A DNA stretch of 60,829 nt, taken from positions 1 to 60,829 of the forward strand of contig JACRNO010000057.1 of NCBI GenBank assembly GCA_016234855.1. Direction: 5' to 3'. The notes beneath the pieces are model-generated. The model made no database searches. It had not been told where the DNA came from and saw only the letters and a program-made list of their open reading frames with translations. The position numbers and the translations under genes were made by a program. This DNA comes from Deltaproteobacteria bacterium. GTDB taxonomy: Bacteria; Desulfobacterota; GWC2-55-46. This document shows, in pieces, positions 1 through 60,829 of this stretch; the stretch's first letter is position 1, and each line of letters begins with the position of its first letter.

Positions 1-26
1 GTATGTTCGTACCTGCCTCTGAACAT
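1..26 (-). CDS. mraZ: MraZ, first codons only (runs off left edge)
   Basis: Eight codons are visible, reading M-F-R-G-R-Y-E-H, which is the usual opening of MraZ, the DNA-binding regulator at the head of the division and cell-wall (dcw) cluster. A purine-rich ribosome site (GAGGGACAG) lies directly before the ATG at 26. The identification rests mainly on context: about 100-145 bases upstream are direct repeats of the MraZ-box kind under a strong promoter. The rest of the gene, and presumably rsmH, ftsL and ftsI, lie outside the window to the left. Confidence 0.8.
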
Positions 27-122
27 CTGTCCCTCTGAACCGGTTATATGCTATGAATAAAAGGTCTTGTTCTTGCTGAAAGGGGTTCACCGGCAACCAT
101 AAACCGCGGCTTATGCGCGGCC

Positions 123-170
123 ATACCACAAACCGATACTCCTATACCACTTTATACCACTTCATACCAC
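123..170 (-). promoter_or_regulatory. MraZ-box direct repeats (operator)
   Basis: On the minus strand GTGGTAT occurs four times (forward ATACCAC at 123, 144, 154 and 164). Three copies are spaced exactly 10 bp, the fourth 21 bp away, so all lie on about the same face of the helix. Ten-base-spaced GTGG repeats ahead of mraZ are the known autoregulatory MraZ site; here the fifth base is T rather than the common G. The array starts at the predicted transcription start, consistent with repression. Confidence 0.8.
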
Positions 171-176
171 GCTCTG

Positions 177-204
177 ATTATACGCCGTGACAGATATTTG
201 TCAA
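177..204 (-). promoter_or_regulatory. mraZ (dcw) promoter
   Basis: Minus strand: a perfect TTGACA (199-204), a 16-bp spacer and a perfect TATAAT (177-182). The predicted start near 170 falls at the edge of the MraZ repeats and leaves a leader of about 145 nt before mraZ. From 205 to 411 nothing else was recognised apart from short A/T runs. Confidence 0.8.
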
Positions 205-411
205 GCGAAAAGATGGGTTTTTTTTCATTGAAATCAGCGTGTTAAACTGAGGTTTCGGACTGATGTAAGGCCAGCTTGAAAATGGGATTTGACAGAAGGG
301 TGATTCCAGAGAGGTATAACGGAGATTCTTTTGACTGCGAGTGGGTGTTTTTTATCAGGCGTGGAGAAAAAGGATGAGAGAGTTGACTAAAAAATCCGGC
401 AAGGCCTTGCA

Positions 412-843
412 TCAATACGGTCCTTCCGTTTGACCGGCATCAGCCACGACCATGGTCCCGGCCACACGGTCGCCGAGACGCGCGCCGCCTGCCTCGTCGG
501 TTATTATGCCGCCTACCTCCACCACGGTAAGGGCAATGGCGGCCAGACCGACGAGCAGCTTGCCGATGTAAGGGACCCAACCGAGGATGACGTAGATGAG
601 TATCAGCACGCCGAACTCAGCATTGCGCGCTATCGACCTTCTGATATCGCCGGATATGAGGATGTATAACGCGCCTGCAAGCACGCCGACGAACGAAGGA
701 AACGCGAAAAACGCGCCCACGATGAGCGCGTCAATGAGCTTGGCGATGAAGCGCTCGAGCAGTTCAGCCCGGACAAGGCCTGCCTCGCCTCCGTCCGTCG
801 CCGCGCCCGGCTCCAGCGGCTTAAATGAAAAGCCTTCAAGCAT
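412..843 (-). CDS. RDD family membrane protein
   Basis: 143 residues. After a soluble N-terminus rich in Gly and Glu there is the R-x-x-R-F-I-A-K-L-I-D-A-L-I pattern of RDD proteins at about 30-40, hydrophobic segments at roughly 35-60 and 75-110, and the closing family motif L-G-D-R-V-A-G-T near 125. RDD proteins are small inner-membrane proteins of mostly unknown role, some linked to transport. The ATG follows a GGAG ribosome site. It stands apart from ahbD by about 650 bases of repeats and a gene remnant, so it probably has its own promoter. No specific function can be given. Confidence 0.75.
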   Translation of the reverse strand: MLEGFSFKPLEPGAATDGGEAGLVRAELLERFIAKLIDALIVGAFFAFPSFVGVLAGALYILISGDIRRSIARNAEFGVLILIYVILGWVPYIGKLLVGLAAIALTVVEVGGIITDEAGGARLGDRVAGTMVVADAGQTEGPY

Positions 844-991
844 CAGGACTCCGTTATGCCGTTTGCACTACGCATACAAAGCCGCGCCTTTTTAATGAAA
901 GACCGACACCTGTTGTCAACGCCTTGTCGGCATCCACGCGCATGCCCGGCCTGTCGGTCTGAGATGCGCGGAATTTGCCCTTGTGTCTTTC

Positions 992-1015
992 GTAGCTCTG
1001 GGCTTCGGCCCTGAG
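992..1015. repeat. GTAGC-family repeat, single unit
   Basis: GTAGCT followed by a GGGC-TTCG-GCCC hairpin and CTGAG. This is one hairpin of the GTAGC family without a clear partner; weakly similar sequence at about 1042-1060 may be its decayed mate. Confidence 0.5.
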
Positions 1016-1080
1016 ATGAACGCCATTTCAACCGCCAACAAGACCAGACCTGAACCTCTGAACGCATCAGCCGCAAATTA

Positions 1081-1257
1081 CTACCCGCCGCTGACTTCCA
1101 TTATAAACAGGATAAACGCCATTGACGGACGCCGGGACGAGTCCCTCATGGCGAAGTGGATGCCCTCGAACTTCCAACCGTCCTTGACCGTAGCGTTGAT
1201 GGCAGCCTCCATATCAACGTCGGTCACGGTAGCCAGCTCAACGACCTTGTATAGGGC
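1081..1257 (-). pseudogene. Decayed small gene, DUF4177-like
   Basis: Minus-strand reading gives a clearly protein-like stretch of about 58 codons, beginning Y-K-V-V-E-L-A and containing D-G-W-K-F-E-G-I and S-S-R-R-P-S-M-A-F before a TAG at 1081-1083. The layout resembles small DUF4177-type proteins, which usually start with a Met a few residues before Y-K-V-V-E. Here no start codon exists: the frame is closed by a TAG lying inside a palindromic repeat (GGCGGGCATAGCCCGCC) that directly abuts the 5' end. The repeat seems to have replaced the start and ribosome site. Family assignment is from memory of the pattern and tentative. Confidence 0.5.
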
Positions 1258-1320
1258 GGGCTATGCCCGCCAAAAGATAAACCTGCGCCGCCTGTAAACG
1301 GCTGGCGCACCCAGCCTACT
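1251..1320. repeat. Paired palindromes, GTAGG/CCTAT type
   Basis: Two hairpins face each other: GGCGGGCTATGCCCGCC with outer TAGG at 1251-1271, and GGCTGGCGCACCCAGCC with outer CCTAC-like end at 1300-1320. A related single hairpin is at 9301-9320. The architecture is the same as the GTAGC family although the sequence differs. Confidence 0.65.
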
Positions 1321-1344
1321 CATGACATCACGAAATAGGTTTTT

Positions 1345-1414
1345 GTAGCTCAGGCCTTCAGGCCTGATGTCTCGCGTCCCGCTGCCATTTATCAGGGCTA
1401 AAGCCCTGAGCTAC
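1345..1414. repeat. GTAGC-family paired hairpin element
   Basis: 70 bp bounded by GTAGCTC and GAGCTAC. The left arm holds CAGGCCTTCAGGCCTG and the right arm CAGGGCTAAAGCCCTG, each a near-perfect hairpin, separated by about 25 bp. At least eight relatives occur in this window, all between genes. Confidence 0.8.
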
Positions 1415-1497
1415 AGCTCGCTGGATGTGCCCGACCTACCAAACCCTGCCAATTAGACATCTGATATACAACGGGCGTCCAGCCCACGCAAAATCCC

Positions 1498-2721
1498 TTA
1501 GCGCCTGTGCTCCTTACCGCCGCCAGCGGCCTTTTTCTTCTCGTCGCGCGCTGCCTTTGCGGCATCAGTCGGCTGATAGGTGCAAAACGGCTCTTCGTCC
1601 ATATAGTTTGACGTAAACGCGAAGGCCCTTGCCCTGCAACCGCCGCAGACCTTCCTGTACTCGCAGTAGCCGCACCTGCCGTTGTAATCGTCCCAGTTGC
1701 GCATCTCCTGAAAGACCTTGGAATTGTCCCAGATATCGTGGAACTGCTCTTTTCTTATATCGCCGCACTCCACGTCGAGGAAGCCGCATATCTGCACCTT
1801 GCCGGTGTTCGAGACAAACGCGAACGACTGGCCGCCCATGCAACCCTTGCTCATGGCGTCCATGCCGTGCGTCTCCGGCGTGACGGTTATGCCCTTTTCG
1901 CGCTCCTGCTGACGGAAGATGCGATAATAATGCGGGGCGCAGGTCGGCTTGAACTGGAGCGGCACCTTGTCCCTCATGTCGTAGAACCACTTAAGCGTCC
2001 TCTCGTACTCCTCCGGCGGTATCTCCTGGTCTTTCAACGCCGCGCCCCTGCCGGTCGGCACGAGCAGGAACGGATGGTGGGCCTTGGCCCCGAGGCTTAT
2101 GACAAGCTCGAGTATCTTGGGCAGCTCGGCCAGGTTATGTTTGGTTATGGTCGTGTTGACCTGAAAGTCCAGCCCGACCTTCTTTACGTTTTCTATGGCG
2201 GTCATGACGGATGCGAACGCGCCCTTGACGCGGCGGAAGTTATCGTGGCTCTCGGCGGTTGCGCCGTCTATTGAGAACGAGACGCGCTGGATGCCCGAAT
2301 CTATCATCTTCTGCGCGGTCTCTTCGGTCACGAGAAAGCCGCACGGCGCCATGACCATGCGCAGCCCCAGGTCGGTGCCGTACTTGGCAAGCTCCCATAT
2401 ATCGTCGCGCAGCATCGGCTCGCCGCCCGTCATGATCATGATCGGGTTTGAAAAGGAGGCCACGTCATCGAGGAACGCCTTGCACTCGGCGGTTGTAAGC
2501 TCGTTGGGATACGGGCCGAAACGCGCCGCGGCCCTGCAATGGATGCAGTCGAGGTTGCATGAGCGCGTAAGTTCCCATGCTATGAGTTTGGGAAGCCACT
2601 TCCTGCCGCCTGATTTATCTTCGCCGGGCTTGGCGCCCGGATGTCCGCCGTGACCGCCGTGTCCGCCGGGGTGGCCTCCCGGATGTCCGCCCGGATGTCC
2701 CTTTGGTTTTTCTCCGTGCAT
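1498..2721 (-). CDS. ahbD: Radical SAM/SPASM enzyme, AhbD-like heme synthase
   Basis: 407 residues. The radical SAM cluster C-x3-C-x2-C is at C55, C59, C62, followed by the T-G-G-E-P motif and a Cys-rich C-terminal SPASM region (C-G-Y-C, C-G-G-C). The H-C-R-A context after the cluster matches AhbD, which oxidatively decarboxylates iron-coproporphyrin III to heme in the siroheme-dependent pathway, better than AhbC (usually H-C-Y). Nearby hemB and cobA/hemD support that role. Residues 8-30 form an unusual His/Gly/Pro repeat before the catalytic domain. The ATG has a good ribosome site (GGAGAACTC). A different peptide- or heme-modifying radical SAM role is less likely but possible. Confidence 0.75.
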   Translation of the reverse strand: MHGEKPKGHPGGHPGGHPGGHGGHGGHPGAKPGEDKSGGRKWLPKLIAWELTRSCNLDCIHCRAAARFGPYPNELTTAECKAFLDDVASFSNPIMIMTGGEPMLRDDIWELAKYGTDLGLRMVMAPCGFLVTEETAQKMIDSGIQRVSFSIDGATAESHDNFRRVKGAFASVMTAIENVKKVGLDFQVNTTITKHNLAELPKILELVISLGAKAHHPFLLVPTGRGAALKDQEIPPEEYERTLKWFYDMRDKVPLQFKPTCAPHYYRIFRQQEREKGITVTPETHGMDAMSKGCMGGQSFAFVSNTGKVQICGFLDVECGDIRKEQFHDIWDNSKVFQEMRNWDDYNGRCGYCEYRKVCGGCRARAFAFTSNYMDEEPFCTYQPTDAAKAARDEKKKAAGGGKEHRR

Positions 2722-2959
2722 GATGAGTTCTCCTTTTATTGATGCGCCAGATGCGCTTGATTATGGCCTGACATAGAGCCTTGCCTTACTGCTTCACACC
2801 AGTCTACTAAGTATATTTTTCTTTCAATGCCTCGCGTTCGGGAGGCATTGTTTCTTTAGCCATTTACTCAATTCCGTTAGTCGTTCCGATTCTTTATTAT
2901 TCTCATCGGCCATTACTTCCATCTCCCACAACTGACATTATTGCTCTTGATGCGCATGA
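2722..2959 (-). other. Intergenic region with possible decayed small ORF
   Basis: The minus strand has a short frame from ATG 2922 to TGA 2824, 32 codons, charged and helix-like (E-S-E-R-L-T-E-L-S-K-W-L). A one-base shift near its end would continue it as E-R-E-A-L-K-E-K-Y-T and stop, so it may be a frameshifted small gene. The end overlaps a palindrome, CAATGCCTC (2825-2833) with GAGGCATTG (2842-2850). No function assigned. Confidence 0.25.
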
Positions 2960-3343
2960 CTACAGAGCAAGATAGTCACGCGGCCTCAATATCCGCAAAT
3001 CAAAAGGCAGCACACCCATATCAAGGAGGTCTTTATCACCGGTGACCAGATAATCCGTCTTAGCGGCAAAACAACATTCAAGGAGCATATTATCCGCCTC
3101 ATCGCGACAGAGCATAAACTTCCTGACCGGGTAAACAGTCTTTGCCACAGCCACGAAAGCGGCAATGCCTGATATCAGCGTCTTCAATTGTCTATGATTG
3201 ATCTTGTCTTCCTCCTCAAGCGTCAAAGGGACTTCCCGATATTCCTTTAGAAGCTCCGGCGACACATATACGGAGGCCTCTGCCAGCACCTTCCTAACCG
3301 CCGTCGCAGGGACCCCGCCAAATACAAAGGCGGAGATTACCAC
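2960..3343 (-). CDS. PIN-domain toxin, start codon unclear
   Basis: At least 127 residues with the PIN-ribonuclease pattern: later acidic positions in C-R-D-E-A-D-N and the V-T-G-D-K-D-L-L block. The frame stays open upstream to about 3391 and encodes V-V-V-D-T-G-V-V-I-S-A, where the Asp (codon 3350-3352) is the expected first catalytic acid. No ATG, GTG or TTG precedes it in frame; the first usual start is GTG 3343, which would drop that Asp. It overlaps the preceding antitoxin. Either a non-standard start, frameshifting or damage explains this. PIN toxins cleave RNA and are neutralised by the upstream partner. Confidence 0.65.
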   Translation of the reverse strand: MVISAFVFGGVPATAVRKVLAEASVYVSPELLKEYREVPLTLEEEDKINHRQLKTLISGIAAFVAVAKTVYPVRKFMLCRDEADNMLLECCFAAKTDYLVTGDKDLLDMGVLPFDLRILRPRDYLAL

Positions 3344-3350
3344 GCCGGTG

Positions 3351-3548
3351 TCAACGACAACCCCGCGCCTTCTCTTCGTAGGCCTTTCTCCTTATCTTCT
3401 TAACAGCGTTGTCGATGTCTTTTAAAGTCAGTGCGGTATTTTTGAAGGATGCCCGCGCAATCGTAAAGGCCGCATCAAGCCTGTCTTCAGGCGAAAGCGC
3501 CGAGAGTATATAATCTTCAGGATTGATTGTTTTCGTTACCGTCCGCAT
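3351..3548 (-). CDS. Putative antitoxin partner of PIN toxin
   Basis: 65 residues, charged, predicted mostly helical, with no catalytic motif. Position and size fit the antitoxin of a PIN-type pair: it starts 13 bases after hemB with a very strong ribosome site (GGGAGGTGATACG) and its 3' end overlaps the toxin frame. It reads as part of the heme operon transcript. Sequence alone does not place it in a named antitoxin family. Confidence 0.55.
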   Translation of the reverse strand: MRTVTKTINPEDYILSALSPEDRLDAAFTIARASFKNTALTLKDIDNAVKKIRRKAYEEKARGCR

Positions 3549-3561
3549 CGTATCACCTCCC

Positions 3562-4542
3562 TTACCCAGCCTTCCTCATCACCTTTGCCGCCTCTTTGGC
3601 GAAGTATGTGATTATCATATCCGCTCCGGCGCGCCTTATTGACATGAGCGACTCCATCATCGCCCTGTCGTGGTCGAGCCAGCCCGCGGCCGCCGCGGCC
3701 TTTATCATCGAAAACTCGCCGCTTACGTTGTAGGCCGCCGTGGGATAGCCGAATTCCGTTTTGATGCGCCTTATTATATCGAGGTACGGCAGGGCCGGTT
3801 TGACCATCACGATATCCGCGCCCTCTTCTATGTCGAGCGCGACCTCGCGGAGCGCCTCTTCCGCATTCGCCGGGTCCATCTGATAGCTTCTCCTGTCCCC
3901 GAACTGCGGCGTCGACTCGGCAGCGTCGCGGAAAGGCCCGTAGAAGGCCGACGAATACTTTGCAGCGTAGCTCATTATCGGCGTGTCGTCATAACCCTCG
4001 TCGTCAAGCGCGCCCCTGATGGCGGCAACCCTGCCGTCCATCATATCGGAGGGCGCGACGATATCCGCGCCCGCCTTGACGTGCGAAAGCGCCTCCTCAC
4101 AGAGGAGCTCCAGCGTCGAGTCGTTGTCAACGTCGCCATCTTTTATGATACCACAGTGGCCGTGCGAAGTATATTCGCACATGCAGACGTCGGTTATGAC
4201 CTGCACCTGAGGATATTTATCCTTTATCGCGGCAATCGCCTCCTGCACCGGGCCGTGCGGGTCGTTCGCGCTCGAGCCGGTTGCGTCCTTATGCTCGGGT
4301 ATGCCGAAGAGGAGCACGGACGGTATGCCGAGCGAGACGACCTCTTTCATCTCCTTCCTGATGTTATCGACCGAGAGCTGCGCGTGCCCGGGCATCGACT
4401 TTATAGGCTTTGTAATGCCCTTGCCGTGCGTAACGAACAGGGGCAGTATCAGGTCGGAGACGTTCAGGTCCGTCTCCCTGACCATCTCCCTGATGGTTGG
4501 GTTCTTTCTGAGCCTGCGAAGCCGGTAGATTGGGAAGTTCAT
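3562..4542 (-). CDS. hemB: Delta-aminolevulinic acid dehydratase (porphobilinogen synthase)
   Basis: 326 residues, full length. Condenses two 5-aminolevulinate molecules to porphobilinogen in the cytoplasm. The Schiff-base lysine lies in M-V-K-P-A-L-P near residue 250 and the second active-site lysine in Y-A-A-K-Y-S-S. The metal site carries the cysteine triad of zinc-type enzymes ([11 protein letters not shown]) rather than the Asp-rich magnesium version. The ATG follows AAGGAG at good spacing. It sits inside the minus-strand heme operon, followed 13 bases later by a toxin-antitoxin pair. Confidence 0.97.
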
Positions 4543-4582
4543 TACGTATTCTCCTTGAGGTAACGTTTGCCGAACCGATTAA

Positions 4583-5197
4583 CTACGGATAACGAAGAGG
4601 ATGTTTCATTTCTAACTCTTTCGACTCTGACATTTCACCGTTCTCATTATTAAGGTCATGAAAACGACACTGAAATTCGCACTCGGGTTTCGTGCTAACA
4701 CGGCGAATCTCTATAACGCCTACGGGGCGATTGTCCTTTCTGTTTTCCTTATAGAATTTCTTGATATTACTAACCGTTTTTTCGGCTTGTTTAATTCCGC
4801 GTCTACCATCAATACGAGTTTGAATAATCGCCAACCCCACCTTGGCTGCCACACTCTGACTCAGGAGTTTATTAAAGTCACCATACGGGAACTTCTTCTC
4901 GACCTTGTTACTATCCCATTCCCACTCAATGGCTAAATCCATCGGACCTTTTCTGTCTTTTTTATTTCTCCATATAGCCGCGTCAAGTCTGGGCGAGCGG
5001 CTTTCGTCCGACATAGGTAATTCGAAACAATATAGGTTATAATCCAATTTTTCCACGACCCATTCGGACAGATACTTACTCCATGCTGCACCAGCATGCT
5101 TATCCCCATTTTTTACTATGCGCGGCACTGACGGAGCAAACGATATCTCAAACTCCTTTACAAACTCATCAAGTATCTCTCGGCCTTGGTTGCTCAT
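4583..5197 (-). CDS. Unknown protein, possible PD-(D/E)XK-like fold
   Basis: 204 residues, not recognised as a named family. The middle has R-L-D-A-A-I-W followed some 17 residues later by D-L-A-I-E-W-E-W-D, a strand-acid then strand-E-x-E arrangement reminiscent of restriction-like PD-(D/E)XK nucleases; this is inference. Base composition is visibly more A/T-rich than its neighbours, suggesting recent arrival. It lies between cobA/hemD and hemB with a weak ribosome site, about 100 bases after cobA/hemD, separated by a paired-hairpin repeat. Confidence 0.55.
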   Translation of the reverse strand: MSNQGREILDEFVKEFEISFAPSVPRIVKNGDKHAGAAWSKYLSEWVVEKLDYNLYCFELPMSDESRSPRLDAAIWRNKKDRKGPMDLAIEWEWDSNKVEKKFPYGDFNKLLSQSVAAKVGLAIIQTRIDGRRGIKQAEKTVSNIKKFYKENRKDNRPVGVIEIRRVSTKPECEFQCRFHDLNNENGEMSESKELEMKHPLRYP

Positions 5198-5218
5198 ACA
5201 GGATGCCCCCTATTCTGT

Positions 5219-5284
5219 GGCGTCAGGAGTTTCCTCCTGACGCCCTGCCAAGCCGTATGCAGTAGGGAGGAAACTCCCGACTGC
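5219..5284. repeat. Paired hairpins with TTTC/GAAA loops
   Basis: First hairpin: perfect 11-bp stem GGCGTCAGGAG (5219-5229), loop TTTC, CTCCTGACGCC (5234-5244). Second: GCAGT-A-GGGAG, loop GAAA, CTCCC-G-ACTGC (5259-5284). The cores are inverted copies of each other (GGAGTTTCCTCC against GGAGGAAACTCC), so this is again a head-to-head pair between two genes of one operon. Confidence 0.75.
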
Positions 5285-5300
5285 ACGAAAACCAGCCACC

Positions 5301-6833
5301 TCACCGCCCTCTGTAATACTCCGCCATCGCCTCTGCAAGCGCGGGCACGGTGTACGCCTTTGGCATCACGTCCACGTTAAGGCCGAGCTCACGGGCGGTG
5401 TCGGCGGTTATGGGGCCTATGCAGGCGACTTTGACTCCGGCCATCAATCGGGAAAGCTCCTGCTTTGTAAAATTCTTCGCAAAGTTCGTGACGGTCGAAG
5501 ACGAGGTAAACGTCACCATGTCGATTAAGCCGTCAGCCAACTCTTTCTTCAAGACCCCGGCCTCTTTGCGCGGACGTATCGTCTTATATGCCGGGCATAC
5601 GTCTATCTTTCCGCCGAGCCGCTTTATCTCAACAGGCAATATCTCGCGCGCCTGCATGGCGCGGGCAAGGAGAAAGCGCCTGCCCTTTATCGACTTCTTG
5701 CCAAGCGCCGAGATTATCGCCTCTGCCCGGTACTCCTTTGGCGTAAGGCTGACGTTAAGCCCGAGGGCTACTATCGCCTCTTCGGTGCGCGGCCCGATAG
5801 CACAGAGCTTTACGCCTTTTAACTCCCTTAAATCATAACCAAGAAAACGCAGCCGCTCAAAGAAATATTTTACACCGTTTACGCTTGTAAATATAGCCCA
5901 GTCATAAGACGAAAGCCTCTTTATGGCCGCGTCAAGCGGCTTCCACGCGGGCGGGGCAACAGTCTTAATCGTCGGAAATGTCACAGGCTCCGCCCCCTCT
6001 GCCTCAAGGAGCGCGGTAAACGCGCCTGCCTGCTCAAGTGCGCGCGTTACAACGATGCGCCTGCCGAAGAGCGGCTTGGTCTCGAACCAGTTGAGCCTCT
6101 CGCGCAGCCCCACCACGTCCCCGACCACGGTAATGACCGGCGGCTTTATGCCTGCCGTCTCGGCAAGCGATATGATGTTGTCCAGCCTGCCAACGACGCA
6201 CTCCTGCTTGGTGAGCGTGCCCCAACGAACAAGGGCGACCGGCGTTGCGACGTCCCAGCCGTTGGCCATGAGCTTGGTCATGATAAACGGCAGGTTCTTC
6301 CACCCCATAAGGAAGACGAGCGTGCCGCGCCCGGTCGAGAGCTTGTCCCACGCGATGTTTGAACGCTCCTTCAGAGGGTCTTCCTGCCCGGTTACGAAGG
6401 TAACGGACGAGGCAAGGTCCCTGTGCGTAAGGGGTATACCGGCGTAAGCGGGCGCGGCCACCGCCGAGGTCACGCCCGGGACTATCTCGAACATAAGCCC
6501 GGCCTTGCGTATCTCCTCAGCCTCCTCCGCGCCCCTGCCGAAGACAAACGGGTCGCCGCCCTTTAGCCGGACGACCAGCTTGCCCGCCTTTGCCTTCTTT
6601 ATAATGAGGGCGGTTATCTCGTCCTGCGCTATCGTTTTGGCAGAGCCTTTCTTGCCGACGTAAATGTGTTCGCTGCCCGGCTTTGCATATTCAAGCAGAC
6701 GCGCATTGGCGAGGAAATCATATATTACGCAATCGGCGCGGTTCAAGACCGCGACGGCCTTTACCGTTATAAGACCGGGGTCGCCCGGCCCTGCCCCGAC
6801 CAGATATACCTTTACGCCCTTCTTCTCAGCCAT
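5301..6833 (-). CDS. cobA-hemD: Uroporphyrinogen-III C-methyltransferase / uroporphyrinogen-III synthase fusion
   Basis: 510 residues in two parts. Residues 1-250 are a SAM-dependent tetrapyrrole methylase (G-A-G-P-G-D-P-G-L near 15; L-K-G-G-D-P-F-V-F-G-R-G near 95; V-P-G-V-T-S-A near 125) that makes precorrin-2 from uroporphyrinogen III. Residues 265-510 are HemD-type synthase, which closes hydroxymethylbilane to uroporphyrinogen III. The product is the entry to siroheme and, with an AhbD-like enzyme downstream, to heme by the siroheme route. First gene of the minus-strand operon; a TTGCCA/TATAAT promoter lies about 90-120 bases upstream. Confidence 0.95.
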   Translation of the reverse strand: MAEKKGVKVYLVGAGPGDPGLITVKAVAVLNRADCVIYDFLANARLLEYAKPGSEHIYVGKKGSAKTIAQDEITALIIKKAKAGKLVVRLKGGDPFVFGRGAEEAEEIRKAGLMFEIVPGVTSAVAAPAYAGIPLTHRDLASSVTFVTGQEDPLKERSNIAWDKLSTGRGTLVFLMGWKNLPFIMTKLMANGWDVATPVALVRWGTLTKQECVVGRLDNIISLAETAGIKPPVITVVGDVVGLRERLNWFETKPLFGRRIVVTRALEQAGAFTALLEAEGAEPVTFPTIKTVAPPAWKPLDAAIKRLSSYDWAIFTSVNGVKYFFERLRFLGYDLRELKGVKLCAIGPRTEEAIVALGLNVSLTPKEYRAEAIISALGKKSIKGRRFLLARAMQAREILPVEIKRLGGKIDVCPAYKTIRPRKEAGVLKKELADGLIDMVTFTSSSTVTNFAKNFTKQELSRLMAGVKVACIGPITADTARELGLNVDVMPKAYTVPALAEAMAEYYRGR

Positions 6834-6921
6834 GTGCCTCCCCTGCTAAAAAAATACCAGACCATGATTAATAAACCCGTAACAGGTTCGTTATAAAAAG
6901 ATTAAAAAGACAAGTTCCGGC

Positions 6922-6951
6922 ATTATAACAGAACCGGCACGGTCATGGCAA
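6922..6951 (-). promoter_or_regulatory. Promoter of heme operon
   Basis: Minus strand TTGCCA (6946-6951), 18-bp spacer, perfect TATAAT (6922-6927). The -10 box sits between CCGG arms (GTTCCGG and CCGGCAC) that could pair. The predicted start near 6915 gives a leader of about 80 nt to cobA/hemD. It diverges from the regulator promoter that starts near 6979. Confidence 0.6.
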
Positions 6952-6964
6952 TCAGACTCTCATG

Positions 6965-7015
6965 TTGACAATCACCCCTTGACAAGTTGACAAAGACAAG
7001 ATAAATTGTTGTCAA
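6965..7015 (+). promoter_or_regulatory. Leaderless promoter with TTGACAA repeats
   Basis: TTGACA occurs at 6965, 6979 and 6987. The middle copy is followed after exactly 17 bp by TAAATT (7002-7007), putting the transcription start at 7014-7015, on the ATG. TTGACAA at 6987-6993 and TTGTCAA at 7009-7015 form an inverted repeat spanning the -10, a plausible autoregulatory operator for the HTH protein encoded next. Confidence 0.6.
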
Positions 7016-8058
7016 TGGGAACGCACTCAACAACAGAAGAGATAAAAAGGTTTATAATAAACAATGTCGAGGCGCATCCGGCTGACCTGACCGCTATTAC
7101 GGCAAAGACCTTCGGGATTTCCAGACAGGCGGTCAACCGTCATCTGCAAGGGATGCTCAAAGAGGGCGCGCTGCGCGCCGAAGGCGCGACCCGCAACAGA
7201 AAATATTTTCTAAAACCGGTTATTGAAGAGACGTTTATAATATCTATAAAGCCCGGACTTCAAGAAGACAAGGTCTGGCGCGAGATGATAGAGCCGTTGC
7301 TGAAGGGCGTTAAAGAAAACGTATTGAATATCTGCTATTACGGTTTTACAGAGATGCTTAATAATGTATTTGACCATGCCGAGGCGAAGAAAGCCGTCAT
7401 TCATTTTGAGAGATATCTGAACGGGATATACATCTGGGTGATTGATAACGGCGTTGGTATCTTCAACAAGATTGCCGGAAAATTCCACCTTGATGACCAG
7501 AGACACGCGATACTGGAGCTCTCGAAAGGCAAATTGACCACAGACCCAAAGCAACATACAGGCCAGGGTATTTTTTTCACATCAAGGGCGTTTGACGCCT
7601 TCGACATCTTGTCAGGGAGACTGATATTAGCCACCCGGCAAGAGAAAGACTGGTTACTGGAAGAACCTTCCGATGGGACAGATATCAAAGGCACTGAAAT
7701 AGTCATGAAAATAAGCACAGGCTCTGAAAGGACGCTCAAAGACGTCTTCGACAGATTCGTCGACGTTGACTATGGATTTACAAAGACCATCGTGCCGGTT
7801 GACCTCGTCAGATATGGCGCAGAAACCCTTGTCTCGCGCTCACAGGCCAAGCGACTGATGGCGCGGCTCGAACTCTTCAAAGAAGCACTGCTTGATTTTG
7901 AGGGTGTGCCATCAATCGGGCAGGCGTTTACCGACGAAATCTTCAGGGTCTATCAGAACGCGCACCCCGAGATCAAGATTCAATATTGCAACGCGACCGA
8001 AGAAGTGGAGAAGATGATAAAGATGGTAAAGACGGAAGCAACGCGCAAGGCTGAATAA
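7015..8058 (+). CDS. HTH / GHKL-ATPase / STAS-like (DUF4325) regulator
   Basis: 347 residues from the ATG (an in-frame TTG at 7006 is the alternative). Order: winged-helix HTH at about 5-60 (I-S-R-Q-A-V-N-R-H-L), a histidine-kinase-type ATPase at about 80-235 with N-box E-M-L-N-N-V-F-D-H, G1 box D-N-G-V-G-I and G2 box T-G-Q-G-I, then a STAS-like DUF4325 domain at about 260-335. There is no H-box or receiver, so it is not a classic two-component kinase; the set resembles an anti-sigma-type kinase and its STAS partner fused to a DNA-binding domain. It is 15 bases from ald and probably cotranscribed. Target and signal unknown. Confidence 0.75.
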   Translation: MGTHSTTEEIKRFIINNVEAHPADLTAITAKTFGISRQAVNRHLQGMLKEGALRAEGATRNRKYFLKPVIEETFIISIKPGLQEDKVWREMIEPLLKGVKENVLNICYYGFTEMLNNVFDHAEAKKAVIHFERYLNGIYIWVIDNGVGIFNKIAGKFHLDDQRHAILELSKGKLTTDPKQHTGQGIFFTSRAFDAFDILSGRLILATRQEKDWLLEEPSDGTDIKGTEIVMKISTGSERTLKDVFDRFVDVDYGFTKTIVPVDLVRYGAETLVSRSQAKRLMARLELFKEALLDFEGVPSIGQAFTDEIFRVYQNAHPEIKIQYCNATEEVEKMIKMVKTEATRKAE

Positions 8059-8073
8059 GGAGAACTTACACAA

Positions 8074-9183
8074 ATGATTATCGGCGTCCCAAAAGAGATC
8101 AAAGAAGCTGAATTCCGCGTGGCAGTTGTTCCTGCGGGCGTAAAGGCCTTGACCAATGCGGGGCATACCGTGCTAGTTGAGAAGGGCGCGGGACTTGCCA
8201 GCGCCATACCGGACGCGGAATACGAGAACGCCGGTGCAACGGTCTGCGCAACCGCCGAAGAGGTATGGCAGCGCTCAGCCCTCATATTAAAAGTGAAAGA
8301 GCCGAGGCCGGAGGAGTATCGCTACTTCCGCGAAGGCCTTTGCATATTCACCTTCTTTCACCTGGCCGCAAACCCGGCCCTGGCCGATGAAATGTTAAAG
8401 ACCGGGGTGACCGGCATCGCTTACGAGACTATCGTGCTCAACGACGGCTCGCTCCCCATACTCTCGCCCATGAGCGAGGTCGCGGGAAGGCTCGCCATAC
8501 TCGCGGGCAGCCATCATCTGATGAAGCCGTACGGCGGCAGGGGCGTGCTACTGCCCGGAGTACCCGGGGTCGAGGCGGGCCGCGTCGTGATACTCGGCGC
8601 AGGCGTGGTCGGCCAAAACGCGCTTAAGATGGCCGTGGGCCTGGGCGGCCAGGTAACGGTAATCGACGCAAAGATTCAGGCGCTTCGTCGAATAGACGAC
8701 ATCTACGCAGGGCGCGTTACGACGCTCGTCTCCAACCCTCACAATATCGAAGAGACCGTCACCAGGGCCGACCTGGTGGTCGGCGCGGTCCACATACCAG
8801 GCGCGCGCACCCCGGCCCTTGTAACGCGAAAGCTGGTCTCGGCCATGAAAAAAGGAGCGGTCATAGTGGACGTCTCCATCGACCAGGGCGGGTGCATCGA
8901 GACCATCCGCCCGACCACGCACACGGAGCCGGTATATGAGGTAGACGGCGTAATACACTACGGAGTGACCAATATGCCAGGGGCCGTGCCACGCACGTCA
9001 ACCTTCGCGCTTACGAATGCGACCCTGCCATACGTCATGAGCCTTATTGCCAACGGCCCGCTCAAGGCCGCAACGGGAAACCCGGCCATTGAAAGGGGCG
9101 TCAACATCCATAACCACAAGGTCACTCACGCCACGGTCGCCTCTGCCCTCAATACGGCTTACACCCCGCTGCACAAGACGTAG
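8074..9183 (+). CDS. ald: Alanine dehydrogenase
   Basis: 369 residues, full length. NAD-dependent interconversion of alanine with pyruvate and ammonia. N-terminal G-V-P-K-E-I-K and R-V-A-V-V-P match the family; the substrate lysine is in L-K-V-K-E-P and the catalytic His in F-F-H-L-A-A; the nucleotide loop is G-A-G-V-V-G near 172. Strong ribosome site AAGGAGAA. Its placement behind the HTH/ATPase regulator suggests shared expression and perhaps regulation by it. Confidence 0.96.
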
Positions 9184-9214
9184 AGGCAATCTCGCAGTAT
9201 GGGCTGTACCCACT

Positions 9215-9283
9215 GTAGCTCAGGGCTTTAGCCCTGAAAATGGCCACTGGACGCGTGATATCAGGCCTAAAGGCATGAGCTAC
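9215..9283. repeat. GTAGC-family paired hairpin element
   Basis: 69 bp from GTAGCTC to GAGCTAC, with CAGGGCTTTAGCCCTG on the left and a degraded CAGGCCTAAAGGCATG on the right. The two arms are swapped relative to the copy at 1345. Immediately beyond is a GGCTGGCGCAGCCACCCTAC hairpin (9301-9320) of the second family. Confidence 0.8.
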
Positions 9284-9402
9284 TGTTTTCAATATATAAT
9301 GGCTGGCGCAGCCACCCTACTAAAGACCGGCCGCGCATTTTTCTTGCCAATCCCGGCATGATACGGTAAATTTTCAGAAAATACCCTCTTGGAGCCGAAC
9401 CG

Positions 9403-9654
9403 ATGGTAAAAAAATACTACAACCTTACCGTGATATGCGAAGGGGCCATGCCTGACTTTACGGTCGACGAAAAGACCGTGGACACGTTTGAAAAGGCGTT
9501 TGGCGGCGAAGAAGGGCTAATACAGTTCATAGACATGGAGGACAAGGGAGAGGTCAGACTCAGAAATAAGAAATTAGTAGGCTACAAAAAGACCCGGATG
9601 ACCCATCTGCCCGCTGAATTAAAGGCTCAGGAAGGTTCGCAAGATAAAAAGTAG
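9403..9654 (+). CDS. Small hypothetical protein
   Basis: 83 residues, soluble, acidic middle and lysine-rich end. A GGAG ribosome site precedes the ATG by a usual distance and codon use resembles the neighbours, so it is probably real. No motif was recognised. It stands alone between the repeats after ald and the lysS promoter. Confidence 0.55.
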   Translation: MVKKYYNLTVICEGAMPDFTVDEKTVDTFEKAFGGEEGLIQFIDMEDKGEVRLRNKKLVGYKKTRMTHLPAELKAQEGSQDKK

Positions 9655-9805
9655 AATATCGGCATGGATATTCCAATGATGGGCGCCCCTTCTCGAGCAT
9701 GCCGCTCTTCACCCCATCCCCAAAACAGATACGCGTCAAACCGCATTGCCCCGGACCCGGCCTTTCCAGTGACGTTAGAACCCCGCGAAAAACCGTGCTT
9801 TTATC

Positions 9806-9834
9806 TTGACTGGCAGCTTCAAATAGGCTAATTT
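9806..9834 (+). promoter_or_regulatory. Promoter of lysS
   Basis: TTGACT (9806-9811), 17-bp spacer, TAATTT (9829-9834), predicted start near 9841. It is the only convincing promoter before the lysS-lolC-lolD envelope cluster. Confidence 0.55.
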
Positions 9835-9887
9835 AAAATATTCGCCGAAACCGAACAAGTCTGTCCGGCTTGCAAGCGGCCGAAGTT

Positions 9888-11396
9888 ATGACAATACTCG
9901 ATAAGGAAAAGGTCAGGCCAGTGGAAGGCACAAGCGTTGAATTCAAGGACAGGCTCGCAAAGCTCCAATCGCTAAGGGATGCGGGTATAAACCCGTATCC
10001 CAACGACTTCAAGGCGGCCGATACCTGCGGCAAGGTAGGCAACGATTGCGGCAACGCGACAAAAGAAGAGCTTGAGGCAAAGGAGATAAGGGTCTCGATA
10101 GCCGGAAGGATCATGGCCATACGCGACTTTGGCAAGGCCTCGTTCGTGCACGTGCAGGACAGGAGCGGCAGGCTCCAGGGATATATCAAAAAGGACATCC
10201 TCGGGGAAGAGGGCTACGCCCTCTTCAAGAAGCTCGACACGGGCGACATCATAGGCTTCGAGGGGCGCCTTTTCAGGACGCGCACGGGCGAGCTTACGGC
10301 TGAGATATCAAGACTCAGGCTCCTTGGCAAGGGGCTTCATCCCCTGCCCGAAAAATGGCACGGGCTGGTCGACGTGGAGGCGCGCTACAGACAGCGCTAC
10401 CTCGACCTGATGGTCAACCCGGATGTGCGCGAGGTCTTCCTCAAGAGGACGGCCATAGTAAGGTTCATCAGGGAGTTCCTCTCAGGCCGTGAGTTCATCG
10501 AGGTCGAGACCCCGATGCTCCAGCCCATAGCGGGCGGCGCGGCGGCAAAACCGTTTACGACCTTTCATAACGCGTTGGGCCAGGAACTCTACCTGCGCAT
10601 CGCGCCGGAGCTATATCTCAAAAGGCTCATAGTGGCGGGGCTTGAGCGCGTCTTTGAAATAAACAGGAACTTCAGGAACGAAGGTGTCTCCACCCAGCAC
10701 AACCCCGAGTTCACGATGCTGGAGTTCTACCAGGCATACGCCACGTTCGAAGACATGATGGACCTTACGGAAGAGATGATAAGCTCGCTTGCGATGCAGC
10801 TCCACGGCTCGATGAAGGTCGATTATCAGGGCACGACACTCGACTTCACCCCGCCCTGGAAGAGGATTACCGTAAGGGACGCCGTCCTTGAATACTCGAA
10901 CGCGGACAAGGCGATATTCGACGACAAGGCCGCGGCCCTGGCCTTTTCAAAGACCCTCGGGCTTACCGTGCCCAAAGGGCTGAGCCACGGCAAGGTCATT
11001 CAGGAGATATTCGAGAAGACGGCCGAGCACGAGTTCATCCAGCCGACCTTCGTCACGCACTATCCGCTGGAGATCTCCCCTCTGGCGCGCAAGAACGAAA
11101 AAGACCCGTCGCTCGTCGACAGGTTCGAGCTGCTCGTCAACGGCAAGGAGATCGCCAACGCCTTTTCCGAGCTCAACGACCCGGTCGACCAGCGCGACCG
11201 CTTCGAGGGTCAGCTTAAGGAGCGCGCCGCGGGCGACGTCGAGGCGCACGAGATGGACGAGGACTACTGCCGCGCCCTTGAATACGGCATGCCGCCGACC
11301 GCCGGAGAAGGCATAGGCATCGACAGGCTTGTAATGATAATGACGAACAGCCCGTCGATAAGGGACGTGATACTCTTTCCGCTCCTGAAAAAATAG
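9888..11396 (+). CDS. lysS: Lysyl-tRNA synthetase, class II
   Basis: 502 residues from ATG 9888; an in-frame TTG at 9870 would add six. Charges tRNA-Lys. An OB-fold anticodon-binding domain (about 60-170) is followed by the class II core with motif 2 (F-R-N-E-G-V-S-T-Q-H-N-P-E-F) and motif 3 (G-I-G-I-D-R-L) near the end. No ribosome site is strong at either start. In relatives lysS often leads directly into lolC and lolD, as here. Confidence 0.96.
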   Translation: MTILDKEKVRPVEGTSVEFKDRLAKLQSLRDAGINPYPNDFKAADTCGKVGNDCGNATKEELEAKEIRVSIAGRIMAIRDFGKASFVHVQDRSGRLQGYIKKDILGEEGYALFKKLDTGDIIGFEGRLFRTRTGELTAEISRLRLLGKGLHPLPEKWHGLVDVEARYRQRYLDLMVNPDVREVFLKRTAIVRFIREFLSGREFIEVETPMLQPIAGGAAAKPFTTFHNALGQELYLRIAPELYLKRLIVAGLERVFEINRNFRNEGVSTQHNPEFTMLEFYQAYATFEDMMDLTEEMISSLAMQLHGSMKVDYQGTTLDFTPPWKRITVRDAVLEYSNADKAIFDDKAAALAFSKTLGLTVPKGLSHGKVIQEIFEKTAEHEFIQPTFVTHYPLEISPLARKNEKDPSLVDRFELLVNGKEIANAFSELNDPVDQRDRFEGQLKERAAGDVEAHEMDEDYCRALEYGMPPTAGEGIGIDRLVMIMTNSPSIRDVILFPLLKK

Positions 11397-11426
11397 ACCT
11401 CTGGGCTACATAAGGCGTAGTTTTTT

Positions 11427-11507
11427 GTAGTTCAGGGCTTTAGCCCTGAACATAATGGCTGAGCGTAACGCATGTGTCAAAAGACTCAGGCCTGAGGGCC
11501 TGATACA
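11427..11507. repeat. GTAGC-family element, right end degraded
   Basis: Left arm GTAGTTCAGGGC...GCCCTGAA (11427-11450) and right arm TCAGGCCTGAGGGCCTGA (11485-11502), ending in GATACAT instead of GAGCTAC. It lies between lysS and lolC and ends only about 15 bases before the lolC ATG, so it falls in the ribosome-site region of lolC. Confidence 0.65.
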
Positions 11508-11522
11508 TAAGGCATCATCATA

Positions 11523-12809
11523 ATGTCCTACGAGCTATTCATCGGCCTTCGCTATCTCAAGGCCAAGAGAAAACAGACCTTCATATCGGTCATATCCTTC
11601 ATCTCGATACTCGGCATAACCGTCGGGGTGATGGCGTTGATAATAGTCCTCTCGGTGATGAACGGGTTTGAGGAGAACCTCAAGGAGAAGATCCTCGGCG
11701 TAAACGCCCACGTCGTTGTAACCGGTTTTACGGGCGGACTGCGTAATTACGCGGACGTGGCCGAGAAGGTCAGGCACGTAAAGGGCGTCGTGGGCGCCAC
11801 GCCCTTCACGTACAACCAGGCGATGATCTCCGGCGGCACCGGCGTGGTGGGGGCCGTGATACGCGGCATAGATACCGCCTCCGCGGGCACGGTCACGATA
11901 CTGCCCGATCGCATAAAGTCCGGGACGCTGGCGGGCCTTGCCGTGCCGTTCCCCGAAGGCGCGGCGCAGACGGACGCCGCCGCTGATGCGAAGCTGCCCG
12001 GCATAATGATAGGCCGCGAGCTTGCCAGAAACCTCGGCCTTGACGTGGGCGACACGCTGCGCGTTATCTCGCCCATGGGTGCGATGACCCCTGCGGGCAC
12101 GGTGCCGAGGATGGCGGCGTTCAGGGTCTCCGGCGTCTTCGAAATGGGGATGTACGAATACGATTCCTCGCTGGCCTTCATCTCCATCGACTCGGCCAGA
12201 CGTTTCTTCCGCCTGGGTGACGCCGTCTCAGGGGTGGAGGTCAAGGTGGCCGACATATACGCAGCCGAGAAGACGGCTGATGAAATCATGGGCGCGCTCA
12301 AAGGCTCATACTGGACGCGGACGTGGATGGAGATGAACAGGAACCTCTTCTCCGCGCTCAAGCTCGAGAAGGCGGCCATGTTCATCATCCTCACGCTCAT
12401 CATAATCGTCGCCGCGCTGAACATCATCTCGACGCTCATAATGGTCGTGATGGAAAAGGGAAAAGACATTGCCATTTTAAAAAGCCTCGGGGCCACGCCG
12501 GGCGGCATAATGCGGATATTCATGATAGAGGGCGCGATAATAGGCGTCATCGGCACCACGCTGGGCACCGTGCTCGGCACCGTGACGGCGATAAACCTCG
12601 AGGCGCTTATAGCGGCCATAGAAAAGCTCTTTCACTTCAAGGTGCTGCCTGCGAGCGTATACTACATAGACAAGTTCCCGTCGAAGGTGGAGCCGTCCTT
12701 CGTCATAGCCATCGCCCTCATCTCCCTGGGCATCAGTTTTCTTGCAACGCTCTACCCGTCTTACCAGGCGTCGCGTTTCGACCCCGTAGAGGGGCTCAGA
12801 TACGAATAA
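11523..12809 (+). CDS. lolC: Lipoprotein-releasing ABC transporter permease LolC/E
   Basis: 428 residues. Inner-membrane permease that, with LolD, extracts lipoproteins for delivery to the outer membrane. Opening Y-E-L-F-I-G-L-R-Y-L and the first membrane helix at 20-45, a large periplasmic MacB-like domain (about 50-270), then three helices (about 275-305, 325-350, 385-405) and the family's D-P-V-E-G-L-R end. Only one permease gene is present, so it may act as a homodimer. Ribosome site weak, next to a repeat. Confidence 0.93.
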   Translation: MSYELFIGLRYLKAKRKQTFISVISFISILGITVGVMALIIVLSVMNGFEENLKEKILGVNAHVVVTGFTGGLRNYADVAEKVRHVKGVVGATPFTYNQAMISGGTGVVGAVIRGIDTASAGTVTILPDRIKSGTLAGLAVPFPEGAAQTDAAADAKLPGIMIGRELARNLGLDVGDTLRVISPMGAMTPAGTVPRMAAFRVSGVFEMGMYEYDSSLAFISIDSARRFFRLGDAVSGVEVKVADIYAAEKTADEIMGALKGSYWTRTWMEMNRNLFSALKLEKAAMFIILTLIIIVAALNIISTLIMVVMEKGKDIAILKSLGATPGGIMRIFMIEGAIIGVIGTTLGTVLGTVTAINLEALIAAIEKLFHFKVLPASVYYIDKFPSKVEPSFVIAIALISLGISFLATLYPSYQASRFDPVEGLRYE

Positions 12810-12825
12810 AATGAGGCGATAAGAG

Positions 12826-14082
12826 ATGGCTCTGGACGCACAAACCGCATCCCGCGTCAAGGATAAGGCTGAAGACCTCTTCTCCAAGGGCAAGTTCTCG
12901 GAAGCCATCGAGACCTATGAGAAGATAAAGGCCTACGGCGTAAAAGACCCGCGCATCAACCTGCGTATGGGCGATATCGCGCGCAAGATGGGCAATAACG
13001 CCGGCGCAGTCGAATACTATAAAGACGCTGTAAGCAACTTCGTCAAGGCCGGCTTCATCATCAAAGCGGTCGCGGTCTGCAAGATAATCATAAGCATAGA
13101 CCCGGCCCAGCAGGAGATTCAAGCCAAGCTCGCGGAACTCTACGCCGGGCCGCAGGGCGCGGCAGGCGAAGCCCCGGCCAAACCAACGGCGCCCATAAAA
13201 CCTGAGGCCGCCGCACAACCGGGCGGGGCAACGGCCCCAAGCGCCGTTGCCCCGCTCAAGCTGCCGCGCGTCCCTCTCTTCTCGGACTTCAACGAAGTGG
13301 AATTCCTCGAAGTCGTCAAGAAGGTGCGGTCGAAGGACTACCCGGCGGGCTCATACCTCTTCCGCGAGGGAGACAGCGGGGATTCCATATTCATCATCTC
13401 CGACGGCGGCGTGGAGGTCACGGGACAGGCCAAAGACGGCAAGACCGTCGTACTGGCCACCCTGACCGAAGGCGCGATCTTCGGCGAGTACGGGTTCTTC
13501 TCTCAGGCAAAGCGCAGCACGGGGGTCAAGACCGTAAGCGACTCGACCATACTGGAGCTTACCAAGGCCGACCTCGACGACATCATATCGAGACACCAGC
13601 GCGTCTCCGACGTGCTGTTCAAGTTTTACAAGGAACGCGTCGTCGACAGGCTCATGGGACTGTCCGCGATATTCATGCCCATGTCAAAGGAAGACAGGGA
13701 GGAAATACTCAAGAGACTCACGCTCGTCAAGGCGGTCAAGGGCAGCCCCATCGTCAAGGAAGGCGAGATGGGCGACACCATGTACCTCATCAAGAACGGC
13801 CGGGTCGCGGTCTGGGTGCGCGACAAGGCCGGCAAGCCCCTGACGCTCAAGGAGATGTGCGAGGGGGACTTCTTCGGAGAGATAGCCCTTGCGACCTCGC
13901 GTCCGCGCGTCGCCAACGTATCCGCGGTGGAGGACGTCGAGCTTGTCGCCTTCTCCAGGCCCATGATAAAAGATATCCTTATCAAATACCCGGCGGTCAA
14001 GGATACGCTCGAACAGGTCATAAAGGAACGCGTCGTCGACACCGCAAAGGCAAAGGAGCGCCAGGACGCCACGCTTATCTGA
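12826..14082 (+). CDS. TPR protein with two cyclic nucleotide-binding domains
   Basis: 418 residues. Residues 1-107 are TPR-like helices ([14 protein letters not shown]), 108-145 an Ala/Pro linker, about 148-265 a first cNMP-binding fold (F-G-E-Y-G-F, then K-R-S), and about 280-400 a second with a better phosphate cassette ([13 protein letters not shown]). No output domain, membrane helix or HTH is visible, so it probably acts through protein contacts. It lies between lolC (16 bases away) and lolD, suggesting a regulatory link to lipoprotein sorting or simply shared transcription. The ligand cannot be told from sequence. Confidence 0.85.
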
Positions 14083-14084
14083 GC

Positions 14085-14189
14085 TATCGGTTATCAGTTA
14101 TCAGTTTATTATTATAGACGACTATTGCCGACAACCGATCTCAGATACCTGCTTTGCCTTTACTTATAACCGACAACCGGTAACCGATA
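14085..14189. repeat. Inverted repeat TATCGGTTA / TAACCGATA before lolD
   Basis: TATCGGTTA (14085-14093) and TAACCGATA (14181-14189) flank an A/T-rich stretch that also contains ATCAGTTATCAG and ACCGACAACCG repeats. It fills the gap between the cyclic-nucleotide protein and lolD. Could be a dispersed repeat or a regulatory site; nothing in it decides. Confidence 0.4.
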
Positions 14190-14194
14190 ACAGC

Positions 14195-14869
14195 ATGGAA
14201 CTTATCACCATAAAAGACCTCTGCAAGAGCTACGGCAACGGCGGCAAGAAGATTGACGTGCTCAAGGGGATAAATCTCACCGTGAACAAGGGCGAGACCA
14301 TAGCCATAGTAGGGGCCTCGGGCGCGGGCAAGTCAACGCTCTTAAATATCATGGGCACGTTGGACAGGCCGACGAGCGGGGACGTGCGCTTCATGAACGA
14401 GCCGGTCTTCGATTACGACGGAAAACGGCTTGCGGCCTTCAGGAACAGGACGATAGGCTTCGTCTTTCAGTTTCACCACCTGCTGCCGGAGTTTACGGCG
14501 GTCGAGAACGTCATGCTCCCGGCGCTGATTAGCGGCGCGCCGTTCGATGCCGCGCGCTCGAGGGCCGCCGCGCTTCTCGGAGAGGTCGGGTTGAGCGAGC
14601 GGCTCGGGCACAAGCCGGGCGAACTATCCGGCGGCGAGCAACAGCGCTGCGCGATAGTGCGCGCCGTCATCCAGGACCCGGGCATGATATTGGCGGACGA
14701 GCCCACGGGCAACCTCGACGCCCGCACCGGCGACGAGGTCTTTGCACTCCTGCTCGGACTTAACAGGGACAGAGGCACGCCGCTGGTGGTCGTCACGCAC
14801 AACGAGCGGCTCGCCTCGCGCATGACGAGGCGCATTATGATGTCGGACGGGTCTCTGACCGAAGGATAG
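14195..14869 (+). CDS. lolD: Lipoprotein-releasing ABC ATPase LolD
   Basis: 224 residues. Walker A G-A-S-G-A-G-K-S near 42, the LolD-type [10 protein letters not shown] segment, signature L-S-G-G-E-Q-Q-R near 147, Walker [12 protein letters not shown]. It energises lipoprotein release with LolC. No good ribosome site is obvious (CCGATAACAGC before the ATG). Confidence 0.93.
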
Positions 14870-14881
14870 AACGCAGATATC

Positions 14882-14956
14882 GTAGCTCAGACCTTTAAGT
14901 CTGATTTTGTCAGCCGCTAAACGGGCGTTCATATCAAGGCTAAAGCCCTGAGCTAC
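14882..14956. repeat. GTAGC-family paired hairpin element
   Basis: 75 bp, GTAGCTC to GAGCTAC, left arm CAGACCTTTAAGTCTG, right arm CAAGGCTAAAGCCCTG. It lies just after lolD and before bamA. Confidence 0.8.
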
Positions 14957-15024
14957 GAAAAATCCGCTATGCGGCAGAAACATCATGAAAGGCCTTTGAC
15001 CTTTACGCAAGTCAAAGATTATCC

Positions 15025-15060
15025 GTCAGGCCAAAGCCCTTAAGGGCCGCACAGCCTGAC
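15025..15060. repeat. Nested palindrome upstream of bamA
   Basis: GTCAGGC (15025-15031) pairs with GCCTGAC (15054-15060) around the perfect palindrome GCCCTTAAGGGC (15036-15047). It could be a terminator-like or cruciform structure but lacks a T run. The bamA GTG starts 26 bases later. Confidence 0.5.
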
Positions 15061-15085
15061 GTTAGAAAAGGGGCTAACAGAGTTC

Positions 15086-17770
15086 GTGTTCCGTCGCTTT
15101 GGCATTCTCATCCTAATACTCTTCTGCGCCTTACAATTGCAGCCGGCCGCGGCGCGCGCGTTTGGCCCGCCGGTAAACGTGCTTGTCGTGCCGTTCGACG
15201 CCCAGGGCACGGGCGAGCTTACCTTGCTCCGCCGCCACGTCATGGACACGTTCGCAGTGCCGCTGCACGCGGCCGGCGCGGAACTGGTCGGCATGGAGGA
15301 ACTCCGCGACGCCATGCTCAAACGCGGTGTCGTGCGGTTCAGCGAGGCCGACGCGCTCGCGCTCGGCGCATCCGTAAAGGCAGACTACGTCATAATGGGC
15401 GCAATGGTGAAGGAGGGCGGAACCCTCGGCCTTGAGTGGCGCGTCATCGCGCTCGTTGACAAGGACGTTATAGCGGCTTACGCCAAGTCTTCCCAATCGG
15501 AGGCCGAGGTCCTCCGGACGCTGGGAGACTCGGCCCGCTCCATATACGATAAGATGGTCTCGACAACAGCGGCCCGGCCCGCGGTGCGCTCCGGCCTCGT
15601 CAACAGGGTCGAGGTCTCGGGCACGCTGAGGATCGACAAGGAGGCGGCCCTCAAGAAGGTCACGAGCAAGCCCGGCGCGCCCTTTTCCATCGACGACGTG
15701 CGCGAGGACATAAAGGCCATATACGCCACCGGCTACTTTGACGACGTATCCGCCGACCTCTCGGACACGGCCTCGGGCAAGGTGCTCACCTTTATCGTAA
15801 AGGAGATGCCGTTCATCAAGAAGATAGCCTTCAAGGGCAACAGCGCCCTCAAGGACGAGAAGCTCAACGAGGGCGTCACCATCAAGGAGAATACCGTCCT
15901 TGACCGCCAGCTCCTTGAGCTTAACGCGGAGAAGATAAAGGGGCTATACGCGGAAGAAGGCTATTACCTGACGAAGGTAAGGCCGGTCGTCAGTTCCGAC
16001 GGCGTCGAGGCAACCATCACGTTCGAAATAGACGAAGGCCCGGAGGTCAAGGTAAAGCGCATCGTCATAATCGGCGCCGACCATTTCAGCGAGGACAAGA
16101 TTAAAGGATTCATGACCACTGGAGAGAAAGGCATCTTCTCGGCGCTAAGCGGCAGCGGCAAGTTCAACGAGCAGAAGTTCGAGGACGACCTCTCCATCAT
16201 CATGGGCCGGTACTACGACGACGGCTACATCACCGCCGAAATCCTCGACCACAGGGTTACGCTCTCGGAAGACAAACAGTGGTTCTTCATCACCATCGCC
16301 CTGTCCGAAGGGCTGGAGTACCGGATAGGCAAAATAGCGGTTGCGGGGGAGATCATCACTACCGAGGAAGAGCTAATAGAGAAACTGAAGCTCGAGCCGG
16401 GCGACGTCTTCAACAGGACGCGGTTCTCCAAAGGGCTCGACGCGATAAACGACGTCTACGGCGACAAGGGCTACGCCTACGCGGATGTGCGGCCGATAAC
16501 CAACCTCAACGCCGAGACCAGGACGGTTGACATAACACTCGACATAAAGAAGAACGAGCTCGCATACATCGAGCGCGTGGACATATCAGGCAACGTCAAG
16601 ACGCTCGACAAGGTCATCCGGCGCGAGATCGAGCTCGGCGAAGGCGACCTCTTCTCGTCAAGCTCTCTGAAAAGGAGCCGCAACAACCTCAAGCGCCTGG
16701 GCTACTTCGAGGACGTCCAGATAAAGGACAACCAGGGCACCGGAGCGGACAAGATCAACCTCAACGTCGGCGTCAAGGAGAAGCCGACCGGCTCGGTCTC
16801 CGTCGGCGTCGGATACTCGTCTGTGGACAAGCTCCTTGGCACGGCGTCCGTGGCGCAGACCAACTTCATGGGCACGGGCATCAAGCTCGACCTGTCCGGC
16901 ACGGTGAGCGCATCGAGCTCAAAATACGTCCTCGGCTTCACCGAGCCGTGGCTCTTCGACACGCCGGTATCGGCCGGGTTCGACCTGTACAACTCGGATA
17001 AGGATTACCCCGACTTCAGGCTTGGCAAGAAGGGTTTCGACGTCAGACTGGGCTTCCCGGTCACGGACAGATACACCTACGGGTACCTGACATATAGACT
17101 TGAGGAGGCCAAGGTCAGCAACGTCGGAGGAACCGCCTCGACCTATATAAAGGAGCAGGAAGGCACGGCCACCGAGAGCAGCCTTACGGCGGCGCTCAAG
17201 CGCGACACGAGGGACGACGCCTTCTTCCCTACGGAAGGGGCGGTGCTCTCGCTCTCGACGACCGTGGCCGGCGGCATGTTCGGAGGCTCAAGCGACTTCA
17301 TAAAATACGAGACGGACAACATAAAATACTTCCCGCTCTTTTGGGATACGACATTCTCTATACGCGGCAACCTCGGCTACGTGCAGGGTTACGGCGGCAA
17401 ACAGGTGCCCGTCTACGAGAGATACTACCTCGGCGGCATAAATTCGCTGCGCGGGTTCAGGACGCGCTCGGTCGGCCCGAAGAGCCCCGGCTCGGACGAG
17501 ATAATAGGCGGCAAGGCCATGGCCCTTGCCAACTTCGAGTATCTCTTCCCCATCATTGAAGAACAACACTTGAAAGGGGTCTTGTTTTTTGATATCGGTA
17601 ATGCGTACGACAAGCGCATAGACCTGAACTACCTGCGCAAGAGCGCGGGCGCCGGGTTGCGCTGGTTCTCACCCATCGGCCCGCTCCGGCTCGAATACGG
17701 CGTTAACCTCGACCGCCGCGCGGGCGAGAAGGACGCGCAGTGGGAGTTTACCGTGGGGACAAACTTCTGA
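15086..17770 (+). CDS. bamA: Outer membrane assembly factor BamA with extra N-terminal domain
   Basis: 894 residues, GTG start. Signal peptide (1-25), then an additional region at about 28-165 not found in E. coli BamA, of TolB-N/CsgG-like appearance (V-N-V-L-V-V-P-F, A-D-Y-V-I-M-G-A). Five POTRA repeats follow from about 170 to 565, then the 16-stranded barrel to the C-terminal Phe, with the R-G-F-R-T-R segment near 790. It inserts beta-barrel proteins in the outer membrane. Typical BamA is about 770-810 residues; the excess equals the extra domain. Confidence 0.93.
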   Translation: MFRRFGILILILFCALQLQPAAARAFGPPVNVLVVPFDAQGTGELTLLRRHVMDTFAVPLHAAGAELVGMEELRDAMLKRGVVRFSEADALALGASVKADYVIMGAMVKEGGTLGLEWRVIALVDKDVIAAYAKSSQSEAEVLRTLGDSARSIYDKMVSTTAARPAVRSGLVNRVEVSGTLRIDKEAALKKVTSKPGAPFSIDDVREDIKAIYATGYFDDVSADLSDTASGKVLTFIVKEMPFIKKIAFKGNSALKDEKLNEGVTIKENTVLDRQLLELNAEKIKGLYAEEGYYLTKVRPVVSSDGVEATITFEIDEGPEVKVKRIVIIGADHFSEDKIKGFMTTGEKGIFSALSGSGKFNEQKFEDDLSIIMGRYYDDGYITAEILDHRVTLSEDKQWFFITIALSEGLEYRIGKIAVAGEIITTEEELIEKLKLEPGDVFNRTRFSKGLDAINDVYGDKGYAYADVRPITNLNAETRTVDITLDIKKNELAYIERVDISGNVKTLDKVIRREIELGEGDLFSSSSLKRSRNNLKRLGYFEDVQIKDNQGTGADKINLNVGVKEKPTGSVSVGVGYSSVDKLLGTASVAQTNFMGTGIKLDLSGTVSASSSKYVLGFTEPWLFDTPVSAGFDLYNSDKDYPDFRLGKKGFDVRLGFPVTDRYTYGYLTYRLEEAKVSNVGGTASTYIKEQEGTATESSLTAALKRDTRDDAFFPTEGAVLSLSTTVAGGMFGGSSDFIKYETDNIKYFPLFWDTTFSIRGNLGYVQGYGGKQVPVYERYYLGGINSLRGFRTRSVGPKSPGSDEIIGGKAMALANFEYLFPIIEEQHLKGVLFFDIGNAYDKRIDLNYLRKSAGAGLRWFSPIGPLRLEYGVNLDRRAGEKDAQWEFTVGTNF

Positions 17771-17782
17771 GCATAACGCACA

Positions 17783-17800
17783 ACGGGCCGTAAGGCCCGT
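17783..17800. repeat. Hairpin between bamA and skp
   Basis: ACGGGCC-GTAA-GGCCCGT, perfect 7-bp stem, no T run after it. It may attenuate or protect the transcript between the two genes rather than end it. Confidence 0.5.
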
Positions 17801-17833
17801 CAGTTCACAAACCATAACAAAGGAGACGACGCA

Positions 17834-18382
17834 ATGATGAAGAAGATAAAGTTGTTGTTGGCGCTGGCAACGGTTTCCGTCATGGCTGCGGCCTCACCAA
17901 CGCTTGCAAAGGAAGCGAAGATCGGCCACGCGAACCTTCAACGCGCGCTCAATGAGTCCACCGCCGGCGCAAAGGCCAAAGACCAGCTCGAGGAAGAAGC
18001 GAAGAAGCTCGAGGACGAGCTCAACGTCGAACAGGAAGCCCTGAAGAAGATGAAGGAAGACATAGACAAGATGGGCTCCATCTGGAACAAGGAGACGAAA
18101 GAAAAGAATGAGAACGAGTTCAGGACGCGCAGCCAGGAGTTTCAGAAGAAGTTCATGGACTACGGCGACGAATTGAACAACAGGAAGCAGGAGCATGAGA
18201 ACGCGATAATCGAAGACCTGCGGAAGATTGTCGACGAGATAGCAAAGAAGAAAGGTTACTCGTACGTCTTTGAAAGGTCCATGGGCGGCATACTTTACGC
18301 GCCCGACTCCGACGACCTTACGGACGAGGTCATAAAGACCTACAACAAGCGCTGGACCGAAAAGAAGAAGGACGCGAAGTAA
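17834..18382 (+). CDS. skp: Periplasmic chaperone Skp/OmpH
   Basis: 182 residues with a signal peptide (about 1-25, cut after T-L-A), an opening strand K-I-G-H-A-N-L-Q and a long charged coiled coil from about 45 to 140 ([10 protein letters not shown]). Skp holds unfolded outer-membrane proteins on their way to BamA. AAAGGAGACG precedes the ATG. Placed between bamA and lpxD as in many Gram-negatives. Confidence 0.92.
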
Positions 18383-18386
18383 GGCC

Positions 18387-19418
18387 ATGGCCGTCAAAGC
18401 GACCCTCAAAGAGCTTGCCGGGGTAACGGGCGGGCGCGTCATAGGCGACGGGAACGCCGTCATAACGGGCGTAGCCCCGGTTGAAGAGGCGCGGACCGGG
18501 GATATCACCTTCATCACCGGAGCCAAACACCTCAAGGGTCTGGCCGCTGCAAAGGCCTCGGCCGTCATAGTGAAAGACGGCGAATACGACGCGCCCGGGG
18601 TAAACCTCCTCCTCGTCAAGAACCCGCGAATCGCCTTTGGCAAGGTCACCGACATCTTCAAACCCGCCTATGTGCCGCCTCCGGGTGTGCACCCGCGCGC
18701 CGAGGTGCATCCCGGCGCGCGCATCGGCGCGGGGGCGTCAGTCGGCGCGTTCGTGGTCATTGAGAACGGCGCGGTGATAGGCGAGCGGGCCGTCATCCAC
18801 CCGGGCGTATACATCGGCCTCAACGCGCAAGTCGGGCCTGACTCGACCCTCTATTCCGGGGTCGCGGTGCGCGAGGGCTGCGTCATCGGCTCGCGCGTCA
18901 TCATCCACTGCAACAGCGTCGTGGGGAGCGACGGCTTCGGCTATGAATTCGACGAAGGCAGGCACAACAAGCTCCCGCAGCGCGGCATAGTGAGGATAGA
19001 GGACGAGGTGGAACTCGGCGCCTGCGTCACCGTAGACCGCGCGGCCATTGGCGAGACGGTCATAGGCCGCGGCACCAAGATCGACAACCTCGTGCAGATC
19101 GCGCATAACGTCCGTATAGGGGCGAACTGCATCATCGTGGCGCAGGTGGGCGTGGCCGGCAGCACCGTCATCGGCAACGGGGTCGTCATAGGCGGCCAGG
19201 CCGGGCTTGTCGGGCACATCAGGATTGGCGACGGCGTCATGATAGGGGCGCAGACCGGCGTATCCGGCGACCTCGCGTCCGGCGTCTGGTCAGGCTCTCC
19301 GGCCATCCCGCATACGGAGTGGCTGCGGGCCTCAAGCGTCTTCGCAAGGCTACCTGAGCTTAAAAAGCGCATAGCCGAACTCGAAAGGCTCGTAGCCGAA
19401 TTGAAAGAGAAGAAATAG
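18387..19418 (+). CDS. lpxD: UDP-3-O-acylglucosamine N-acyltransferase
   Basis: 343 residues, 4 bases after skp. Third acylation-stage enzyme of lipid A synthesis, in the cytoplasm. N-terminal uridine-binding domain (1-100), left-handed beta-helix of hexapeptide repeats (100-300) and a C-terminal helix. The catalytic His lies in I-A-H-N-V-R-I-G. Full length. Confidence 0.96.
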
Positions 19419-19470
19419 TATCCTTAATATTGCAAGACACGAATAACGGGCTTTTAATCAAGGAGGCTAC

Positions 19471-19899
19471 ATGATAGAGATCAAGGAAATATTATCCATA
19501 CTCCCGCACCGTTATCCTTTCCTTCTGATAGACAAGATAATAGAGCTTGAGCCGAACACCTCGGCAAAGGGCATAAAGAACGTCACCATCAACGAGCCGT
19601 TCTTTCAGGGGCACTTCCCCGGCCACCCCATCATGCCGGGCGTCCTTATAATCGAAGCGATGGCCCAGGTCGGAGGGGTGCTGGCGTTCAAGAGCGCGGA
19701 CGTATCTAACAACGTCGTCTACTTCATGGGCATAGATAACGCCCGTTTCCGCAAACCCGTGCTTCCGGGAGACGTGCTTGAGCTTCAACTGACGGTAACG
19801 AAGACCAGGGGCACGATATGGGGATTCAACGGCAAGGCGTTCGTGGACGGCAAGCTCGCGGCAGAGGCCGACCTGCTGGCGACCATAGTGGCAAAGTAA
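19471..19899 (+). CDS. fabZ: 3-hydroxyacyl-ACP dehydratase FabZ
   Basis: 142 residues, hot-dog fold. Dehydrates beta-hydroxyacyl-ACP in fatty acid synthesis. Motifs: H-R-Y-P-F-L-L-I-D near 11 and [12 protein letters not shown] with the following E-A-M-A-Q giving the catalytic His and Glu. Strong ribosome site AAGGAGG. Competes with lipid A synthesis for hydroxyacyl-ACP, and lies between lpxD and lpxA as usual. Confidence 0.97.
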
Positions 19900-20328
19900 T
19901 CCCGGACGCATATCTAAGGAAGTTCTGATTAATTCTACCAAAATGTCATTCTGAGCGCGTGAGCCTTTAGCCCTGAGCGTAGCGAATGGGGAAGAATCTT
20001 GTCTTTAAGAGAATCAAATAATTACGGGATGTCATTTATATTAGGGAACCTCTGATTATTGACATCTGCAAAAGCAATGCAATGACGGCGCTCATGCTTA
20101 AACGAAAACGAGTATTCGTCATGCCCGAATGCTTCTATCGGGCATCCAGCGTCTTTATCGGGGGCGATAAAAAGATAAAGACGCTGGATTCCCGCTTAAG
20201 ACACGCGGGAATGACGGGTTGATGGGCTGCATTACTTATACAAAAGTCAATAATCAGAGCTTCCCTAAGAGAGTATCTTTTTCGCACAGCCTATTGTCAC
20301 GCATAACGCATAAGCGAGGTTTACATAG
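19900..20328. other. 428-base gap holding MITE-like repeats
   Basis: Separates fabZ from lpxA. Contains an outer CTCTGATTA-type end at about 19915-19937, the 20041-20268 element and, at 19955-20010, a remnant of GTAGC-like sequence. No gene was seen on either strand. lpxA therefore probably depends on read-through or on a promoter carried by the repeats. Confidence 0.6.
20041..20268. mobile_element. MITE-like element with 23-bp terminal inverted repeats
   Basis: Left end 20041-20063 and right end 20246-20268 are inverted copies matching at 22 of 23 positions (core CTCTGATTATTGAC). The 228-bp interior has nested palindromes, GCCCGAT/ATCGGGC and CCAGCGTCTTTAT/ATAAAGACGCTGG, but no open frame. 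Related ends occur at 19915, 39137-39451 and 51681-51703. Small size, inverted ends and no gene fit a non-autonomous element. Confidence 0.65.
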
Positions 20329-21168
20329 ATGGCCACCCAGTCAAAGAGCAGATTGACGATAGACCCAACCGCGATAATCCACCCGAGTGCCCGGCTTGCC
20401 GAAGGCGTCGAGGTAGGGGCATACAGCGTCATAGGCGAAGGCGTAGTCATAGGCGCGCACACGCGCGTCGGCCCGCACACGGTCATAGAGAAATGGACGA
20501 CCATAGGCAGGGGAAACGCCATATCCCAATTCGTCTCCATCGGGGCCGCTCCGCAGGATATCGGATACAAGGGCGAGAAGACCGAGGTGGTCATAGGCGA
20601 CAACAACGTCTTCCGCGAGTTCGTGACCGTACATCGCGCCACCACCAAGCAGAACAAGAAGACGGTCGTCGGCAACAACAACCTGTTCATGAACTACGTC
20701 CACGTCGCCCATGACTGCGTCCTGGGCGACAACATAATAATGGCGAACTCGGCCACGCTGGCCGGGCACGTCACCATAGACGCGAACGCCATCATCGGCG
20801 GGCTCGTGGCCATACACCAGCACGTGCGCATAGGCGCCTACTGCATCATAGGCGGCGCCTCGGCCGTGAGCAAGGACATCCCGCCCTACGTGCTTGCCGT
20901 GGGCAACCGCGCCAAGCTCTACGGGCTGAACAGCATAGGGCTTCGCAGGCAGGGTTTCTCAAAGGCGGCGCTCGACGAGATAAAAAGGGCGTATACCATA
21001 ATCTTCAGGTCTTCGCTCACGCTCAGCCAGGCCGCCGAGACGCTTGAGAAGGAACTGCCCTCTTCGGAGCACGCCGCAAGGTTCACAGCGTTCATAAAAG
21101 GCTCGAAGCGCGGCATAGCCCGCGAGAGGTCGAAGGCGAGGAAGAGCGATGCGGAAGACCAGGATTAA
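20329..21168 (+). CDS. lpxA: UDP-N-acetylglucosamine O-acyltransferase
   Basis: 279 residues. First enzyme of lipid A synthesis. Hexapeptide beta-helix (about 10-190) and helical C-terminus. Catalytic His in V-A-H-D-C-V-L-G-D-N. The hydrocarbon-ruler region reads A-I-H-Q-H-V-R-I-G-A-Y-C-I-I-G-G, keeping the Gly equivalent to E. coli G173. Its last 20 bases overlap the next gene, an oxidoreductase of the type that in some species makes the 3-amino substrate for LpxA. Confidence 0.95.
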   Translation: MATQSKSRLTIDPTAIIHPSARLAEGVEVGAYSVIGEGVVIGAHTRVGPHTVIEKWTTIGRGNAISQFVSIGAAPQDIGYKGEKTEVVIGDNNVFREFVTVHRATTKQNKKTVVGNNNLFMNYVHVAHDCVLGDNIIMANSATLAGHVTIDANAIIGGLVAIHQHVRIGAYCIIGGASAVSKDIPPYVLAVGNRAKLYGLNSIGLRRQGFSKAALDEIKRAYTIIFRSSLTLSQAAETLEKELPSSEHAARFTAFIKGSKRGIARERSKARKSDAEDQD

Positions 21169-22090
21169 GTGCGCGGTCATAGGCGTGGGCTACCTCGGAA
21201 GCCTTCACGCGCAAAAATACGCGATGCTCCCGGAAGCCGAGCTCATCGGCGTGGTTGACGCGGATTTTAAACGCGCCGAAGAAATCGCGGCCAGGCACAA
21301 TACCGTTGCCTTCAGGTCGTACGAAGAGCTTTTCGGCAAGGTGGACGCGGTCTCCATTGCCACGCCCACGGCCTATCACCACGAGGCCGGCATGGCCTTT
21401 CTGAAAAGGGGCGTCGACTGCCTCATAGAAAAACCCGTGGCAACGACAACGGCCGAGGCCCGCTCGCTCGTCGATGAGGCCGCCGCGAGCAAGGCCGTGC
21501 TGCAGGTCGGACACATCGAACGCTTCAACGCGGCCGTTGCCGCGCTCGCCGGGCGCCTCAATGACGTATCGTTCATCCATGCCAGGAGGCTGTCGCCCTT
21601 TCCAAACAGGAGCACGGACGTTGACGTAGTGCTCGACCTCATGATACACGATATCGACATCGTCCTCAGCATCGTAAGGTCGGAGGTGACCTCCGTCGAC
21701 GCCGCCGGCGTCCCGCTCGTATCGCGGATGACCGACTTCGCCTCGGCGCGAGTTGCCTTTGCCAACGGCTGCAAGGCCGATATCGTCGCAAGCAGGGTCT
21801 CGAACGAGCGCGAGCGCAAGCTCATCGTCTTCCAGCCCGGCCAATATTTCACCGTGGACTGCGCCACCCAGCGCCTGAGCGTATCGCGCGCGGCGCAAGG
21901 CGGCGCGCCGTCGGTAACCGAAGAGGACGTCTCCATCGAGAAGCGCGACGCGCTCCTCGAGGAGATACGCGCCTTCCTCCAATCCTCGGCCACAAGACAG
22001 CGCCCGCTGGTGACCGGCGAAGACGCCCTCGCCGCGCTCAGCGTGGCCGAGGCAATCGCCGCGTCCATCGCAAGGAACGCGGCCGGATAA
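21149..22090 (+). CDS. Gfo/Idh/MocA family oxidoreductase, GnnA-like position
   Basis: 313 residues. N-terminal Rossmann fold with G-V-G-Y-L-G-S-L-H-A-Q-K at about 10-21 and the E-K-P-V-A-T catalytic Lys motif near 95; C-terminal alpha/beta domain. It overlaps lpxA by 20 bases and precedes lpxB. A family member in this place, GnnA, oxidises UDP-GlcNAc at C3 for lipid A with four amide chains, but it works with the transaminase GnnB, which is not seen here. The role is therefore inferred from position only. Confidence 0.8.
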   Translation: MRKTRIKCAVIGVGYLGSLHAQKYAMLPEAELIGVVDADFKRAEEIAARHNTVAFRSYEELFGKVDAVSIATPTAYHHEAGMAFLKRGVDCLIEKPVATTTAEARSLVDEAAASKAVLQVGHIERFNAAVAALAGRLNDVSFIHARRLSPFPNRSTDVDVVLDLMIHDIDIVLSIVRSEVTSVDAAGVPLVSRMTDFASARVAFANGCKADIVASRVSNERERKLIVFQPGQYFTVDCATQRLSVSRAAQGGAPSVTEEDVSIEKRDALLEEIRAFLQSSATRQRPLVTGEDALAALSVAEAIAASIARNAAG

Positions 22091-22111
22091 GACCGGCGCG
22101 CGCCCGTTTAT

Positions 22112-22161
22112 TCAGGGCTAATCCCCCGACCCACGCCAAGTGGCGTGGGTACCCCGCCCCC
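22112..22161. repeat. 50-bp composite repeat, copy 1
   Basis: CAGGGCTAATCCCC followed by a CCACGCC-AAG-TGGCGTGG hairpin and GGTACCCCGCCCC. The inverted sequence recurs at 51571-51620 with about 45 of 50 positions the same, the differences clustering in the hairpin loop. Confidence 0.7.
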
Positions 22162-22387
22162 TTTTTCAAAGGGCGATGTTTTAAAAATCCCCACTTTGAA
22201 AAGGGGGGCAAGGGGGGATTTTGAGAGAGGTGCGGGGTCGTGAGCAATTGAAGGGCATTCGTAAAAGACCCACTTTAAAATCCCCCTTAGTCCCCCTTCT
22301 ACGAAGGGGGATGTTAAAAATCCCCTTTTTTTTCAAAGTGAGAGGTTTAAGCCCTGAGTCTTCTGTTAGACTTTGGTTAGAGGGTTG

Positions 22388-22447
22388 TCAGGGCTAAAGC
22401 CCTGAGCTACGGGTAATGACTTTGTATCTCAGACCTTCAGGTCTGTA
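22388..22447. repeat. GTAGC-family hairpins, inside-out arrangement
   Basis: TCAGGGCTAAAGCCCTGA ending GAGCTAC (22388-22410), then 13 bp, then GTATCTCAGACCTTCAGGTCTG (22424-22445 approximately). The CTAC and GTAT ends face inward, the reverse of the usual order, as when REP units pair tail to tail. Confidence 0.65.
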
Positions 22448-22535
22448 TCCTCGCGATGACAACCGTCGAATCGATCATAGATTCCCCAAGACGTGTGGCT
22501 GCGCAATAGCGGGCCGATCAAGCCGCAAACCAGAA

Positions 22536-23675
22536 ATGAACAAACGCGTCTTTATCATAGGCGGCGAAGAGTCCGGCGACGTGCACGGCGCCGCGCTCAT
22601 CAACGAGCTCAAGGCGGTCATGCCCGGAATCCAGGTCGAGGGCATGGGCGGCGGCCGCATGCGCGCCGCGGGCCTCACGGGCCTTGACTCGAAAGAGGTC
22701 TCGGTCGTCGGCATAGCCGAGGTCATCGAAAAGCTGCCAAGGCTGTGGCGCGCCTACAACTCGCTCAAGAGGCGGCTTGCCGACGGCGGCTTCGACGCGG
22801 TCGTGCTCATAGACTTCCCGGACTTCAACCTGCACATGGCGCGGGTGGCCGGAAGGCTCGGCATCCCGGTCATATATTACATAAGCCCGCAGGTCTGGGC
22901 GTGGAGGCGCGGCAGGATAAAGACGATTGCGCGCCTGGTCAGGAAGATGCTCGTCGTATTCCCGTTCGAGGCCGCGCTCTATGAAAAGGCGGGCGTGGAC
23001 GTGACCTATGTCGGCCATCCGCTCGTGGATATGGCGCGCACGGAAATAACCGGGGCCGACGCCCGGCGCTCGCTCGGCATAGACGAAGCCTCCACCGTGA
23101 TTTCACTCCTTCCCGGAAGCAGATCAGGCGAGATAAGCCGCATCCTTCCAATCATGCTCAACGCGGGCAAGGCCGTTAACAAGGCCCTTGGCAGGGACGT
23201 CGTCTATCTCCTTCCGGCTGCGGCATCCATAGAAGACGCCTTGCTCGCGCGCTTTATCGGGAATAGCCGGATAAGGCCGCGCATAGTGCGCGGCGCCATG
23301 TACGCGGCGCTGCGCGCCTCGGACGCCGCAATAGTGACCTCCGGCACCGCCACGCTCGAGACCGCCCTCATTGGCACGCCCATGGCCATCGTTTACAAGA
23401 TGTCGCCTCTGAGCGCGGTCTTCGGAAGGCTCCTTGTGCGGGGCAGGTTCGTGGGTCTGCCGAATATCGTGCTCAACAGGGCGGTCGTGCCGGAACTCCT
23501 CCAGGAAGCCGCAACCGCCGCCAATATCTCAAGAGAACTCGTCTCGCTCGTCAGCGACGTCGAAAGGCGCAAGGCCATGCTCAAGGGTTTTGACGAGGTA
23601 CGCGCCGCGCTCGGCGCTGGCGGGGCCGCGCATAGGGCCGCCGTCGCCGTAAAAGAGGTCATGACACAATCATAA
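22536..23675 (+). CDS. lpxB: Lipid-A-disaccharide synthase
   Basis: 379 residues from ATG 22536 (M-N-K-R-V-F-I-I-G-G-E-E-S-G-D); the start is set by this conserved opening. GT-B glycosyltransferase that joins UDP-diacylglucosamine and lipid X at the inner face of the inner membrane. Key motifs S-P-Q-V-W-A-W, V-G-H-P-L-V-D and L-P-G-S-R-S-G-E-I are present. Isolated from lpxA by repeats; lpxH/lpxI and lpxK are not in the window. Confidence 0.95.
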   Translation: MNKRVFIIGGEESGDVHGAALINELKAVMPGIQVEGMGGGRMRAAGLTGLDSKEVSVVGIAEVIEKLPRLWRAYNSLKRRLADGGFDAVVLIDFPDFNLHMARVAGRLGIPVIYYISPQVWAWRRGRIKTIARLVRKMLVVFPFEAALYEKAGVDVTYVGHPLVDMARTEITGADARRSLGIDEASTVISLLPGSRSGEISRILPIMLNAGKAVNKALGRDVVYLLPAAASIEDALLARFIGNSRIRPRIVRGAMYAALRASDAAIVTSGTATLETALIGTPMAIVYKMSPLSAVFGRLLVRGRFVGLPNIVLNRAVVPELLQEAATAANISRELVSLVSDVERRKAMLKGFDEVRAALGAGGAAHRAAVAVKEVMTQS

Positions 23676-23904
23676 AACAGGTTACCCGTCAGCCTGACCC
23701 CTCAACCACCGTCCCCCGCTCCCTCGTTACTCCTCAATCCCTGACGCCATATCAAAAAAATGATTAAATTCCTCAAGGAATCATGCTAATATATTGTAGA
23801 TAATTTGTCTTTGATGTTTGATTTCTTCCAGACATCCCTCCTGCAACCCCAAATGCAGGAGGTCCGCGAGCAGATGATTATCCCGTAATCGCCGGAGCAT
23901 CACA

Positions 23905-26259
23905 ATGGCGCAAACCCAAAAGACCAAGGCCGCGCTCATGGAAGAATGCGCGGAGCTCAAGCAGAGGCTCGCGGCCCTCGAAGAAAAGGACCGGTTCATC
24001 AGATGCGCCTATGACCTGGCACGCATCGGCGTCTGGGAATACGACGTCAGCGCCGACAGGACGTCATGCTCCGACGGCACATACAAGATATTCGAATACA
24101 AACCGGAACAGACCAATCTCAATCCAGGAGCATTCCTCGACAGGGTTCATCCCGATGACAGAGAGCGGGTGCAGGCATTCCTTGGCGACGCCGCCGGCAA
24201 AAAAAACGCTACGGGGGAGATCGACTATCGCCTGCGCCTGCCCTCGGGCGCCGAACCTGTCGTTCACTCGAATATCAACTTCACCTACGACGAGAACGGC
24301 AACCTCATTAACATGCTGGGCACCACCCAGGACGTAACCGAGGCAAAACGCGCCGAGGAGTTTCTGCGCCGTTCCGAGGAGAACTTCCGAAGCCTCATGA
24401 TGAATAACCCGGTGGCGATTGCCGTTACGAACAGGGATGGCCAATGCATGACCGCCAACCCGGCTATGGTCAAGATCTTCGGGTACGACGACGAGGAAGA
24501 CTTCAAAAGGGTGCCTGTCTACCTGCACTACCACGATATCGAGGACAGAAAACAGCTCTATGCGGCGCTTGAACGCGACGGCATGGTCAGGGACTTTCCG
24601 GTCACCGCAAAGAGAAAGGACGGCACCCTCTACTACGGCGCGCTTACATCGGTATATATAAAGACGAAGAGCGGCGGCTACGAGATGCTCACCATGTTCG
24701 TTGACATCACCGAGCGCAAGCGTCACGAGGCGGAACTCAAGCAAACGATCGAATTCCTCAACGAGGCGCAGACGATGGCCCACATGGGCAGCTTTGATTG
24801 GGACCTCGTTACAAACGTAATCACCGGGTCTGACGAGGCCTACCGCATATTCGGCTACAATAAGGATGAGCTCACCGTCACTTACCCGGTCTTCCTTGAT
24901 TCCGTGCACACGAACGACAAAGATTGCGTCGTGAAGTCCCTGGAGAGCGCAATCCTCAATAAAAAATCCTTTGACATGGAATATCGCATCATACGCACGG
25001 ACGGAGAGGAACGCACCATACACGGACGCGGGGCGGTCGCATACGGCCACGAAGACAAGCCGGTAAGGATGTACGGCACGGTGCAGGACATAACCGAACG
25101 GAAGAGACTCGACGCCGAACTCCTGCGCGCGCAGAAACTCGAGACCATCGGCGGGCTCGCCGGAGGCATCGCCCACGACTTCAACAACCTCCTGCTCGGC
25201 ATAATCGGCAACGTCTCTCTCGCAAAGAACTTCGTAAGGCCGGACGACAAGGTCTTCAGTTTTCTCAACAACATCGAGAAGACGGCCATGCGCACCAAAG
25301 ACCTTACCCGCCAGCTCCTGACCTTCTCAAAGGGCGGAGAACCCATAAGGGAGGCCGCGCCGGTAAATCAACTGGTGAAGGACTGCGCCGCGCTCGTGCT
25401 GCGCGGCTCGAACATCGAATGCAAGTACGACTTTCCGGAAGACCTGCATAACGTCGATATCGACGAAGGCCAGATATCCCAGGTCTTCAACAACATCATC
25501 CTCAACGCGCGCCACGCCATGCTCGGCAACGGCGGCCGCGTAATAAACATAACCGCGAGAAACGTCCGGCTCGCCGAGACCAACGGCGTCCCGCTTCGCG
25601 ATGGCGACTACGTCAGGATTACCGTTAAGGACTCCGGCCCGGGCATAGCGCCGAATATCATCCACAAGATATTCGATCCGTTCTTCACCACCCAGGAGCG
25701 CGCGAGCGGACTCGGACTGGCCATATCATACTCCATCATCAAAAAACACGGCGGCCACGTCTGTGTCGAGTCCCGCGAGGGGCGCGGCGCGTCCTTTGAC
25801 GTCTATCTGCCCGCGGTTACCGTTGCCAACGCCGGACGCGCCATCCAGAGCGTTGTCGAGACCGGGCCCGCAGGTTCCGGCAAGGTGCTCGTGATGGACG
25901 ACGAAGAGGTGGTGCGCGACGTCTCAGGGGAAATGCTGAAACTCCTCGGATACGACGCGGACTTCGCAACCGACGGGGGCCAGGCCGTGGAGATGTACAG
26001 GAAGGCATGGGACGCGGGCGCGCCGTACGCGGCGGTCATCATGGACCTGTCCGTCCCCGGGGCCATGGGCGGCAAAGACGCCATAGGAAAACTCCTTGAG
26101 ATAGACCCCGGGGTCAAGACTATCGTGTCGAGCGGCTACTCAAAAGACCCGATAATGTCCGACTTCAAAAAATACGGGTTTACGGACGTCATAGCAAAGC
26201 CGTACAGGGTCTCGGAGTTCAGCCGGATAGTCAAGGGCGTAATTACGGGCAAATCATGA
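23905..26259 (+). CDS. Hybrid sensor histidine kinase, three PAS domains and receiver
   Basis: 784 residues, no membrane helix, so cytoplasmic. A short coiled coil (1-30), PAS/PAC units at about 33-150, 155-275 and 280-405, HisKA with phospho-accepting H424 (G-G-I-A-H-D-F-N-N-L-L), HATPase at about 530-650 (D-S-G-P-G-I; G-L-G-L-A), and a C-terminal receiver with D714 (I-M-D-L-S-V-P-G). No partner regulator is next door. It overlaps the next gene by 4 bases (ATGA), so the two are translationally coupled. An imperfect hairpin CCTCCTGCA/TGCAGGAGG lies upstream at 23837-23862. Confidence 0.92.
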   Translation: MAQTQKTKAALMEECAELKQRLAALEEKDRFIRCAYDLARIGVWEYDVSADRTSCSDGTYKIFEYKPEQTNLNPGAFLDRVHPDDRERVQAFLGDAAGKKNATGEIDYRLRLPSGAEPVVHSNINFTYDENGNLINMLGTTQDVTEAKRAEEFLRRSEENFRSLMMNNPVAIAVTNRDGQCMTANPAMVKIFGYDDEEDFKRVPVYLHYHDIEDRKQLYAALERDGMVRDFPVTAKRKDGTLYYGALTSVYIKTKSGGYEMLTMFVDITERKRHEAELKQTIEFLNEAQTMAHMGSFDWDLVTNVITGSDEAYRIFGYNKDELTVTYPVFLDSVHTNDKDCVVKSLESAILNKKSFDMEYRIIRTDGEERTIHGRGAVAYGHEDKPVRMYGTVQDITERKRLDAELLRAQKLETIGGLAGGIAHDFNNLLLGIIGNVSLAKNFVRPDDKVFSFLNNIEKTAMRTKDLTRQLLTFSKGGEPIREAAPVNQLVKDCAALVLRGSNIECKYDFPEDLHNVDIDEGQISQVFNNIILNARHAMLGNGGRVINITARNVRLAETNGVPLRDGDYVRITVKDSGPGIAPNIIHKIFDPFFTTQERASGLGLAISYSIIKKHGGHVCVESREGRGASFDVYLPAVTVANAGRAIQSVVETGPAGSGKVLVMDDEEVVRDVSGEMLKLLGYDADFATDGGQAVEMYRKAWDAGAPYAAVIMDLSVPGAMGGKDAIGKLLEIDPGVKTIVSSGYSKDPIMSDFKKYGFTDVIAKPYRVSEFSRIVKGVITGKS

Positions 26260-27395
26260 AACAGGCGCGCATATACCTCGATAACGCCGCCACGTCTTTC
26301 CCCAAACCGCAGTCCGTATACGCCCGCATAGACGAGATTTTGCGGGTGATAAGCGGCAACCCGGGCCGCGCCAGCCACAGGATGGCGCTTGAGGCCTCGC
26401 GCGTCATCTTCCGCGCGAGAGAGGCCGCGGCGCGGCTTATCAACGCGCCCGATTCGGCAAGGATCGCCTTTACAAAGAACACGACCGAGGCCATAAACAT
26501 AGGGCTTAAGGGCCTCTTAAAGCCGCAAGACCACATCGTCACGACCTCGTTCGAGCACAACTCGGTGGTAAAGACCCTGAGCCACCTCGAAACGCTCGGC
26601 GTCACGGTCACAAAGGTGCGGCCGGACGCCTTCGGCGTCATCAACCCGGCGGCCGTGGACAAGGCCGTCACCGCAAAGACGAAGGCCGTCTGCATGACGC
26701 ACGCATCCAACGTCTTCGGCGCCATAGAGCCGGTCGCGGAGGTCGGCGCGATCTGCAGGAAGCGCGGGGTAATCTTCATGGTCGACGGGGCGCAGACCCT
26801 CGGCGCGCTGCCGGTCGACGTCGAGGCCATGCACATCGACGTCCTCGCGGCGGCCGGGCACAAGTCCCTCTTCGGCCCGCAGGGCACCGGGTTCATCTAC
26901 GTAAGACAGGGGCTTGAACTGCCGCCCATCATCCACGGCGGCACCGGGGAGATAGACACCGTCCTTGAGATGCCGGAGCGGCTCGAGTGCGGCACCATGA
27001 ACACGCCCGGGGTCGGCGGACTCGGCGCGGGCATCGAGTTCATCCTCAACCAGGGGGTCAAGGAGATTCGCCGCCACGAGGAATCCATCATCCGCCAACT
27101 GCTCGAAGGCCTTGCCCCGGTCAAGGGCGTAAACATCCTCGGCCCGGCCACGGCCGGGGAACGCGTCTCGCTCGTCTCATTCAACATAAACGGCATCGCG
27201 CCAGCCGAGGTGGGCAGGCGCCTTGACGAAGACTACGGGGTAATGGTCAGGACGGGCGCGCACTGCGCGCCAGAGGCGCACCGCGAGGCGCTAACCTACC
27301 CTGACGGCGCGGTCAGGGTCAGCCCCGGGTACTTCAGCACACCCGCTGAGATAGACGAATTCCTGCGGGCGATAAGGGAGACGGCCAAAGGGTAA
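26256..27395 (+). CDS. Cysteine desulfurase family PLP enzyme
   Basis: 379 residues, class V aminotransferase fold. PLP lysine K203 in A-A-G-H-K-S-L-F-G; sulfur-accepting C337 in T-G-A-H-C-A-P-E-A-H; opening Y-L-D-N-A-A-T-S-F-P-K-P. Belongs to the shorter SufS/CsdA-like group often found outside Fe-S operons; likely takes sulfur from cysteine, but the acceptor is unknown. Translationally coupled to the sensor kinase, an odd pairing. Confidence 0.88.
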   Translation: MKQARIYLDNAATSFPKPQSVYARIDEILRVISGNPGRASHRMALEASRVIFRAREAAARLINAPDSARIAFTKNTTEAINIGLKGLLKPQDHIVTTSFEHNSVVKTLSHLETLGVTVTKVRPDAFGVINPAAVDKAVTAKTKAVCMTHASNVFGAIEPVAEVGAICRKRGVIFMVDGAQTLGALPVDVEAMHIDVLAAAGHKSLFGPQGTGFIYVRQGLELPPIIHGGTGEIDTVLEMPERLECGTMNTPGVGGLGAGIEFILNQGVKEIRRHEESIIRQLLEGLAPVKGVNILGPATAGERVSLVSFNINGIAPAEVGRRLDEDYGVMVRTGAHCAPEAHREALTYPDGAVRVSPGYFSTPAEIDEFLRAIRETAKG

Positions 27396-27524
27396 GGCAC
27401 GCGCCTTTGCATAGGCACAAACATTGACCCGGCCCCTTTTTGTATTTGCCTGAATCTTCCGCGAGACGGGCATGGGCCTCTGAAAGACCCTCCGTTAACA
27501 TTACCAAGGTGAAAGAAGAAACGG

Positions 27525-28544
27525 ATGCTCATCCTCGGCATAGAGACATCATGCGACGACACGGCGGCTGCCGTGGTCGAAGACGGCGCGCTTGCGCGCT
27601 CTTCCGTGGTATCGTCCCAGGACTCCATACACGCCAGGTACGGCGGCATAGTGCCGGAGCTCGCCTCGCGCCGCCATATCGAGATGATAATACCGGTCGT
27701 TGACGAGGCGCTTGCCGCGGCAGGGGTGAAGATTAACGATATCGACGGCATAGCCGTCACGCAAGGCCCCGGACTCGTCGGCTCGATACTCGTCGGGCTC
27801 TCCTTTGCAAAGGCCGTATCCCTCTCGACCGGCATACCCATCACGGGCGTAAACCACATAACCGCGCACACTCACGCGGCGTTCCTGCGCGAGCCAGGCG
27901 CGCCGGACGCGCCGCCGGACCTGCCCTTTGTGGCGCTTATCGCCTCGGGCGGACATACGACCCTTCTCCTGCAGGAGACCCATACCGCATATCGCATACT
28001 CGGGCAGACCCGCGACGACGCGGCTGGCGAGGCCTTCGACAAGCTCGCAAAGCTCCTCGGCCTCGGATACCCCGGCGGCGCGATCATAGACAGGCTCGCT
28101 AAAGAAGGGCTGGCCACTGCCTTTCCGTTTACAAGGCCGTATCTGGCAAAGGGCAGCCTTGACTTCAGTTTTTCAGGCATCAAGACGGCCGCCATGACCG
28201 TCATCAAGGGGCTTGACCCCGCTCCCGACCATAAGACCGTATGCGACATCGCCGCCTCGTTCCAGGAGGCGGCTGTGGACGTGCTCGTAAAAAAGTCGCT
28301 CTGGGCGGTAAAGGCGACCGGAGCGCGCTCGCTCGTGGCCGCTGGCGGGGTGGCATGCAACTCGCGCCTGCGCGAACGCCTCGCCCAGGCCGCGACAGCG
28401 GAGGGGATAAACCTCTCCATCCCGCCACCGCGCTTTTGCAGCGACAACGGAGCAATGATAGCCGCCCTCGGCTATTATCAATTCAAGGACGGCCGCACGG
28501 CCGATATGACGTTGAACGCCGTGCCCGCGTGGGACGGATTTTAG
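27525..28544 (+). CDS. tsaD: tRNA threonylcarbamoyltransferase TsaD
   Basis: 339 residues. Installs the t6A base at position 37 of ANN-decoding tRNAs with TsaB and TsaE. ASKHA fold: I-L-G-I-E-T-S-C-D-D-T at the start, metal-binding H-I-T-A-H-T-H near 110, and V-A-A-G-G-V-A-C-N near 270. Full length. Confidence 0.97.
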   Translation: MLILGIETSCDDTAAAVVEDGALARSSVVSSQDSIHARYGGIVPELASRRHIEMIIPVVDEALAAAGVKINDIDGIAVTQGPGLVGSILVGLSFAKAVSLSTGIPITGVNHITAHTHAAFLREPGAPDAPPDLPFVALIASGGHTTLLLQETHTAYRILGQTRDDAAGEAFDKLAKLLGLGYPGGAIIDRLAKEGLATAFPFTRPYLAKGSLDFSFSGIKTAAMTVIKGLDPAPDHKTVCDIAASFQEAAVDVLVKKSLWAVKATGARSLVAAGGVACNSRLRERLAQAATAEGINLSIPPPRFCSDNGAMIAALGYYQFKDGRTADMTLNAVPAWDGF

Positions 28545-28572
28545 AGTCGGCACAAGTCCCTGCATCTATTTG

Positions 28573-28638
28573 TTCAGGGCTGAAGCCCTCCACTACTCAA
28601 GACAACGCCTGTGTAGCTCAGACCTTTAGGTCTGAGTC
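28573..28638. repeat. GTAGC-family hairpins, inside-out arrangement
   Basis: TTCAGGGCTGAAGCCCTCCACTAC (28573-28596) then GTAGCTCAG with hairpin CAGACCTTTAGGTCTG (28613-28635), CTAC and GTAG facing inward as at 22388. Lies between tsaD and rsmA. Confidence 0.7.
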
Positions 28639-28707
28639 TTCACGCAATAAAGACTTTCAACAAGCCACTGAAACCGCTACCCAACACGCCATCGGCGCCA
28701 AGGACAG

Positions 28708-29553
28708 ATGAATATAAAGACCCCGCACCCGAAGAAACGGCTCGGCCAGCACTTTCTTATCGACAAGAGCGTCGTAAGGAGGATTGTCGCCGCAGCCGGA
28801 ATTGCCCCGGATGAATTAGTCGTCGAGATTGGCCCTGGCACGGGCGCGCTCACGGAAGGGTTATTGGAGGCAGGGACGCGCGTCATTGCCATAGAGACCG
28901 ACGCGGGGCTTGCAGCGCACCTCAAAGCGAAGTTCGTCAATGCGGTATCCACCGGACGCCTTGAGATAATCGCGGCGGATGCGCTCAAGGTCTCATTCAT
29001 CGATATCTGCAAGGCCGCCGGGACAAAGGCCAAGGCCGTCTCCAACCTCCCGTACAACATCTCCGGGCCCATAATGACCCGGCTGATAAACGAGCGGTCG
29101 GCGTTCAGCCTGATGGTGCTCATGCTCCAGAAGGAGGTCGCGGAAAGGCTCGTGGCCAAACCCGGCTCAAAGGCATACGGCATACTCTCGATACTCTCGC
29201 AACTCCACGCCGATATCAATATGGAATTCAATCTGCCCCCGTCGGTCTTCTTTCCGCAGCCGAAGGTCGAGTCTTCCGTGGTCAGGCTCGTGCCTTTAGC
29301 CGCGCCGCGCGTCCCCGTGCCGGACGAGGCGTTCTTCAGAAAGGTCGTCGTCTCGTCTTTCAGCACGCGGCGAAAGACCCTGCCTAATTCGCTCAAACCC
29401 CTCGGCATCGCTCCTGCCGGAGTCAAGGCCGCCATCGTAGGATGCAACATAGACCCCGGCAGGAGGGGCGAGACACTGTCGCTCGAAGAATGGGGAAAAC
29501 TGGCCTCGGCGCTCAAGGCGGTTGAGGGCGCAAACCGGGCAAGTCTGAATTAA
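28708..29553 (+). CDS. rsmA: 16S rRNA dimethyladenosine transferase
   Basis: 281 residues. Dimethylates two adjacent adenosines near the 3' end of 16S rRNA. Motifs: G-Q-H-F-L at the start, SAM loop E-I-G-P-G-T-G-A-L-T near 45, catalytic N-L-P-Y-N-I-S near 115. AAGGA ribosome site. Also known as ksgA; loss gives kasugamycin resistance. Confidence 0.96.
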   Translation: MNIKTPHPKKRLGQHFLIDKSVVRRIVAAAGIAPDELVVEIGPGTGALTEGLLEAGTRVIAIETDAGLAAHLKAKFVNAVSTGRLEIIAADALKVSFIDICKAAGTKAKAVSNLPYNISGPIMTRLINERSAFSLMVLMLQKEVAERLVAKPGSKAYGILSILSQLHADINMEFNLPPSVFFPQPKVESSVVRLVPLAAPRVPVPDEAFFRKVVVSSFSTRRKTLPNSLKPLGIAPAGVKAAIVGCNIDPGRRGETLSLEEWGKLASALKAVEGANRASLN

Positions 29554-29696
29554 ACGGCCTTTACGAAGGCAGGGTCTTCTGATATTATATGCTGTATATG
29601 CAACCGTAATCTCGTGGTTTATAAACCAAATAACTACACGCTGCAGGCTGCCGATTACCCGTCAACAGGCTGCGGATAACAACTGACAGCACTGTA

Positions 29697-30416
29697 ATGG
29701 AAAATCTTCGCTATATCACCATAGAAGGCCCCATAGGCGTCGGCAAGACGAGCCTCGTCGAGCTGCTTGCCTGTGAGTTCAACGGCAAGACGCTGATTGA
29801 AGACGCCGAAGGCAACCCATTTCTACCCAGATTTTACGGAGATACGCGCAAACACGCCCTTCAGACGCAGCTCTTCTTCCTCCTTAACCGATATCAGCAG
29901 CAAAAAGAGCTTGCGCAGCAGGACCTCTTCGACGGCGTTATAATTTCCGACTATCTTTTTGCCAAAGACCGGATATTCGCCTACCTGAACCTCGACGAGA
30001 ACGAACTGGCCCTGTACGAGCAGGTCTACAGGCTCCTTGACGCCAAGATACGCAAACCCGACCTCGTCATCTATCTTCAGGCGTCGACCGACGTGCTCCT
30101 CGACAGGATAAGGCAGCGCGCAAAGACATTTGAGAGGGATATAAAGGAAGAGTATCTCCTGCGGCTCATCGACTCGTACAACAGATACTTCTTCTACTAC
30201 AACGACACCCCGCTTCTCGTGGTCAACACAACCGAGATAGACTTCGTGAATAACGAGGCGGACCTCAAGGGGCTCGCCAAAAAGATAAAGTCCATGAAGG
30301 GCGGCAAGGAATATTTCATGCCGATGGCCTCCAGAGAGCCCTTATTCGAGGCCGTCGACTACCCAAAACCAACGGAGATCAAGCATGAAGAAGATAACGG
30401 TACCGGACATCGTTAA
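29697..30416 (+). CDS. Deoxynucleoside kinase
   Basis: 239 residues. P-loop G-P-I-G-V-G-K-T-S near 10, the D-Y-x-F-A-K-D-R substrate motif near 90 and the Arg-rich lid R-I-R-Q-R-A-K-T near 140 match the dGK/dCK/dAK group, which phosphorylates deoxynucleosides for salvage. Which base it prefers cannot be read off. It overlaps panB by 32 bases, so panB translation is coupled to it. Confidence 0.88.
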   Translation: MENLRYITIEGPIGVGKTSLVELLACEFNGKTLIEDAEGNPFLPRFYGDTRKHALQTQLFFLLNRYQQQKELAQQDLFDGVIISDYLFAKDRIFAYLNLDENELALYEQVYRLLDAKIRKPDLVIYLQASTDVLLDRIRQRAKTFERDIKEEYLLRLIDSYNRYFFYYNDTPLLVVNTTEIDFVNNEADLKGLAKKIKSMKGGKEYFMPMASREPLFEAVDYPKPTEIKHEEDNGTGHR

Positions 30417-31185
30417 GATGAAGTCGGAGGGGAGGAAGATCCCCGTGCTGACCGCTTACGACTACCCGATGGCGAGGATACTCGACGACGCGGGCATCCC
30501 CATCCTCATGGTCGGAGACTCCTGCGGCATGGTAGAGGCCGGACGCGAGAATACCCTCACCGTCACGCTCGACGAGATAATATACCATACGCGCTCGGTA
30601 GCCAGGGGCAGGACCGCGGCCGTCGTGGTAAGCGACATGCCGTTCGGCTCATACCAGACGAGCGTAATCGAGGCGCGCAGGAACGCGGCAAGGCTCGTTG
30701 CCGAGGGCGGGGCCGAGGCCGTAAAGATTGAAGGCGGCAGAAGGTCGCTGCGGGCGATAAAGGCCGTCATCGAGATGGACATCCCGGTCATGGGGCATAT
30801 CGGCCTGACCCCGCAGTCCGTCCACGCAATGGGCGGCTACAGGGTCCAGGGCAAGAGCAGCGAGGCGGCCGAAAAAATCACCGAAGACGCGCGCGAACTG
30901 GAAAAGGCCGGGGTCTTCGCAATCGTGCTGGAAGGCATCCCCTCTCAACTCGCAGGGGATATCACCGCCGAGCTGGGCATACCTACCATCGGCATAGGCG
31001 CGGGCCCAAACTGCGACGGCCAGGTCCTCGTCCTGAACGACATGCTCGGGCTCGATTCGACCGTAAAGACGCCGAAGTACGTCAAACGGTACATGGACCT
31101 TAAGAATATCATCTCATCCGCGGTCGTTGAATACGTCATCGACGTGGAAGCGGGCAGGTTCCCGTCCAAGGAACAGTCGTATTAG
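30385..31185 (+). CDS. panB: 3-methyl-2-oxobutanoate hydroxymethyltransferase
   Basis: 266 residues. First committed step to pantothenate: adds a hydroxymethyl group from methylene-THF to ketoisovalerate. TIM barrel with metal ligands in V-G-D-S and the G-A-G-P-N-C-D-G-Q-V-L-V motif near 205. Start ATG preceded by GGAG. Inside the kinase-panB-panC-panD group. Confidence 0.97.
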   Translation: MKKITVPDIVKMKSEGRKIPVLTAYDYPMARILDDAGIPILMVGDSCGMVEAGRENTLTVTLDEIIYHTRSVARGRTAAVVVSDMPFGSYQTSVIEARRNAARLVAEGGAEAVKIEGGRRSLRAIKAVIEMDIPVMGHIGLTPQSVHAMGGYRVQGKSSEAAEKITEDARELEKAGVFAIVLEGIPSQLAGDITAELGIPTIGIGAGPNCDGQVLVLNDMLGLDSTVKTPKYVKRYMDLKNIISSAVVEYVIDVEAGRFPSKEQSY

Positions 31186-31190
31186 CAGGC

Positions 31191-31341
31191 TGTTGAAAAA
31201 CTCTCAACACGTCATTCCCGAGGTCTCTGTCCCTGACTAATACATTCGGGGACGAATCCAGTCTCTGTAAAATCAACAACTTATGGATTCCCGCTTTCGC
31301 GGGAATGACGACATGGAGTGGCAACGCAGTGTTTTTCAACA
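31191..31341. mobile_element. MITE-like element, TGTTGAAAAAC ends
   Basis: TGTTGAAAAACTCT (31191-31204) and AGTGTTTTTCAACA (31328-31341) are near-perfect inverted ends. Inside, CGTCATTCCCG (31210-31220) pairs with CGGGAATGACG (31300-31310). The internal AACACGTCATTCCCGAGG stretch recurs at 43770-43787. It fills most of the gap between panB and panC; no gene inside. Confidence 0.65.
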
Positions 31342-31460
31342 ACACGTTAGGCAGGACTACGGATGAAAAAACGGGTCGGTCTCAACGCCTGCCGTCCTAA
31401 ACGCCGCAGTCAGCAGGCTTGAGCCCGTTATCGGGACAGACCATTGACCCGCCATAAAAG

Positions 31461-32336
31461 ATGAAACTCTTTAAAGACATCCAGGGGATGCGCCGCTACA
31501 CCAAGGAGGCCCGCGCCAGAGGCGCCATAGTGGCCTTTGTGCCCACCATGGGCCATCTCCACGCCGGACACGGCGAGCTTATGGCCGCGGCGAGCGCGGC
31601 AGGCGATATCACCGTCCTCAGCATATTCGTAAACCCCATGCAGTTCGGCCCTCACGAGGACTTCAATACATACCCAAGGACCCTTGAGCAGGACCTGAAA
31701 ACGGCCGAGGCCGCGGGCGTCGACGCCGTATACGTCCCGGATATCGCCCAGATATACCCGCGCGGCTATCAGACATTCGTTACCGTGGAAGAGCTTACCA
31801 AGACCCTGTGCGGCGAGGCCAGGCCCGGGCATTTTCGCGGCGTTACGACGGTGGTGCTAAAACTCTTCAATATCGTCGCCCCGCACAAGGCCGTCTTCGG
31901 CATTAAAGACTTTCAGCAGTACATCGTCGTAAGACGCATGGTGCAAGACCTCAACCTCGATATCGAGATAATAGGCGTCGAGACCGTACGGGAAAAAGAC
32001 GGTTTGGCCATGAGTTCCCGCAACTCCTACCTTGACAGGGACGAACGCAAGGCCGCGCGGTGCATACCCCGCGCCTTCGACGAGGTGAACGCGGCCTTTT
32101 TCGGCGAGATACGCGAGAGCGCGACCCTTATCAACATAGCTAAAAAAATCATAGAAAACGAACCCTTGGCCGTGGTAGAATATATAGCGGTGTGCGACAA
32201 TGAAACGCTCGCCGAGGTCGAACACATCGAAGGGGCGGCGCGGTTGATGCTCGCCGTCAGGATAGGCAGGACGCGGCTGATAGACAACTGTCTTCTGGAG
32301 AAGAAGGACTGGGTCGCCAGACTGGACAACATCTGA
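31461..32336 (+). CDS. panC: Pantothenate synthetase
   Basis: 291 residues. ATP-dependent condensation of pantoate with beta-alanine. Nucleotidyltransferase motif M-G-H-L-H-A-G-H near 30, F-G-I-K-D-F-Q-Q near 150 and M-S-S-R-N-S-Y-L near 187 are all present. Separated from panB by a MITE-like repeat, followed by panD. Confidence 0.97.
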   Translation: MKLFKDIQGMRRYTKEARARGAIVAFVPTMGHLHAGHGELMAAASAAGDITVLSIFVNPMQFGPHEDFNTYPRTLEQDLKTAEAAGVDAVYVPDIAQIYPRGYQTFVTVEELTKTLCGEARPGHFRGVTTVVLKLFNIVAPHKAVFGIKDFQQYIVVRRMVQDLNLDIEIIGVETVREKDGLAMSSRNSYLDRDERKAARCIPRAFDEVNAAFFGEIRESATLINIAKKIIENEPLAVVEYIAVCDNETLAEVEHIEGAARLMLAVRIGRTRLIDNCLLEKKDWVARLDNI

Positions 32337-32418
32337 TAACCGGGCGCGGGCCGCAAGGGCAGGATTCCGCCTTCACGCGCCCCGCCCCAATCCTTAAAAC
32401 CAGGCAAGGAGCAGCAAG

Positions 32419-32793
32419 ATGCAGCGAATAATGTTGAAAAGCAAGATTCACAGGGCCACTGTAACCGACGCAAACATAGACTACGAAGGCTCGGTCGCCA
32501 TAGACGAGGCCCTGATGGAAGCGGCGGGCATATACCCGTTCGAGCAGGTGCAGATATATGACATCAACAACGGCTCCCGCCTGACCACCTACGCCATAAA
32601 GGGCGAGCGCGGCAGCGGCGTCATCTCCGTCAACGGCGCGGCCGCTCACCTGGCCAGAAAAGGCGACCTGGTCATCATCGCCAGTTACTCGACGCTCGAC
32701 GAGGCCGAGGCCGCGTCCCACAACCCCATACTCGTCTACGTGGACAAGGCAAACGCCGTCAAAAAGATATCCTCCGAACTCGCGGGCGTATGA
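32419..32793 (+). CDS. panD: Aspartate 1-decarboxylase
   Basis: 124 residues, made as a proenzyme that cuts itself between G24 and S25 (Y-E-G-S-V) to form the pyruvoyl group; supplies beta-alanine to PanC. AAGGAGCAG ribosome site. Its stop overlaps the next start (ATGA). Confidence 0.97.
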
Positions 32794-33422
32794 GCAAAAA
32801 GATAAAGGGTTATTTTGTAACAGGGCTTCTTGTTGTCGTCCCGCTGTACATTACCGTTTACATCTTTACCCTTATCGTCGGGTTCATGGAAGGCGCGTAT
32901 CACCTGCTGCCGGACGCGCTGCGTCCTGACACGTACCTGCCCTTCCGCATCCCCGGCCTCGGCGTCCTCATCACGCTGACGACCGTCTTCGTGGCCGGGG
33001 TCATAACGCAGAACTTCATGGGCAAGTGGCTCCTGCACCTTGCCGAGAAGATATTGTCGAGGGTTCCCGTCGTCAGGATCGTCTATAACGCCTCGAAGCA
33101 GTTCATGGAGACCTTCTTCGCCAAGGAGCATGAAGGGTTCAGGAAGGTCGTGCTCGTGGAGTTCCCGAGCAAGGGTCTCTGGTCGCTCGGCTTTCTTACG
33201 GGCAGGGTCTGCGAAGAATTGCAGAAGAAGACGCCCGAGGAGATGCTCAACGTCTTTCTTCCCACGACCCCGAATCCGACCTCCGGCTATTACGCCATAA
33301 TCCCGAAAAGAGAGGTCATCCTGCTGGACATGTCCATAGAAGACGCCTTCAAGGTGATTATGACGGGCGGCATGATATCTCCTGAGATGAACGTCGCATC
33401 GACGATTGACAAGGGACACTGA
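32790..33422 (+). CDS. DUF502 family membrane protein
   Basis: 210 residues. Two membrane helices (about 10-30 and 55-80) and the conserved block [13 protein letters not shown] near 95 typical of DUF502. Function unknown in the family. Overlaps panD by 4 bases and is thus cotranslated with the pantothenate genes, probably by chance of operon structure. Confidence 0.85.
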
Positions 33423-33515
33423 AAAGCCTTTGCGGACCGTGGCACAATTCCCGTTGCCCGGCAGTACCATCTATCATCCGGATATCCATCTAAAATAATT
33501 AAAAAGGGGTCTTTA

Positions 33516-35534
33516 ATGTCCGACGCTCTCCATGCCTTCGACTCTACCGACGAGCTGTGCGTAAATACGATCCGATTCCTCGCCGTTGACGGCGTGGAGG
33601 CGGCCAACTCAGGACACCCGGGCATGCCCCTTGGCGACGCGCCAATGGCCTACGCCCTATGGGCAAGGCATATGCGCTTCGACCCCGAAGAACCCAAGTG
33701 GCCGGGCCGCGACCGTTTCGTGCTGTCCGCCGGGCACGGCTCCATGCTCCTCTACTCGCTCCTGCACCTGACGGGCTACGACATGCCGCTCGAACAATTG
33801 AAGAGCTTCAGACAATGGGGCAGCCACACGCCCGGACACCCTGAATACGATATCGAACGCGGCATAGAGATGACGACCGGGCCGCTCGGTCAGGGGTTCG
33901 CCACCGGGGTCGGCATGGCCATTGCAGAGCGTTACCTGGCCGAGCGCTACAACAAGCCCGGCTTCGCAATCTTCGATTACAATATCTACGCCATAACGAG
34001 CGACGGAGACCTGATGGAGGGCGTATCCAACGAGGCCGCCTCCATTGCCGGGCATCTCGGCCTGGGCAAGCTCGTCTACCTCTATTCGGACAACAGGATA
34101 ACCATAGAAGGCTCGACGGAGATCGCCTTTACCGAAGACGCAGGCAAGCGCTTCGAGGCCCTGGGCTGGCACGTGCAGGCCGTGGACGGCAACGACATGG
34201 CCGGGGTATCAAGGGCCATCGAGGCGGCAAAGGCCGAGTCAACGAGGCCATCCATCGTCATATCCCGCACGAATATCGGCTTCGGCAGCCCCGGCAAACA
34301 GGACTCTGCAGAGGCGCACGGCGCCCCCCTTGGTAAGGACGAGATGCGCCTTACAAAGGAAAAACTCGGCTGGCCGCTTGAGCCGGCATTCCACATCCCA
34401 GATGCAGCGCAAAAACACATAACGACCGCAACAAACAAGGGCCGCGCAGCCCACAAAGACTGGCAGAAGACATTCAAAGCCTACGCAAAGGCCCACCCGG
34501 AGCTTGCGGCCGAACTGACCGCGCTCTTTGAAGGCAGGCTCGACGGCCAATGGGAAAAATCAATGCCGGTCTTTGCGCCTGCGGAGCCGGCAATGGCCAC
34601 GCGCAGCGCATCCGGCAAGGTCTTGAACGCCATTGCAAAGGATATACCGAGGCTCATCGGCGGCTCGGCTGACCTCGCCCCGTCCAACAACACGTATCTG
34701 AAGGGCCTGGGCGATTTTCAGACCCGGCAATCGGGCAGGAACCTCCACTTCGGCGTGCGCGAGCATGCCATGGGCTCGCTCATGAACGGCATGGCCCTCT
34801 CAGGGCTCATACCATTCGGCGGGACGTTCCTCATCTTCTCCGATTACATGCGCCCTGCCATACGCCTTGCCGCGCTAATGAAGCTGCACGTCATCTATGT
34901 CTTTACGCACGACTCCATCGGCCTTGGAGAGGACGGCCCGACGCATCAACCCATAGAGCAGCTCGCATCCCTGCGCGCCATACCCGGTCTTACGGTCTTA
35001 AGGCCGGCTGACGCGTTTGAAACGGCCCTTGCATGGAAGAGCGCGCTCGCCAACACAAGCGGGCCTACGGCCCTTGTGCTTACGCGGCAGAACGTGGCTT
35101 CGATAGACAGGGAAAAGCTCAAGACAAAGGGAGACTTATCCAAGGGCGGATACGTCCTTGCGGACGCGGATGGCGGCAAGCCGCAGGTCATCCTCATAGC
35201 CACGGGCTCCGAGGTCGAGATCGCGCTCCAGGCCCGCGCCGAGCTTGCAAAGCGCGGCATCGGCTGCCGGGTAGTGGCTATGCCGTCTACCTGCATCTTC
35301 GACAGCCAGGAGAAGGCCTACAGGGACTCGGTGCTTCCTCCCGCCGTAACCGCTCGCATATCCATCGAGGCGGGCGCGACCATGGGCTGGCACCGCTACG
35401 TGGGCCTCGACGGCGCAACCATCGGCATCGACCACTTCGGGGCGTCCGCCCCGTACAAGACCATCTACGAGCGGTTCGGACTTACGGCAGCGGCCGTGGT
35501 CGAACAGGCCGTCAAGCTCCTTGAGCGCAAATAA
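33516..35534 (+). CDS. tkt: Transketolase
   Basis: 672 residues, full length. Thiamine-diphosphate enzyme moving two-carbon units between sugar phosphates. ThDP motif G-D-G-D-L-M-E-G-V near 165, H-G-S near 75, E-A-H-G-A near 265, and the pyrimidine-domain [13 protein letters not shown] near 470. Ribosome site AAAAGGGG. Opens the pentose-phosphate group. Confidence 0.97.
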
Positions 35535-35616
35535 TGGCAGAAGGCGGCGGTAGACGCCTTCTACTCGACCCTACGATTACAGAGGCCGTCAAACCCTAAC
35601 CGGAGAGAAGACCCCC

Positions 35617-38535
35617 ATGAACCCATTACTGGAACTCAAGCGCGCCGGACAGAGCATCTGGTACGACAATCTCAGGCGGGCCATCGTCACGTCCGGCGAA
35701 CTCAAGCGGATGATAGACGAGTATGGGGTCACGGGCGTAACCTCAAACCCGTCCATCTTCGAGAAGGCGGTCTCCGGCGGAAAGGAATACGACGCCGCCA
35801 TAGCGGCGCTTACGGCGCGGGGCCAGAACGACTCGGACCTTCTCGACAGCATCATAGCCTCGGATATCCGCCTTGCCGCCGACACCTTCGCCCCGGTCTT
35901 CCGCTCGACAAACGGCGCGGACGGCTTTGTGAGCGTCGAGGTCGCCCCCGCTCTCGCCCGCAATACCGTGGCCACGGTGGCCGAGGCCAATCGGCTCCGC
36001 GACCTCGTGGACAGGCCCAACGTCATGATAAAGGTCCCCGGCACGATACAGGGGCTTTCGGCCATCGAGGAACTCGTCTACGAAGGCTTCAACATCAACG
36101 TCACCCTCCTCTTCTCGGTCAACAGATACGCGATGGTCGCCCTCGCCTACATCAAGGGGCTTGAGCAGAGGCTTGCCCAGGGCAGGCCCATAGACGGCAT
36201 ACGGGGCGTTGCCAGCTTCTTCGTAAGCCGCGTCGACACCCTTAGCGACAGGCTTATCTCCGAACGCCTGAAGTCAACAGCGTCCAACGACGAACACGCC
36301 CGCCTCAGCGCCATGCTCGGCAGGGTGGCCGCGGATAACGCCAAGCTCGCCTGGCTCAGGTATAAAGACATCTACGAATCGGAGCGCTTTGCGCCGTTAA
36401 AGCGCGCGGGCGCCCATCCCCAGCGGCTTTTGTGGGCCTCGACGGGCACAAAGAACCCGGCCTACTCGGACGTCAAATACGTAGAAGAGCTTATAGAGCC
36501 GGATACGGTCAACACCATGCCGCTCGCCACGCTCATGGCCTTTCACGAGCACGGCCGCGTAAGGCGCACCCTGCCCAACGGGATTGACGGGGCGCGCGGG
36601 CTTATCGCCGAGCTTGCCGCCCTCGGCATCGACTACGAGGCCATGACCTCCACCCTTGAGGAAGAGGGGATAAAGAGCTTTTCCGACGCGTTCGCCGCCC
36701 TTACCCGCTGCGTCAGCGAGAAGGCGGCCGATGCACGGCGAAACGGCCACGTCCAGGCAGCAGCCGCGTCAACCGCAACCGCTATTGCCGCGCCGGTTGC
36801 CAAGCCCTGCGCCGTTGCCGAATTTCTCCTTGGCAACTTGGGCAACACGGCTGACAAGGAGCTAAAGACCCTTGACAAGGCGCGGTTTTCAGAGAGGCTC
36901 TGGGAAAAAGACGCCGGGCTCTGGACAAAGAAACCTGCTCAGAAAAAGCAGATAAGAAACTCACTCGGCTGGCTAAACCTTGCCGCGTCAATGGACGCTC
37001 ACAAGGCCGATATAACGGCATTTGCAAAAGAGGTCAAGGACGCAGGATTCAAGCACGCCGTGCTGCTCGGCATGGGCGGGTCTTCCCTTGCCCCGCTCGT
37101 CATGGCAGGCTCCATACCGGGCCGCAAGGGGTATCCTGAGCTCATAGTCCTCGACTCGACCGACCCGGACTCCGTCACGAACGTCACAAAAAATGTCGAC
37201 CTTGAAAAGACCCTCTTTATCGTCTCAAGCAAGTCAGGCACCACCATCGAGCCCCTCTCGTTCTTCGAGTACTTCTACGACAGGCTTCGCGCCATAAAGG
37301 GCGAGGCCGCAGGAGAGAACTTCGTCGTCATCACCGACCCTGACACCCCGCTCGAAGGCTTCCACAGAAAATACCGCATGCGCCGCCTATTCACCAACCA
37401 GCCGGACATAGGCGGACGCTTCTCTGCGCTATCGTTCTTCGGCCTCGTGCCAGCGGCCGTTGCCGGCATCGATATCTCGAAACTCCTCTACTTCGGGGCG
37501 CGGGTCACGGTGGAGATGCTTCCTGAAGTCCCGCTATCCGAGAACCCCGGTGCCGTGCTCGGCGCAACGCTTGCCGCCCTTGCAAAGGCGGGCCGGGACA
37601 AACTCACCTTCTTTATCGCGGACGAGCTCAAGGCATTCGGCCTGTGGATAGAACAGCTTATCGCCGAATCCACCGGCAAGGACGGCGCGGGCATCGTGCC
37701 GATAAGCGCCGAACCCGCAGGCAAGGCCGCTGACTACGGCAACGACAGGGTCTTCGTGCAAATAACCTTCAAAGGCAAGGGCGGCGGTGACAGCCGCCTG
37801 CTTGCCGCGCTCTCCAAGGCCGGACATCCGGTAATCCGCTTCAACATCACGGACTGCCACGAGCTTGGCGGCGAGTTCCTCCGCTGGGAAGCCGCAACCG
37901 CCGCCGCTGGCATGCTCCTCAATATCAACCCGTTCGACCAGCCTGACGTCGAGCTGGCCAAGGTTCTGGCGCGCGACCGGCTTGGCAAGGCCGCCTCTGC
38001 CAAAGGCGCAAAGGCCCCGGGCGTCGAGTTCAAGTCCAAGGGCCTTACCGCATACTTCGGGAAGACGGCCATGAAAAAGATGGCCAGGGCGGGCCTTAAA
38101 GGCAAGGGGCTCAAGACGGCCATAAAGGCGTTTTGCGGTCTGGCCGCGCCGGGCGATTACGCGGGCCTTTTGGCCTACTACTCCACCTTTGACCCGGGCG
38201 TTGACAAGCTCCTTGCCCGCCTGCGTAAGGAGATACGCGACTCAACGGGCTGCGGCGTGCAGGCCGGATACGGCCCGCGCTACCTGCACTCGACAGGCCA
38301 GCTTCACAAGGGCGGGGCGAATAACGGGCTCTTTATAATACTCGCGCATAAAGCCGCAAAAGATATCCCGGTACCGGGCAGACCGTTCGGTTTTTCCGAC
38401 CTCGAACTGGCGCAGGTCTACGGAGATGCCGAGGCCCTCGACTCAAAAGGCCGCAGGGTCTGCCTGCTCGTGATGAAAGACTCAAAGGCAGGAACGCTCA
38501 AGGAAGCGGTTAACCTGATAAAGGGCGCGTTGTAG
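35617..38535 (+). CDS. tal-pgi: Bifunctional transaldolase / glucose-6-phosphate isomerase
   Basis: 972 residues. About 1-370 is a transaldolase (T-S-N-P-S-I-F-E-K near 42; Schiff-base Lys in M-I-K-V-P-G near 138; T-K-N-P near 280) and about 400-972 a glucose-6-phosphate isomerase with SIS domains (G-M-G-G-S-S-L, S-S-K-S-G-T-T near 545). The fusion links two non-oxidative sugar steps in one chain. Both active sites look complete. Good GGAGAGAAG ribosome site; 82 bases after tkt. Confidence 0.95.
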   Translation: MNPLLELKRAGQSIWYDNLRRAIVTSGELKRMIDEYGVTGVTSNPSIFEKAVSGGKEYDAAIAALTARGQNDSDLLDSIIASDIRLAADTFAPVFRSTNGADGFVSVEVAPALARNTVATVAEANRLRDLVDRPNVMIKVPGTIQGLSAIEELVYEGFNINVTLLFSVNRYAMVALAYIKGLEQRLAQGRPIDGIRGVASFFVSRVDTLSDRLISERLKSTASNDEHARLSAMLGRVAADNAKLAWLRYKDIYESERFAPLKRAGAHPQRLLWASTGTKNPAYSDVKYVEELIEPDTVNTMPLATLMAFHEHGRVRRTLPNGIDGARGLIAELAALGIDYEAMTSTLEEEGIKSFSDAFAALTRCVSEKAADARRNGHVQAAAASTATAIAAPVAKPCAVAEFLLGNLGNTADKELKTLDKARFSERLWEKDAGLWTKKPAQKKQIRNSLGWLNLAASMDAHKADITAFAKEVKDAGFKHAVLLGMGGSSLAPLVMAGSIPGRKGYPELIVLDSTDPDSVTNVTKNVDLEKTLFIVSSKSGTTIEPLSFFEYFYDRLRAIKGEAAGENFVVITDPDTPLEGFHRKYRMRRLFTNQPDIGGRFSALSFFGLVPAAVAGIDISKLLYFGARVTVEMLPEVPLSENPGAVLGATLAALAKAGRDKLTFFIADELKAFGLWIEQLIAESTGKDGAGIVPISAEPAGKAADYGNDRVFVQITFKGKGGGDSRLLAALSKAGHPVIRFNITDCHELGGEFLRWEAATAAAGMLLNINPFDQPDVELAKVLARDRLGKAASAKGAKAPGVEFKSKGLTAYFGKTAMKKMARAGLKGKGLKTAIKAFCGLAAPGDYAGLLAYYSTFDPGVDKLLARLRKEIRDSTGCGVQAGYGPRYLHSTGQLHKGGANNGLFIILAHKAAKDIPVPGRPFGFSDLELAQVYGDAEALDSKGRRVCLLVMKDSKAGTLKEAVNLIKGAL

Positions 38536-38567
38536 AAAAAGCCGGGAAGGCGGCGCGTGCAACCAGA

Positions 38568-38596
38568 TTGACTCGGTGACGCACAAATGATACACT
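38568..38596 (+). promoter_or_regulatory. Promoter of RelE-type toxin-antitoxin pair
   Basis: TTGACT (38568-38573), 17-bp spacer, TACACT (38591-38596). Predicted start near 38603, exactly where the GGAGGT ribosome site begins, so the leader would be only about 10 nt. Confidence 0.55.
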
Positions 38597-38612
38597 TATT
38601 GCGGAGGTAATC

Positions 38613-38840
38613 ATGCCTACAAAAAACCCCAGAATAAACGTAGTAATGGAAAAGCCGCTCTATGAAGCGGTGGAGCGGTCTGCAAGGAAGGCCGGCGTCT
38701 CTCTCTCGTTGAAGGTCAGGGACCTCGTAATGGAGGCGCTTGAGATGGAGGAAGATATCGTGCTGGCGGCCTTTGCCGGACAAAGGGAACGGTCGTTCAA
38801 GAAAGCGAGCGCACTCAAGCACGAAGAGGTCTGGAAGTGA
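38613..38840 (+). CDS. Antitoxin, ribbon-helix-helix-like
   Basis: 75 residues. Opening N-P-R-I-N-V-V-M-E-K-P-L-Y-E-A-V-E-R-S-A-R fits a ribbon-helix-helix DNA-binding domain, the tail is acidic then basic and would wrap the toxin. GGAGGT before the ATG. Overlaps the toxin by 4 bases. Confidence 0.7.
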   Translation: MPTKNPRINVVMEKPLYEAVERSARKAGVSLSLKVRDLVMEALEMEEDIVLAAFAGQRERSFKKASALKHEEVWK

Positions 38841-39115
38841 CGTCCTTCATGGTCTTATACCACCCGTTGGTAAAGGCCGAAGACCTGCCCAGCATAGATG
38901 CAAAGAATAGAGATCGTCTCAGGAAGGCCATTGAAACGCGCCTTATGAACGAGCCGCAGCGATATGGAACTCCGCTCAGAAAAAATCTGAAAGGCTATTG
39001 GAAACTGAGGGTTGGAGACTACAGGGTCGTCTTTAAGATAGTTGATGAAGAGGTGCGGATATTAGGGATTATGCACAGAAAAGAAGTTTATGAGAAAATA
39101 AAGAAGAGGGTATAG
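38837..39115 (+). CDS. RelE/ParE family toxin
   Basis: 92 residues, GTG start coupled to the antitoxin stop (an ATG at 38849 is the alternative). The pattern P-L-R-K-N-L-K-G-Y-W-K-L-R-V-G-D-Y-R-V-V-F then G-I-M-H-R-K-E-V-Y is classic RelE: an mRNA-cutting or gyrase-poisoning toxin. The pair sits between tal-pgi and gnd with its own promoter. Confidence 0.85.
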   Translation: MTSFMVLYHPLVKAEDLPSIDAKNRDRLRKAIETRLMNEPQRYGTPLRKNLKGYWKLRVGDYRVVFKIVDEEVRILGIMHRKEVYEKIKKRV

Positions 39116-39521
39116 ATGGCAACCGGCAAAATTCAGTTAAAGAAGCTCTGATTAATTCCACCGAGGTTGTCATTCTGAGCGCAGCGAAGAATCTCGTCTC
39201 TCGGCGAATCAACTACTCACGAGATGTAAATTATCCGTAAGAACGACGGATAATTTATAAGTAATGATAAAGCCGTTTATATTCGCTTGTTTTAACCCGC
39301 AAGAAGACGCGGGCTTAAACAAGCTGTGCTTAACTTCGTCGCTTGTGCGCTCGTGTGCGCTAACGTTATGTCTTCGGCGCAACGTTGTGTCTTTGGCGCC
39401 AAAAACGCTCATCAGAATGACAGAAAAAAGAATAAATCAGAGTTTCCTGAGATATCAGCCTTGCACACCAACGCCAGAAGTTACCATCCGGCCTTGCCAC
39501 GACTCTAATCGGAGGCACACA
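39116..39521. other. 406-base gap filled by a repeat mosaic
   Basis: Holds the 39137-39451 element. Inside are two strong hairpins, AAATTATCCGT/ACGGATAATTT (39228-39256) and a 16-bp stem GCTTGTTTTAACCCGC/GCGGGCTTAAACAAGC (39285-39323, 14 of 16 paired), and two near copies of GCGCAACGTTGTGTC-like sequence around 39370-39395. An open frame runs through into gnd but reads as repeat, not protein. Confidence 0.6.
39137..39451. mobile_element. MITE-like element, CTCTGATTAATTC ends
   Basis: Left end AAGAAGCTCTGATTAATTCC (from about 39138) and right end GAATAAATCAGAGTTTCCTG (39430-39449) are imperfect inverted copies. The left end continues with GTCATTCTGAGCG and GAAGAATCT, also seen at 19949-20000. 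About 315 bp, no coding frame. Confidence 0.55.
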
Positions 39522-40427
39522 ATGCACATCGGAATGATAGGTCTCGGCAAGATGGGCATGAACATGTCCCGTCGGCTCATGCAGGCCGGACATAAGGTCT
39601 CGGCCTTTGACAGGTCTACGGACGCGGTAAAGGCCGCCGAGGCCGACGGCGCGCTTGCCGCGCAGACCATCGCCGGTCTGGTCTCCTCCCTCCCCTCGCC
39701 CCGACCCATTTGGATAATGCTACCGGCGGGCAACCCGGTTGAAGAGACGATTACGCTATTGAAGGCCTGCCTTTCTCCGGGCGACATCATCATCGACGGC
39801 GGCAACTCCTTTTACAAAGACGACCTGAGGCGCGATGAGGAACTTCGCTCCGTCGGGCTCAACTATATCGACGCGGGCGTAAGCGGCGGCGTCTGGGGGC
39901 TGAAGAACGGCTACGCGCTCATGCTCGGCGGCGACGAGACGGTCTATCGCCATCTCGAACCCGTATTTGCCGCGCTCGCGCCCAAAGAAGGTTACATGCG
40001 CTGCGGCCCTGCAGGCTCCGGCCACTTCGTCAAGATGATACACAACGGCATCGAGTACGGGTTGATGGAGGCGTATGCCGAAGGCTTTGAACTGTTAAAA
40101 GCCTCGCGTTTCGCCAACGGCCTCGACCTCGCCGCCATCGCGCACGTCTGGAACAACGGCAGCGTGGTGCGCTCGTGGCTCCTTGAACTGCTTGAAGACG
40201 CCCTTGTAAAAGACAAAGACCTCTCGACGCTATCCGGCTGGGTCGACGACTCAGGCGAAGGACGCTGGACCGTGATGGAGGCCATCGAGCGCGGGGTAAG
40301 CCTGCCCGTCATCACGGAGTCCCTGATGCGGAGGTTCCGCTCGCGCCAGCAAGACCCGTTCGCCGAAAAAGTGCTTGCAGCCATGCGCGCCGAGTTCGGC
40401 GGACATGCCGTAAAAAAGGGGGGTTGA
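39522..40427 (+). CDS. gnd: 6-phosphogluconate dehydrogenase, short (NAD-type) form
   Basis: 301 residues from ATG 39522, chosen because GGAGG lies 9 bases before it and the family opening M-H-I-G-M-I-G-L-G-K-M-G-M-N-M follows. Oxidatively decarboxylates 6-phosphogluconate to ribulose 5-phosphate. The short type (about 300 rather than 470 residues) usually prefers NAD. Substrate motifs G-V-S-G-G-V-W-G and catalytic Lys in H-F-V-K-M-I-H-N-G-I-E-Y-G are present. 7 bases before zwf. Confidence 0.95.
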   Translation: MHIGMIGLGKMGMNMSRRLMQAGHKVSAFDRSTDAVKAAEADGALAAQTIAGLVSSLPSPRPIWIMLPAGNPVEETITLLKACLSPGDIIIDGGNSFYKDDLRRDEELRSVGLNYIDAGVSGGVWGLKNGYALMLGGDETVYRHLEPVFAALAPKEGYMRCGPAGSGHFVKMIHNGIEYGLMEAYAEGFELLKASRFANGLDLAAIAHVWNNGSVVRSWLLELLEDALVKDKDLSTLSGWVDDSGEGRWTVMEAIERGVSLPVITESLMRRFRSRQQDPFAEKVLAAMRAEFGGHAVKKGG

Positions 40428-40434
40428 GGCGGTT

Positions 40435-42015
40435 ATGGCTGACCCCATAAATACAGAAAAAACGCCTGACGGCGCCGCCGCAACCACGGGCTTCACTACG
40501 CCCGCGTGCAGTCCGTGCGACGAGACTCAGCCGCCCGACTGCTGCATGGTCATCTTCGGGGCCTCCGGCGACCTCGTCAGGCGCAAGCTCATGCCCGCGC
40601 TCTACAAGCTCTTTCGCTGCAACCTCCTGCCAAAAGGGTTCTTCGTCATCGGCGCCGCGCGCACGGCCATGACAGACGACTCCTTCAGGGCCGAGACAGA
40701 GGCGTCTTTGCGCGCGGCCGGGGACTTTGACGAAGGACTGTGGGCCGAATTCTCGAAGTCGCTCTTTTACAGGAGCGTGACCTATGCCGACCATTCATCT
40801 TATTCAGGAATCAAGGGAGCGCTCGACGAGCTCGCGCCCGGACGCTCCAACGGCAACTGCGTCTTCTACCTCGCCACGCCGCCCGCGGTCTACGCCGAGA
40901 TATCGCGCGGCATCATCTACTCGGGGCTCCGCGGCAGCGGCTGGAGCCGCCTCATCATCGAAAAACCGTTCGGCAGCGACCTTAAGAGCGCCCTGGCCCT
41001 CAACTCGGAACTCTACACCAACTACAACGAAGACCAGATTTACAGGATAGACCATTACCTCGGCAAGGAGACGGTCCAGAACATATTGATGCTCCGCTTC
41101 GCCAACGCCATCTTCGAGCCCCTGTGGAACAGGCGTTACATAGACCACGTGCAGATAAGCGCGGCCGAGACCCTCGGAGTTGAGAAACGCTCCGGGTACT
41201 ACGAGCAGGCGGGCGTGCTGCGCGACATGTTCCAGAACCACATGCTCCAGGTCATGTGCCTTGCAGCCATGGAGCCGCCCTCGGTCTACGAGTCCGAGCT
41301 TGTGCGCGACGAGCGCGTAAAGGTCTTGCGCGCGCTTCGGCCTTTCAACGGGGACGACATCAACGACCACCTCGTCATCGGCCAGTACGGCGAGGGCGCG
41401 ATAGACGGCTCCTACGTCCGGGACTACCGCCGCGAAGAAGGCGTTGCGCAAAAGTCGCAAACCCCGACCTTCGCGGCCATGAAGCTCTACGTGGACAACT
41501 GGCGCTGGCAGGGCGTGCCGTTCTATCTCCGTTCCGGCAAGCGCATGAAAAAGCGGTTCACTCAGGTCACCATACAGTTCAAGGGCGTGCCGCACAGCCT
41601 CTTCAGGCGCGCCCTTCCCGGCGAGCCCGGCCCGAACGCCCTTATCCTGCGCATGCAGCCGGACGAGCGCGTGCAGTTGAAGTTCCACACCAAAAGCCCC
41701 GGCGGCAGGGTGTGCCTCCGCGACGTGGTAATGGACTTCCCGTATACGCTCGACTACATGGGCGTCACCCTCGACGCATACGAGAGGCTTCTGCTCGACT
41801 GCATGCTCGGCGACAAGATGCTCTTCGTCAGGAGCGACGGCATGGCCCTGAGCTGGTCGTTCCTGACCACGGTACTCAACCTCATTGAAGAGCGCACCGA
41901 GCACAGCCCGAAACTCTACAAATACACCGCCGGGAGCTACGGCCCTGCCGAGGCGGAAACGCTCATACAGAAAGACGGCAGGGACTGGGTTGACTACGGG
42001 GAAGACGATGCCTGA
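40435..42015 (+). CDS. zwf: Glucose-6-phosphate dehydrogenase
   Basis: 526 residues. First oxidative pentose-phosphate step. Coenzyme loop G-A-S-G-D-L-V-R-R-K-L at 42-52 and catalytic R-I-D-H-Y-L-G-K-E near 205. It carries a 37-residue N-terminal extension with four cysteines, C25, C28, C36, C37, directly before the Rossmann strand. Gene order gnd-zwf-glk-pgl; 8-base overlap with glk. Confidence 0.96.
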   Translation: MADPINTEKTPDGAAATTGFTTPACSPCDETQPPDCCMVIFGASGDLVRRKLMPALYKLFRCNLLPKGFFVIGAARTAMTDDSFRAETEASLRAAGDFDEGLWAEFSKSLFYRSVTYADHSSYSGIKGALDELAPGRSNGNCVFYLATPPAVYAEISRGIIYSGLRGSGWSRLIIEKPFGSDLKSALALNSELYTNYNEDQIYRIDHYLGKETVQNILMLRFANAIFEPLWNRRYIDHVQISAAETLGVEKRSGYYEQAGVLRDMFQNHMLQVMCLAAMEPPSVYESELVRDERVKVLRALRPFNGDDINDHLVIGQYGEGAIDGSYVRDYRREEGVAQKSQTPTFAAMKLYVDNWRWQGVPFYLRSGKRMKKRFTQVTIQFKGVPHSLFRRALPGEPGPNALILRMQPDERVQLKFHTKSPGGRVCLRDVVMDFPYTLDYMGVTLDAYERLLLDCMLGDKMLFVRSDGMALSWSFLTTVLNLIEERTEHSPKLYKYTAGSYGPAEAETLIQKDGRDWVDYGEDDA

Positions 42016-42976
42016 GACCGGCCTCGTCATAGCGGGCGACATAGGCGGGACAAAATCCCTGCTCGGCGCGTTTACGCCCGCCCGTGCCGCGCACGTGCCT
42101 GTTTGCGAGGCGCGCTACGACAATGGCAAATATGCGGGGATTGAAGAAGTCCTCTCCGCGTTCATTAAAGATAACGCGCTCAAGGGCGTATCCGCGGCCT
42201 GCCTCGCCCTGGCCTGTCCCATAGAAGATAATCGCGGCACACTCACCAACCGTAACTGGCGCGTTGACGCGGAAACACTCGCAGAGAGGTTCGGCTTTGC
42301 CCGCGTAAGCCTGATAAACGACCTTGTCGCCACTGCCATAGGCTCGCTCTATCTCCAGCCCGGGGACGTCCACGTCCTGCAGCAAGGCCGGTCAAGACCG
42401 GGCAACCGCGCCCTTATCGCCGCAGGCACCGGACTCGGCGAGGCCGCGCTCTTCTGGGACGGCCATGCGCATATCCCCTCGGCCTCGGAAGGCGGGCATG
42501 CCGACTTCGCCGCGCGCACGGATATCGAGATGGAACTCCTCGCGCGCCTCACCGGCCGATACGGCCACGTAAGCTATGAGCGCGTCCTTTCGGGCGCCGG
42601 ACTCGAGGCCGTCTACTCGTTCCTCGCGTACCGTCACGACGGCAGCGACCAGGCGCTTACCGCATCCGTCATCGTGGACGAGGCGCTGAACAAGGGCAGC
42701 GTGCTCTGCTCCGAGGCTTTGGACCTCTTCGTATCCGTCTACGGGGCCGAGGCCGGCAACCTCGCGCTCAAGACAATGGCGGCCGGCGGCATCTACATCG
42801 GCGGGGGCATCGCACCGAAGATACTCAAGGCATTGCAAAATGGGGGTTTTATAAAGGCGTTCAGGGACAAGGGCAGGTTCGCGGGATGGCTCTCGGAGAT
42901 ACCCGTCAGCGTCATCATGAACGAAAAGACGGCGCTTCTCGGCGCGGCCCGGCATGCCGCCGGAATCAAAGGCTAA
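42008..42976 (+). CDS. glk: Glucokinase
   Basis: 322 residues from ATG 42008, the start that gives the family opening V-I-A-G-D-I-G-G-T-K-S; a longer frame upstream only overlaps zwf. Phosphorylates glucose with ATP, feeding Zwf. Motifs I-N-D-L-V-A-T-A near 100, G-T-G-L-G near 140, S-E-G-G-H-A near 160. Overlaps zwf by 8 bases, so coupled. Confidence 0.93.
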   Translation: MPETGLVIAGDIGGTKSLLGAFTPARAAHVPVCEARYDNGKYAGIEEVLSAFIKDNALKGVSAACLALACPIEDNRGTLTNRNWRVDAETLAERFGFARVSLINDLVATAIGSLYLQPGDVHVLQQGRSRPGNRALIAAGTGLGEAALFWDGHAHIPSASEGGHADFAARTDIEMELLARLTGRYGHVSYERVLSGAGLEAVYSFLAYRHDGSDQALTASVIVDEALNKGSVLCSEALDLFVSVYGAEAGNLALKTMAAGGIYIGGGIAPKILKALQNGGFIKAFRDKGRFAGWLSEIPVSVIMNEKTALLGAARHAAGIKG

Positions 42977-43011
42977 GCCGTGTTACAGCGCCTCGACCTC
43001 CGTAAGGACTC

Positions 43012-43761
43012 ATGAACAACCGCAGGGAAATCCATATACGCGAAGATGCGGCTGAAGTGGCAACCGATGCCGCCAGGCTCTTTTCCGAACTCTGTTTCGA
43101 CGCCATAGCGCGCGACGGGTCTTTTAGCGTCGCCCTGTCAGGCGGCGCGACGCCTGAGGCGCTCTTCAACCTGCTTGCCGGGCCTCCGTACGCCGATAAG
43201 ATACCCTGGGACAAGGTACACCTCTTCTGGGGAGACGAACGCTGCGTGTCACCTGACCACCCTGAGAGCAATTACAAGATGGCCTTTCAGAGCCTCGTGT
43301 CAAAATTGAATATACCGCGGGAGAACGTCCACCGCATGCAGGGCGAGGCCGAGCCGCAGGCTGCGGCAGCGGCATATGAGGACGAACTCCTGCTTCATCT
43401 CGCGATATCGGGCAAGCCAGGGCTCGACCTCGTATTCCTCGGCCTTGGCAGCGACGGTCACACCCTCTCATTATTCCCCGGCTCGCCGCTCCTTGCCCAT
43501 GGCGATGGCGGCAGGCTCGTTGCGGCGGGCTTTGTCGAGGCGGTCCGCGCCTATCGCATAAGCCTTACCCTTACCGCCGTAAATAACTCCGATACCGCCG
43601 TCTTTCTCGTCACGGGCCAGCCAAAGGCCGAAATCTTAAAAAAGGCGCTTGAGGCAGGCGTAGGACGGCGCAAATACCCGGCAACGCTGATAAGGCCGCG
43701 AGGCAGGCTCGTCTGGCTCGTTGACAAGGCGGCGGCCCGGCTGCTTTCAGGAGTTGCTTAA
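43012..43761 (+). CDS. pgl: 6-phosphogluconolactonase
   Basis: 249 residues. Hydrolyses 6-phosphogluconolactone between Zwf and Gnd. Motifs: A-L-S-G-G-A-T-P near 42, F-W-G-D-E-R-C-V near 72, L-G-L-G-S-D-G-H-T near 144. AAGGA ribosome site. Completes the oxidative branch in this group. Confidence 0.95.
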   Translation: MNNRREIHIREDAAEVATDAARLFSELCFDAIARDGSFSVALSGGATPEALFNLLAGPPYADKIPWDKVHLFWGDERCVSPDHPESNYKMAFQSLVSKLNIPRENVHRMQGEAEPQAAAAAYEDELLLHLAISGKPGLDLVFLGLGSDGHTLSLFPGSPLLAHGDGGRLVAAGFVEAVRAYRISLTLTAVNNSDTAVFLVTGQPKAEILKKALEAGVGRRKYPATLIRPRGRLVWLVDKAAARLLSGVA

Positions 43762-43773
43762 AAACTTTCAACA

Positions 43774-43860
43774 CGTCATTCCCGAGGTCTCTGTCAGGAA
43801 TCCAGTATGCCTGGAGACGCAAAAAGACTGGATTCCCGCTAAAAACACCCGGGAATGACG
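43774..43860. repeat. CGTCATTCCCG inverted repeat element
   Basis: CGTCATTCCCG (43774-43784) pairs with CGGGAATGACG (43850-43860); inside, GGAATCCAGT pairs with ACTGGATTCC. The start shares AACACGTCATTCCCGAGG and the following GTCTCTGTC with the element at 31201. From 43861 to 43990 the minus strand has a short protein-like stretch (R-Y-L-Y-V-I-E-E-I-N-I-P-D, stop) that may be a gene remnant. Confidence 0.6.
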
Positions 43861-43993
43861 TATAAGGGAATCTGACATTACTGAGGCCTGCCCTCGAATG
43901 GTTTAGTCGGGGATATTAATCTCCTCAATGACATACAGATAGCGAACCAGCCCAACCTCACCATAATCAGGCATGACACATCGTATCCCCCTC

Positions 43994-44028
43994 AAAAAAA
44001 AGAGGCGGCCCGTGCAAGGCCGCCTCTT
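43994..44028 (-). terminator. Rho-independent terminator of cytochrome operon
   Basis: Minus strand: AAGAGGCGGCC (44018-44028), 7-nt loop, GGCCGCCTCTT (44000-44010), then a run of T (forward A at 43994-44000). Perfect 11-bp GC-rich stem, 32 bases after the last cytochrome gene. Confidence 0.9.
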
Positions 44029-44059
44029 GAAGAAATATACTTGTCGCGCGTCAAGCGCC

Positions 44060-44425
44060 CTACTTTGAGGCGCCCTTTACGTTCGTGTGGCAGTTGGCGC
44101 ATTGAAAGAGCGGGAAGGCGTTCGGGCTGTTATGACAGTTGGCCGAGCCGCAGAACTGACCGTCCATGTTCTTCTTCATCGAGATATCGTTCGCCTTGGC
44201 CTGGTCTTTGAATATCCCAGGGTGGCAGACCCCGCACTTGAATTTCTTCTTATGCTGGTCGTGCGGGAAGACAACGGGGCCCACCCCGGCCTTCTTCATC
44301 GAGGTCAGCTTCGAATCGAGGATGAATTTGCCCGGACCCGGCTCCTGGGCGGCATACGCCGCGCATGAGACCAACCCGAATAGAACGATAGCCGCCGCAA
44401 TCAAACCGATACGCATATCTCTCAT
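44060..44425 (-). CDS. Triheme c7-type cytochrome
   Basis: 121 residues with a signal peptide (cut near A-Y-A, about 25). Three heme sites: C-G-V-C-H, C-G-S-A-N-C-H (four residues between the cysteines) and C-A-N-C-H, with spare His in F-P-H-D-Q-H as axial ligands. Exported periplasmic electron carrier of the c7/'nanowire' triheme sort. Last of three cytochrome genes, 6 bases after the previous one. Confidence 0.88.
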   Translation of the reverse strand: MRDMRIGLIAAAIVLFGLVSCAAYAAQEPGPGKFILDSKLTSMKKAGVGPVVFPHDQHKKKFKCGVCHPGIFKDQAKANDISMKKNMDGQFCGSANCHNSPNAFPLFQCANCHTNVKGASK

Positions 44426-44431
44426 GGCCGC

Positions 44432-45097
44432 CTACTTCTTTGCCTTCGGCTTCGGTGAAGAGTGGCAGCGCTTGCAATCGGTAAGCGGGAAGGCTACCTT
44501 GCTGTGACACCTGCCGCACCACTGGCCGTTGACGATGCCGACCATCGACATGTTGTTCGAGCCTGCGGACGGCTCGAATATCTGCGGATGGCAGACCTCA
44601 CACTTGAGCCAGTAGGTATGAATCTTATGCGGATAGATGACGTCGTCGACGAAGTCGCCCTTGGCCGGAATGAGGACGTCCATATCCATCGGCTCCATCT
44701 CCTCCTCGGCAGGGTCGAGCGACGGCTTCGGCTTGATGAGGTTCTCCTGGACTATCTTGGCCCAGTCGATGAGACCGTACCTGTCCCTCGGAAGCTTGGC
44801 CGAACCCAGAGCGGCCGGATGCCAGCCGCGTCCAGCCCTGTATGCGACTGACGGCGGCCTGTTCGGGTCGCCGACGCCCGCGGGCTTTCCTGACGTGTCG
44901 AGATATATGACGCTATTGATATCGGTCGGGTCTATGATACCGGTTTCCGCCTTTTTGGATGCGCTCTCGCCCTTATCCGCTTTCTTGGCGGTCGCCGATT
45001 CGGCCAAGCTGAACGTGCCTGACATCGTGATGCCGAAGACGGCCACAAGCGAGAGGAGGGCAACCTTCAAAAGACTCCTTGTTGAAGACGCTTTCAT
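44432..45097 (-). CDS. Triheme c7-type cytochrome with long N-terminal region
   Basis: 221 residues: signal peptide (about 1-32), a Lys/Glu-rich then Pro-rich stretch of some 110 residues (containing P-N-R-P-P-S and L-I-D-W-A-K), then the triheme module from about 145 with C-E-V-C-H, C-G-R-C-H and C-K-R-C-H. The extra segment is not seen in its two neighbours and may bind a partner or membrane complex. Middle gene of the operon. Confidence 0.87.
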   Translation of the reverse strand: MKASSTRSLLKVALLSLVAVFGITMSGTFSLAESATAKKADKGESASKKAETGIIDPTDINSVIYLDTSGKPAGVGDPNRPPSVAYRAGRGWHPAALGSAKLPRDRYGLIDWAKIVQENLIKPKPSLDPAEEEMEPMDMDVLIPAKGDFVDDVIYPHKIHTYWLKCEVCHPQIFEPSAGSNNMSMVGIVNGQWCGRCHSKVAFPLTDCKRCHSSPKPKAKK

Positions 45098-45264
45098 TGT
45101 TTCCTCCTTTGGTATCCGCGCGCATGGACGGGTTTTAAACTCTTATGCCGCCCTCTTTGCCGCGCACAGCATGATTTTTTAATGCATCAGAACTTTCTTA
45201 TCCGCCCCGGGCCCGCAACCGTTGTCTATTGGCGCGGGGCAATCTACCGGACGTCCCTTGAATC

Positions 45265-45624
45265 CTAAGGAGTGGCAGCTTCAGGGTTGTACGAGTGGCA
45301 CCTGTCGCAATAGAGCGGTTCCCATGCAATCAGCCCGTTGTGGCACCTGCCGCAGAACTGACCGTCCATTATCTTGGACATGTTGATGTCGTTCGCGCCC
45401 TTCTTGATGATAAAGATGTCTTCGTGACAGACCTTGCATTTGAATCTTATCCTGTGGAACCAATGCGGGAAGACCACAGGGTTCACGCCCGCCTTTTGCA
45501 TGCTCTCAGACTTGCTGTTAAGGACAATGTCCGCGTATTCCGCGCTGCCTGACGACGCATAGAACAGGCCCGCGGCAACAGCGACACAAGTCATGAGGAG
45601 AATCAAGAAGCTTACTCTCTTCAT
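45265..45624 (-). CDS. Triheme c7-type cytochrome
   Basis: 119 residues, signal peptide (about 1-28), heme sites C-K-V-C-H, C-G-R-C-H and C-D-R-C-H, axial His in F-P-H-W-F-H. First gene of the cytochrome operon. It resembles the 121-residue protein in layout (N-D-I-N-M before the second heme) but differs throughout, so the three look like old duplicates. Confidence 0.88.
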   Translation of the reverse strand: MKRVSFLILLMTCVAVAAGLFYASSGSAEYADIVLNSKSESMQKAGVNPVVFPHWFHRIRFKCKVCHEDIFIIKKGANDINMSKIMDGQFCGRCHNGLIAWEPLYCDRCHSYNPEAATP

Positions 45625-45690
45625 CGGTTGCCTCCTTAGAGATTTGGTAATTTGCCCGGCTGACCTTCAAATGTAGTGCTGATTGTGCTA

Positions 45691-45721
45691 ATTATAGCCC
45701 GTATCATAGCCCTCCTGTCAA
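45691..45721 (-). promoter_or_regulatory. Promoter of cytochrome operon
   Basis: Minus strand TTGACA (45716-45721), 19-bp spacer, TATAAT (45691-45696). Both boxes are perfect but the spacer is two bases longer than ideal, which often marks activator dependence. Predicted start about 60 bases before the first cytochrome gene. Confidence 0.6.
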
Positions 45722-45853
45722 GTTAAAAATTAAAAAAACTTAATCTTTACAGATCGCGCCACCTGCCGCAGCAGCGGGAACCGATTGCAAGGTCTGCGCT
45801 ACAGGCACACGATTGCCCATGGCGCGCACCGTACCACCGAACCGCCATGCTTA

Positions 45854-45883
45854 TTGAAAATGTGTAAAGAGCTGTGGTATAAA
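45854..45883 (+). promoter_or_regulatory. Promoter of aspS
   Basis: TTGAAA (45854-45859), 18-bp spacer, TATAAA (45878-45883), predicted start near 45890. It diverges from the cytochrome promoter; the stretch between them (45722-45853) holds nothing else recognised. Confidence 0.55.
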
Positions 45884-45969
45884 TACTGGATTCGCTTTTT
45901 TCACCGCCTGTGCCATTACCAGGGGCGCAAGCGGGGCAAGAAATTTTTTGTATTTCAGGAGGTCTTGGA

Positions 45970-47772
45970 TTGACTGATTCCATCGTCATGGAGCCGCTCG
46001 GCGGCTTGAAAAGGACGTGCTACTGCGGCCAGGTGCGGCCATCTCACATGGGAACGCGCATAACGCTCATGGGCTGGGTGCAAAGGAGACGCGACCACGG
46101 CGGCCTGATATTCATTGATCTCCGCGACCGCGAGGGCGTAGTCCAACTCGTCTTCAGCCCGGACGCCCCGGCCGTGCACGCAAAGGCGCACGACATCAGG
46201 AGCGAATACGTCCTGGCCGTAACCGGAGACGTGCGCATGAGGCCGGACGGCACGCAGAACACGGGCCTTGCAACCGGGCTTGTGGAGGTGGCTGTAACCG
46301 AGCTAAAACTCCTTAACGATTCAGCGCCGCTGCCGTTCATGCTCGAGGACGATACAGACGTATCCGAGATGACGCGGCTTAAGTACCGCTATCTGGATCT
46401 GCGCCGGCCGTCACTGCAAAACAAGCTCGTCTTGCGCCACAAGGTGGCGATGTCCACGCGGAACTACCTCTCTGAGAACGGCTTCCTCGAAATAGAGACC
46501 CCGGTGCTCACAAAATCCACGCCCGAAGGCGCGCGCGACTTCCTCGTGCCGAGCAGGCTCAACCCCGGCGCCTTCTACGCTTTACCCCAGTCGCCGCAGA
46601 TCTTCAAACAGATACTCATGATTGGCGGCTTTGACAGGTATTTTCAGGTGGTCAGGTGCTTCCGCGACGAAGACCTGCGCGCCGACCGCCAGCCGGAATT
46701 CACGCAAATCGACGCGGAGATGAGCTTTGTCGAGGCAGAGGACGTGATAACCGTAATGGAAGGACTCATCAGGCGGCTCTTCAAGGACGGCATCGGCCTT
46801 GAATTGAAGACGCCCTTCCCGCGCCTTACATATAAGGAAGCGGTCGGCAGGTTCGGGCTCGACAACCCGGATGTGCGTTTCGGGCTTGAACTTGTCGACC
46901 TTACCGAGACCGTCCGCAACTGCGGTTTTAAGGTTTTCGATGATACCGTTGCAAAGGGCTGGCCTGTAAAGGCCGTCTGTGCCAAAGGCTGCGCCGAGTT
47001 CTCGCGCAAAGACCTCGACGACCTGACGGCGGTTGCCGTATCCTACGGCGCAAAAGGGCTTGCATGGGTAAAGCTCACAGCCGAAGGCTGGCAGTCTCCC
47101 ATAGCAAAGTTCCTCTCAGACGACGTCAAGGCCGCGATAACAAAGGCGCTCAACGCGGCCACCGGCGACCTCATCCTCTTTGCCGCTGACAAGCCCTCGG
47201 TTGCCAATACCGTCCTCGGCAGGGTCAGGCTCAACATCGGCAACCGCATGGGACTTATCCCTAAGCACGGCTTCAACTTCGTCTGGGTCACGGAATTCCC
47301 GATGCTCGACTATGACGAGACCGAGAAGCGTTACGTGGCCGTGCACCACCCGTTCACCGCGCCGATGGACGAAGACCTTGCAAGGCTCGATACCGACCCG
47401 CTGACTGTACGCGCGAAGGCGTACGACCTCGTGCTGAACGGGTCGGAAATCGGCGGCGGCTCGATAAGAATCCACCGGAGCGACGTTCAATCGAAGGTAT
47501 TCGGCAAACTCGGCATCAGCGAGGACGAGGCGCGGCTTCGTTTCGGCTTCCTGCTCGACGCCCTCTCATTCGGCACCCCGCCGCACGGCGGCATCGCATT
47601 CGGCCTGGACAGGGTCATGGCCATAATGACCGGGTCGGAGTCGATCCGCGACGTCATCGCCTTCCCCAAGACGCAGAAGGCCGCCGACGTGATGAGCGAG
47701 GCGCCATCGACCGTTGACCAGAAACAGCTTGACGAGATTTCGATAAGGGTGGTGAAGAAGAAGGCGGAGTAG
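45970..47772 (+). CDS. aspS: Aspartyl-tRNA synthetase
   Basis: 600 residues if started at TTG 45970, chosen because AGGAGGT ends 6 bases before it; the ATG at 45988 has no ribosome site. Charges tRNA-Asp (and perhaps tRNA-Asn). N-terminal OB fold (about 20-115), class II core with [15 protein letters not shown], inserted GAD domain about 290-420, and G-L-D-R near the end. Preceded by its own promoter. Confidence 0.96.
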
Positions 47773-47789
47773 CGAGGTTGGGATTTACA

Positions 47790-47971
47790 CATCCCCCTTT
47801 CCTAAGAGACCTTTGCATAAGTCAGATTTATGTAGCGCAGGCCTTCAGGCCTGCGTCTTTGTCGCAGCGTTCGCTAACGAATAGCAGGGCTAAAGCCCTG
47901 CGCTACGCGCACCGTATACTTCTTTTCTTGAGAAAACACAGTTATGCAAAGGTCTCTTTCCTAAAGGGGGA
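47790..47971. mobile_element. Inverted-repeat element enclosing a GTAGC pair
   Basis: AAGAGACCTTTGCATAA (47804-47820) and its perfect inverse TTATGCAAAGGTCTCTT (47942-47958) flank a 121-bp core; ATCCCCCTTT and AAAGGGGGAT extend the ends with small mismatch to about 47790 and 47971. The core carries the GTAGC element at 47832-47906. Confidence 0.65.
47832..47906. repeat. GTAGCGC-variant paired hairpin element
   Basis: 75 bp from GTAGCGC to GCGCTAC. Left hairpin GCAGGCCTTCAGGCCTGC, right GCAGGGCTAAAGCCCTGC. Compared with GTAGCTC copies, the outer T:A pairs are G:C on both hairpins at once. Confidence 0.8.
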
Positions 47972-48115
47972 TTGAGGGGAATTATCCCCCCCCTGACAAG
48001 GCGGGCAAGGGACTCCCCCCTTTCCTAAATGGGGGGGGGACTGAGGGGGATTATCCCCCTCCCCTGACAAGGCGGGCAAGGGACTCCCCCCTGATAAGGG
48101 GGGCAAGGGGGGTTT
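47960..48115. repeat. CCCCCT/AGGGGG-rich tandem repeats before tag
   Basis: At least three overlapping units built on GGGGGATT, CCCCCCTGACAAGGCGGGCAAGG and CTCCCCCCTT. The segment CTGACAAGGCGGGCAAGGGA occurs twice (from about 47992 and 48064). The last AGGGGGG also serves as the tag ribosome site. With 47773-47971 this fills the whole gap between aspS and tag. Confidence 0.6.
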
Positions 48116-48117
48116 GT

Positions 48118-48708
48118 TTGATACGCCAAGAAAAAATTGACATTGAACCTATACGATGCGGCTGGGTGAGCGACGACCCGCTCTATATCGCGTACCACGA
48201 CACCGAGTGGGGCGTGCCCGTGCATGACGACCGGCGGCTCTTCGAGTTCCTCATCCTTGAAGGCGCGCAAGCGGGCCTCAGTTGGCTTACCATCCTGAAA
48301 AAGAGGGAGAATTACAGAAAGGCCTTTTCCGGGTTCGACCCTGCGAAGGTGGCCCGATTCAGAGAGGAGAAGATTCAACGCCTCCTGCTCGACCCCGGCA
48401 TCATCCGCAACCGGTTGAAGGTCAGGGCGGCCATAAACAACGCGGCTGCGTTTTTAAAGATACAAGATGAGTTCGGCTCGTTCGCAGAGTACAGTTGGCA
48501 ATTCGTAGGCAACAAGCCCATAAAAAACACCTTCAAAACCATCAAACAAGTCCCCGCCACAACCCCTGAATCCGACTCATTCAGCAAGGACTTGAAAAAG
48601 AGGGGTTTTAAATTCGTCGGCTCGACCATCATCTATGCCCACATGCAGGCGGTGGGCATGGTCAACGACCATACGAAGGATTGTTTCAGATACAAGGAAT
48701 TGAAGTGA
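48118..48708 (+). CDS. tag: DNA-3-methyladenine glycosylase I
   Basis: 196 residues, TTG start with AGGGGGG before it, the ribosome site being formed by a dispersed repeat. Removes 3-methyladenine from alkylated DNA. Closely follows E. coli Tag: R-C-G-W-V-S-D-D-P-L-Y-I-A-Y-H-D-T-E-W-G and K-K-R-G-F-K-F-V-G-S-T. The zinc ligands (Cys of C-G-W, His of A-Y-H-D, and the C-terminal N-D-H...C) are all present. Confidence 0.95.
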   Translation: MIRQEKIDIEPIRCGWVSDDPLYIAYHDTEWGVPVHDDRRLFEFLILEGAQAGLSWLTILKKRENYRKAFSGFDPAKVARFREEKIQRLLLDPGIIRNRLKVRAAINNAAAFLKIQDEFGSFAEYSWQFVGNKPIKNTFKTIKQVPATTPESDSFSKDLKKRGFKFVGSTIIYAHMQAVGMVNDHTKDCFRYKELK

Positions 48709-48816
48709 AACCTGTAGGTTGACGCAGTGTAACCCGCCAATCGTAATTACAGGACGCGGTGCCTCCCGGAGGCGCTCCCACGCCAGAGCGTGGGAACAAG
48801 GAATTAGGAAAACATC
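48709..48816. repeat. Short hairpins between tag and PAP2 gene
   Basis: GCCTCCCGGAGGC and TCCCACGCCAGAGCGTGGGA form two adjacent hairpins at about 48762-48794. They look like another dispersed family; no T run follows. Confidence 0.5.
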
Positions 48817-49377
48817 GTGATTTACAAGACAAGACAAAACAGATTTTTGTGCACAATTCTCATATTAGCCACATGTATGGGAATTTTCTTTTCACAGTCC
48901 GCAGCAGCATCCGATACCATTGAGAAATCCGGAGATGCCCTTGTGGTGTTAATACCGGCAATCGCATACGGCACAACATTCTACCTGGATGACGACGAGG
49001 GGCGCACGCAGTTTTACAAATCATTTTTTACAAATTTAGCCGTAACGCAAGGCTTGAAATCCACAATTAAAAAAGAACGTCCTGACGGATCAGACAAGTC
49101 ATCATTTCCATCCGGTCATACTTCAATAGCATTTCAAGGCGCGACATTTCTTTATAAAAGATATGGGTTTAAATACGGCATCCCTGCATATATCGGAGCG
49201 GCTTTTGTTGGTTATAGCAGAGTTCAAGCGGACAAACACTACATTGAAGATGTTCTTGCGGGAGCGGCAATAGGCACGATTAGCAGTCTTTATTTTACTG
49301 AACCATATAAGGGGGTTACGGTAACTCCAACTGCCAATAACGGTTATTACGGCATAACCGTAAGTAAAAATTGGTAG
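48817..49377 (+). CDS. PAP2 family phosphatase
   Basis: 186 residues, GTG start. Signal peptide or anchor at about 8-30, then the three phosphatase blocks K-K-E-R-P, P-S-G-H-T-S and S-R-V-Q-A-D-K-H-Y-I-E-D. Likely dephosphorylates undecaprenyl-PP or a lipid phosphate in the periplasm. Unlike usual PAP2 proteins it is small, with few strong helices, resembling the soluble exported kind. Clearly more A/T-rich than its neighbours, which suggests transfer. Confidence 0.85.
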   Translation: MIYKTRQNRFLCTILILATCMGIFFSQSAAASDTIEKSGDALVVLIPAIAYGTTFYLDDDEGRTQFYKSFFTNLAVTQGLKSTIKKERPDGSDKSSFPSGHTSIAFQGATFLYKRYGFKYGIPAYIGAAFVGYSRVQADKHYIEDVLAGAAIGTISSLYFTEPYKGVTVTPTANNGYYGITVSKNW

Positions 49378-49639
49378 CAATACATAGCGATAACATCAAC
49401 TGAGGCTGACTCCTGCGGGTTCAAGTTTGCAACTTGAACCAAAAAGTTAGTATCAGCGACGCAGATATTCGCAACCACAATCATTTTTATAATTACGAAT
49501 CAAAAAGGAGCAGGTTACAAAACTGCTCCCACCGTAGGTTACAAACCTGCTCCCGCTGTAGAAGAAGAGACCGGAGAAGGCCGCCGCAACCATTGGCCGC
49601 ACCGCGCCGCCCACCCCGTCTTACCGCGCATATCTCTGA
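49378..49639. repeat. Repeat region: hairpin and 24-bp tandem repeat
   Basis: GGTTCAAGTT-TGC-AACTTGAACC (49418-49440) is a perfect 10-bp hairpin. Two adjacent 24-bp units (49514-49537 and 49538-49561) share GTTACAAA, CTGCTCCC and GTAG and differ at four positions. GGAGCAG/CTGCTCC also forms a stem. An open frame across it is low-complexity Arg/Pro and rejected. Confidence 0.6.
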
Positions 49640-49867
49640 TTATTGCGCGTGCTTCCACTGTAAGGTAAGTTTTTTATGTGAAGCGGCGCAGTCCCGGAGA
49701 TAGAGATTTATTAGCGTCTGGTAAGGGACACCGACCTCTTTAGCAAGCCCCTTGAAGTAGCTGATGGTCTCCTCGTCCATACGCAAAGTAACCTGCCGCT
49801 TGAGCCTGCCGGCATAAGGGTTTTTCTGCGCCTTGGAAAAATCGTACTCTTTTCTCATTTCAATCAC
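49640..49867 (-). CDS. brnA: BrnA-type antitoxin
   Basis: 75 residues. R-Q-V-T-L-R-M-D-E-E-T-I-S-Y-F-K near 30 and G-V-P-Y-Q-T-L-I-N-L-Y-L-R-D-C are the BrnA/CopG ribbon-helix-helix pattern. Neutralises BrnT and represses the pair. Overlaps brnT by 4 bases. Confidence 0.85.
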   Translation of the reverse strand: MIEMRKEYDFSKAQKNPYAGRLKRQVTLRMDEETISYFKGLAKEVGVPYQTLINLYLRDCAASHKKLTLQWKHAQ

Positions 49868-50151
49868 CTTTCCTTATAACATTTCTGCTCGGCCCTGGCA
49901 GCCTTTCGGGCGGAAATGATCCTGATCACCTCATCGCTCTCCCGATAACAGTGACAAACCACCAATATTTGAAGGTTTGCGCTTAGACCAAGAAGAATAA
50001 AACGGTCTTCTTCGCCGGAGTGATCCGGGTCATGTATCAGCAAGGCATTTTCATCAACGAAGACCGTGCGGGCTTCGTCAAACGATATTCCATGCTTCTT
50101 TTGATTTGACGAGTCCTTTCCCTTGTCCCAGTCAAAGGCGATGTCTGCCAT
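49864..50151 (-). CDS. brnT: BrnT-type toxin
   Basis: 95 residues. F-D-W-D-K-G-K-D-S-S-N-Q-K-K-H-G-I-S-F-D-E-A near the start and I-R-I-I-S-A-R-K-A near the end are diagnostic for BrnT, a RelE-fold ribonuclease toxin. Here the toxin precedes the antitoxin, as usual for this type. The ATG is at the predicted transcription start. Confidence 0.9.
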   Translation of the reverse strand: MADIAFDWDKGKDSSNQKKHGISFDEARTVFVDENALLIHDPDHSGEEDRFILLGLSANLQILVVCHCYRESDEVIRIISARKAARAEQKCYKER

Positions 50152-50186
50152 ATTTACATTGTAAATATATAATACTTATTTGTCAA
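50151..50186 (-). promoter_or_regulatory. brnTA promoter with palindromic operator, leaderless
   Basis: Minus strand TTGACA (50181-50186), 17-bp spacer, TACAAT (50158-50163), then 6 bases and the brnT ATG. A 15-bp palindrome ATTTACATTGTAAAT (50152-50166) covers the -10 box and reaches the start codon, well placed for repression by BrnA. Confidence 0.75.
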
Positions 50187-50189
50187 TCC

Positions 50190-50475
50190 CTTATCGTTTC
50201 TACGCCAAAGCCCCCCTCACCCTGCCCTCTCTCCGAGGGGAGAGGGGGTTTTCTCCTCCCCTTATTTAAGGGGCGGGGCCCCCGTTGCGCGCGCAGCGCA
50301 ATGCAACGGGGAGTGGGGAGGGGTTAATCTTTGCAGCCACAATGCTTGCTTGTTGCTTCGCGCACGCCCAGCTTAACTCCCCCTGCCCCCTCTTTTACAA
50401 AGAGGGGGGAGTTTCGCGCCCCTTGACAACACAGTTGCTCTCCCCGAGGGGAGAGGGTTCTTTCCCCCTTGTATA
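50190..50475. repeat. C/G-rich dispersed palindromes
   Basis: Successive palindromes such as CCCTCTCTCCGAGGGGAGAGGG, CCCCTTATTTAAGGGG and GCCCCCTCTTTTACAAAGAGG, plus CTCCCCGAGGGGAGAGGG near the end. They fill the gap between brnT and the broken lptG. No gene seen. Confidence 0.6.
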
Positions 50476-50496
50476 ATGCTTGAGAAGTATCTTACG

Positions 50497-51457
50497 TTAA
50501 TAGATACTGATAATCATGCGCAACAGGATGTGACAGCCCGATTCCCCCTTGGTCGCACGAGCCGAGCGCATGACCGCGAAGACGACCCAGAAGCTGAAGG
50601 CTATGACAATACTGAGGCCGATGCCGGCGGCTATGCCGCCGTGCCTGCCCGTCTTCAGGGCAAACGGGATGCCCACGAGTATCATTATGAAGTTGACGAG
50701 CGGGAAGGTAATCTTGCCGTAGAGGTCGATCTTGAACCGGGCCGCGTTATAGCCCTCGCTAACGAGCCTGTTGACGTAATTCCTAAGCTCGAAAAAGCCC
50801 ATGTTCCTGTATGCGCTCTCTGCCGAGGCAAGCTCGTCCGGCGGCATGACCCCGGGCAGGACAACGTCCTTGCCTTGCGTCTTATCAGCCTTTCCATCCG
50901 GCGTAAAACTCCAGACCTCGGCCGCATCAGCCTTCCATGCGCCGTCCTTCCAAACGGCAACGCGCGCGTTCACCCTGCCTGTGACGGCAAACGGCTTGCC
51001 GACGATATAGAGCGTCACGCCGTTAAGCGCGTTCTTTTGCGTATCCATCTGCCGCACGTTCAGCAACCCGCCCTCGGTGCGCATCCAGATGCCGGATGCG
51101 CCAAAGCCCTGACCGTGCACGCCCATACGCTGACGCCGGAAGGCGTCCACCCTGGCCTGCGCCGCTGGCACGACCAGCTCGTTCATCAGGATAACGGCAA
51201 CGCTCAAGACAAGCCCGGCCGCAAGCATGGGCATGAGCGCGCGCAAGAGGCGCACGCCGCCGGATTTAAGGGCCGTGATTTCGCCGTGCCTCGACAGGCT
51301 GCCGAGCGTAAGGAGCGTTGCGAGGAGCGTTATGCTTCATCAGGCCGCCCATGTTCTCGAAGACGTCTATCATGAGAAAGAGGACGACGAACGCGGCCAT
51401 AGCCATCGCCAGAAGCTTGGCAAACTCCGTCAATATGTAGCGCTCAAGTCTTTTCAT
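50497..51457 (-). pseudogene. lptG: Broken lptG (LPS export permease)
   Basis: Two frames together give an LptG: first M-K-R-L-E-R-Y-I-L-T-E-F ... E-N-M-G-G-L-M-K (51457-51333), then in another frame T-L-L-A-T-L-L-T-L-G-S-L-S-R-H-G-E-I through to S-F-W-V-V-F-A-V near 50572. Compared with intact LptG about 25 codons are missing at the junction, with a frame change, and the last 35 or so residues after F-A-V are replaced by unrelated sequence. LptG works with LptF in the Lpt pump; an intact copy must be elsewhere or the assembly is wrong here. Confidence 0.8.
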
Positions 51458-51506
51458 GGTTTGCCTGATGGCCCGGCGGATGTGTGCAACTTGTTCTGCG
51501 CATCTT

Positions 51507-51646
51507 GTAGCCCAGGGCTTCGGACTTCCCCCTTTGAAAAAGGCGCTAAAGACACAATGTTAGCGCACAAGGGGGCGTGGTACCCACGCCAAGCGGCGTG
51601 GGTCAGGGGATTAGCCCTGATAAGTCAGACTTAAAGGTCTGAGCTA
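51507..51646. repeat. Composite nested repeat upstream of lptG
   Basis: A truncated GTAGC arm (51507-51522), CCCCCTTTG/GGGGG sequence, a second copy of the 50-bp composite repeat inverted (51571-51620), and a right GTAGC arm CAGACTTAAAGGTCTG ending GAGCTAC (51625-51646). It looks like one family inserted into another. A CTCTGATTAATTCC end (inverted) follows at 51681-51703. Confidence 0.65.
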
Positions 51647-51727
51647 CAGTCTAACAGAGGAGCCTGAATGTCACCGTTGTGGAATTAATCAGAGATTCCT
51701 TAAATTCCCCCAACCGTCCGCCCGTCT

Positions 51728-52390
51728 TCAACTACCCCTGATGCCGGGTCTGCGCCCCCTGTCAGCCCAGCCCCCGAATATTATCAGGAGCGCCTGCGCC
51801 AGGCCCACATAGGCGACGACCGTTGCGTTCGGCGGCACGGAGCCTGCAAACTGTACTGCGTAAATAATGACGAGCACCCCGGCGAACGCCCATATCCCGT
51901 ACCTGCCGATAGCGTTAATCGGCCGCGTCGTGCCAAGATAAAGCGACAACCCGACCGCGAAAATCAGACCCTCGACAAGGGCCGTTGCCCATGGATGGTT
52001 CCACAGCCCCATGCCGGCAAAGCTCGCGTTGGAGATGCCGATTGGCAGGTCCGGCTTATGGACTATGGCGTCAAGTAGCCAGTGACTGAGAACCCCGGCT
52101 CCCAACGCGAGCGCCGTATAAAAACGCCCCTTTAAAAGGCGGCAGATTACAAAAAGAGATACTGCCCAGAATACCGTTGCAAGGAGGCTGTGCGTAAACG
52201 GATAATACTCGAATACCAGCGGCGTAACCCTTGTCGCGCCCGGCGTTATCGTCACCCGCTCGATGCCGAGGAGTATGAAGACCGGCCAGATGATATCGAG
52301 CCAGAGCGCGGCGAGAAGGAGCGTGCCAAGGGATGTATTGGGCGCAAACCGCTTCAAGGCAAGCCCTGCGCCGTAGTGACCTATGAACAT
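51728..52390 (-). CDS. DUF457-like membrane protein (metal-dependent hydrolase family)
   Basis: 220 residues from the ATG at 52390 (M-F-I-G-H-Y-G-A-G-L-A-L-K); a longer frame to 52453 has no support. Five or six membrane helices. The start H-Y, the H in F-T-H-S-L-L and H-W-L-L-D-A match the conserved His/Asp of the YdjM/DUF457 group, annotated as membrane-bound hydrolases without proven substrate. Lies between lptF and the lptG remnant. Confidence 0.75.
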   Translation of the reverse strand: MFIGHYGAGLALKRFAPNTSLGTLLLAALWLDIIWPVFILLGIERVTITPGATRVTPLVFEYYPFTHSLLATVFWAVSLFVICRLLKGRFYTALALGAGVLSHWLLDAIVHKPDLPIGISNASFAGMGLWNHPWATALVEGLIFAVGLSLYLGTTRPINAIGRYGIWAFAGVLVIIYAVQFAGSVPPNATVVAYVGLAQALLIIFGGWADRGRRPGIRGS

Positions 52391-52455
52391 GAGATTCGTC
52401 CCCTGAGATGATATCCCGGCCGTGTTATTTAACTGCGCCCGTGGCAATGGCAAAG

Positions 52456-53586
52456 CTAACGTCCTGAAATAAACCTCGGCAAGAGCGGCGCGTCCTTTGC
52501 CGCCCTGAAGAATATATACGCGCCAGCCAGGAAAAAGATAATCGTCGAGGCCCAGACGGCAAGCACCGGGTTTATACTCGAATGCTCGCCAAGCGCCTCG
52601 AACGCGGTCGAGGCGACATAATAGAGGAGCACCACGCCGAGCGCGATGGTAAAGCCGGTAAACCTCGTGCCGCGCACCTTCTGTATGCCGAGCGGCACGC
52701 CCATGAGCGCGAAAAGGAGGACCGAGACCGGCAGGACGAAACGCTTATGCATATCGATGATTATGCCTGCAGGGTCTTCCCCGCGCGAGCGCATATCAGC
52801 CGCCTTCATCGCAAGCTCTCCTGCGTAGAGTTCGCGGTTCGTCCTTGAGGCCAGCATGGTCTCCGGACTTCCCGTATCGAGTTCGACCATATAGGTCGAG
52901 AAGGCGGCGATGTTATAATAGCCTTTCTCCGCGCTCTGCCTGTGCACGGCCCCGTCGTAGAGCTTCAGGTATACCGAAGAGCCGTTCTCGGGCGCGGCCA
53001 TGACCCCGCGCGCGGCAAAAAAGGTATTCGGCTCGCCGCCCTTCGTCTCCTCGGCGATGAATATGCCCTCCATCTCCCCGGTGCCCGGGGTCACGTGGTC
53101 GACATAGAGCGTCAGCCCCTTGAACCTGTCGTAGAAGGTCTTCTCCTCTACGCCGGAGACGAGCGCCTGCTTTGATGCGTCAAAAACCAGCCTCTTGAGG
53201 CTCAGATTGCCCCACGGAAAGGCATACAGGGTCACGAACAGGGCGCAGACGCTCACGACCGCGGCAACGGCCATAACCGGCTTCATCAGGGTAAAGAGGC
53301 TCATGCCAGAGGCCTTCATCGCGGTCAGCTCGCTGTCAGACGAAAGGCGCGTAAACGCGGCGAGCACCGCCACAAGAAAGGAAATCGGTATCGTATAGAT
53401 GAGAAACGACGGAATGACCGAGGCCACAAAGCGGGCGAGGAAGGGCACACCGGCCCCGTAGACCACGGCGAGCTCGACGAGCTTGACGACCTTGCTGAGG
53501 AGGGCGGTAGCCGTGAAGATGCCAAGGCTTAAAAGGAAAGGGACAATGATTTCTTTAAAGACGTATCGCGTCAGGATACCCGGCAT
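52456..53586 (-). CDS. lptF: LPS export ABC permease LptF
   Basis: 376 residues. Three N-terminal helices (about 10-30, 55-75, 95-115), a periplasmic jellyroll domain (about 125-265) and three C-terminal helices. Opening L-T-R-Y-V-F-K-E-I and S-D-S-E-L-T-A-M-K-A-S-G near 80 (coupling helix) are typical. With LptB and LptG it drives LPS from the inner membrane. Intact, in contrast to the lptG downstream. Confidence 0.92.
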   Translation of the reverse strand: MPGILTRYVFKEIIVPFLLSLGIFTATALLSKVVKLVELAVVYGAGVPFLARFVASVIPSFLIYTIPISFLVAVLAAFTRLSSDSELTAMKASGMSLFTLMKPVMAVAAVVSVCALFVTLYAFPWGNLSLKRLVFDASKQALVSGVEEKTFYDRFKGLTLYVDHVTPGTGEMEGIFIAEETKGGEPNTFFAARGVMAAPENGSSVYLKLYDGAVHRQSAEKGYYNIAAFSTYMVELDTGSPETMLASRTNRELYAGELAMKAADMRSRGEDPAGIIIDMHKRFVLPVSVLLFALMGVPLGIQKVRGTRFTGFTIALGVVLLYYVASTAFEALGEHSSINPVLAVWASTIIFFLAGAYIFFRAAKDAPLLPRFISGR

Positions 53587-53805
53587 TTGATAATCATACT
53601 ATAAAGCCGGGGCTCTCACAACATGGTTTTACATCTATCTGTCCTGCTATCCCTGTGAGACCCGCCTTGCCCATAGCGTGTGCGCTGCCGCCTCAGCCTT
53701 TGCCGCCAAAGGCTCGCATCCCGCGTCATCAGTTTGTCAGTAATACGAAAAATAATCACGGGGAATTGCGTTTAACTATCCATCCTGTTAACTTAAATTT
53801 TATAG

Positions 53806-53841
53806 TTGCCAATTTATGTAGTCAGGTATATACTACGTGAA
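53806..53841 (+). promoter_or_regulatory. Leaderless promoter of XRE regulator
   Basis: TTGCCA (53806-53811), 17-bp spacer, TATACT (53829-53834), then 6 bases to the ATG at 53841. GTATATAC (53826-53833) is a palindrome across the -10 box, flanked by GTAG and CTAC (19-bp inverted layout), a likely autoregulatory site. Confidence 0.65.
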
Positions 53842-54203
53842 TGCTAAGCAAAGAAGAGATACTCGGCCGCCTGAGGACGCTGCGAGAGGCACGGTCGCTC
53901 CTTCAGGAACACGTGGCCAGAAGCCTCGGCATAGACCGCACCACATACGTCCGCAAGGAGAAGGGGCATATCCCGATAACCACCGAAGAATGGTTAAAGC
54001 TCGCGCAGGCGATGCAGGCCGATCCGGCGTACTTCTTCGGCACACCGGAGGCGATTGAAAAGGATAGCAAGGACGCCTTTGACGAAGATGACCTGTTGAG
54101 GCTCTACAGGTCGTTGAACCACGAAGAACGCTTGAGGTTCGTCTGCGGCATAAGAGAGGCCGTCCGGAAGATGCGGCAGCAGACGGCGCAGGACGCCCTT
54201 TGA
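53841..54203 (+). CDS. XRE-family HTH transcriptional regulator
   Basis: 120 residues. HTH at about 9-60 (L-R-E-A-R-S-L-L-Q-E-H-V-A-R-S-L-G-I-D-R-T-T-Y-V-R-K-E-K-G split over two helices), followed by an acidic linker and a C-terminal helix with E-E-R-L-R-F. Small single-domain repressor type. No target evident; no toxin partner adjacent. A shorter overlapping frame is only its shadow. Confidence 0.8.
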   Translation: MLSKEEILGRLRTLREARSLLQEHVARSLGIDRTTYVRKEKGHIPITTEEWLKLAQAMQADPAYFFGTPEAIEKDSKDAFDEDDLLRLYRSLNHEERLRFVCGIREAVRKMRQQTAQDAL

Positions 54204-54323
54204 GAGCGGCGGGCCGCGCCGCTTGCAAGGCCCGGCTCTACACAGAGCAGCTATCTTACGCCGAGAGGTCTTGACATTTGCACTCCGGTCTGTTACTTCT
54301 TAATGTGTACGGAGGTAACGTCC

Positions 54324-54632
54324 ATGAAACCTCGAATGAAGAGATACGCCGTTGGCGCAGTCGCCCTGGGCCTCGCCATTTACGGGGTCTTCGGCAGCGG
54401 CGAGCTGCTTGACCTCTTGCGCGCGCAGAAAGAGCGCGACACCGTCCTCGACGAGATAAAACGCATCGAGGCGGACAACTCCGGCCTTGACGAGAAGGTT
54501 CGCCTCCTTAAGACCGACAGACGTTACATCGCCCACGTGGCGAGGGTCGAACTCGGCATGATAGGCAAAGACGAGATAGTCTACAGGGTCAAGACCCCCG
54601 GCGGCGACGCCGGCCAGAAGCCCGCACGCTAA
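54324..54632 (+). CDS. FtsB/DivIC-like septum formation protein
   Basis: 102 residues from ATG 54324, chosen for the GGAGGT 7 bases upstream. One membrane helix (about 8-25), then a coiled coil (L-L-R-A-Q-K-E-R-D-T-V-L-D-E-I) and the family's I-A-R-x-E-L-G-M-I-like end (V-A-R-V-E-L-G-M-I-G-K-D-E-I). FtsB-type proteins join FtsL and FtsQ at the septum. TTGACA at 54271-54276 may be its -35 box. Confidence 0.85.
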   Translation: MKPRMKRYAVGAVALGLAIYGVFGSGELLDLLRAQKERDTVLDEIKRIEADNSGLDEKVRLLKTDRRYIAHVARVELGMIGKDEIVYRVKTPGGDAGQKPAR

Positions 54633-54674
54633 CCCGCACCGGCGCAACGACTCTCAACGCACACCCTGCGAGAT

Positions 54675-55508
54675 ATGATGAAAAAGGCCCTTAAGCTTGC
54701 CGGCATACAGATGACCTGCGCGCCCGAGACCGGGAAGAACCTTGCAAAGGCCGCAAGCCTCATCGAGATAGCAGCCGGCGAGGGCGCAGGGCTCGTTGCC
54801 ATGCCGCAACTATTCTCCACCCAATGGTTTCCCGCCACCATCGACAAGGCCCGCTTCTCGCTTGCCGAGACCGGGGACGGCCCCACCGTCACAGCGCTGC
54901 GCGAGTTGGCCGCAAGGCTCGGCGTGGTCGTCGTCGCGCCCATATACGAGGAAGACCGCGGCACACGCTTTAACACCGCGTTTGTCATAGACGCCGACGG
55001 TACGATTGCGGGCAAGTACAGGAAGATGCACGTCCCTGCGCTCCCCCTGTGGGAAGAGAAGACCTACTTCAGCCCCGGAGACCTCGGCTTTCAGGTCTTC
55101 AAGACCAGGGTGGCGAATATCGGCGTGCAGATATGCTGGGACGTCTTCTTCCCCGAGGGCGCGCGCATACTGGCCCTCGGCGGGGCGGAAATCATCGTCG
55201 CGCCCACTGCCTCGGCCTTCATGCACTCTGCAGCGCGATGGGAGCGCGCCATAGCCGCCTCGGCGCAGAGTAACGGCCTCTTTATCCTGCGCGTCAACCG
55301 CACGGGCGCGGAGGCGCATCAGGAGTTCTACGGCAGGAGTTTTTGCATGGGGCCTGACGGCGAACTCGTCTCTCCACCGTCCGGCGGACAGGACGGGGTC
55401 GTGCTCGTGGACATCGACCTCGGCGCCATCGCGGATGCGCGATGCGACTGGACGTTTTTAAAGGACAGAAGGCCTGAAGAATACACGGAGATAACGCAGA
55501 AAAAATGA
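54675..55508 (+). CDS. Nitrilase-superfamily protein lacking the catalytic Glu
   Basis: 277 residues, carbon-nitrogen hydrolase fold closest to N-carbamoylputrescine amidase. The active Lys (K117 in K-Y-R-K-M-H) and Cys (C154 in V-Q-I-C-W-D) are present, but the expected Glu is Gln: A-M-P-Q-L-F, Q45, codon CAA at 54807, one base from GAA. Such a change would normally abolish hydrolysis. It could be a pseudoenzyme, a transferase variant or a mutation. Overlaps argS by 4 bases. Confidence 0.8.
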   Translation: MMKKALKLAGIQMTCAPETGKNLAKAASLIEIAAGEGAGLVAMPQLFSTQWFPATIDKARFSLAETGDGPTVTALRELAARLGVVVVAPIYEEDRGTRFNTAFVIDADGTIAGKYRKMHVPALPLWEEKTYFSPGDLGFQVFKTRVANIGVQICWDVFFPEGARILALGGAEIIVAPTASAFMHSAARWERAIAASAQSNGLFILRVNRTGAEAHQEFYGRSFCMGPDGELVSPPSGGQDGVVLVDIDLGAIADARCDWTFLKDRRPEEYTEITQKK

Positions 55509-57223
55509 AATCGCGCCACAACATCAAGGAGATCATAAACTCGGCGGTTCAGGCCGCCAGGGCCGAAGGCCTTATCAAGATCGGGACGCTGCCGGATATC
55601 GTAATCGAAAAATCACGCAAGGACGAGTTCGGGGACTTTGCCACGAATATCGCCATGGTCCTCGCCCCGCTTGAAAAACGCCCGCCGCGCGAGGTCGCCG
55701 CCATTATCGCCGCTAAGATTCAGGATGCGAAAGAGACCACCGGAGTCCCGCTCGTGAAAAAGTGCGAGGTCGCGGGCCCCGGGTTCATAAATATATTTCT
55801 CATGGAGACCTACTGGCTCTCCATACTCAGGGATATACTCGATAAGGGCGAGGCGTTCGGCAGGTCTGAGGCAGGCGCAGGCAAGAAGGTCTTGCTTGAG
55901 TTCGTCAGCGCCAACCCCACCGGACCGCTCCACATAGGCCACGGCAGGGGCGCGGCAGTGGGAGACGCAACCGCCCGCATAATGGCCGCGGCCGGATATG
56001 CAGTAACAAAAGAATTTTACATAAACGACATCGGCAAGCAGGTCTTGACGCTCGGCAGATCGGTCTATATCCGCTACCTTCAACTGCTTGGCAAAAAGAT
56101 TGAGCTGCCAGAAGACTCTTACAAGGGCGAGTATATAAAAGACGTTGCCATTGAATTCCGCAAAGAGAACGGCGACAATTTCAATAACGGGATATTGGAT
56201 ATTCAGGGTAATAACCGGCAGATTGAGCTTCTTCAGCCTTTCATAGATTTCGCAAAGAAACGTCTGCTTGACGATATCAAGACCGACCTTGCCGCATTCG
56301 GCGTAGCCTTCGACAACTGGTTCAGCGAGGCCTCACTTTACAAGCCTGAAAACATCGTAGACAAAGCCATCGAGACGCTGAAAAAGGACGGGTTCGCGCG
56401 CGAGGAAGACGGCGCACTCTGGCTGAAGACCATGGAGCTTGCGAACGACGACAAGGACAGGGTCTTAGTCAAGGCGGACGGGTCAAAGACCTATCTGGCC
56501 TCTGACGTGGCTTATCATAATGAAAAGGCCAAACGCGGGTTTGACATCCTCATAAACGTCTGGGGCGCGGACCACCACGGGTACGAGGCGCGGATACGCG
56601 CGGCTCTGAAGGCATTCGGCCATGACCCCACCATCCTGAAGATAATCTTCATCCAACTCGTCGCGCTCCTGCGTAACGGCGCTCCCGTTGCCATGGGCAA
56701 ACGCGAGGGCGAGTTCGTCACTCTCAGGCAGGTCATGGACGAGGTCGGCGCGGACGCCTGCCGTTTCTTCTTCCTCATGCGTAAGGCGGACGCGCAACTC
56801 GACTTCGATCTTGAATTGGCCAAAAGCCAGGCCCCTGAAAACCCGGTCTACTACGTCCAGTACTGCCATGCGCGCATCAGGTCGATTATAGACTATGCGA
56901 AAGAGCAAGGCGTGAACGTGCCCGCAGACACCGAGGACGAGGCGCTTGCGCTGCTCACGAGCAAGGACGATATCGACCTTATAAAACACCTTGCGCTCTT
57001 TGAGGAGGTCGTCGAGAAGAGCGCCTTAGCCATGGAGCCGCACCGCGTGACATATTACCTCACCGAGCTTGCGGGCATCTTCCACCCGTACTACAACCGT
57101 AACCGCATCGTCACGGACGACGCCGGGCTTACGGCCGGCCGCCTCTTATTGTGCACGGCAACCGCACAGGTCATCAAAAACGGGCTGGGCCTGCTCGGGG
57201 TATCCGCACCGGACAAAATGTAG
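55505..57223 (+). CDS. argS: Arginyl-tRNA synthetase
   Basis: 572 residues, class I. N-terminal additional domain (1-110), H-I-G-H-G-R-G motif near 140 after A-N-P-T-G-P-L, M-G-K-R-E-G in the KMSK position near 400, and the C-terminal anticodon helix bundle ending at the characteristic M. Coupled by ATGA to the nitrilase-like gene. Confidence 0.96.
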   Translation: MKSRHNIKEIINSAVQAARAEGLIKIGTLPDIVIEKSRKDEFGDFATNIAMVLAPLEKRPPREVAAIIAAKIQDAKETTGVPLVKKCEVAGPGFINIFLMETYWLSILRDILDKGEAFGRSEAGAGKKVLLEFVSANPTGPLHIGHGRGAAVGDATARIMAAAGYAVTKEFYINDIGKQVLTLGRSVYIRYLQLLGKKIELPEDSYKGEYIKDVAIEFRKENGDNFNNGILDIQGNNRQIELLQPFIDFAKKRLLDDIKTDLAAFGVAFDNWFSEASLYKPENIVDKAIETLKKDGFAREEDGALWLKTMELANDDKDRVLVKADGSKTYLASDVAYHNEKAKRGFDILINVWGADHHGYEARIRAALKAFGHDPTILKIIFIQLVALLRNGAPVAMGKREGEFVTLRQVMDEVGADACRFFFLMRKADAQLDFDLELAKSQAPENPVYYVQYCHARIRSIIDYAKEQGVNVPADTEDEALALLTSKDDIDLIKHLALFEEVVEKSALAMEPHRVTYYLTELAGIFHPYYNRNRIVTDDAGLTAGRLLLCTATAQVIKNGLGLLGVSAPDKM

Positions 57224-57265
57224 GGAAGGTTTTTGCGCCGCGCCCAAATCCATTTCCAAGACTTC

Positions 57266-57346
57266 GTAGCGCAGACCTTCAGGTCTGCATTCCTGCCGCA
57301 GCCTGCCGTTGCAAAAAAGGGCTGCAGGGCTAACGCCCTGCGCTAC
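57266..57346. repeat. GTAGCGC-variant paired hairpin element
   Basis: 81 bp from GTAGCGC to GCGCTAC, hairpins GCAGACCTTCAGGTCTGC and GCAGGGCTAACGCCCTGC. Second example of the G:C variant. Confidence 0.8.
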
Positions 57347-57384
57347 CCGTCATTATCCGGCACGCGCCGTTTGCGGAGAAAAAA

Positions 57385-57813
57385 ATGAGCAAAGAATCCA
57401 TACTCGCCCTTGTCACGGCCATTGTCTGGGGGGTTGCCCCTGCCCTTGAAAAGACCGGGCTAAACGGCAGAATCGAGCCGTTTACCGGCGTGGTCGTCCG
57501 CACCATACCCATCGTTATACTGGCGGTCGTGGGCATGTTCACTATCGGCAAGGTGAGCGACCTTCAGAATATCGACCTGCGGAGCGCCGCTTTCGTGGCC
57601 GGTGGCGGCATTGCCGCCGGGTTCGTCGGTCAGTTCGCCTTCTACTCGGCCCTGAAGACCGGGCAGGCCTCTGTGGTCGTGCCTCTGGCCGCGACCTATC
57701 CGCTCTTTGCGCTCCTCATCTCCATCTTCTTCCTCGGCGAGACGATTACATGGCCAAAGGCCGTTGGCGCATGCCTCGTGGTCGGCGGCGTGGTGCTGCT
57801 TTCCAGGGTATAG
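57385..57813 (+). CDS. EamA-family small membrane protein
   Basis: 142 residues, a single EamA/DMT half with five predicted helices (about 5-22, 35-55, 70-90, 100-118, 122-140) and the family ending G-A-C-L-V-V-G-G-V-V-L-L. Half-size members work as dimers, often as metabolite or drug exporters. GGAGAAAA ribosome site. The stop lies in a hairpin CCAGGGT/ACCCTGG (57803-57820) shared with the converging gene. Confidence 0.85.
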   Translation: MSKESILALVTAIVWGVAPALEKTGLNGRIEPFTGVVVRTIPIVILAVVGMFTIGKVSDLQNIDLRSAAFVAGGGIAAGFVGQFAFYSALKTGQASVVVPLAATYPLFALLISIFFLGETITWPKAVGACLVVGGVVLLSRV

Positions 57814-57824
57814 ACCCTGGCCTG

Positions 57825-58943
57825 CTATCCTTTAAGCCCGGCCTTGAACTCCATCATCTTCATTATGTCCCTTCGCGATATCACCCCTACGAGCAGGCCC
57901 GCCTCCACCACCAAAAGCCTGCCTGCGCCTTCATTGAACATCCTCAGGAGCGCGTCGAGCGCCGGAGAGTCAGGCGCAAGCATCTTCTCAGGGTCGATAC
58001 TCATCATCACGTCGGCCACGCGCGTCGAAGGCCACCTGTCTCTGGGCAGCTCGCGTATGGGCGCAAGCATCAGAAGCCCCTTAGGCCGGCCCATTGAAAC
58101 GACCGGAAAGCTCGCATAGTGGTGCGTCAGGAAATACCCGTCAACCGCCTCGGCTACGCTTACGTTTTCGTCGATGGTCACCACGTCAGTCGACATGAGG
58201 TCTTTCACCTTCACGCCTTCGAGCGCCTGTTTGATGAGAAGCTGCTCATAGCCGGAGCCCGCTGCCTGCTGCAGAAAGACACCTATGAATATCGACCACA
58301 GGCCCGCGATGTTGCCCGTAAGTATCTGCACCGCGCCGAAGATAATCAGGAGCAAGGCAAAGCCCTTGCCCGCGGCGCTGGCCGCGCGCGTTGCGGCGGC
58401 GAGATTGCCGCTCATGCGCCACCAGACGGCGCGAAGCACCCTGCCACCGTCGAGCGGAAAGCCGGGTATCATGTTAAAGACGACGAGGACGATATTTATC
58501 ATCGCGAGATACGAGAGGATGGCCGCAACCAACGGGTTTACCGCATTGCCAACGAGGCGCGCGGCAAGCCAGAACGCCCCGGCGAGAACAACGCTTGCGA
58601 ACGGCCCGGCAAGCGCAATCTTGAGCTCCGCCATAGGGTCTTGCGGCTCGCCGGAAAGATGCGCCACGCCGCCGAAGATGAAGAGCGTTATCTCGTCAAC
58701 CCTGACCCCGAGCCTGTTGGAGACATACGAATGCGAGAGTTCGTGCGCGAGGACGCAGGCAAAAAGGAGAAAGGACGAAATCACCCCCATGACGACATAT
58801 GCGGCCCTGTCAAAGCCCGGATGCCTCGCAGGGAAGTATCCGAAGGCGAGGCTCCACGCAAAAAAGACGAATACGACAAACCACGTGTAGTCTATCGTTA
58901 TCCTTATCCCGAATATCGTTCCAACCCTGAATCCGCGCGCCAT
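57825..58943 (-). CDS. Site-2 protease family (M50) with CBS pair
   Basis: 372 residues. Intramembrane zinc protease: H-E-L-S-H near 67, and the second ligand motif G-F-P-L-D-G-G-R near 165, within about six helices; then two CBS domains at about 240-365 ([17 protein letters not shown]). CBS modules usually sense adenine nucleotides. Substrate unknown; candidates are membrane anti-sigma factors or signal-peptide remnants. Convergent with the EamA gene. Confidence 0.9.
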
Positions 58944-59164
58944 TGTCCACTCACCTCCGCATCCCCGCGATTCGCAGCGCGAGGATTAATCATCACCCAG
59001 GCTGCGCCAAACCCTCGCGCCGCCGTCTTCCTCCGCCATGCCGCCGTCTTTACGCCCGACGCCGGGACGGCCAATCAGTCCCCCCGTCTCCTATTCTGAT
59101 TTTAGCATAAGTCAGACCGGCGCGCGCGTTACCGGACTTGTCATAGGGCGCGTTACAGGATAAG
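58944..59164. other. Gap before ABC exporter genes
   Basis: Mostly GC-rich sequence with no frame or clear repeat. At its right end TTGTCA (59138-59143), 17 bp and TAAGAT (59161-59166) make a possible promoter whose start would fall at the second Met codon (59174) of the ABC ATPase. Confidence 0.4.
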
Positions 59165-59896
59165 ATGATTGATATGAAGCCTCTTGTGGAAGTGCGCGGA
59201 CTGACCAAGTCCTTTAACGGCATAAAGGCGGTGGACGATATCTCCTTCGAGGTCTACGAGGGCGAGATACTGGGGCTTATCGGGCCTAACGGCGCGGGCA
59301 AGACCACGACCCTGCAGATGCTCCTCGACCTGACCACACCGACCTCCGGGGAGATACGGATATTCGGACTGGAGCTTGCGTCGAACAGGGCGCTGATACT
59401 CGGCCAGGTCAACTTCTCGTCGTCGTATATCTCGCTCCCGCACTCCCTGACCGTGCGTGAGAACCTCAAGATATTCGCAAGGCTCTACGCCGTGGCCGAA
59501 CCCGGCGAGCGCATCGCCGAGCTTACAACGGCCTTTGAGATAACCGATCTGCTCGACGTGCCCGTACGAAGGCTCTCGTCCGGCCAGATAACCCGCGTCT
59601 GCCTTACCAAGGCCCTGCTCAACGACCCGCGGATACTCTTCCTCGACGAGCCCACGGCCTCGCTCGACCCGGACATAGCGGACAAGACTCGCGCGATGCT
59701 CAAGCGGATAAAGGCCGAACGCGGCCTGTCGATACTATACTCGTCGCACAATATGCAGGAGATGGAGGATATCTCCGACAGGGTCATATTCATGGACTCG
59801 GGCCGCATCATCGCCTCAGGGAGGCCGTCCGAGATAAAGGAAAAATTCGGCGGGGCCTCGCTTGAAGAGGTTTTTCTGAAGGTCGCGCGCAGATGA
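59165..59896 (+). CDS. ABC-2 type exporter ATPase
   Basis: 243 residues; ATG 59165 follows AGGATAAG, while ATG 59174 (M-K-P-L-V-E-V) would match a leaderless start. Walker A G-P-N-G-A-G-K-T-T near 40, signature L-S-S-G-Q (Ser in place of the first Gly), Walker B I-L-F-L-D-E-P. Pairs with the permease that overlaps it by 4 bases. Similar pairs export polysaccharide, drugs or lipids; substrate unknown. Confidence 0.92.
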   Translation: MIDMKPLVEVRGLTKSFNGIKAVDDISFEVYEGEILGLIGPNGAGKTTTLQMLLDLTTPTSGEIRIFGLELASNRALILGQVNFSSSYISLPHSLTVRENLKIFARLYAVAEPGERIAELTTAFEITDLLDVPVRRLSSGQITRVCLTKALLNDPRILFLDEPTASLDPDIADKTRAMLKRIKAERGLSILYSSHNMQEMEDISDRVIFMDSGRIIASGRPSEIKEKFGGASLEEVFLKVARR

Positions 59897-60678
59897 AACT
59901 ATCGAGGGTATTCGCATACGCGATACGGCACATATACCTCTACAAGCGGAGCTTCCCGAGGCTCATGGAGGTCTTCTACTGGCCGCTCCTCGACCTCCTG
60001 CTCTGGGGGTTCGTCACCGTCTACCTTGCAAAAAACGCCGTGCCGGGCTTCGTCGCCTTCTTTGTCGGCGCGCTGATACTGTGGGACATGCTCTTTCGGA
60101 GCCAGCAGGGCATCTCCGTCTCGTTCCTCGAGGACGTCTGGTCGCGTAACCTCCTGAACATCTTCGTAAGCCCCATGAGCGCGGTCGAATACGTCGCATC
60201 CCTCATGGTCATAAGCGTCGTAAAGCTCCTGCTCACCTCGACCGTGATGATAACCCTTGCGTGGGTATTGTATTCGTACAACATCTTCCACTTCGGCATC
60301 CTGCTCGTCCCGTTCATCGCCAACCTCGTCATAATGGGCTGGGCCATCGGCATAGTCACCACCGCTCTGATACTCAGGTTCGGCCAGGAGACCGAGGTCC
60401 TTGCATGGGGTGTGGCGCTCTTCTTCCAGCCCATATCAGCGGTCTTCTACCCGGTCTCGGTCCTACCGCCGCCGCTTAACACCATCGCCCGGTTTACGCC
60501 CTCGGCCCACGTCTTCGAGGGGATGCGCGCCGTAATCAACACAGGGACGTTCCCGGCCAACGAACTCATCTGGGCCGCCTGCCTCAACCTCGCCTACGTC
60601 ACCTTTGCCGTCGCATTCTTCTCATGGAACTTCCGCGTGGTGAAAAGAAAAGGTCTGCTGGTAAAGATAGGCGAGTAA
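59893..60678 (+). CDS. ABC-2 type exporter permease
   Basis: 261 residues, six helices in the ABC-2 arrangement, with the family's closing P-A-N-E-L-I-W then two last helices. ATGA overlap with the ATPase gene makes the pair translationally coupled. Resembles the NodJ/YadH-like group; the substrate cannot be deduced. Confidence 0.9.
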   Translation: MKLSRVFAYAIRHIYLYKRSFPRLMEVFYWPLLDLLLWGFVTVYLAKNAVPGFVAFFVGALILWDMLFRSQQGISVSFLEDVWSRNLLNIFVSPMSAVEYVASLMVISVVKLLLTSTVMITLAWVLYSYNIFHFGILLVPFIANLVIMGWAIGIVTTALILRFGQETEVLAWGVALFFQPISAVFYPVSVLPPPLNTIARFTPSAHVFEGMRAVINTGTFPANELIWAACLNLAYVTFAVAFFSWNFRVVKRKGLLVKIGE

Positions 60679-60754
60679 GACGGCGCATCCGTTGTACATG
60701 CTCAGTAATTAGGTAACTCTTTTGGTAGAATGAAGCAAGCCAAAGGAGGTATTC

Positions 60755-60829
60755 ATGCAGTATTCGTATCAGGTTATTGTAAAGCGTTGGCTTCCGATAC
60801 TCAGAGAATACGAGCGCACAAAGAGCAAG
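60755..60829 (+). CDS. Truncated ORF at right edge, possibly transposase
   Basis: 25 codons visible, beginning M-Q-Y-S-Y-Q-V-I-V-K-R-W-L-P-I-L-R-E-Y-E. AAAGGAGGT precedes the ATG at ideal spacing, so it is very likely a real start. The basic, Trp-containing opening recalls the HTH N-terminus of some DDE transposases, but this is only a guess from 25 residues. Confidence 0.5.
   Translation, partial: MQYSYQVIVKRWLPILREYERTKSK

Follow-up and report, generated by a model that had tools for sequence, protein, structure and literature searches.

The nitrilase-like gene and its neighbours

The gene considered here occupies positions 54675..55508 on the forward strand of the window, i.e. the whole stretch of 60,829 nucleotides that was analysed, from a contig of a Deltaproteobacteria bacterium. 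It is an open reading frame with an ATG start and a TGA stop, and encodes a protein of 277 aa. A profile search matched residues 8-256 to PF00795 (Pfam CN_hydrolase) with 186.7 bits (cut-off 23.2), and the AlphaFold2 model of the protein, based on a 63-row alignment, has a mean pLDDT of 94.6. The closest solved folds to this model are 5h8i (MtCPA, the N-carbamoylputrescine amidohydrolase of Medicago; Foldseek TM 0.91, 276 residues, 38% identity) and 6mg6 (H. pylori), tied at Z 40.0 each. The profile match over the whole domain and the nitrilase fold of the model together place the protein in the PF00795 fold.

Competent enzymes of the nitrilase superfamily carry a Glu-Lys-Cys triad, which is incomplete in the window protein. 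An earlier note, made from the sequence alone, had read Gln at the position of the catalytic Glu with Lys and Cys kept, and phmmer alignments bear this reading out. Gln45 (codon CAA, 54807..54809) aligns with the general-base Glu of both MtCPA (5h8i) and PH0642 (1j31), while Lys117 (55023..55025) and the nucleophile Cys154 (55134..55136) align with the catalytic Lys and Cys of the same two structures. A second glutamate, Glu128 (55056..55058), is matched to Glu132 of MtCPA in the 5h8i alignment. Val157 (55143..55145) stands where relatives with both Glu and Cys have Asn and where MtCPA has its water-binding Gln161. All five codons are on the forward strand; those of residues 117, 128, 154 and 157 were located by codon arithmetic and checked on the sequence.

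Upstream, on the same strand, lies a DivIC/FtsB-like gene at 54324..54632 (PF04977, 54.2 bits), which was scanned as 54303-54632 and whose start at 54324 was selected on the preceding GGAGG. With the NCBIfam FtsB equivalog it reached only 22 bits where 101 are required, and no name more precise than 'DivIC/FtsB-like' is warranted. Downstream, argS was recognised by its profile at 55505..57223 on the forward strand (441.6 bits, cut-off 261.65); it is the sole match above the argS cut-off in the genome. The nitrilase-like gene and argS overlap by 4 nt, ATGA (55505-55508). Searches of the window for tRNAs and for RNA families found none. A role in anti-phage defence was considered and rejected, as the window protein matched no family of the PADLOC models at an E-value of 0.001 or better.

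Glutamine in place of the catalytic glutamate in the order

A total of 59 genomes were searched, namely the window's own and 58 relatives, and the fetched regions yielded 50 rows including the window. Column 45 (numbered by the window protein) holds Gln in 39 rows, Glu in seven and Pro in four; Lys117, Glu128 and Cys154 are present in 50/50. Within the window's order the gene was found in 41 of 48 genomes (G000-G047), with Gln in 37, Pro in four and Glu in none, and Cys, Lys and Glu128 are invariant across these 41 orthologues. Retention of Gln among relatives, on which the earlier note had made its interpretation depend, is thus seen throughout the order, and the case that it had named against itself, orthologues all with Glu, does not apply. 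Pro45 is confined to genus g6, where four of six species have it and the other two have Gln.

In the seven order genomes without the gene, either no ArgS match was found (G011, G019, G025, G028 and G030) or argS is broken off by a contig end (G045 and G047). The gene therefore appears to be as universal as argS in the order, being absent only where argS is absent or cut. Loss of the gene was considered for G011, which is 100% complete by listing; this was rejected since argS itself has no match in that genome, and the assembly probably lacks this region. Outside the order but inside the class, Gln was found in two rows, L037 (from G048) and L049 (from G052); G055 and G058 have Glu, although they belong to the same family as G048.

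A control set comprising the four other PF00795 proteins of the window's genome (G000) and 40 hand-picked from the class, including some from genomes without an argS-linked member, was aligned to the family profile, and Glu, Lys and Cys were intact in 44/44. One control protein (L002) aligns Met at column 128.

Gln/Pro rows from all searches, minus ten placed elsewhere on the tree, form a main clade of 42 rows with a total tree length of 11.1 substitutions per site. Along this tree the only change at column 45 is one from Gln to Pro, and none occurred at columns 117, 128 and 154. The median number of changes per column is 6 (mean 7.4). Columns with no more than one change number 76 of 267, which puts column 45 in the conserved third of the protein without making it unique there. 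Pairwise dN/dS by NG86 ranged from 0.06 to 0.26 for nine pairs of close relatives within the Gln/Pro clade; among all pairs compared, dS exceeds 1 in three, the window's own included (dN/dS 0.19 against its nearest relative, dS >1). Similar values were obtained for two other Gln pairs (0.13 and 0.08), for a pair with Ser at the Cys position (L190/L191, 0.06) and for one with Gly there (L177/L180, 0.18); the highest, 0.33, belongs to a nearly identical pair of Glu proteins (L099/L104). Since all of these are well below 1, the proteins are not decaying, and the clade shows one mark expected of a pseudoenzyme, a catalytic residue lost clade-wide under purifying selection.

These data also bear on whether the Gln codon is a sequencing or assembly error, or the gene a decaying pseudogene. 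The genome is a draft of 95 contigs, and the window also contains an lptG-like gene with an apparent frameshift, both of which would favour such a view; however, Gln or Pro in 41/41 orthologues and a dN/dS of 0.19 make it extremely improbable. A read or assembly error in particular is refuted by the 41 orthologues, whose conserved Gln is explained neither by chance nor by misreading.

Several other positions differ between the main clade and a comparison group of 54 rows with both Glu and Cys, from which the AguB-like L053-L055 were excluded. Column 157, the alignment counterpart of Gln161 in MtCPA, is Asn in 54/54 of the comparison rows vs 0/42 of the main clade (Val 22, Ile 17, Ala 2, Leu 1). 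Similarly, column 180 is Ser in 40/42 main-clade rows vs Ala in 46/54, column 184 is His in 39/42 vs Ala in 47/54, and column 191 is Arg in 42/42 vs Thr in 26 and Lys in 19 of 54. These four changes would fit a pocket that was remodelled as hydrolysis was removed. Outside the main clade, nine of the ten remaining Gln rows retain Asn157. Whether Gln45 and the loss of Asn157 go together in general was also considered, and an independent-pairs test found no association across the family.

Triad residues and argS across the wider family

A wider sample of 198 loci with a relative was reduced to 126 distinct proteins by collapsing duplicates. It includes the best 80 of 136 relatives from a search of contigs; a search of the phylum gave a match in 110/395 genomes, and loci and regions were taken from the stronger matches only. 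The sequence of one row, L040, is incomplete but includes column 45. Among the 126 sampled proteins, column 45 is Glu in 74, Gln in 48 and Pro in four, and column 154 is Cys in 109, Ser in 14 and Gly in three. Gln or Pro at column 45 is found throughout the order, while beyond it Glu also occurs (74/126 rows in the sample), in some cases next to argS. Lys117 and Glu128 are present in 126/126. No row (0/126) lacks both Glu45 and Cys154: every Ser/Gly154 row retains Glu45, and all 52 Gln/Pro45 rows retain Cys154. The loss of Cys in other lineages, the loss of Asn157 here and the invariance of Glu128 go beyond what the earlier note had described.

Columns 45 and 154 were left out when a tree was made of the family, and the best tree requires at least eight changes at column 45 and at least five at column 154. 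No root was inferred, and on this tree gains of Glu are indistinguishable from losses. The tree is a quick one, with support below 80 on 48 of 123 inner branches. A single clade for all Gln/Pro rows was rejected by the AU test (p 1e-37), as was one for all Ser/Gly rows (p 0.0015), both with groups named after the tree had been seen. Several placements are firm, including L094 paired with a Glu row (branch support 99), L093/L120/L125 (100), a mixed clade of five rows (L123/L124/L175/L181/L183, 100) and a 12-row Ser clade (99). In addition, next to the main Gln clade the Glu rows L042 and L045 form a group with L037, a Gln row (98), from which it follows that either Gln arose separately there or Glu returned. 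Taken with the control set and judged on these alignments, triad loss is a habit of the argS-linked family and not of nitrilase-fold proteins in these bacteria.

Members of the family with other residues make the comparison concrete. Four argS-linked proteins with Glu (L042, L045, L098 and L118) have about 52-56% identity to the window protein and argS no more than 62 nt downstream; unlike the window protein, they have an intact E-K-C triad and Asn157. Four others lack the Cys, having Ser (L184, L197) or Gly (L177, L201) in its place, and keep Lys117 and Glu128; in these the nucleophile is lost and Glu45 kept, which is the reverse of the window protein.

Three further observations concern rows without Cys. 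The argS-linked clade with Ser for Cys consists of L184, L187-L194, L197, L200 and L203, and mirrors the window case with Glu kept. The Gly rows, L177, L180 and L201, are also argS-linked, and Gly cannot be nucleophilic. A distant member, L133:3384-4373, in a record titled Candidatus Tectomicrobia, has Ser for Cys at a locus without argS; it sits on a long branch and its position on the tree is unsure.

The order of the FtsB-like, nitrilase-like and argS genes, from which the earlier note had suggested a housekeeping link, is well kept in the main clade. A same-strand FtsB-like match was found in 40/42 rows and argS in 40/42; the FtsB-like count took any match on the same strand of the locus, and upstream positions were viewed separately from the scripted count. 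In the two rows without argS the sequence stops 55 and 248 nt downstream. As estimated from alignments, argS starts between -17 and +29 nt from the end of the last sense codon in 39 main-clade rows and 156 nt past it in one. In the whole family, argS lies within 600 nt on the same strand in 89/126 sampled rows, and is absent within 600 nt in 27 of the 116 rows with enough flank. A triad residue has been lost in 61/89 argS-linked rows vs 5/27 unlinked rows. The apparent tie between linkage and triad loss is, however, not significant once phylogeny is counted, only three supported independent pairs being available.

The link to argS may be without functional meaning, the gene being simply carried in a housekeeping expression unit and its product acting independently of ArgRS; we consider this a serious contender, at somewhat less than even chances. 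The 27/116 unlinked rows agree with it, as do four f11 genomes in which argS is present and the family gene absent within 1.5 kb. So do loci outside the class where other neighbours are found: L108, L110 and L120 lie directly after secA, and in L095 the nitrilase-like gene precedes a signal peptidase gene, all four on fetched stretches without argS. Signal peptidase also appears in argS-linked loci, the order being nitrilase-like, argS, signal peptidase in L184, and nitrilase-like, argS, a SPOR protein and a gene starting like signal peptidase in L118. Housekeeping company is thus kept even without argS, and a direct action on ArgRS is not the only way to read the arrangement. Against a meaningless link stand the 89/126 rows in which a same-strand argS is found no more than 600 nt away, and the order genomes without the gene (7/48), which also lack argS or have it cut by a contig end.

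A tRNA gene in the gaps of about 110-270 nt between the nitrilase-like gene and argS of other lineages was sought with ARAGORN in 14 loci. None was found in such gaps; the two tRNAs detected, in L197 and L095, both lie outside them. In the mixed Gln/Glu clade, the gene of L123:2468-3478 and of L181:2609-3622 follows a ThiI/NFACT-R-like gene, possibly tRNA-related, which was assigned by Pfam in L123 and by a similar start only in L181.

Comparison with known enzymes and possible roles

AguB/CPA is the top NCBIfam match of the window protein, with which it has Lys, Cys and the second Glu in common. The window protein differs from MtCPA in having Gln for Glu48 and Val for the water-niche Gln161, and it has an alignment gap at the loop that bears the amine-recognising Glu187 of MtCPA. 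Its score with the AguB equivalog (TIGR03381) is 243.1 bits, below the cut-off of 410.25. No match to agmatine deiminase (PF04371) was found in the window's genome (G000, 94.92% complete), and among the 47 class genomes with an argS-family member PF04371 was found only in G043 and G044, both times as a partial match. An AguB-like match, at 38-41% identity, is present in seven class genomes (G049, G051, G054, G056, G059, G060 and G062), all of which have PF04371, adjoining in six and 2 kb off in G054. AguB function was rejected on the score and the absent agmatine deiminase; the AguB substrate is probably not made in the window's genome by the agmatine deiminase route.

According to the report on MtCPA, Glu48 together with Glu132 activates the Cys, and both glutamates are said to attract its proton; the first Glu attracts that proton and donates one to the leaving ammonia, Lys and a backbone NH form the oxyanion hole, and Gln161 and Trp162 hold the catalytic water (PMC4812014). 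In several other enzymes of the superfamily the second Glu is reported as essential, its role being to position Lys, the loop and the substrate and not to stand in for the first Glu (PMC6946656).

The protein could still be an ordinary amidase in which Glu128 becomes the general base and Gln45 merely slows the rate, and both the essential second Glu of other enzymes and the presence of Glu128 in 126/126 sampled rows lend this some appeal. The positioning role reported for the second Glu (PMC6946656) does not, however, amount to replacing the first, Asn157 has been lost along with Glu in the main clade, and the open-licence literature, in the portion available, yielded no enzyme with a naturally replaced triad Glu. 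We regard slow ordinary hydrolysis as unlikely.

A second alternative is an enzyme of altered chemistry, in which Cys154, Lys117, Glu128 and perhaps His184 would catalyse, for instance, a transfer or an addition, Gln45 and Val157 having been selected to keep water out. Cys, Lys and the second Glu are unchanged across the 42-row main clade, the pocket residues Ser180, His184 and Val/Ile157 changed together, and the joint pull of both glutamates on the Cys proton in MtCPA would suit such a role for Glu128. The model of Lnt, an acyltransferase of the same fold, also matches the window protein, though with 46.3 bits it remains far under its cut-off of 132.9. On the other hand, Pro45 in four species abolishes side-chain function altogether, and other lineages have lost the Cys (14 Ser, 3 Gly), so that Cys catalysis is not the common job of the family unless Ser substitutes. 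Altered chemistry is a possible but less probable reading, and a better one than slow hydrolysis. The earlier note had offered 'pseudoenzyme or altered chemistry'; these appear to be the right pair, which the sequence does not fully separate.

The reading favoured here, to which we give about an even chance, is that the protein, conserved and of nitrilase fold, no longer carries out ordinary amide hydrolysis and may serve as a ligand-sensing or structural partner, and perhaps as a covalent binder. As the loss of Glu is kept in all sampled relatives of the order, a job other than ordinary hydrolysis is probable. With the triad Glu replaced by Gln or Pro, and the presumed water-holding Asn by Val or Ile in most of the main clade, hydrolysis would stop; loss of the first Glu and the water residue should end turnover, while ligand binding need not suffer. 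A ligand resembling an amide or carbamoyl compound could still be bound in the pocket, perhaps as a covalent adduct of Cys154, without being turned over.

The idea of a trapped ligand is drawn from engineered amidases. E41Q mutants of the Nesterenkonia AN1 amidase have been solved (4izt, 4izu and 4izv), and covalent active-site adducts are named in the PDB entry titles of two of them, 4izt and 4izu. From alignment ranges, we take E41 of that amidase to be the probable counterpart of Gln45. Unlike these engineered mutants, the Gln of the window protein is natural and conserved; adducts of the same kind might, by analogy, form in the window protein.

The protein would then be a sensor or structural partner co-translated with arginyl-tRNA synthetase, and contact with ArgRS is the most natural guess as to what it does. 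In favour of a non-hydrolytic binder, Cys154, Lys117 and Glu128 are invariant in the clade, Ser180, His184 and Arg191 show little or no variation, and the gene, under purifying selection, has kept its place between the FtsB-like gene and argS. Against it, the strict retention of Cys154, Lys117 and Glu128 exceeds what a pure scaffold would need and would fit altered catalysis equally, and the newly conserved His184 could be a substitute base. No row lacks both Glu and Cys, and Asn157 persists in nine of the ten Gln rows outside the main clade; if Glu was regained near the main clade, hydrolysis would still be useful to the family. Overall, a non-hydrolytic ligand binder or partner is favoured, followed by altered catalysis, with slow ordinary catalysis last.

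A broader proposal, which we put forward as speculative, extends this to the ArgRS-tied family in records titled 'Deltaproteobacteria' and in those of neighbouring groups. Hydrolysis would have been lost repeatedly and independently, through the base or the nucleophile, with the Lys117/Glu128 pocket kept, and the protein would be an ArgRS-associated sensor of an arginine-, carbamoyl- or amide-like metabolite that tunes arginylation or ArgRS stability. Within the available portion of the open-licence literature, no report of a nitrilase-fold pseudoenzyme or of an argS-nitrilase operon was recognised.

Annotation of nitrilase-superfamily proteins by fold only tends towards 'hydrolase', and a label of 'N-carbamoylputrescine amidase' on these genes would mislead. 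The natural E-to-Q replacement across an order, the loss of Cys elsewhere and the seat beside argS suggest instead that the protein acts by means other than hydrolysis, close to a central enzyme of translation. With Gln, Pro, Ser and Gly all occurring in nature, a ready series of variants exists for studying what the fold does without catalysis.

Other genes of the window include the lptG-like gene mentioned above, from 50497 to about 51460 on the reverse strand, which seems broken: its N-terminal part and the rest are in different frames, the remainder being 252 aa that match PF03739 from profile position 91. The break is either an assembly error or a real frameshift. Near it, at 52456-53586, is an intact gene of the LptF/LptG family, and a BrnT-type toxin gene (PF04365, 96.3 bits) lies at 49864-50151 on the reverse strand.
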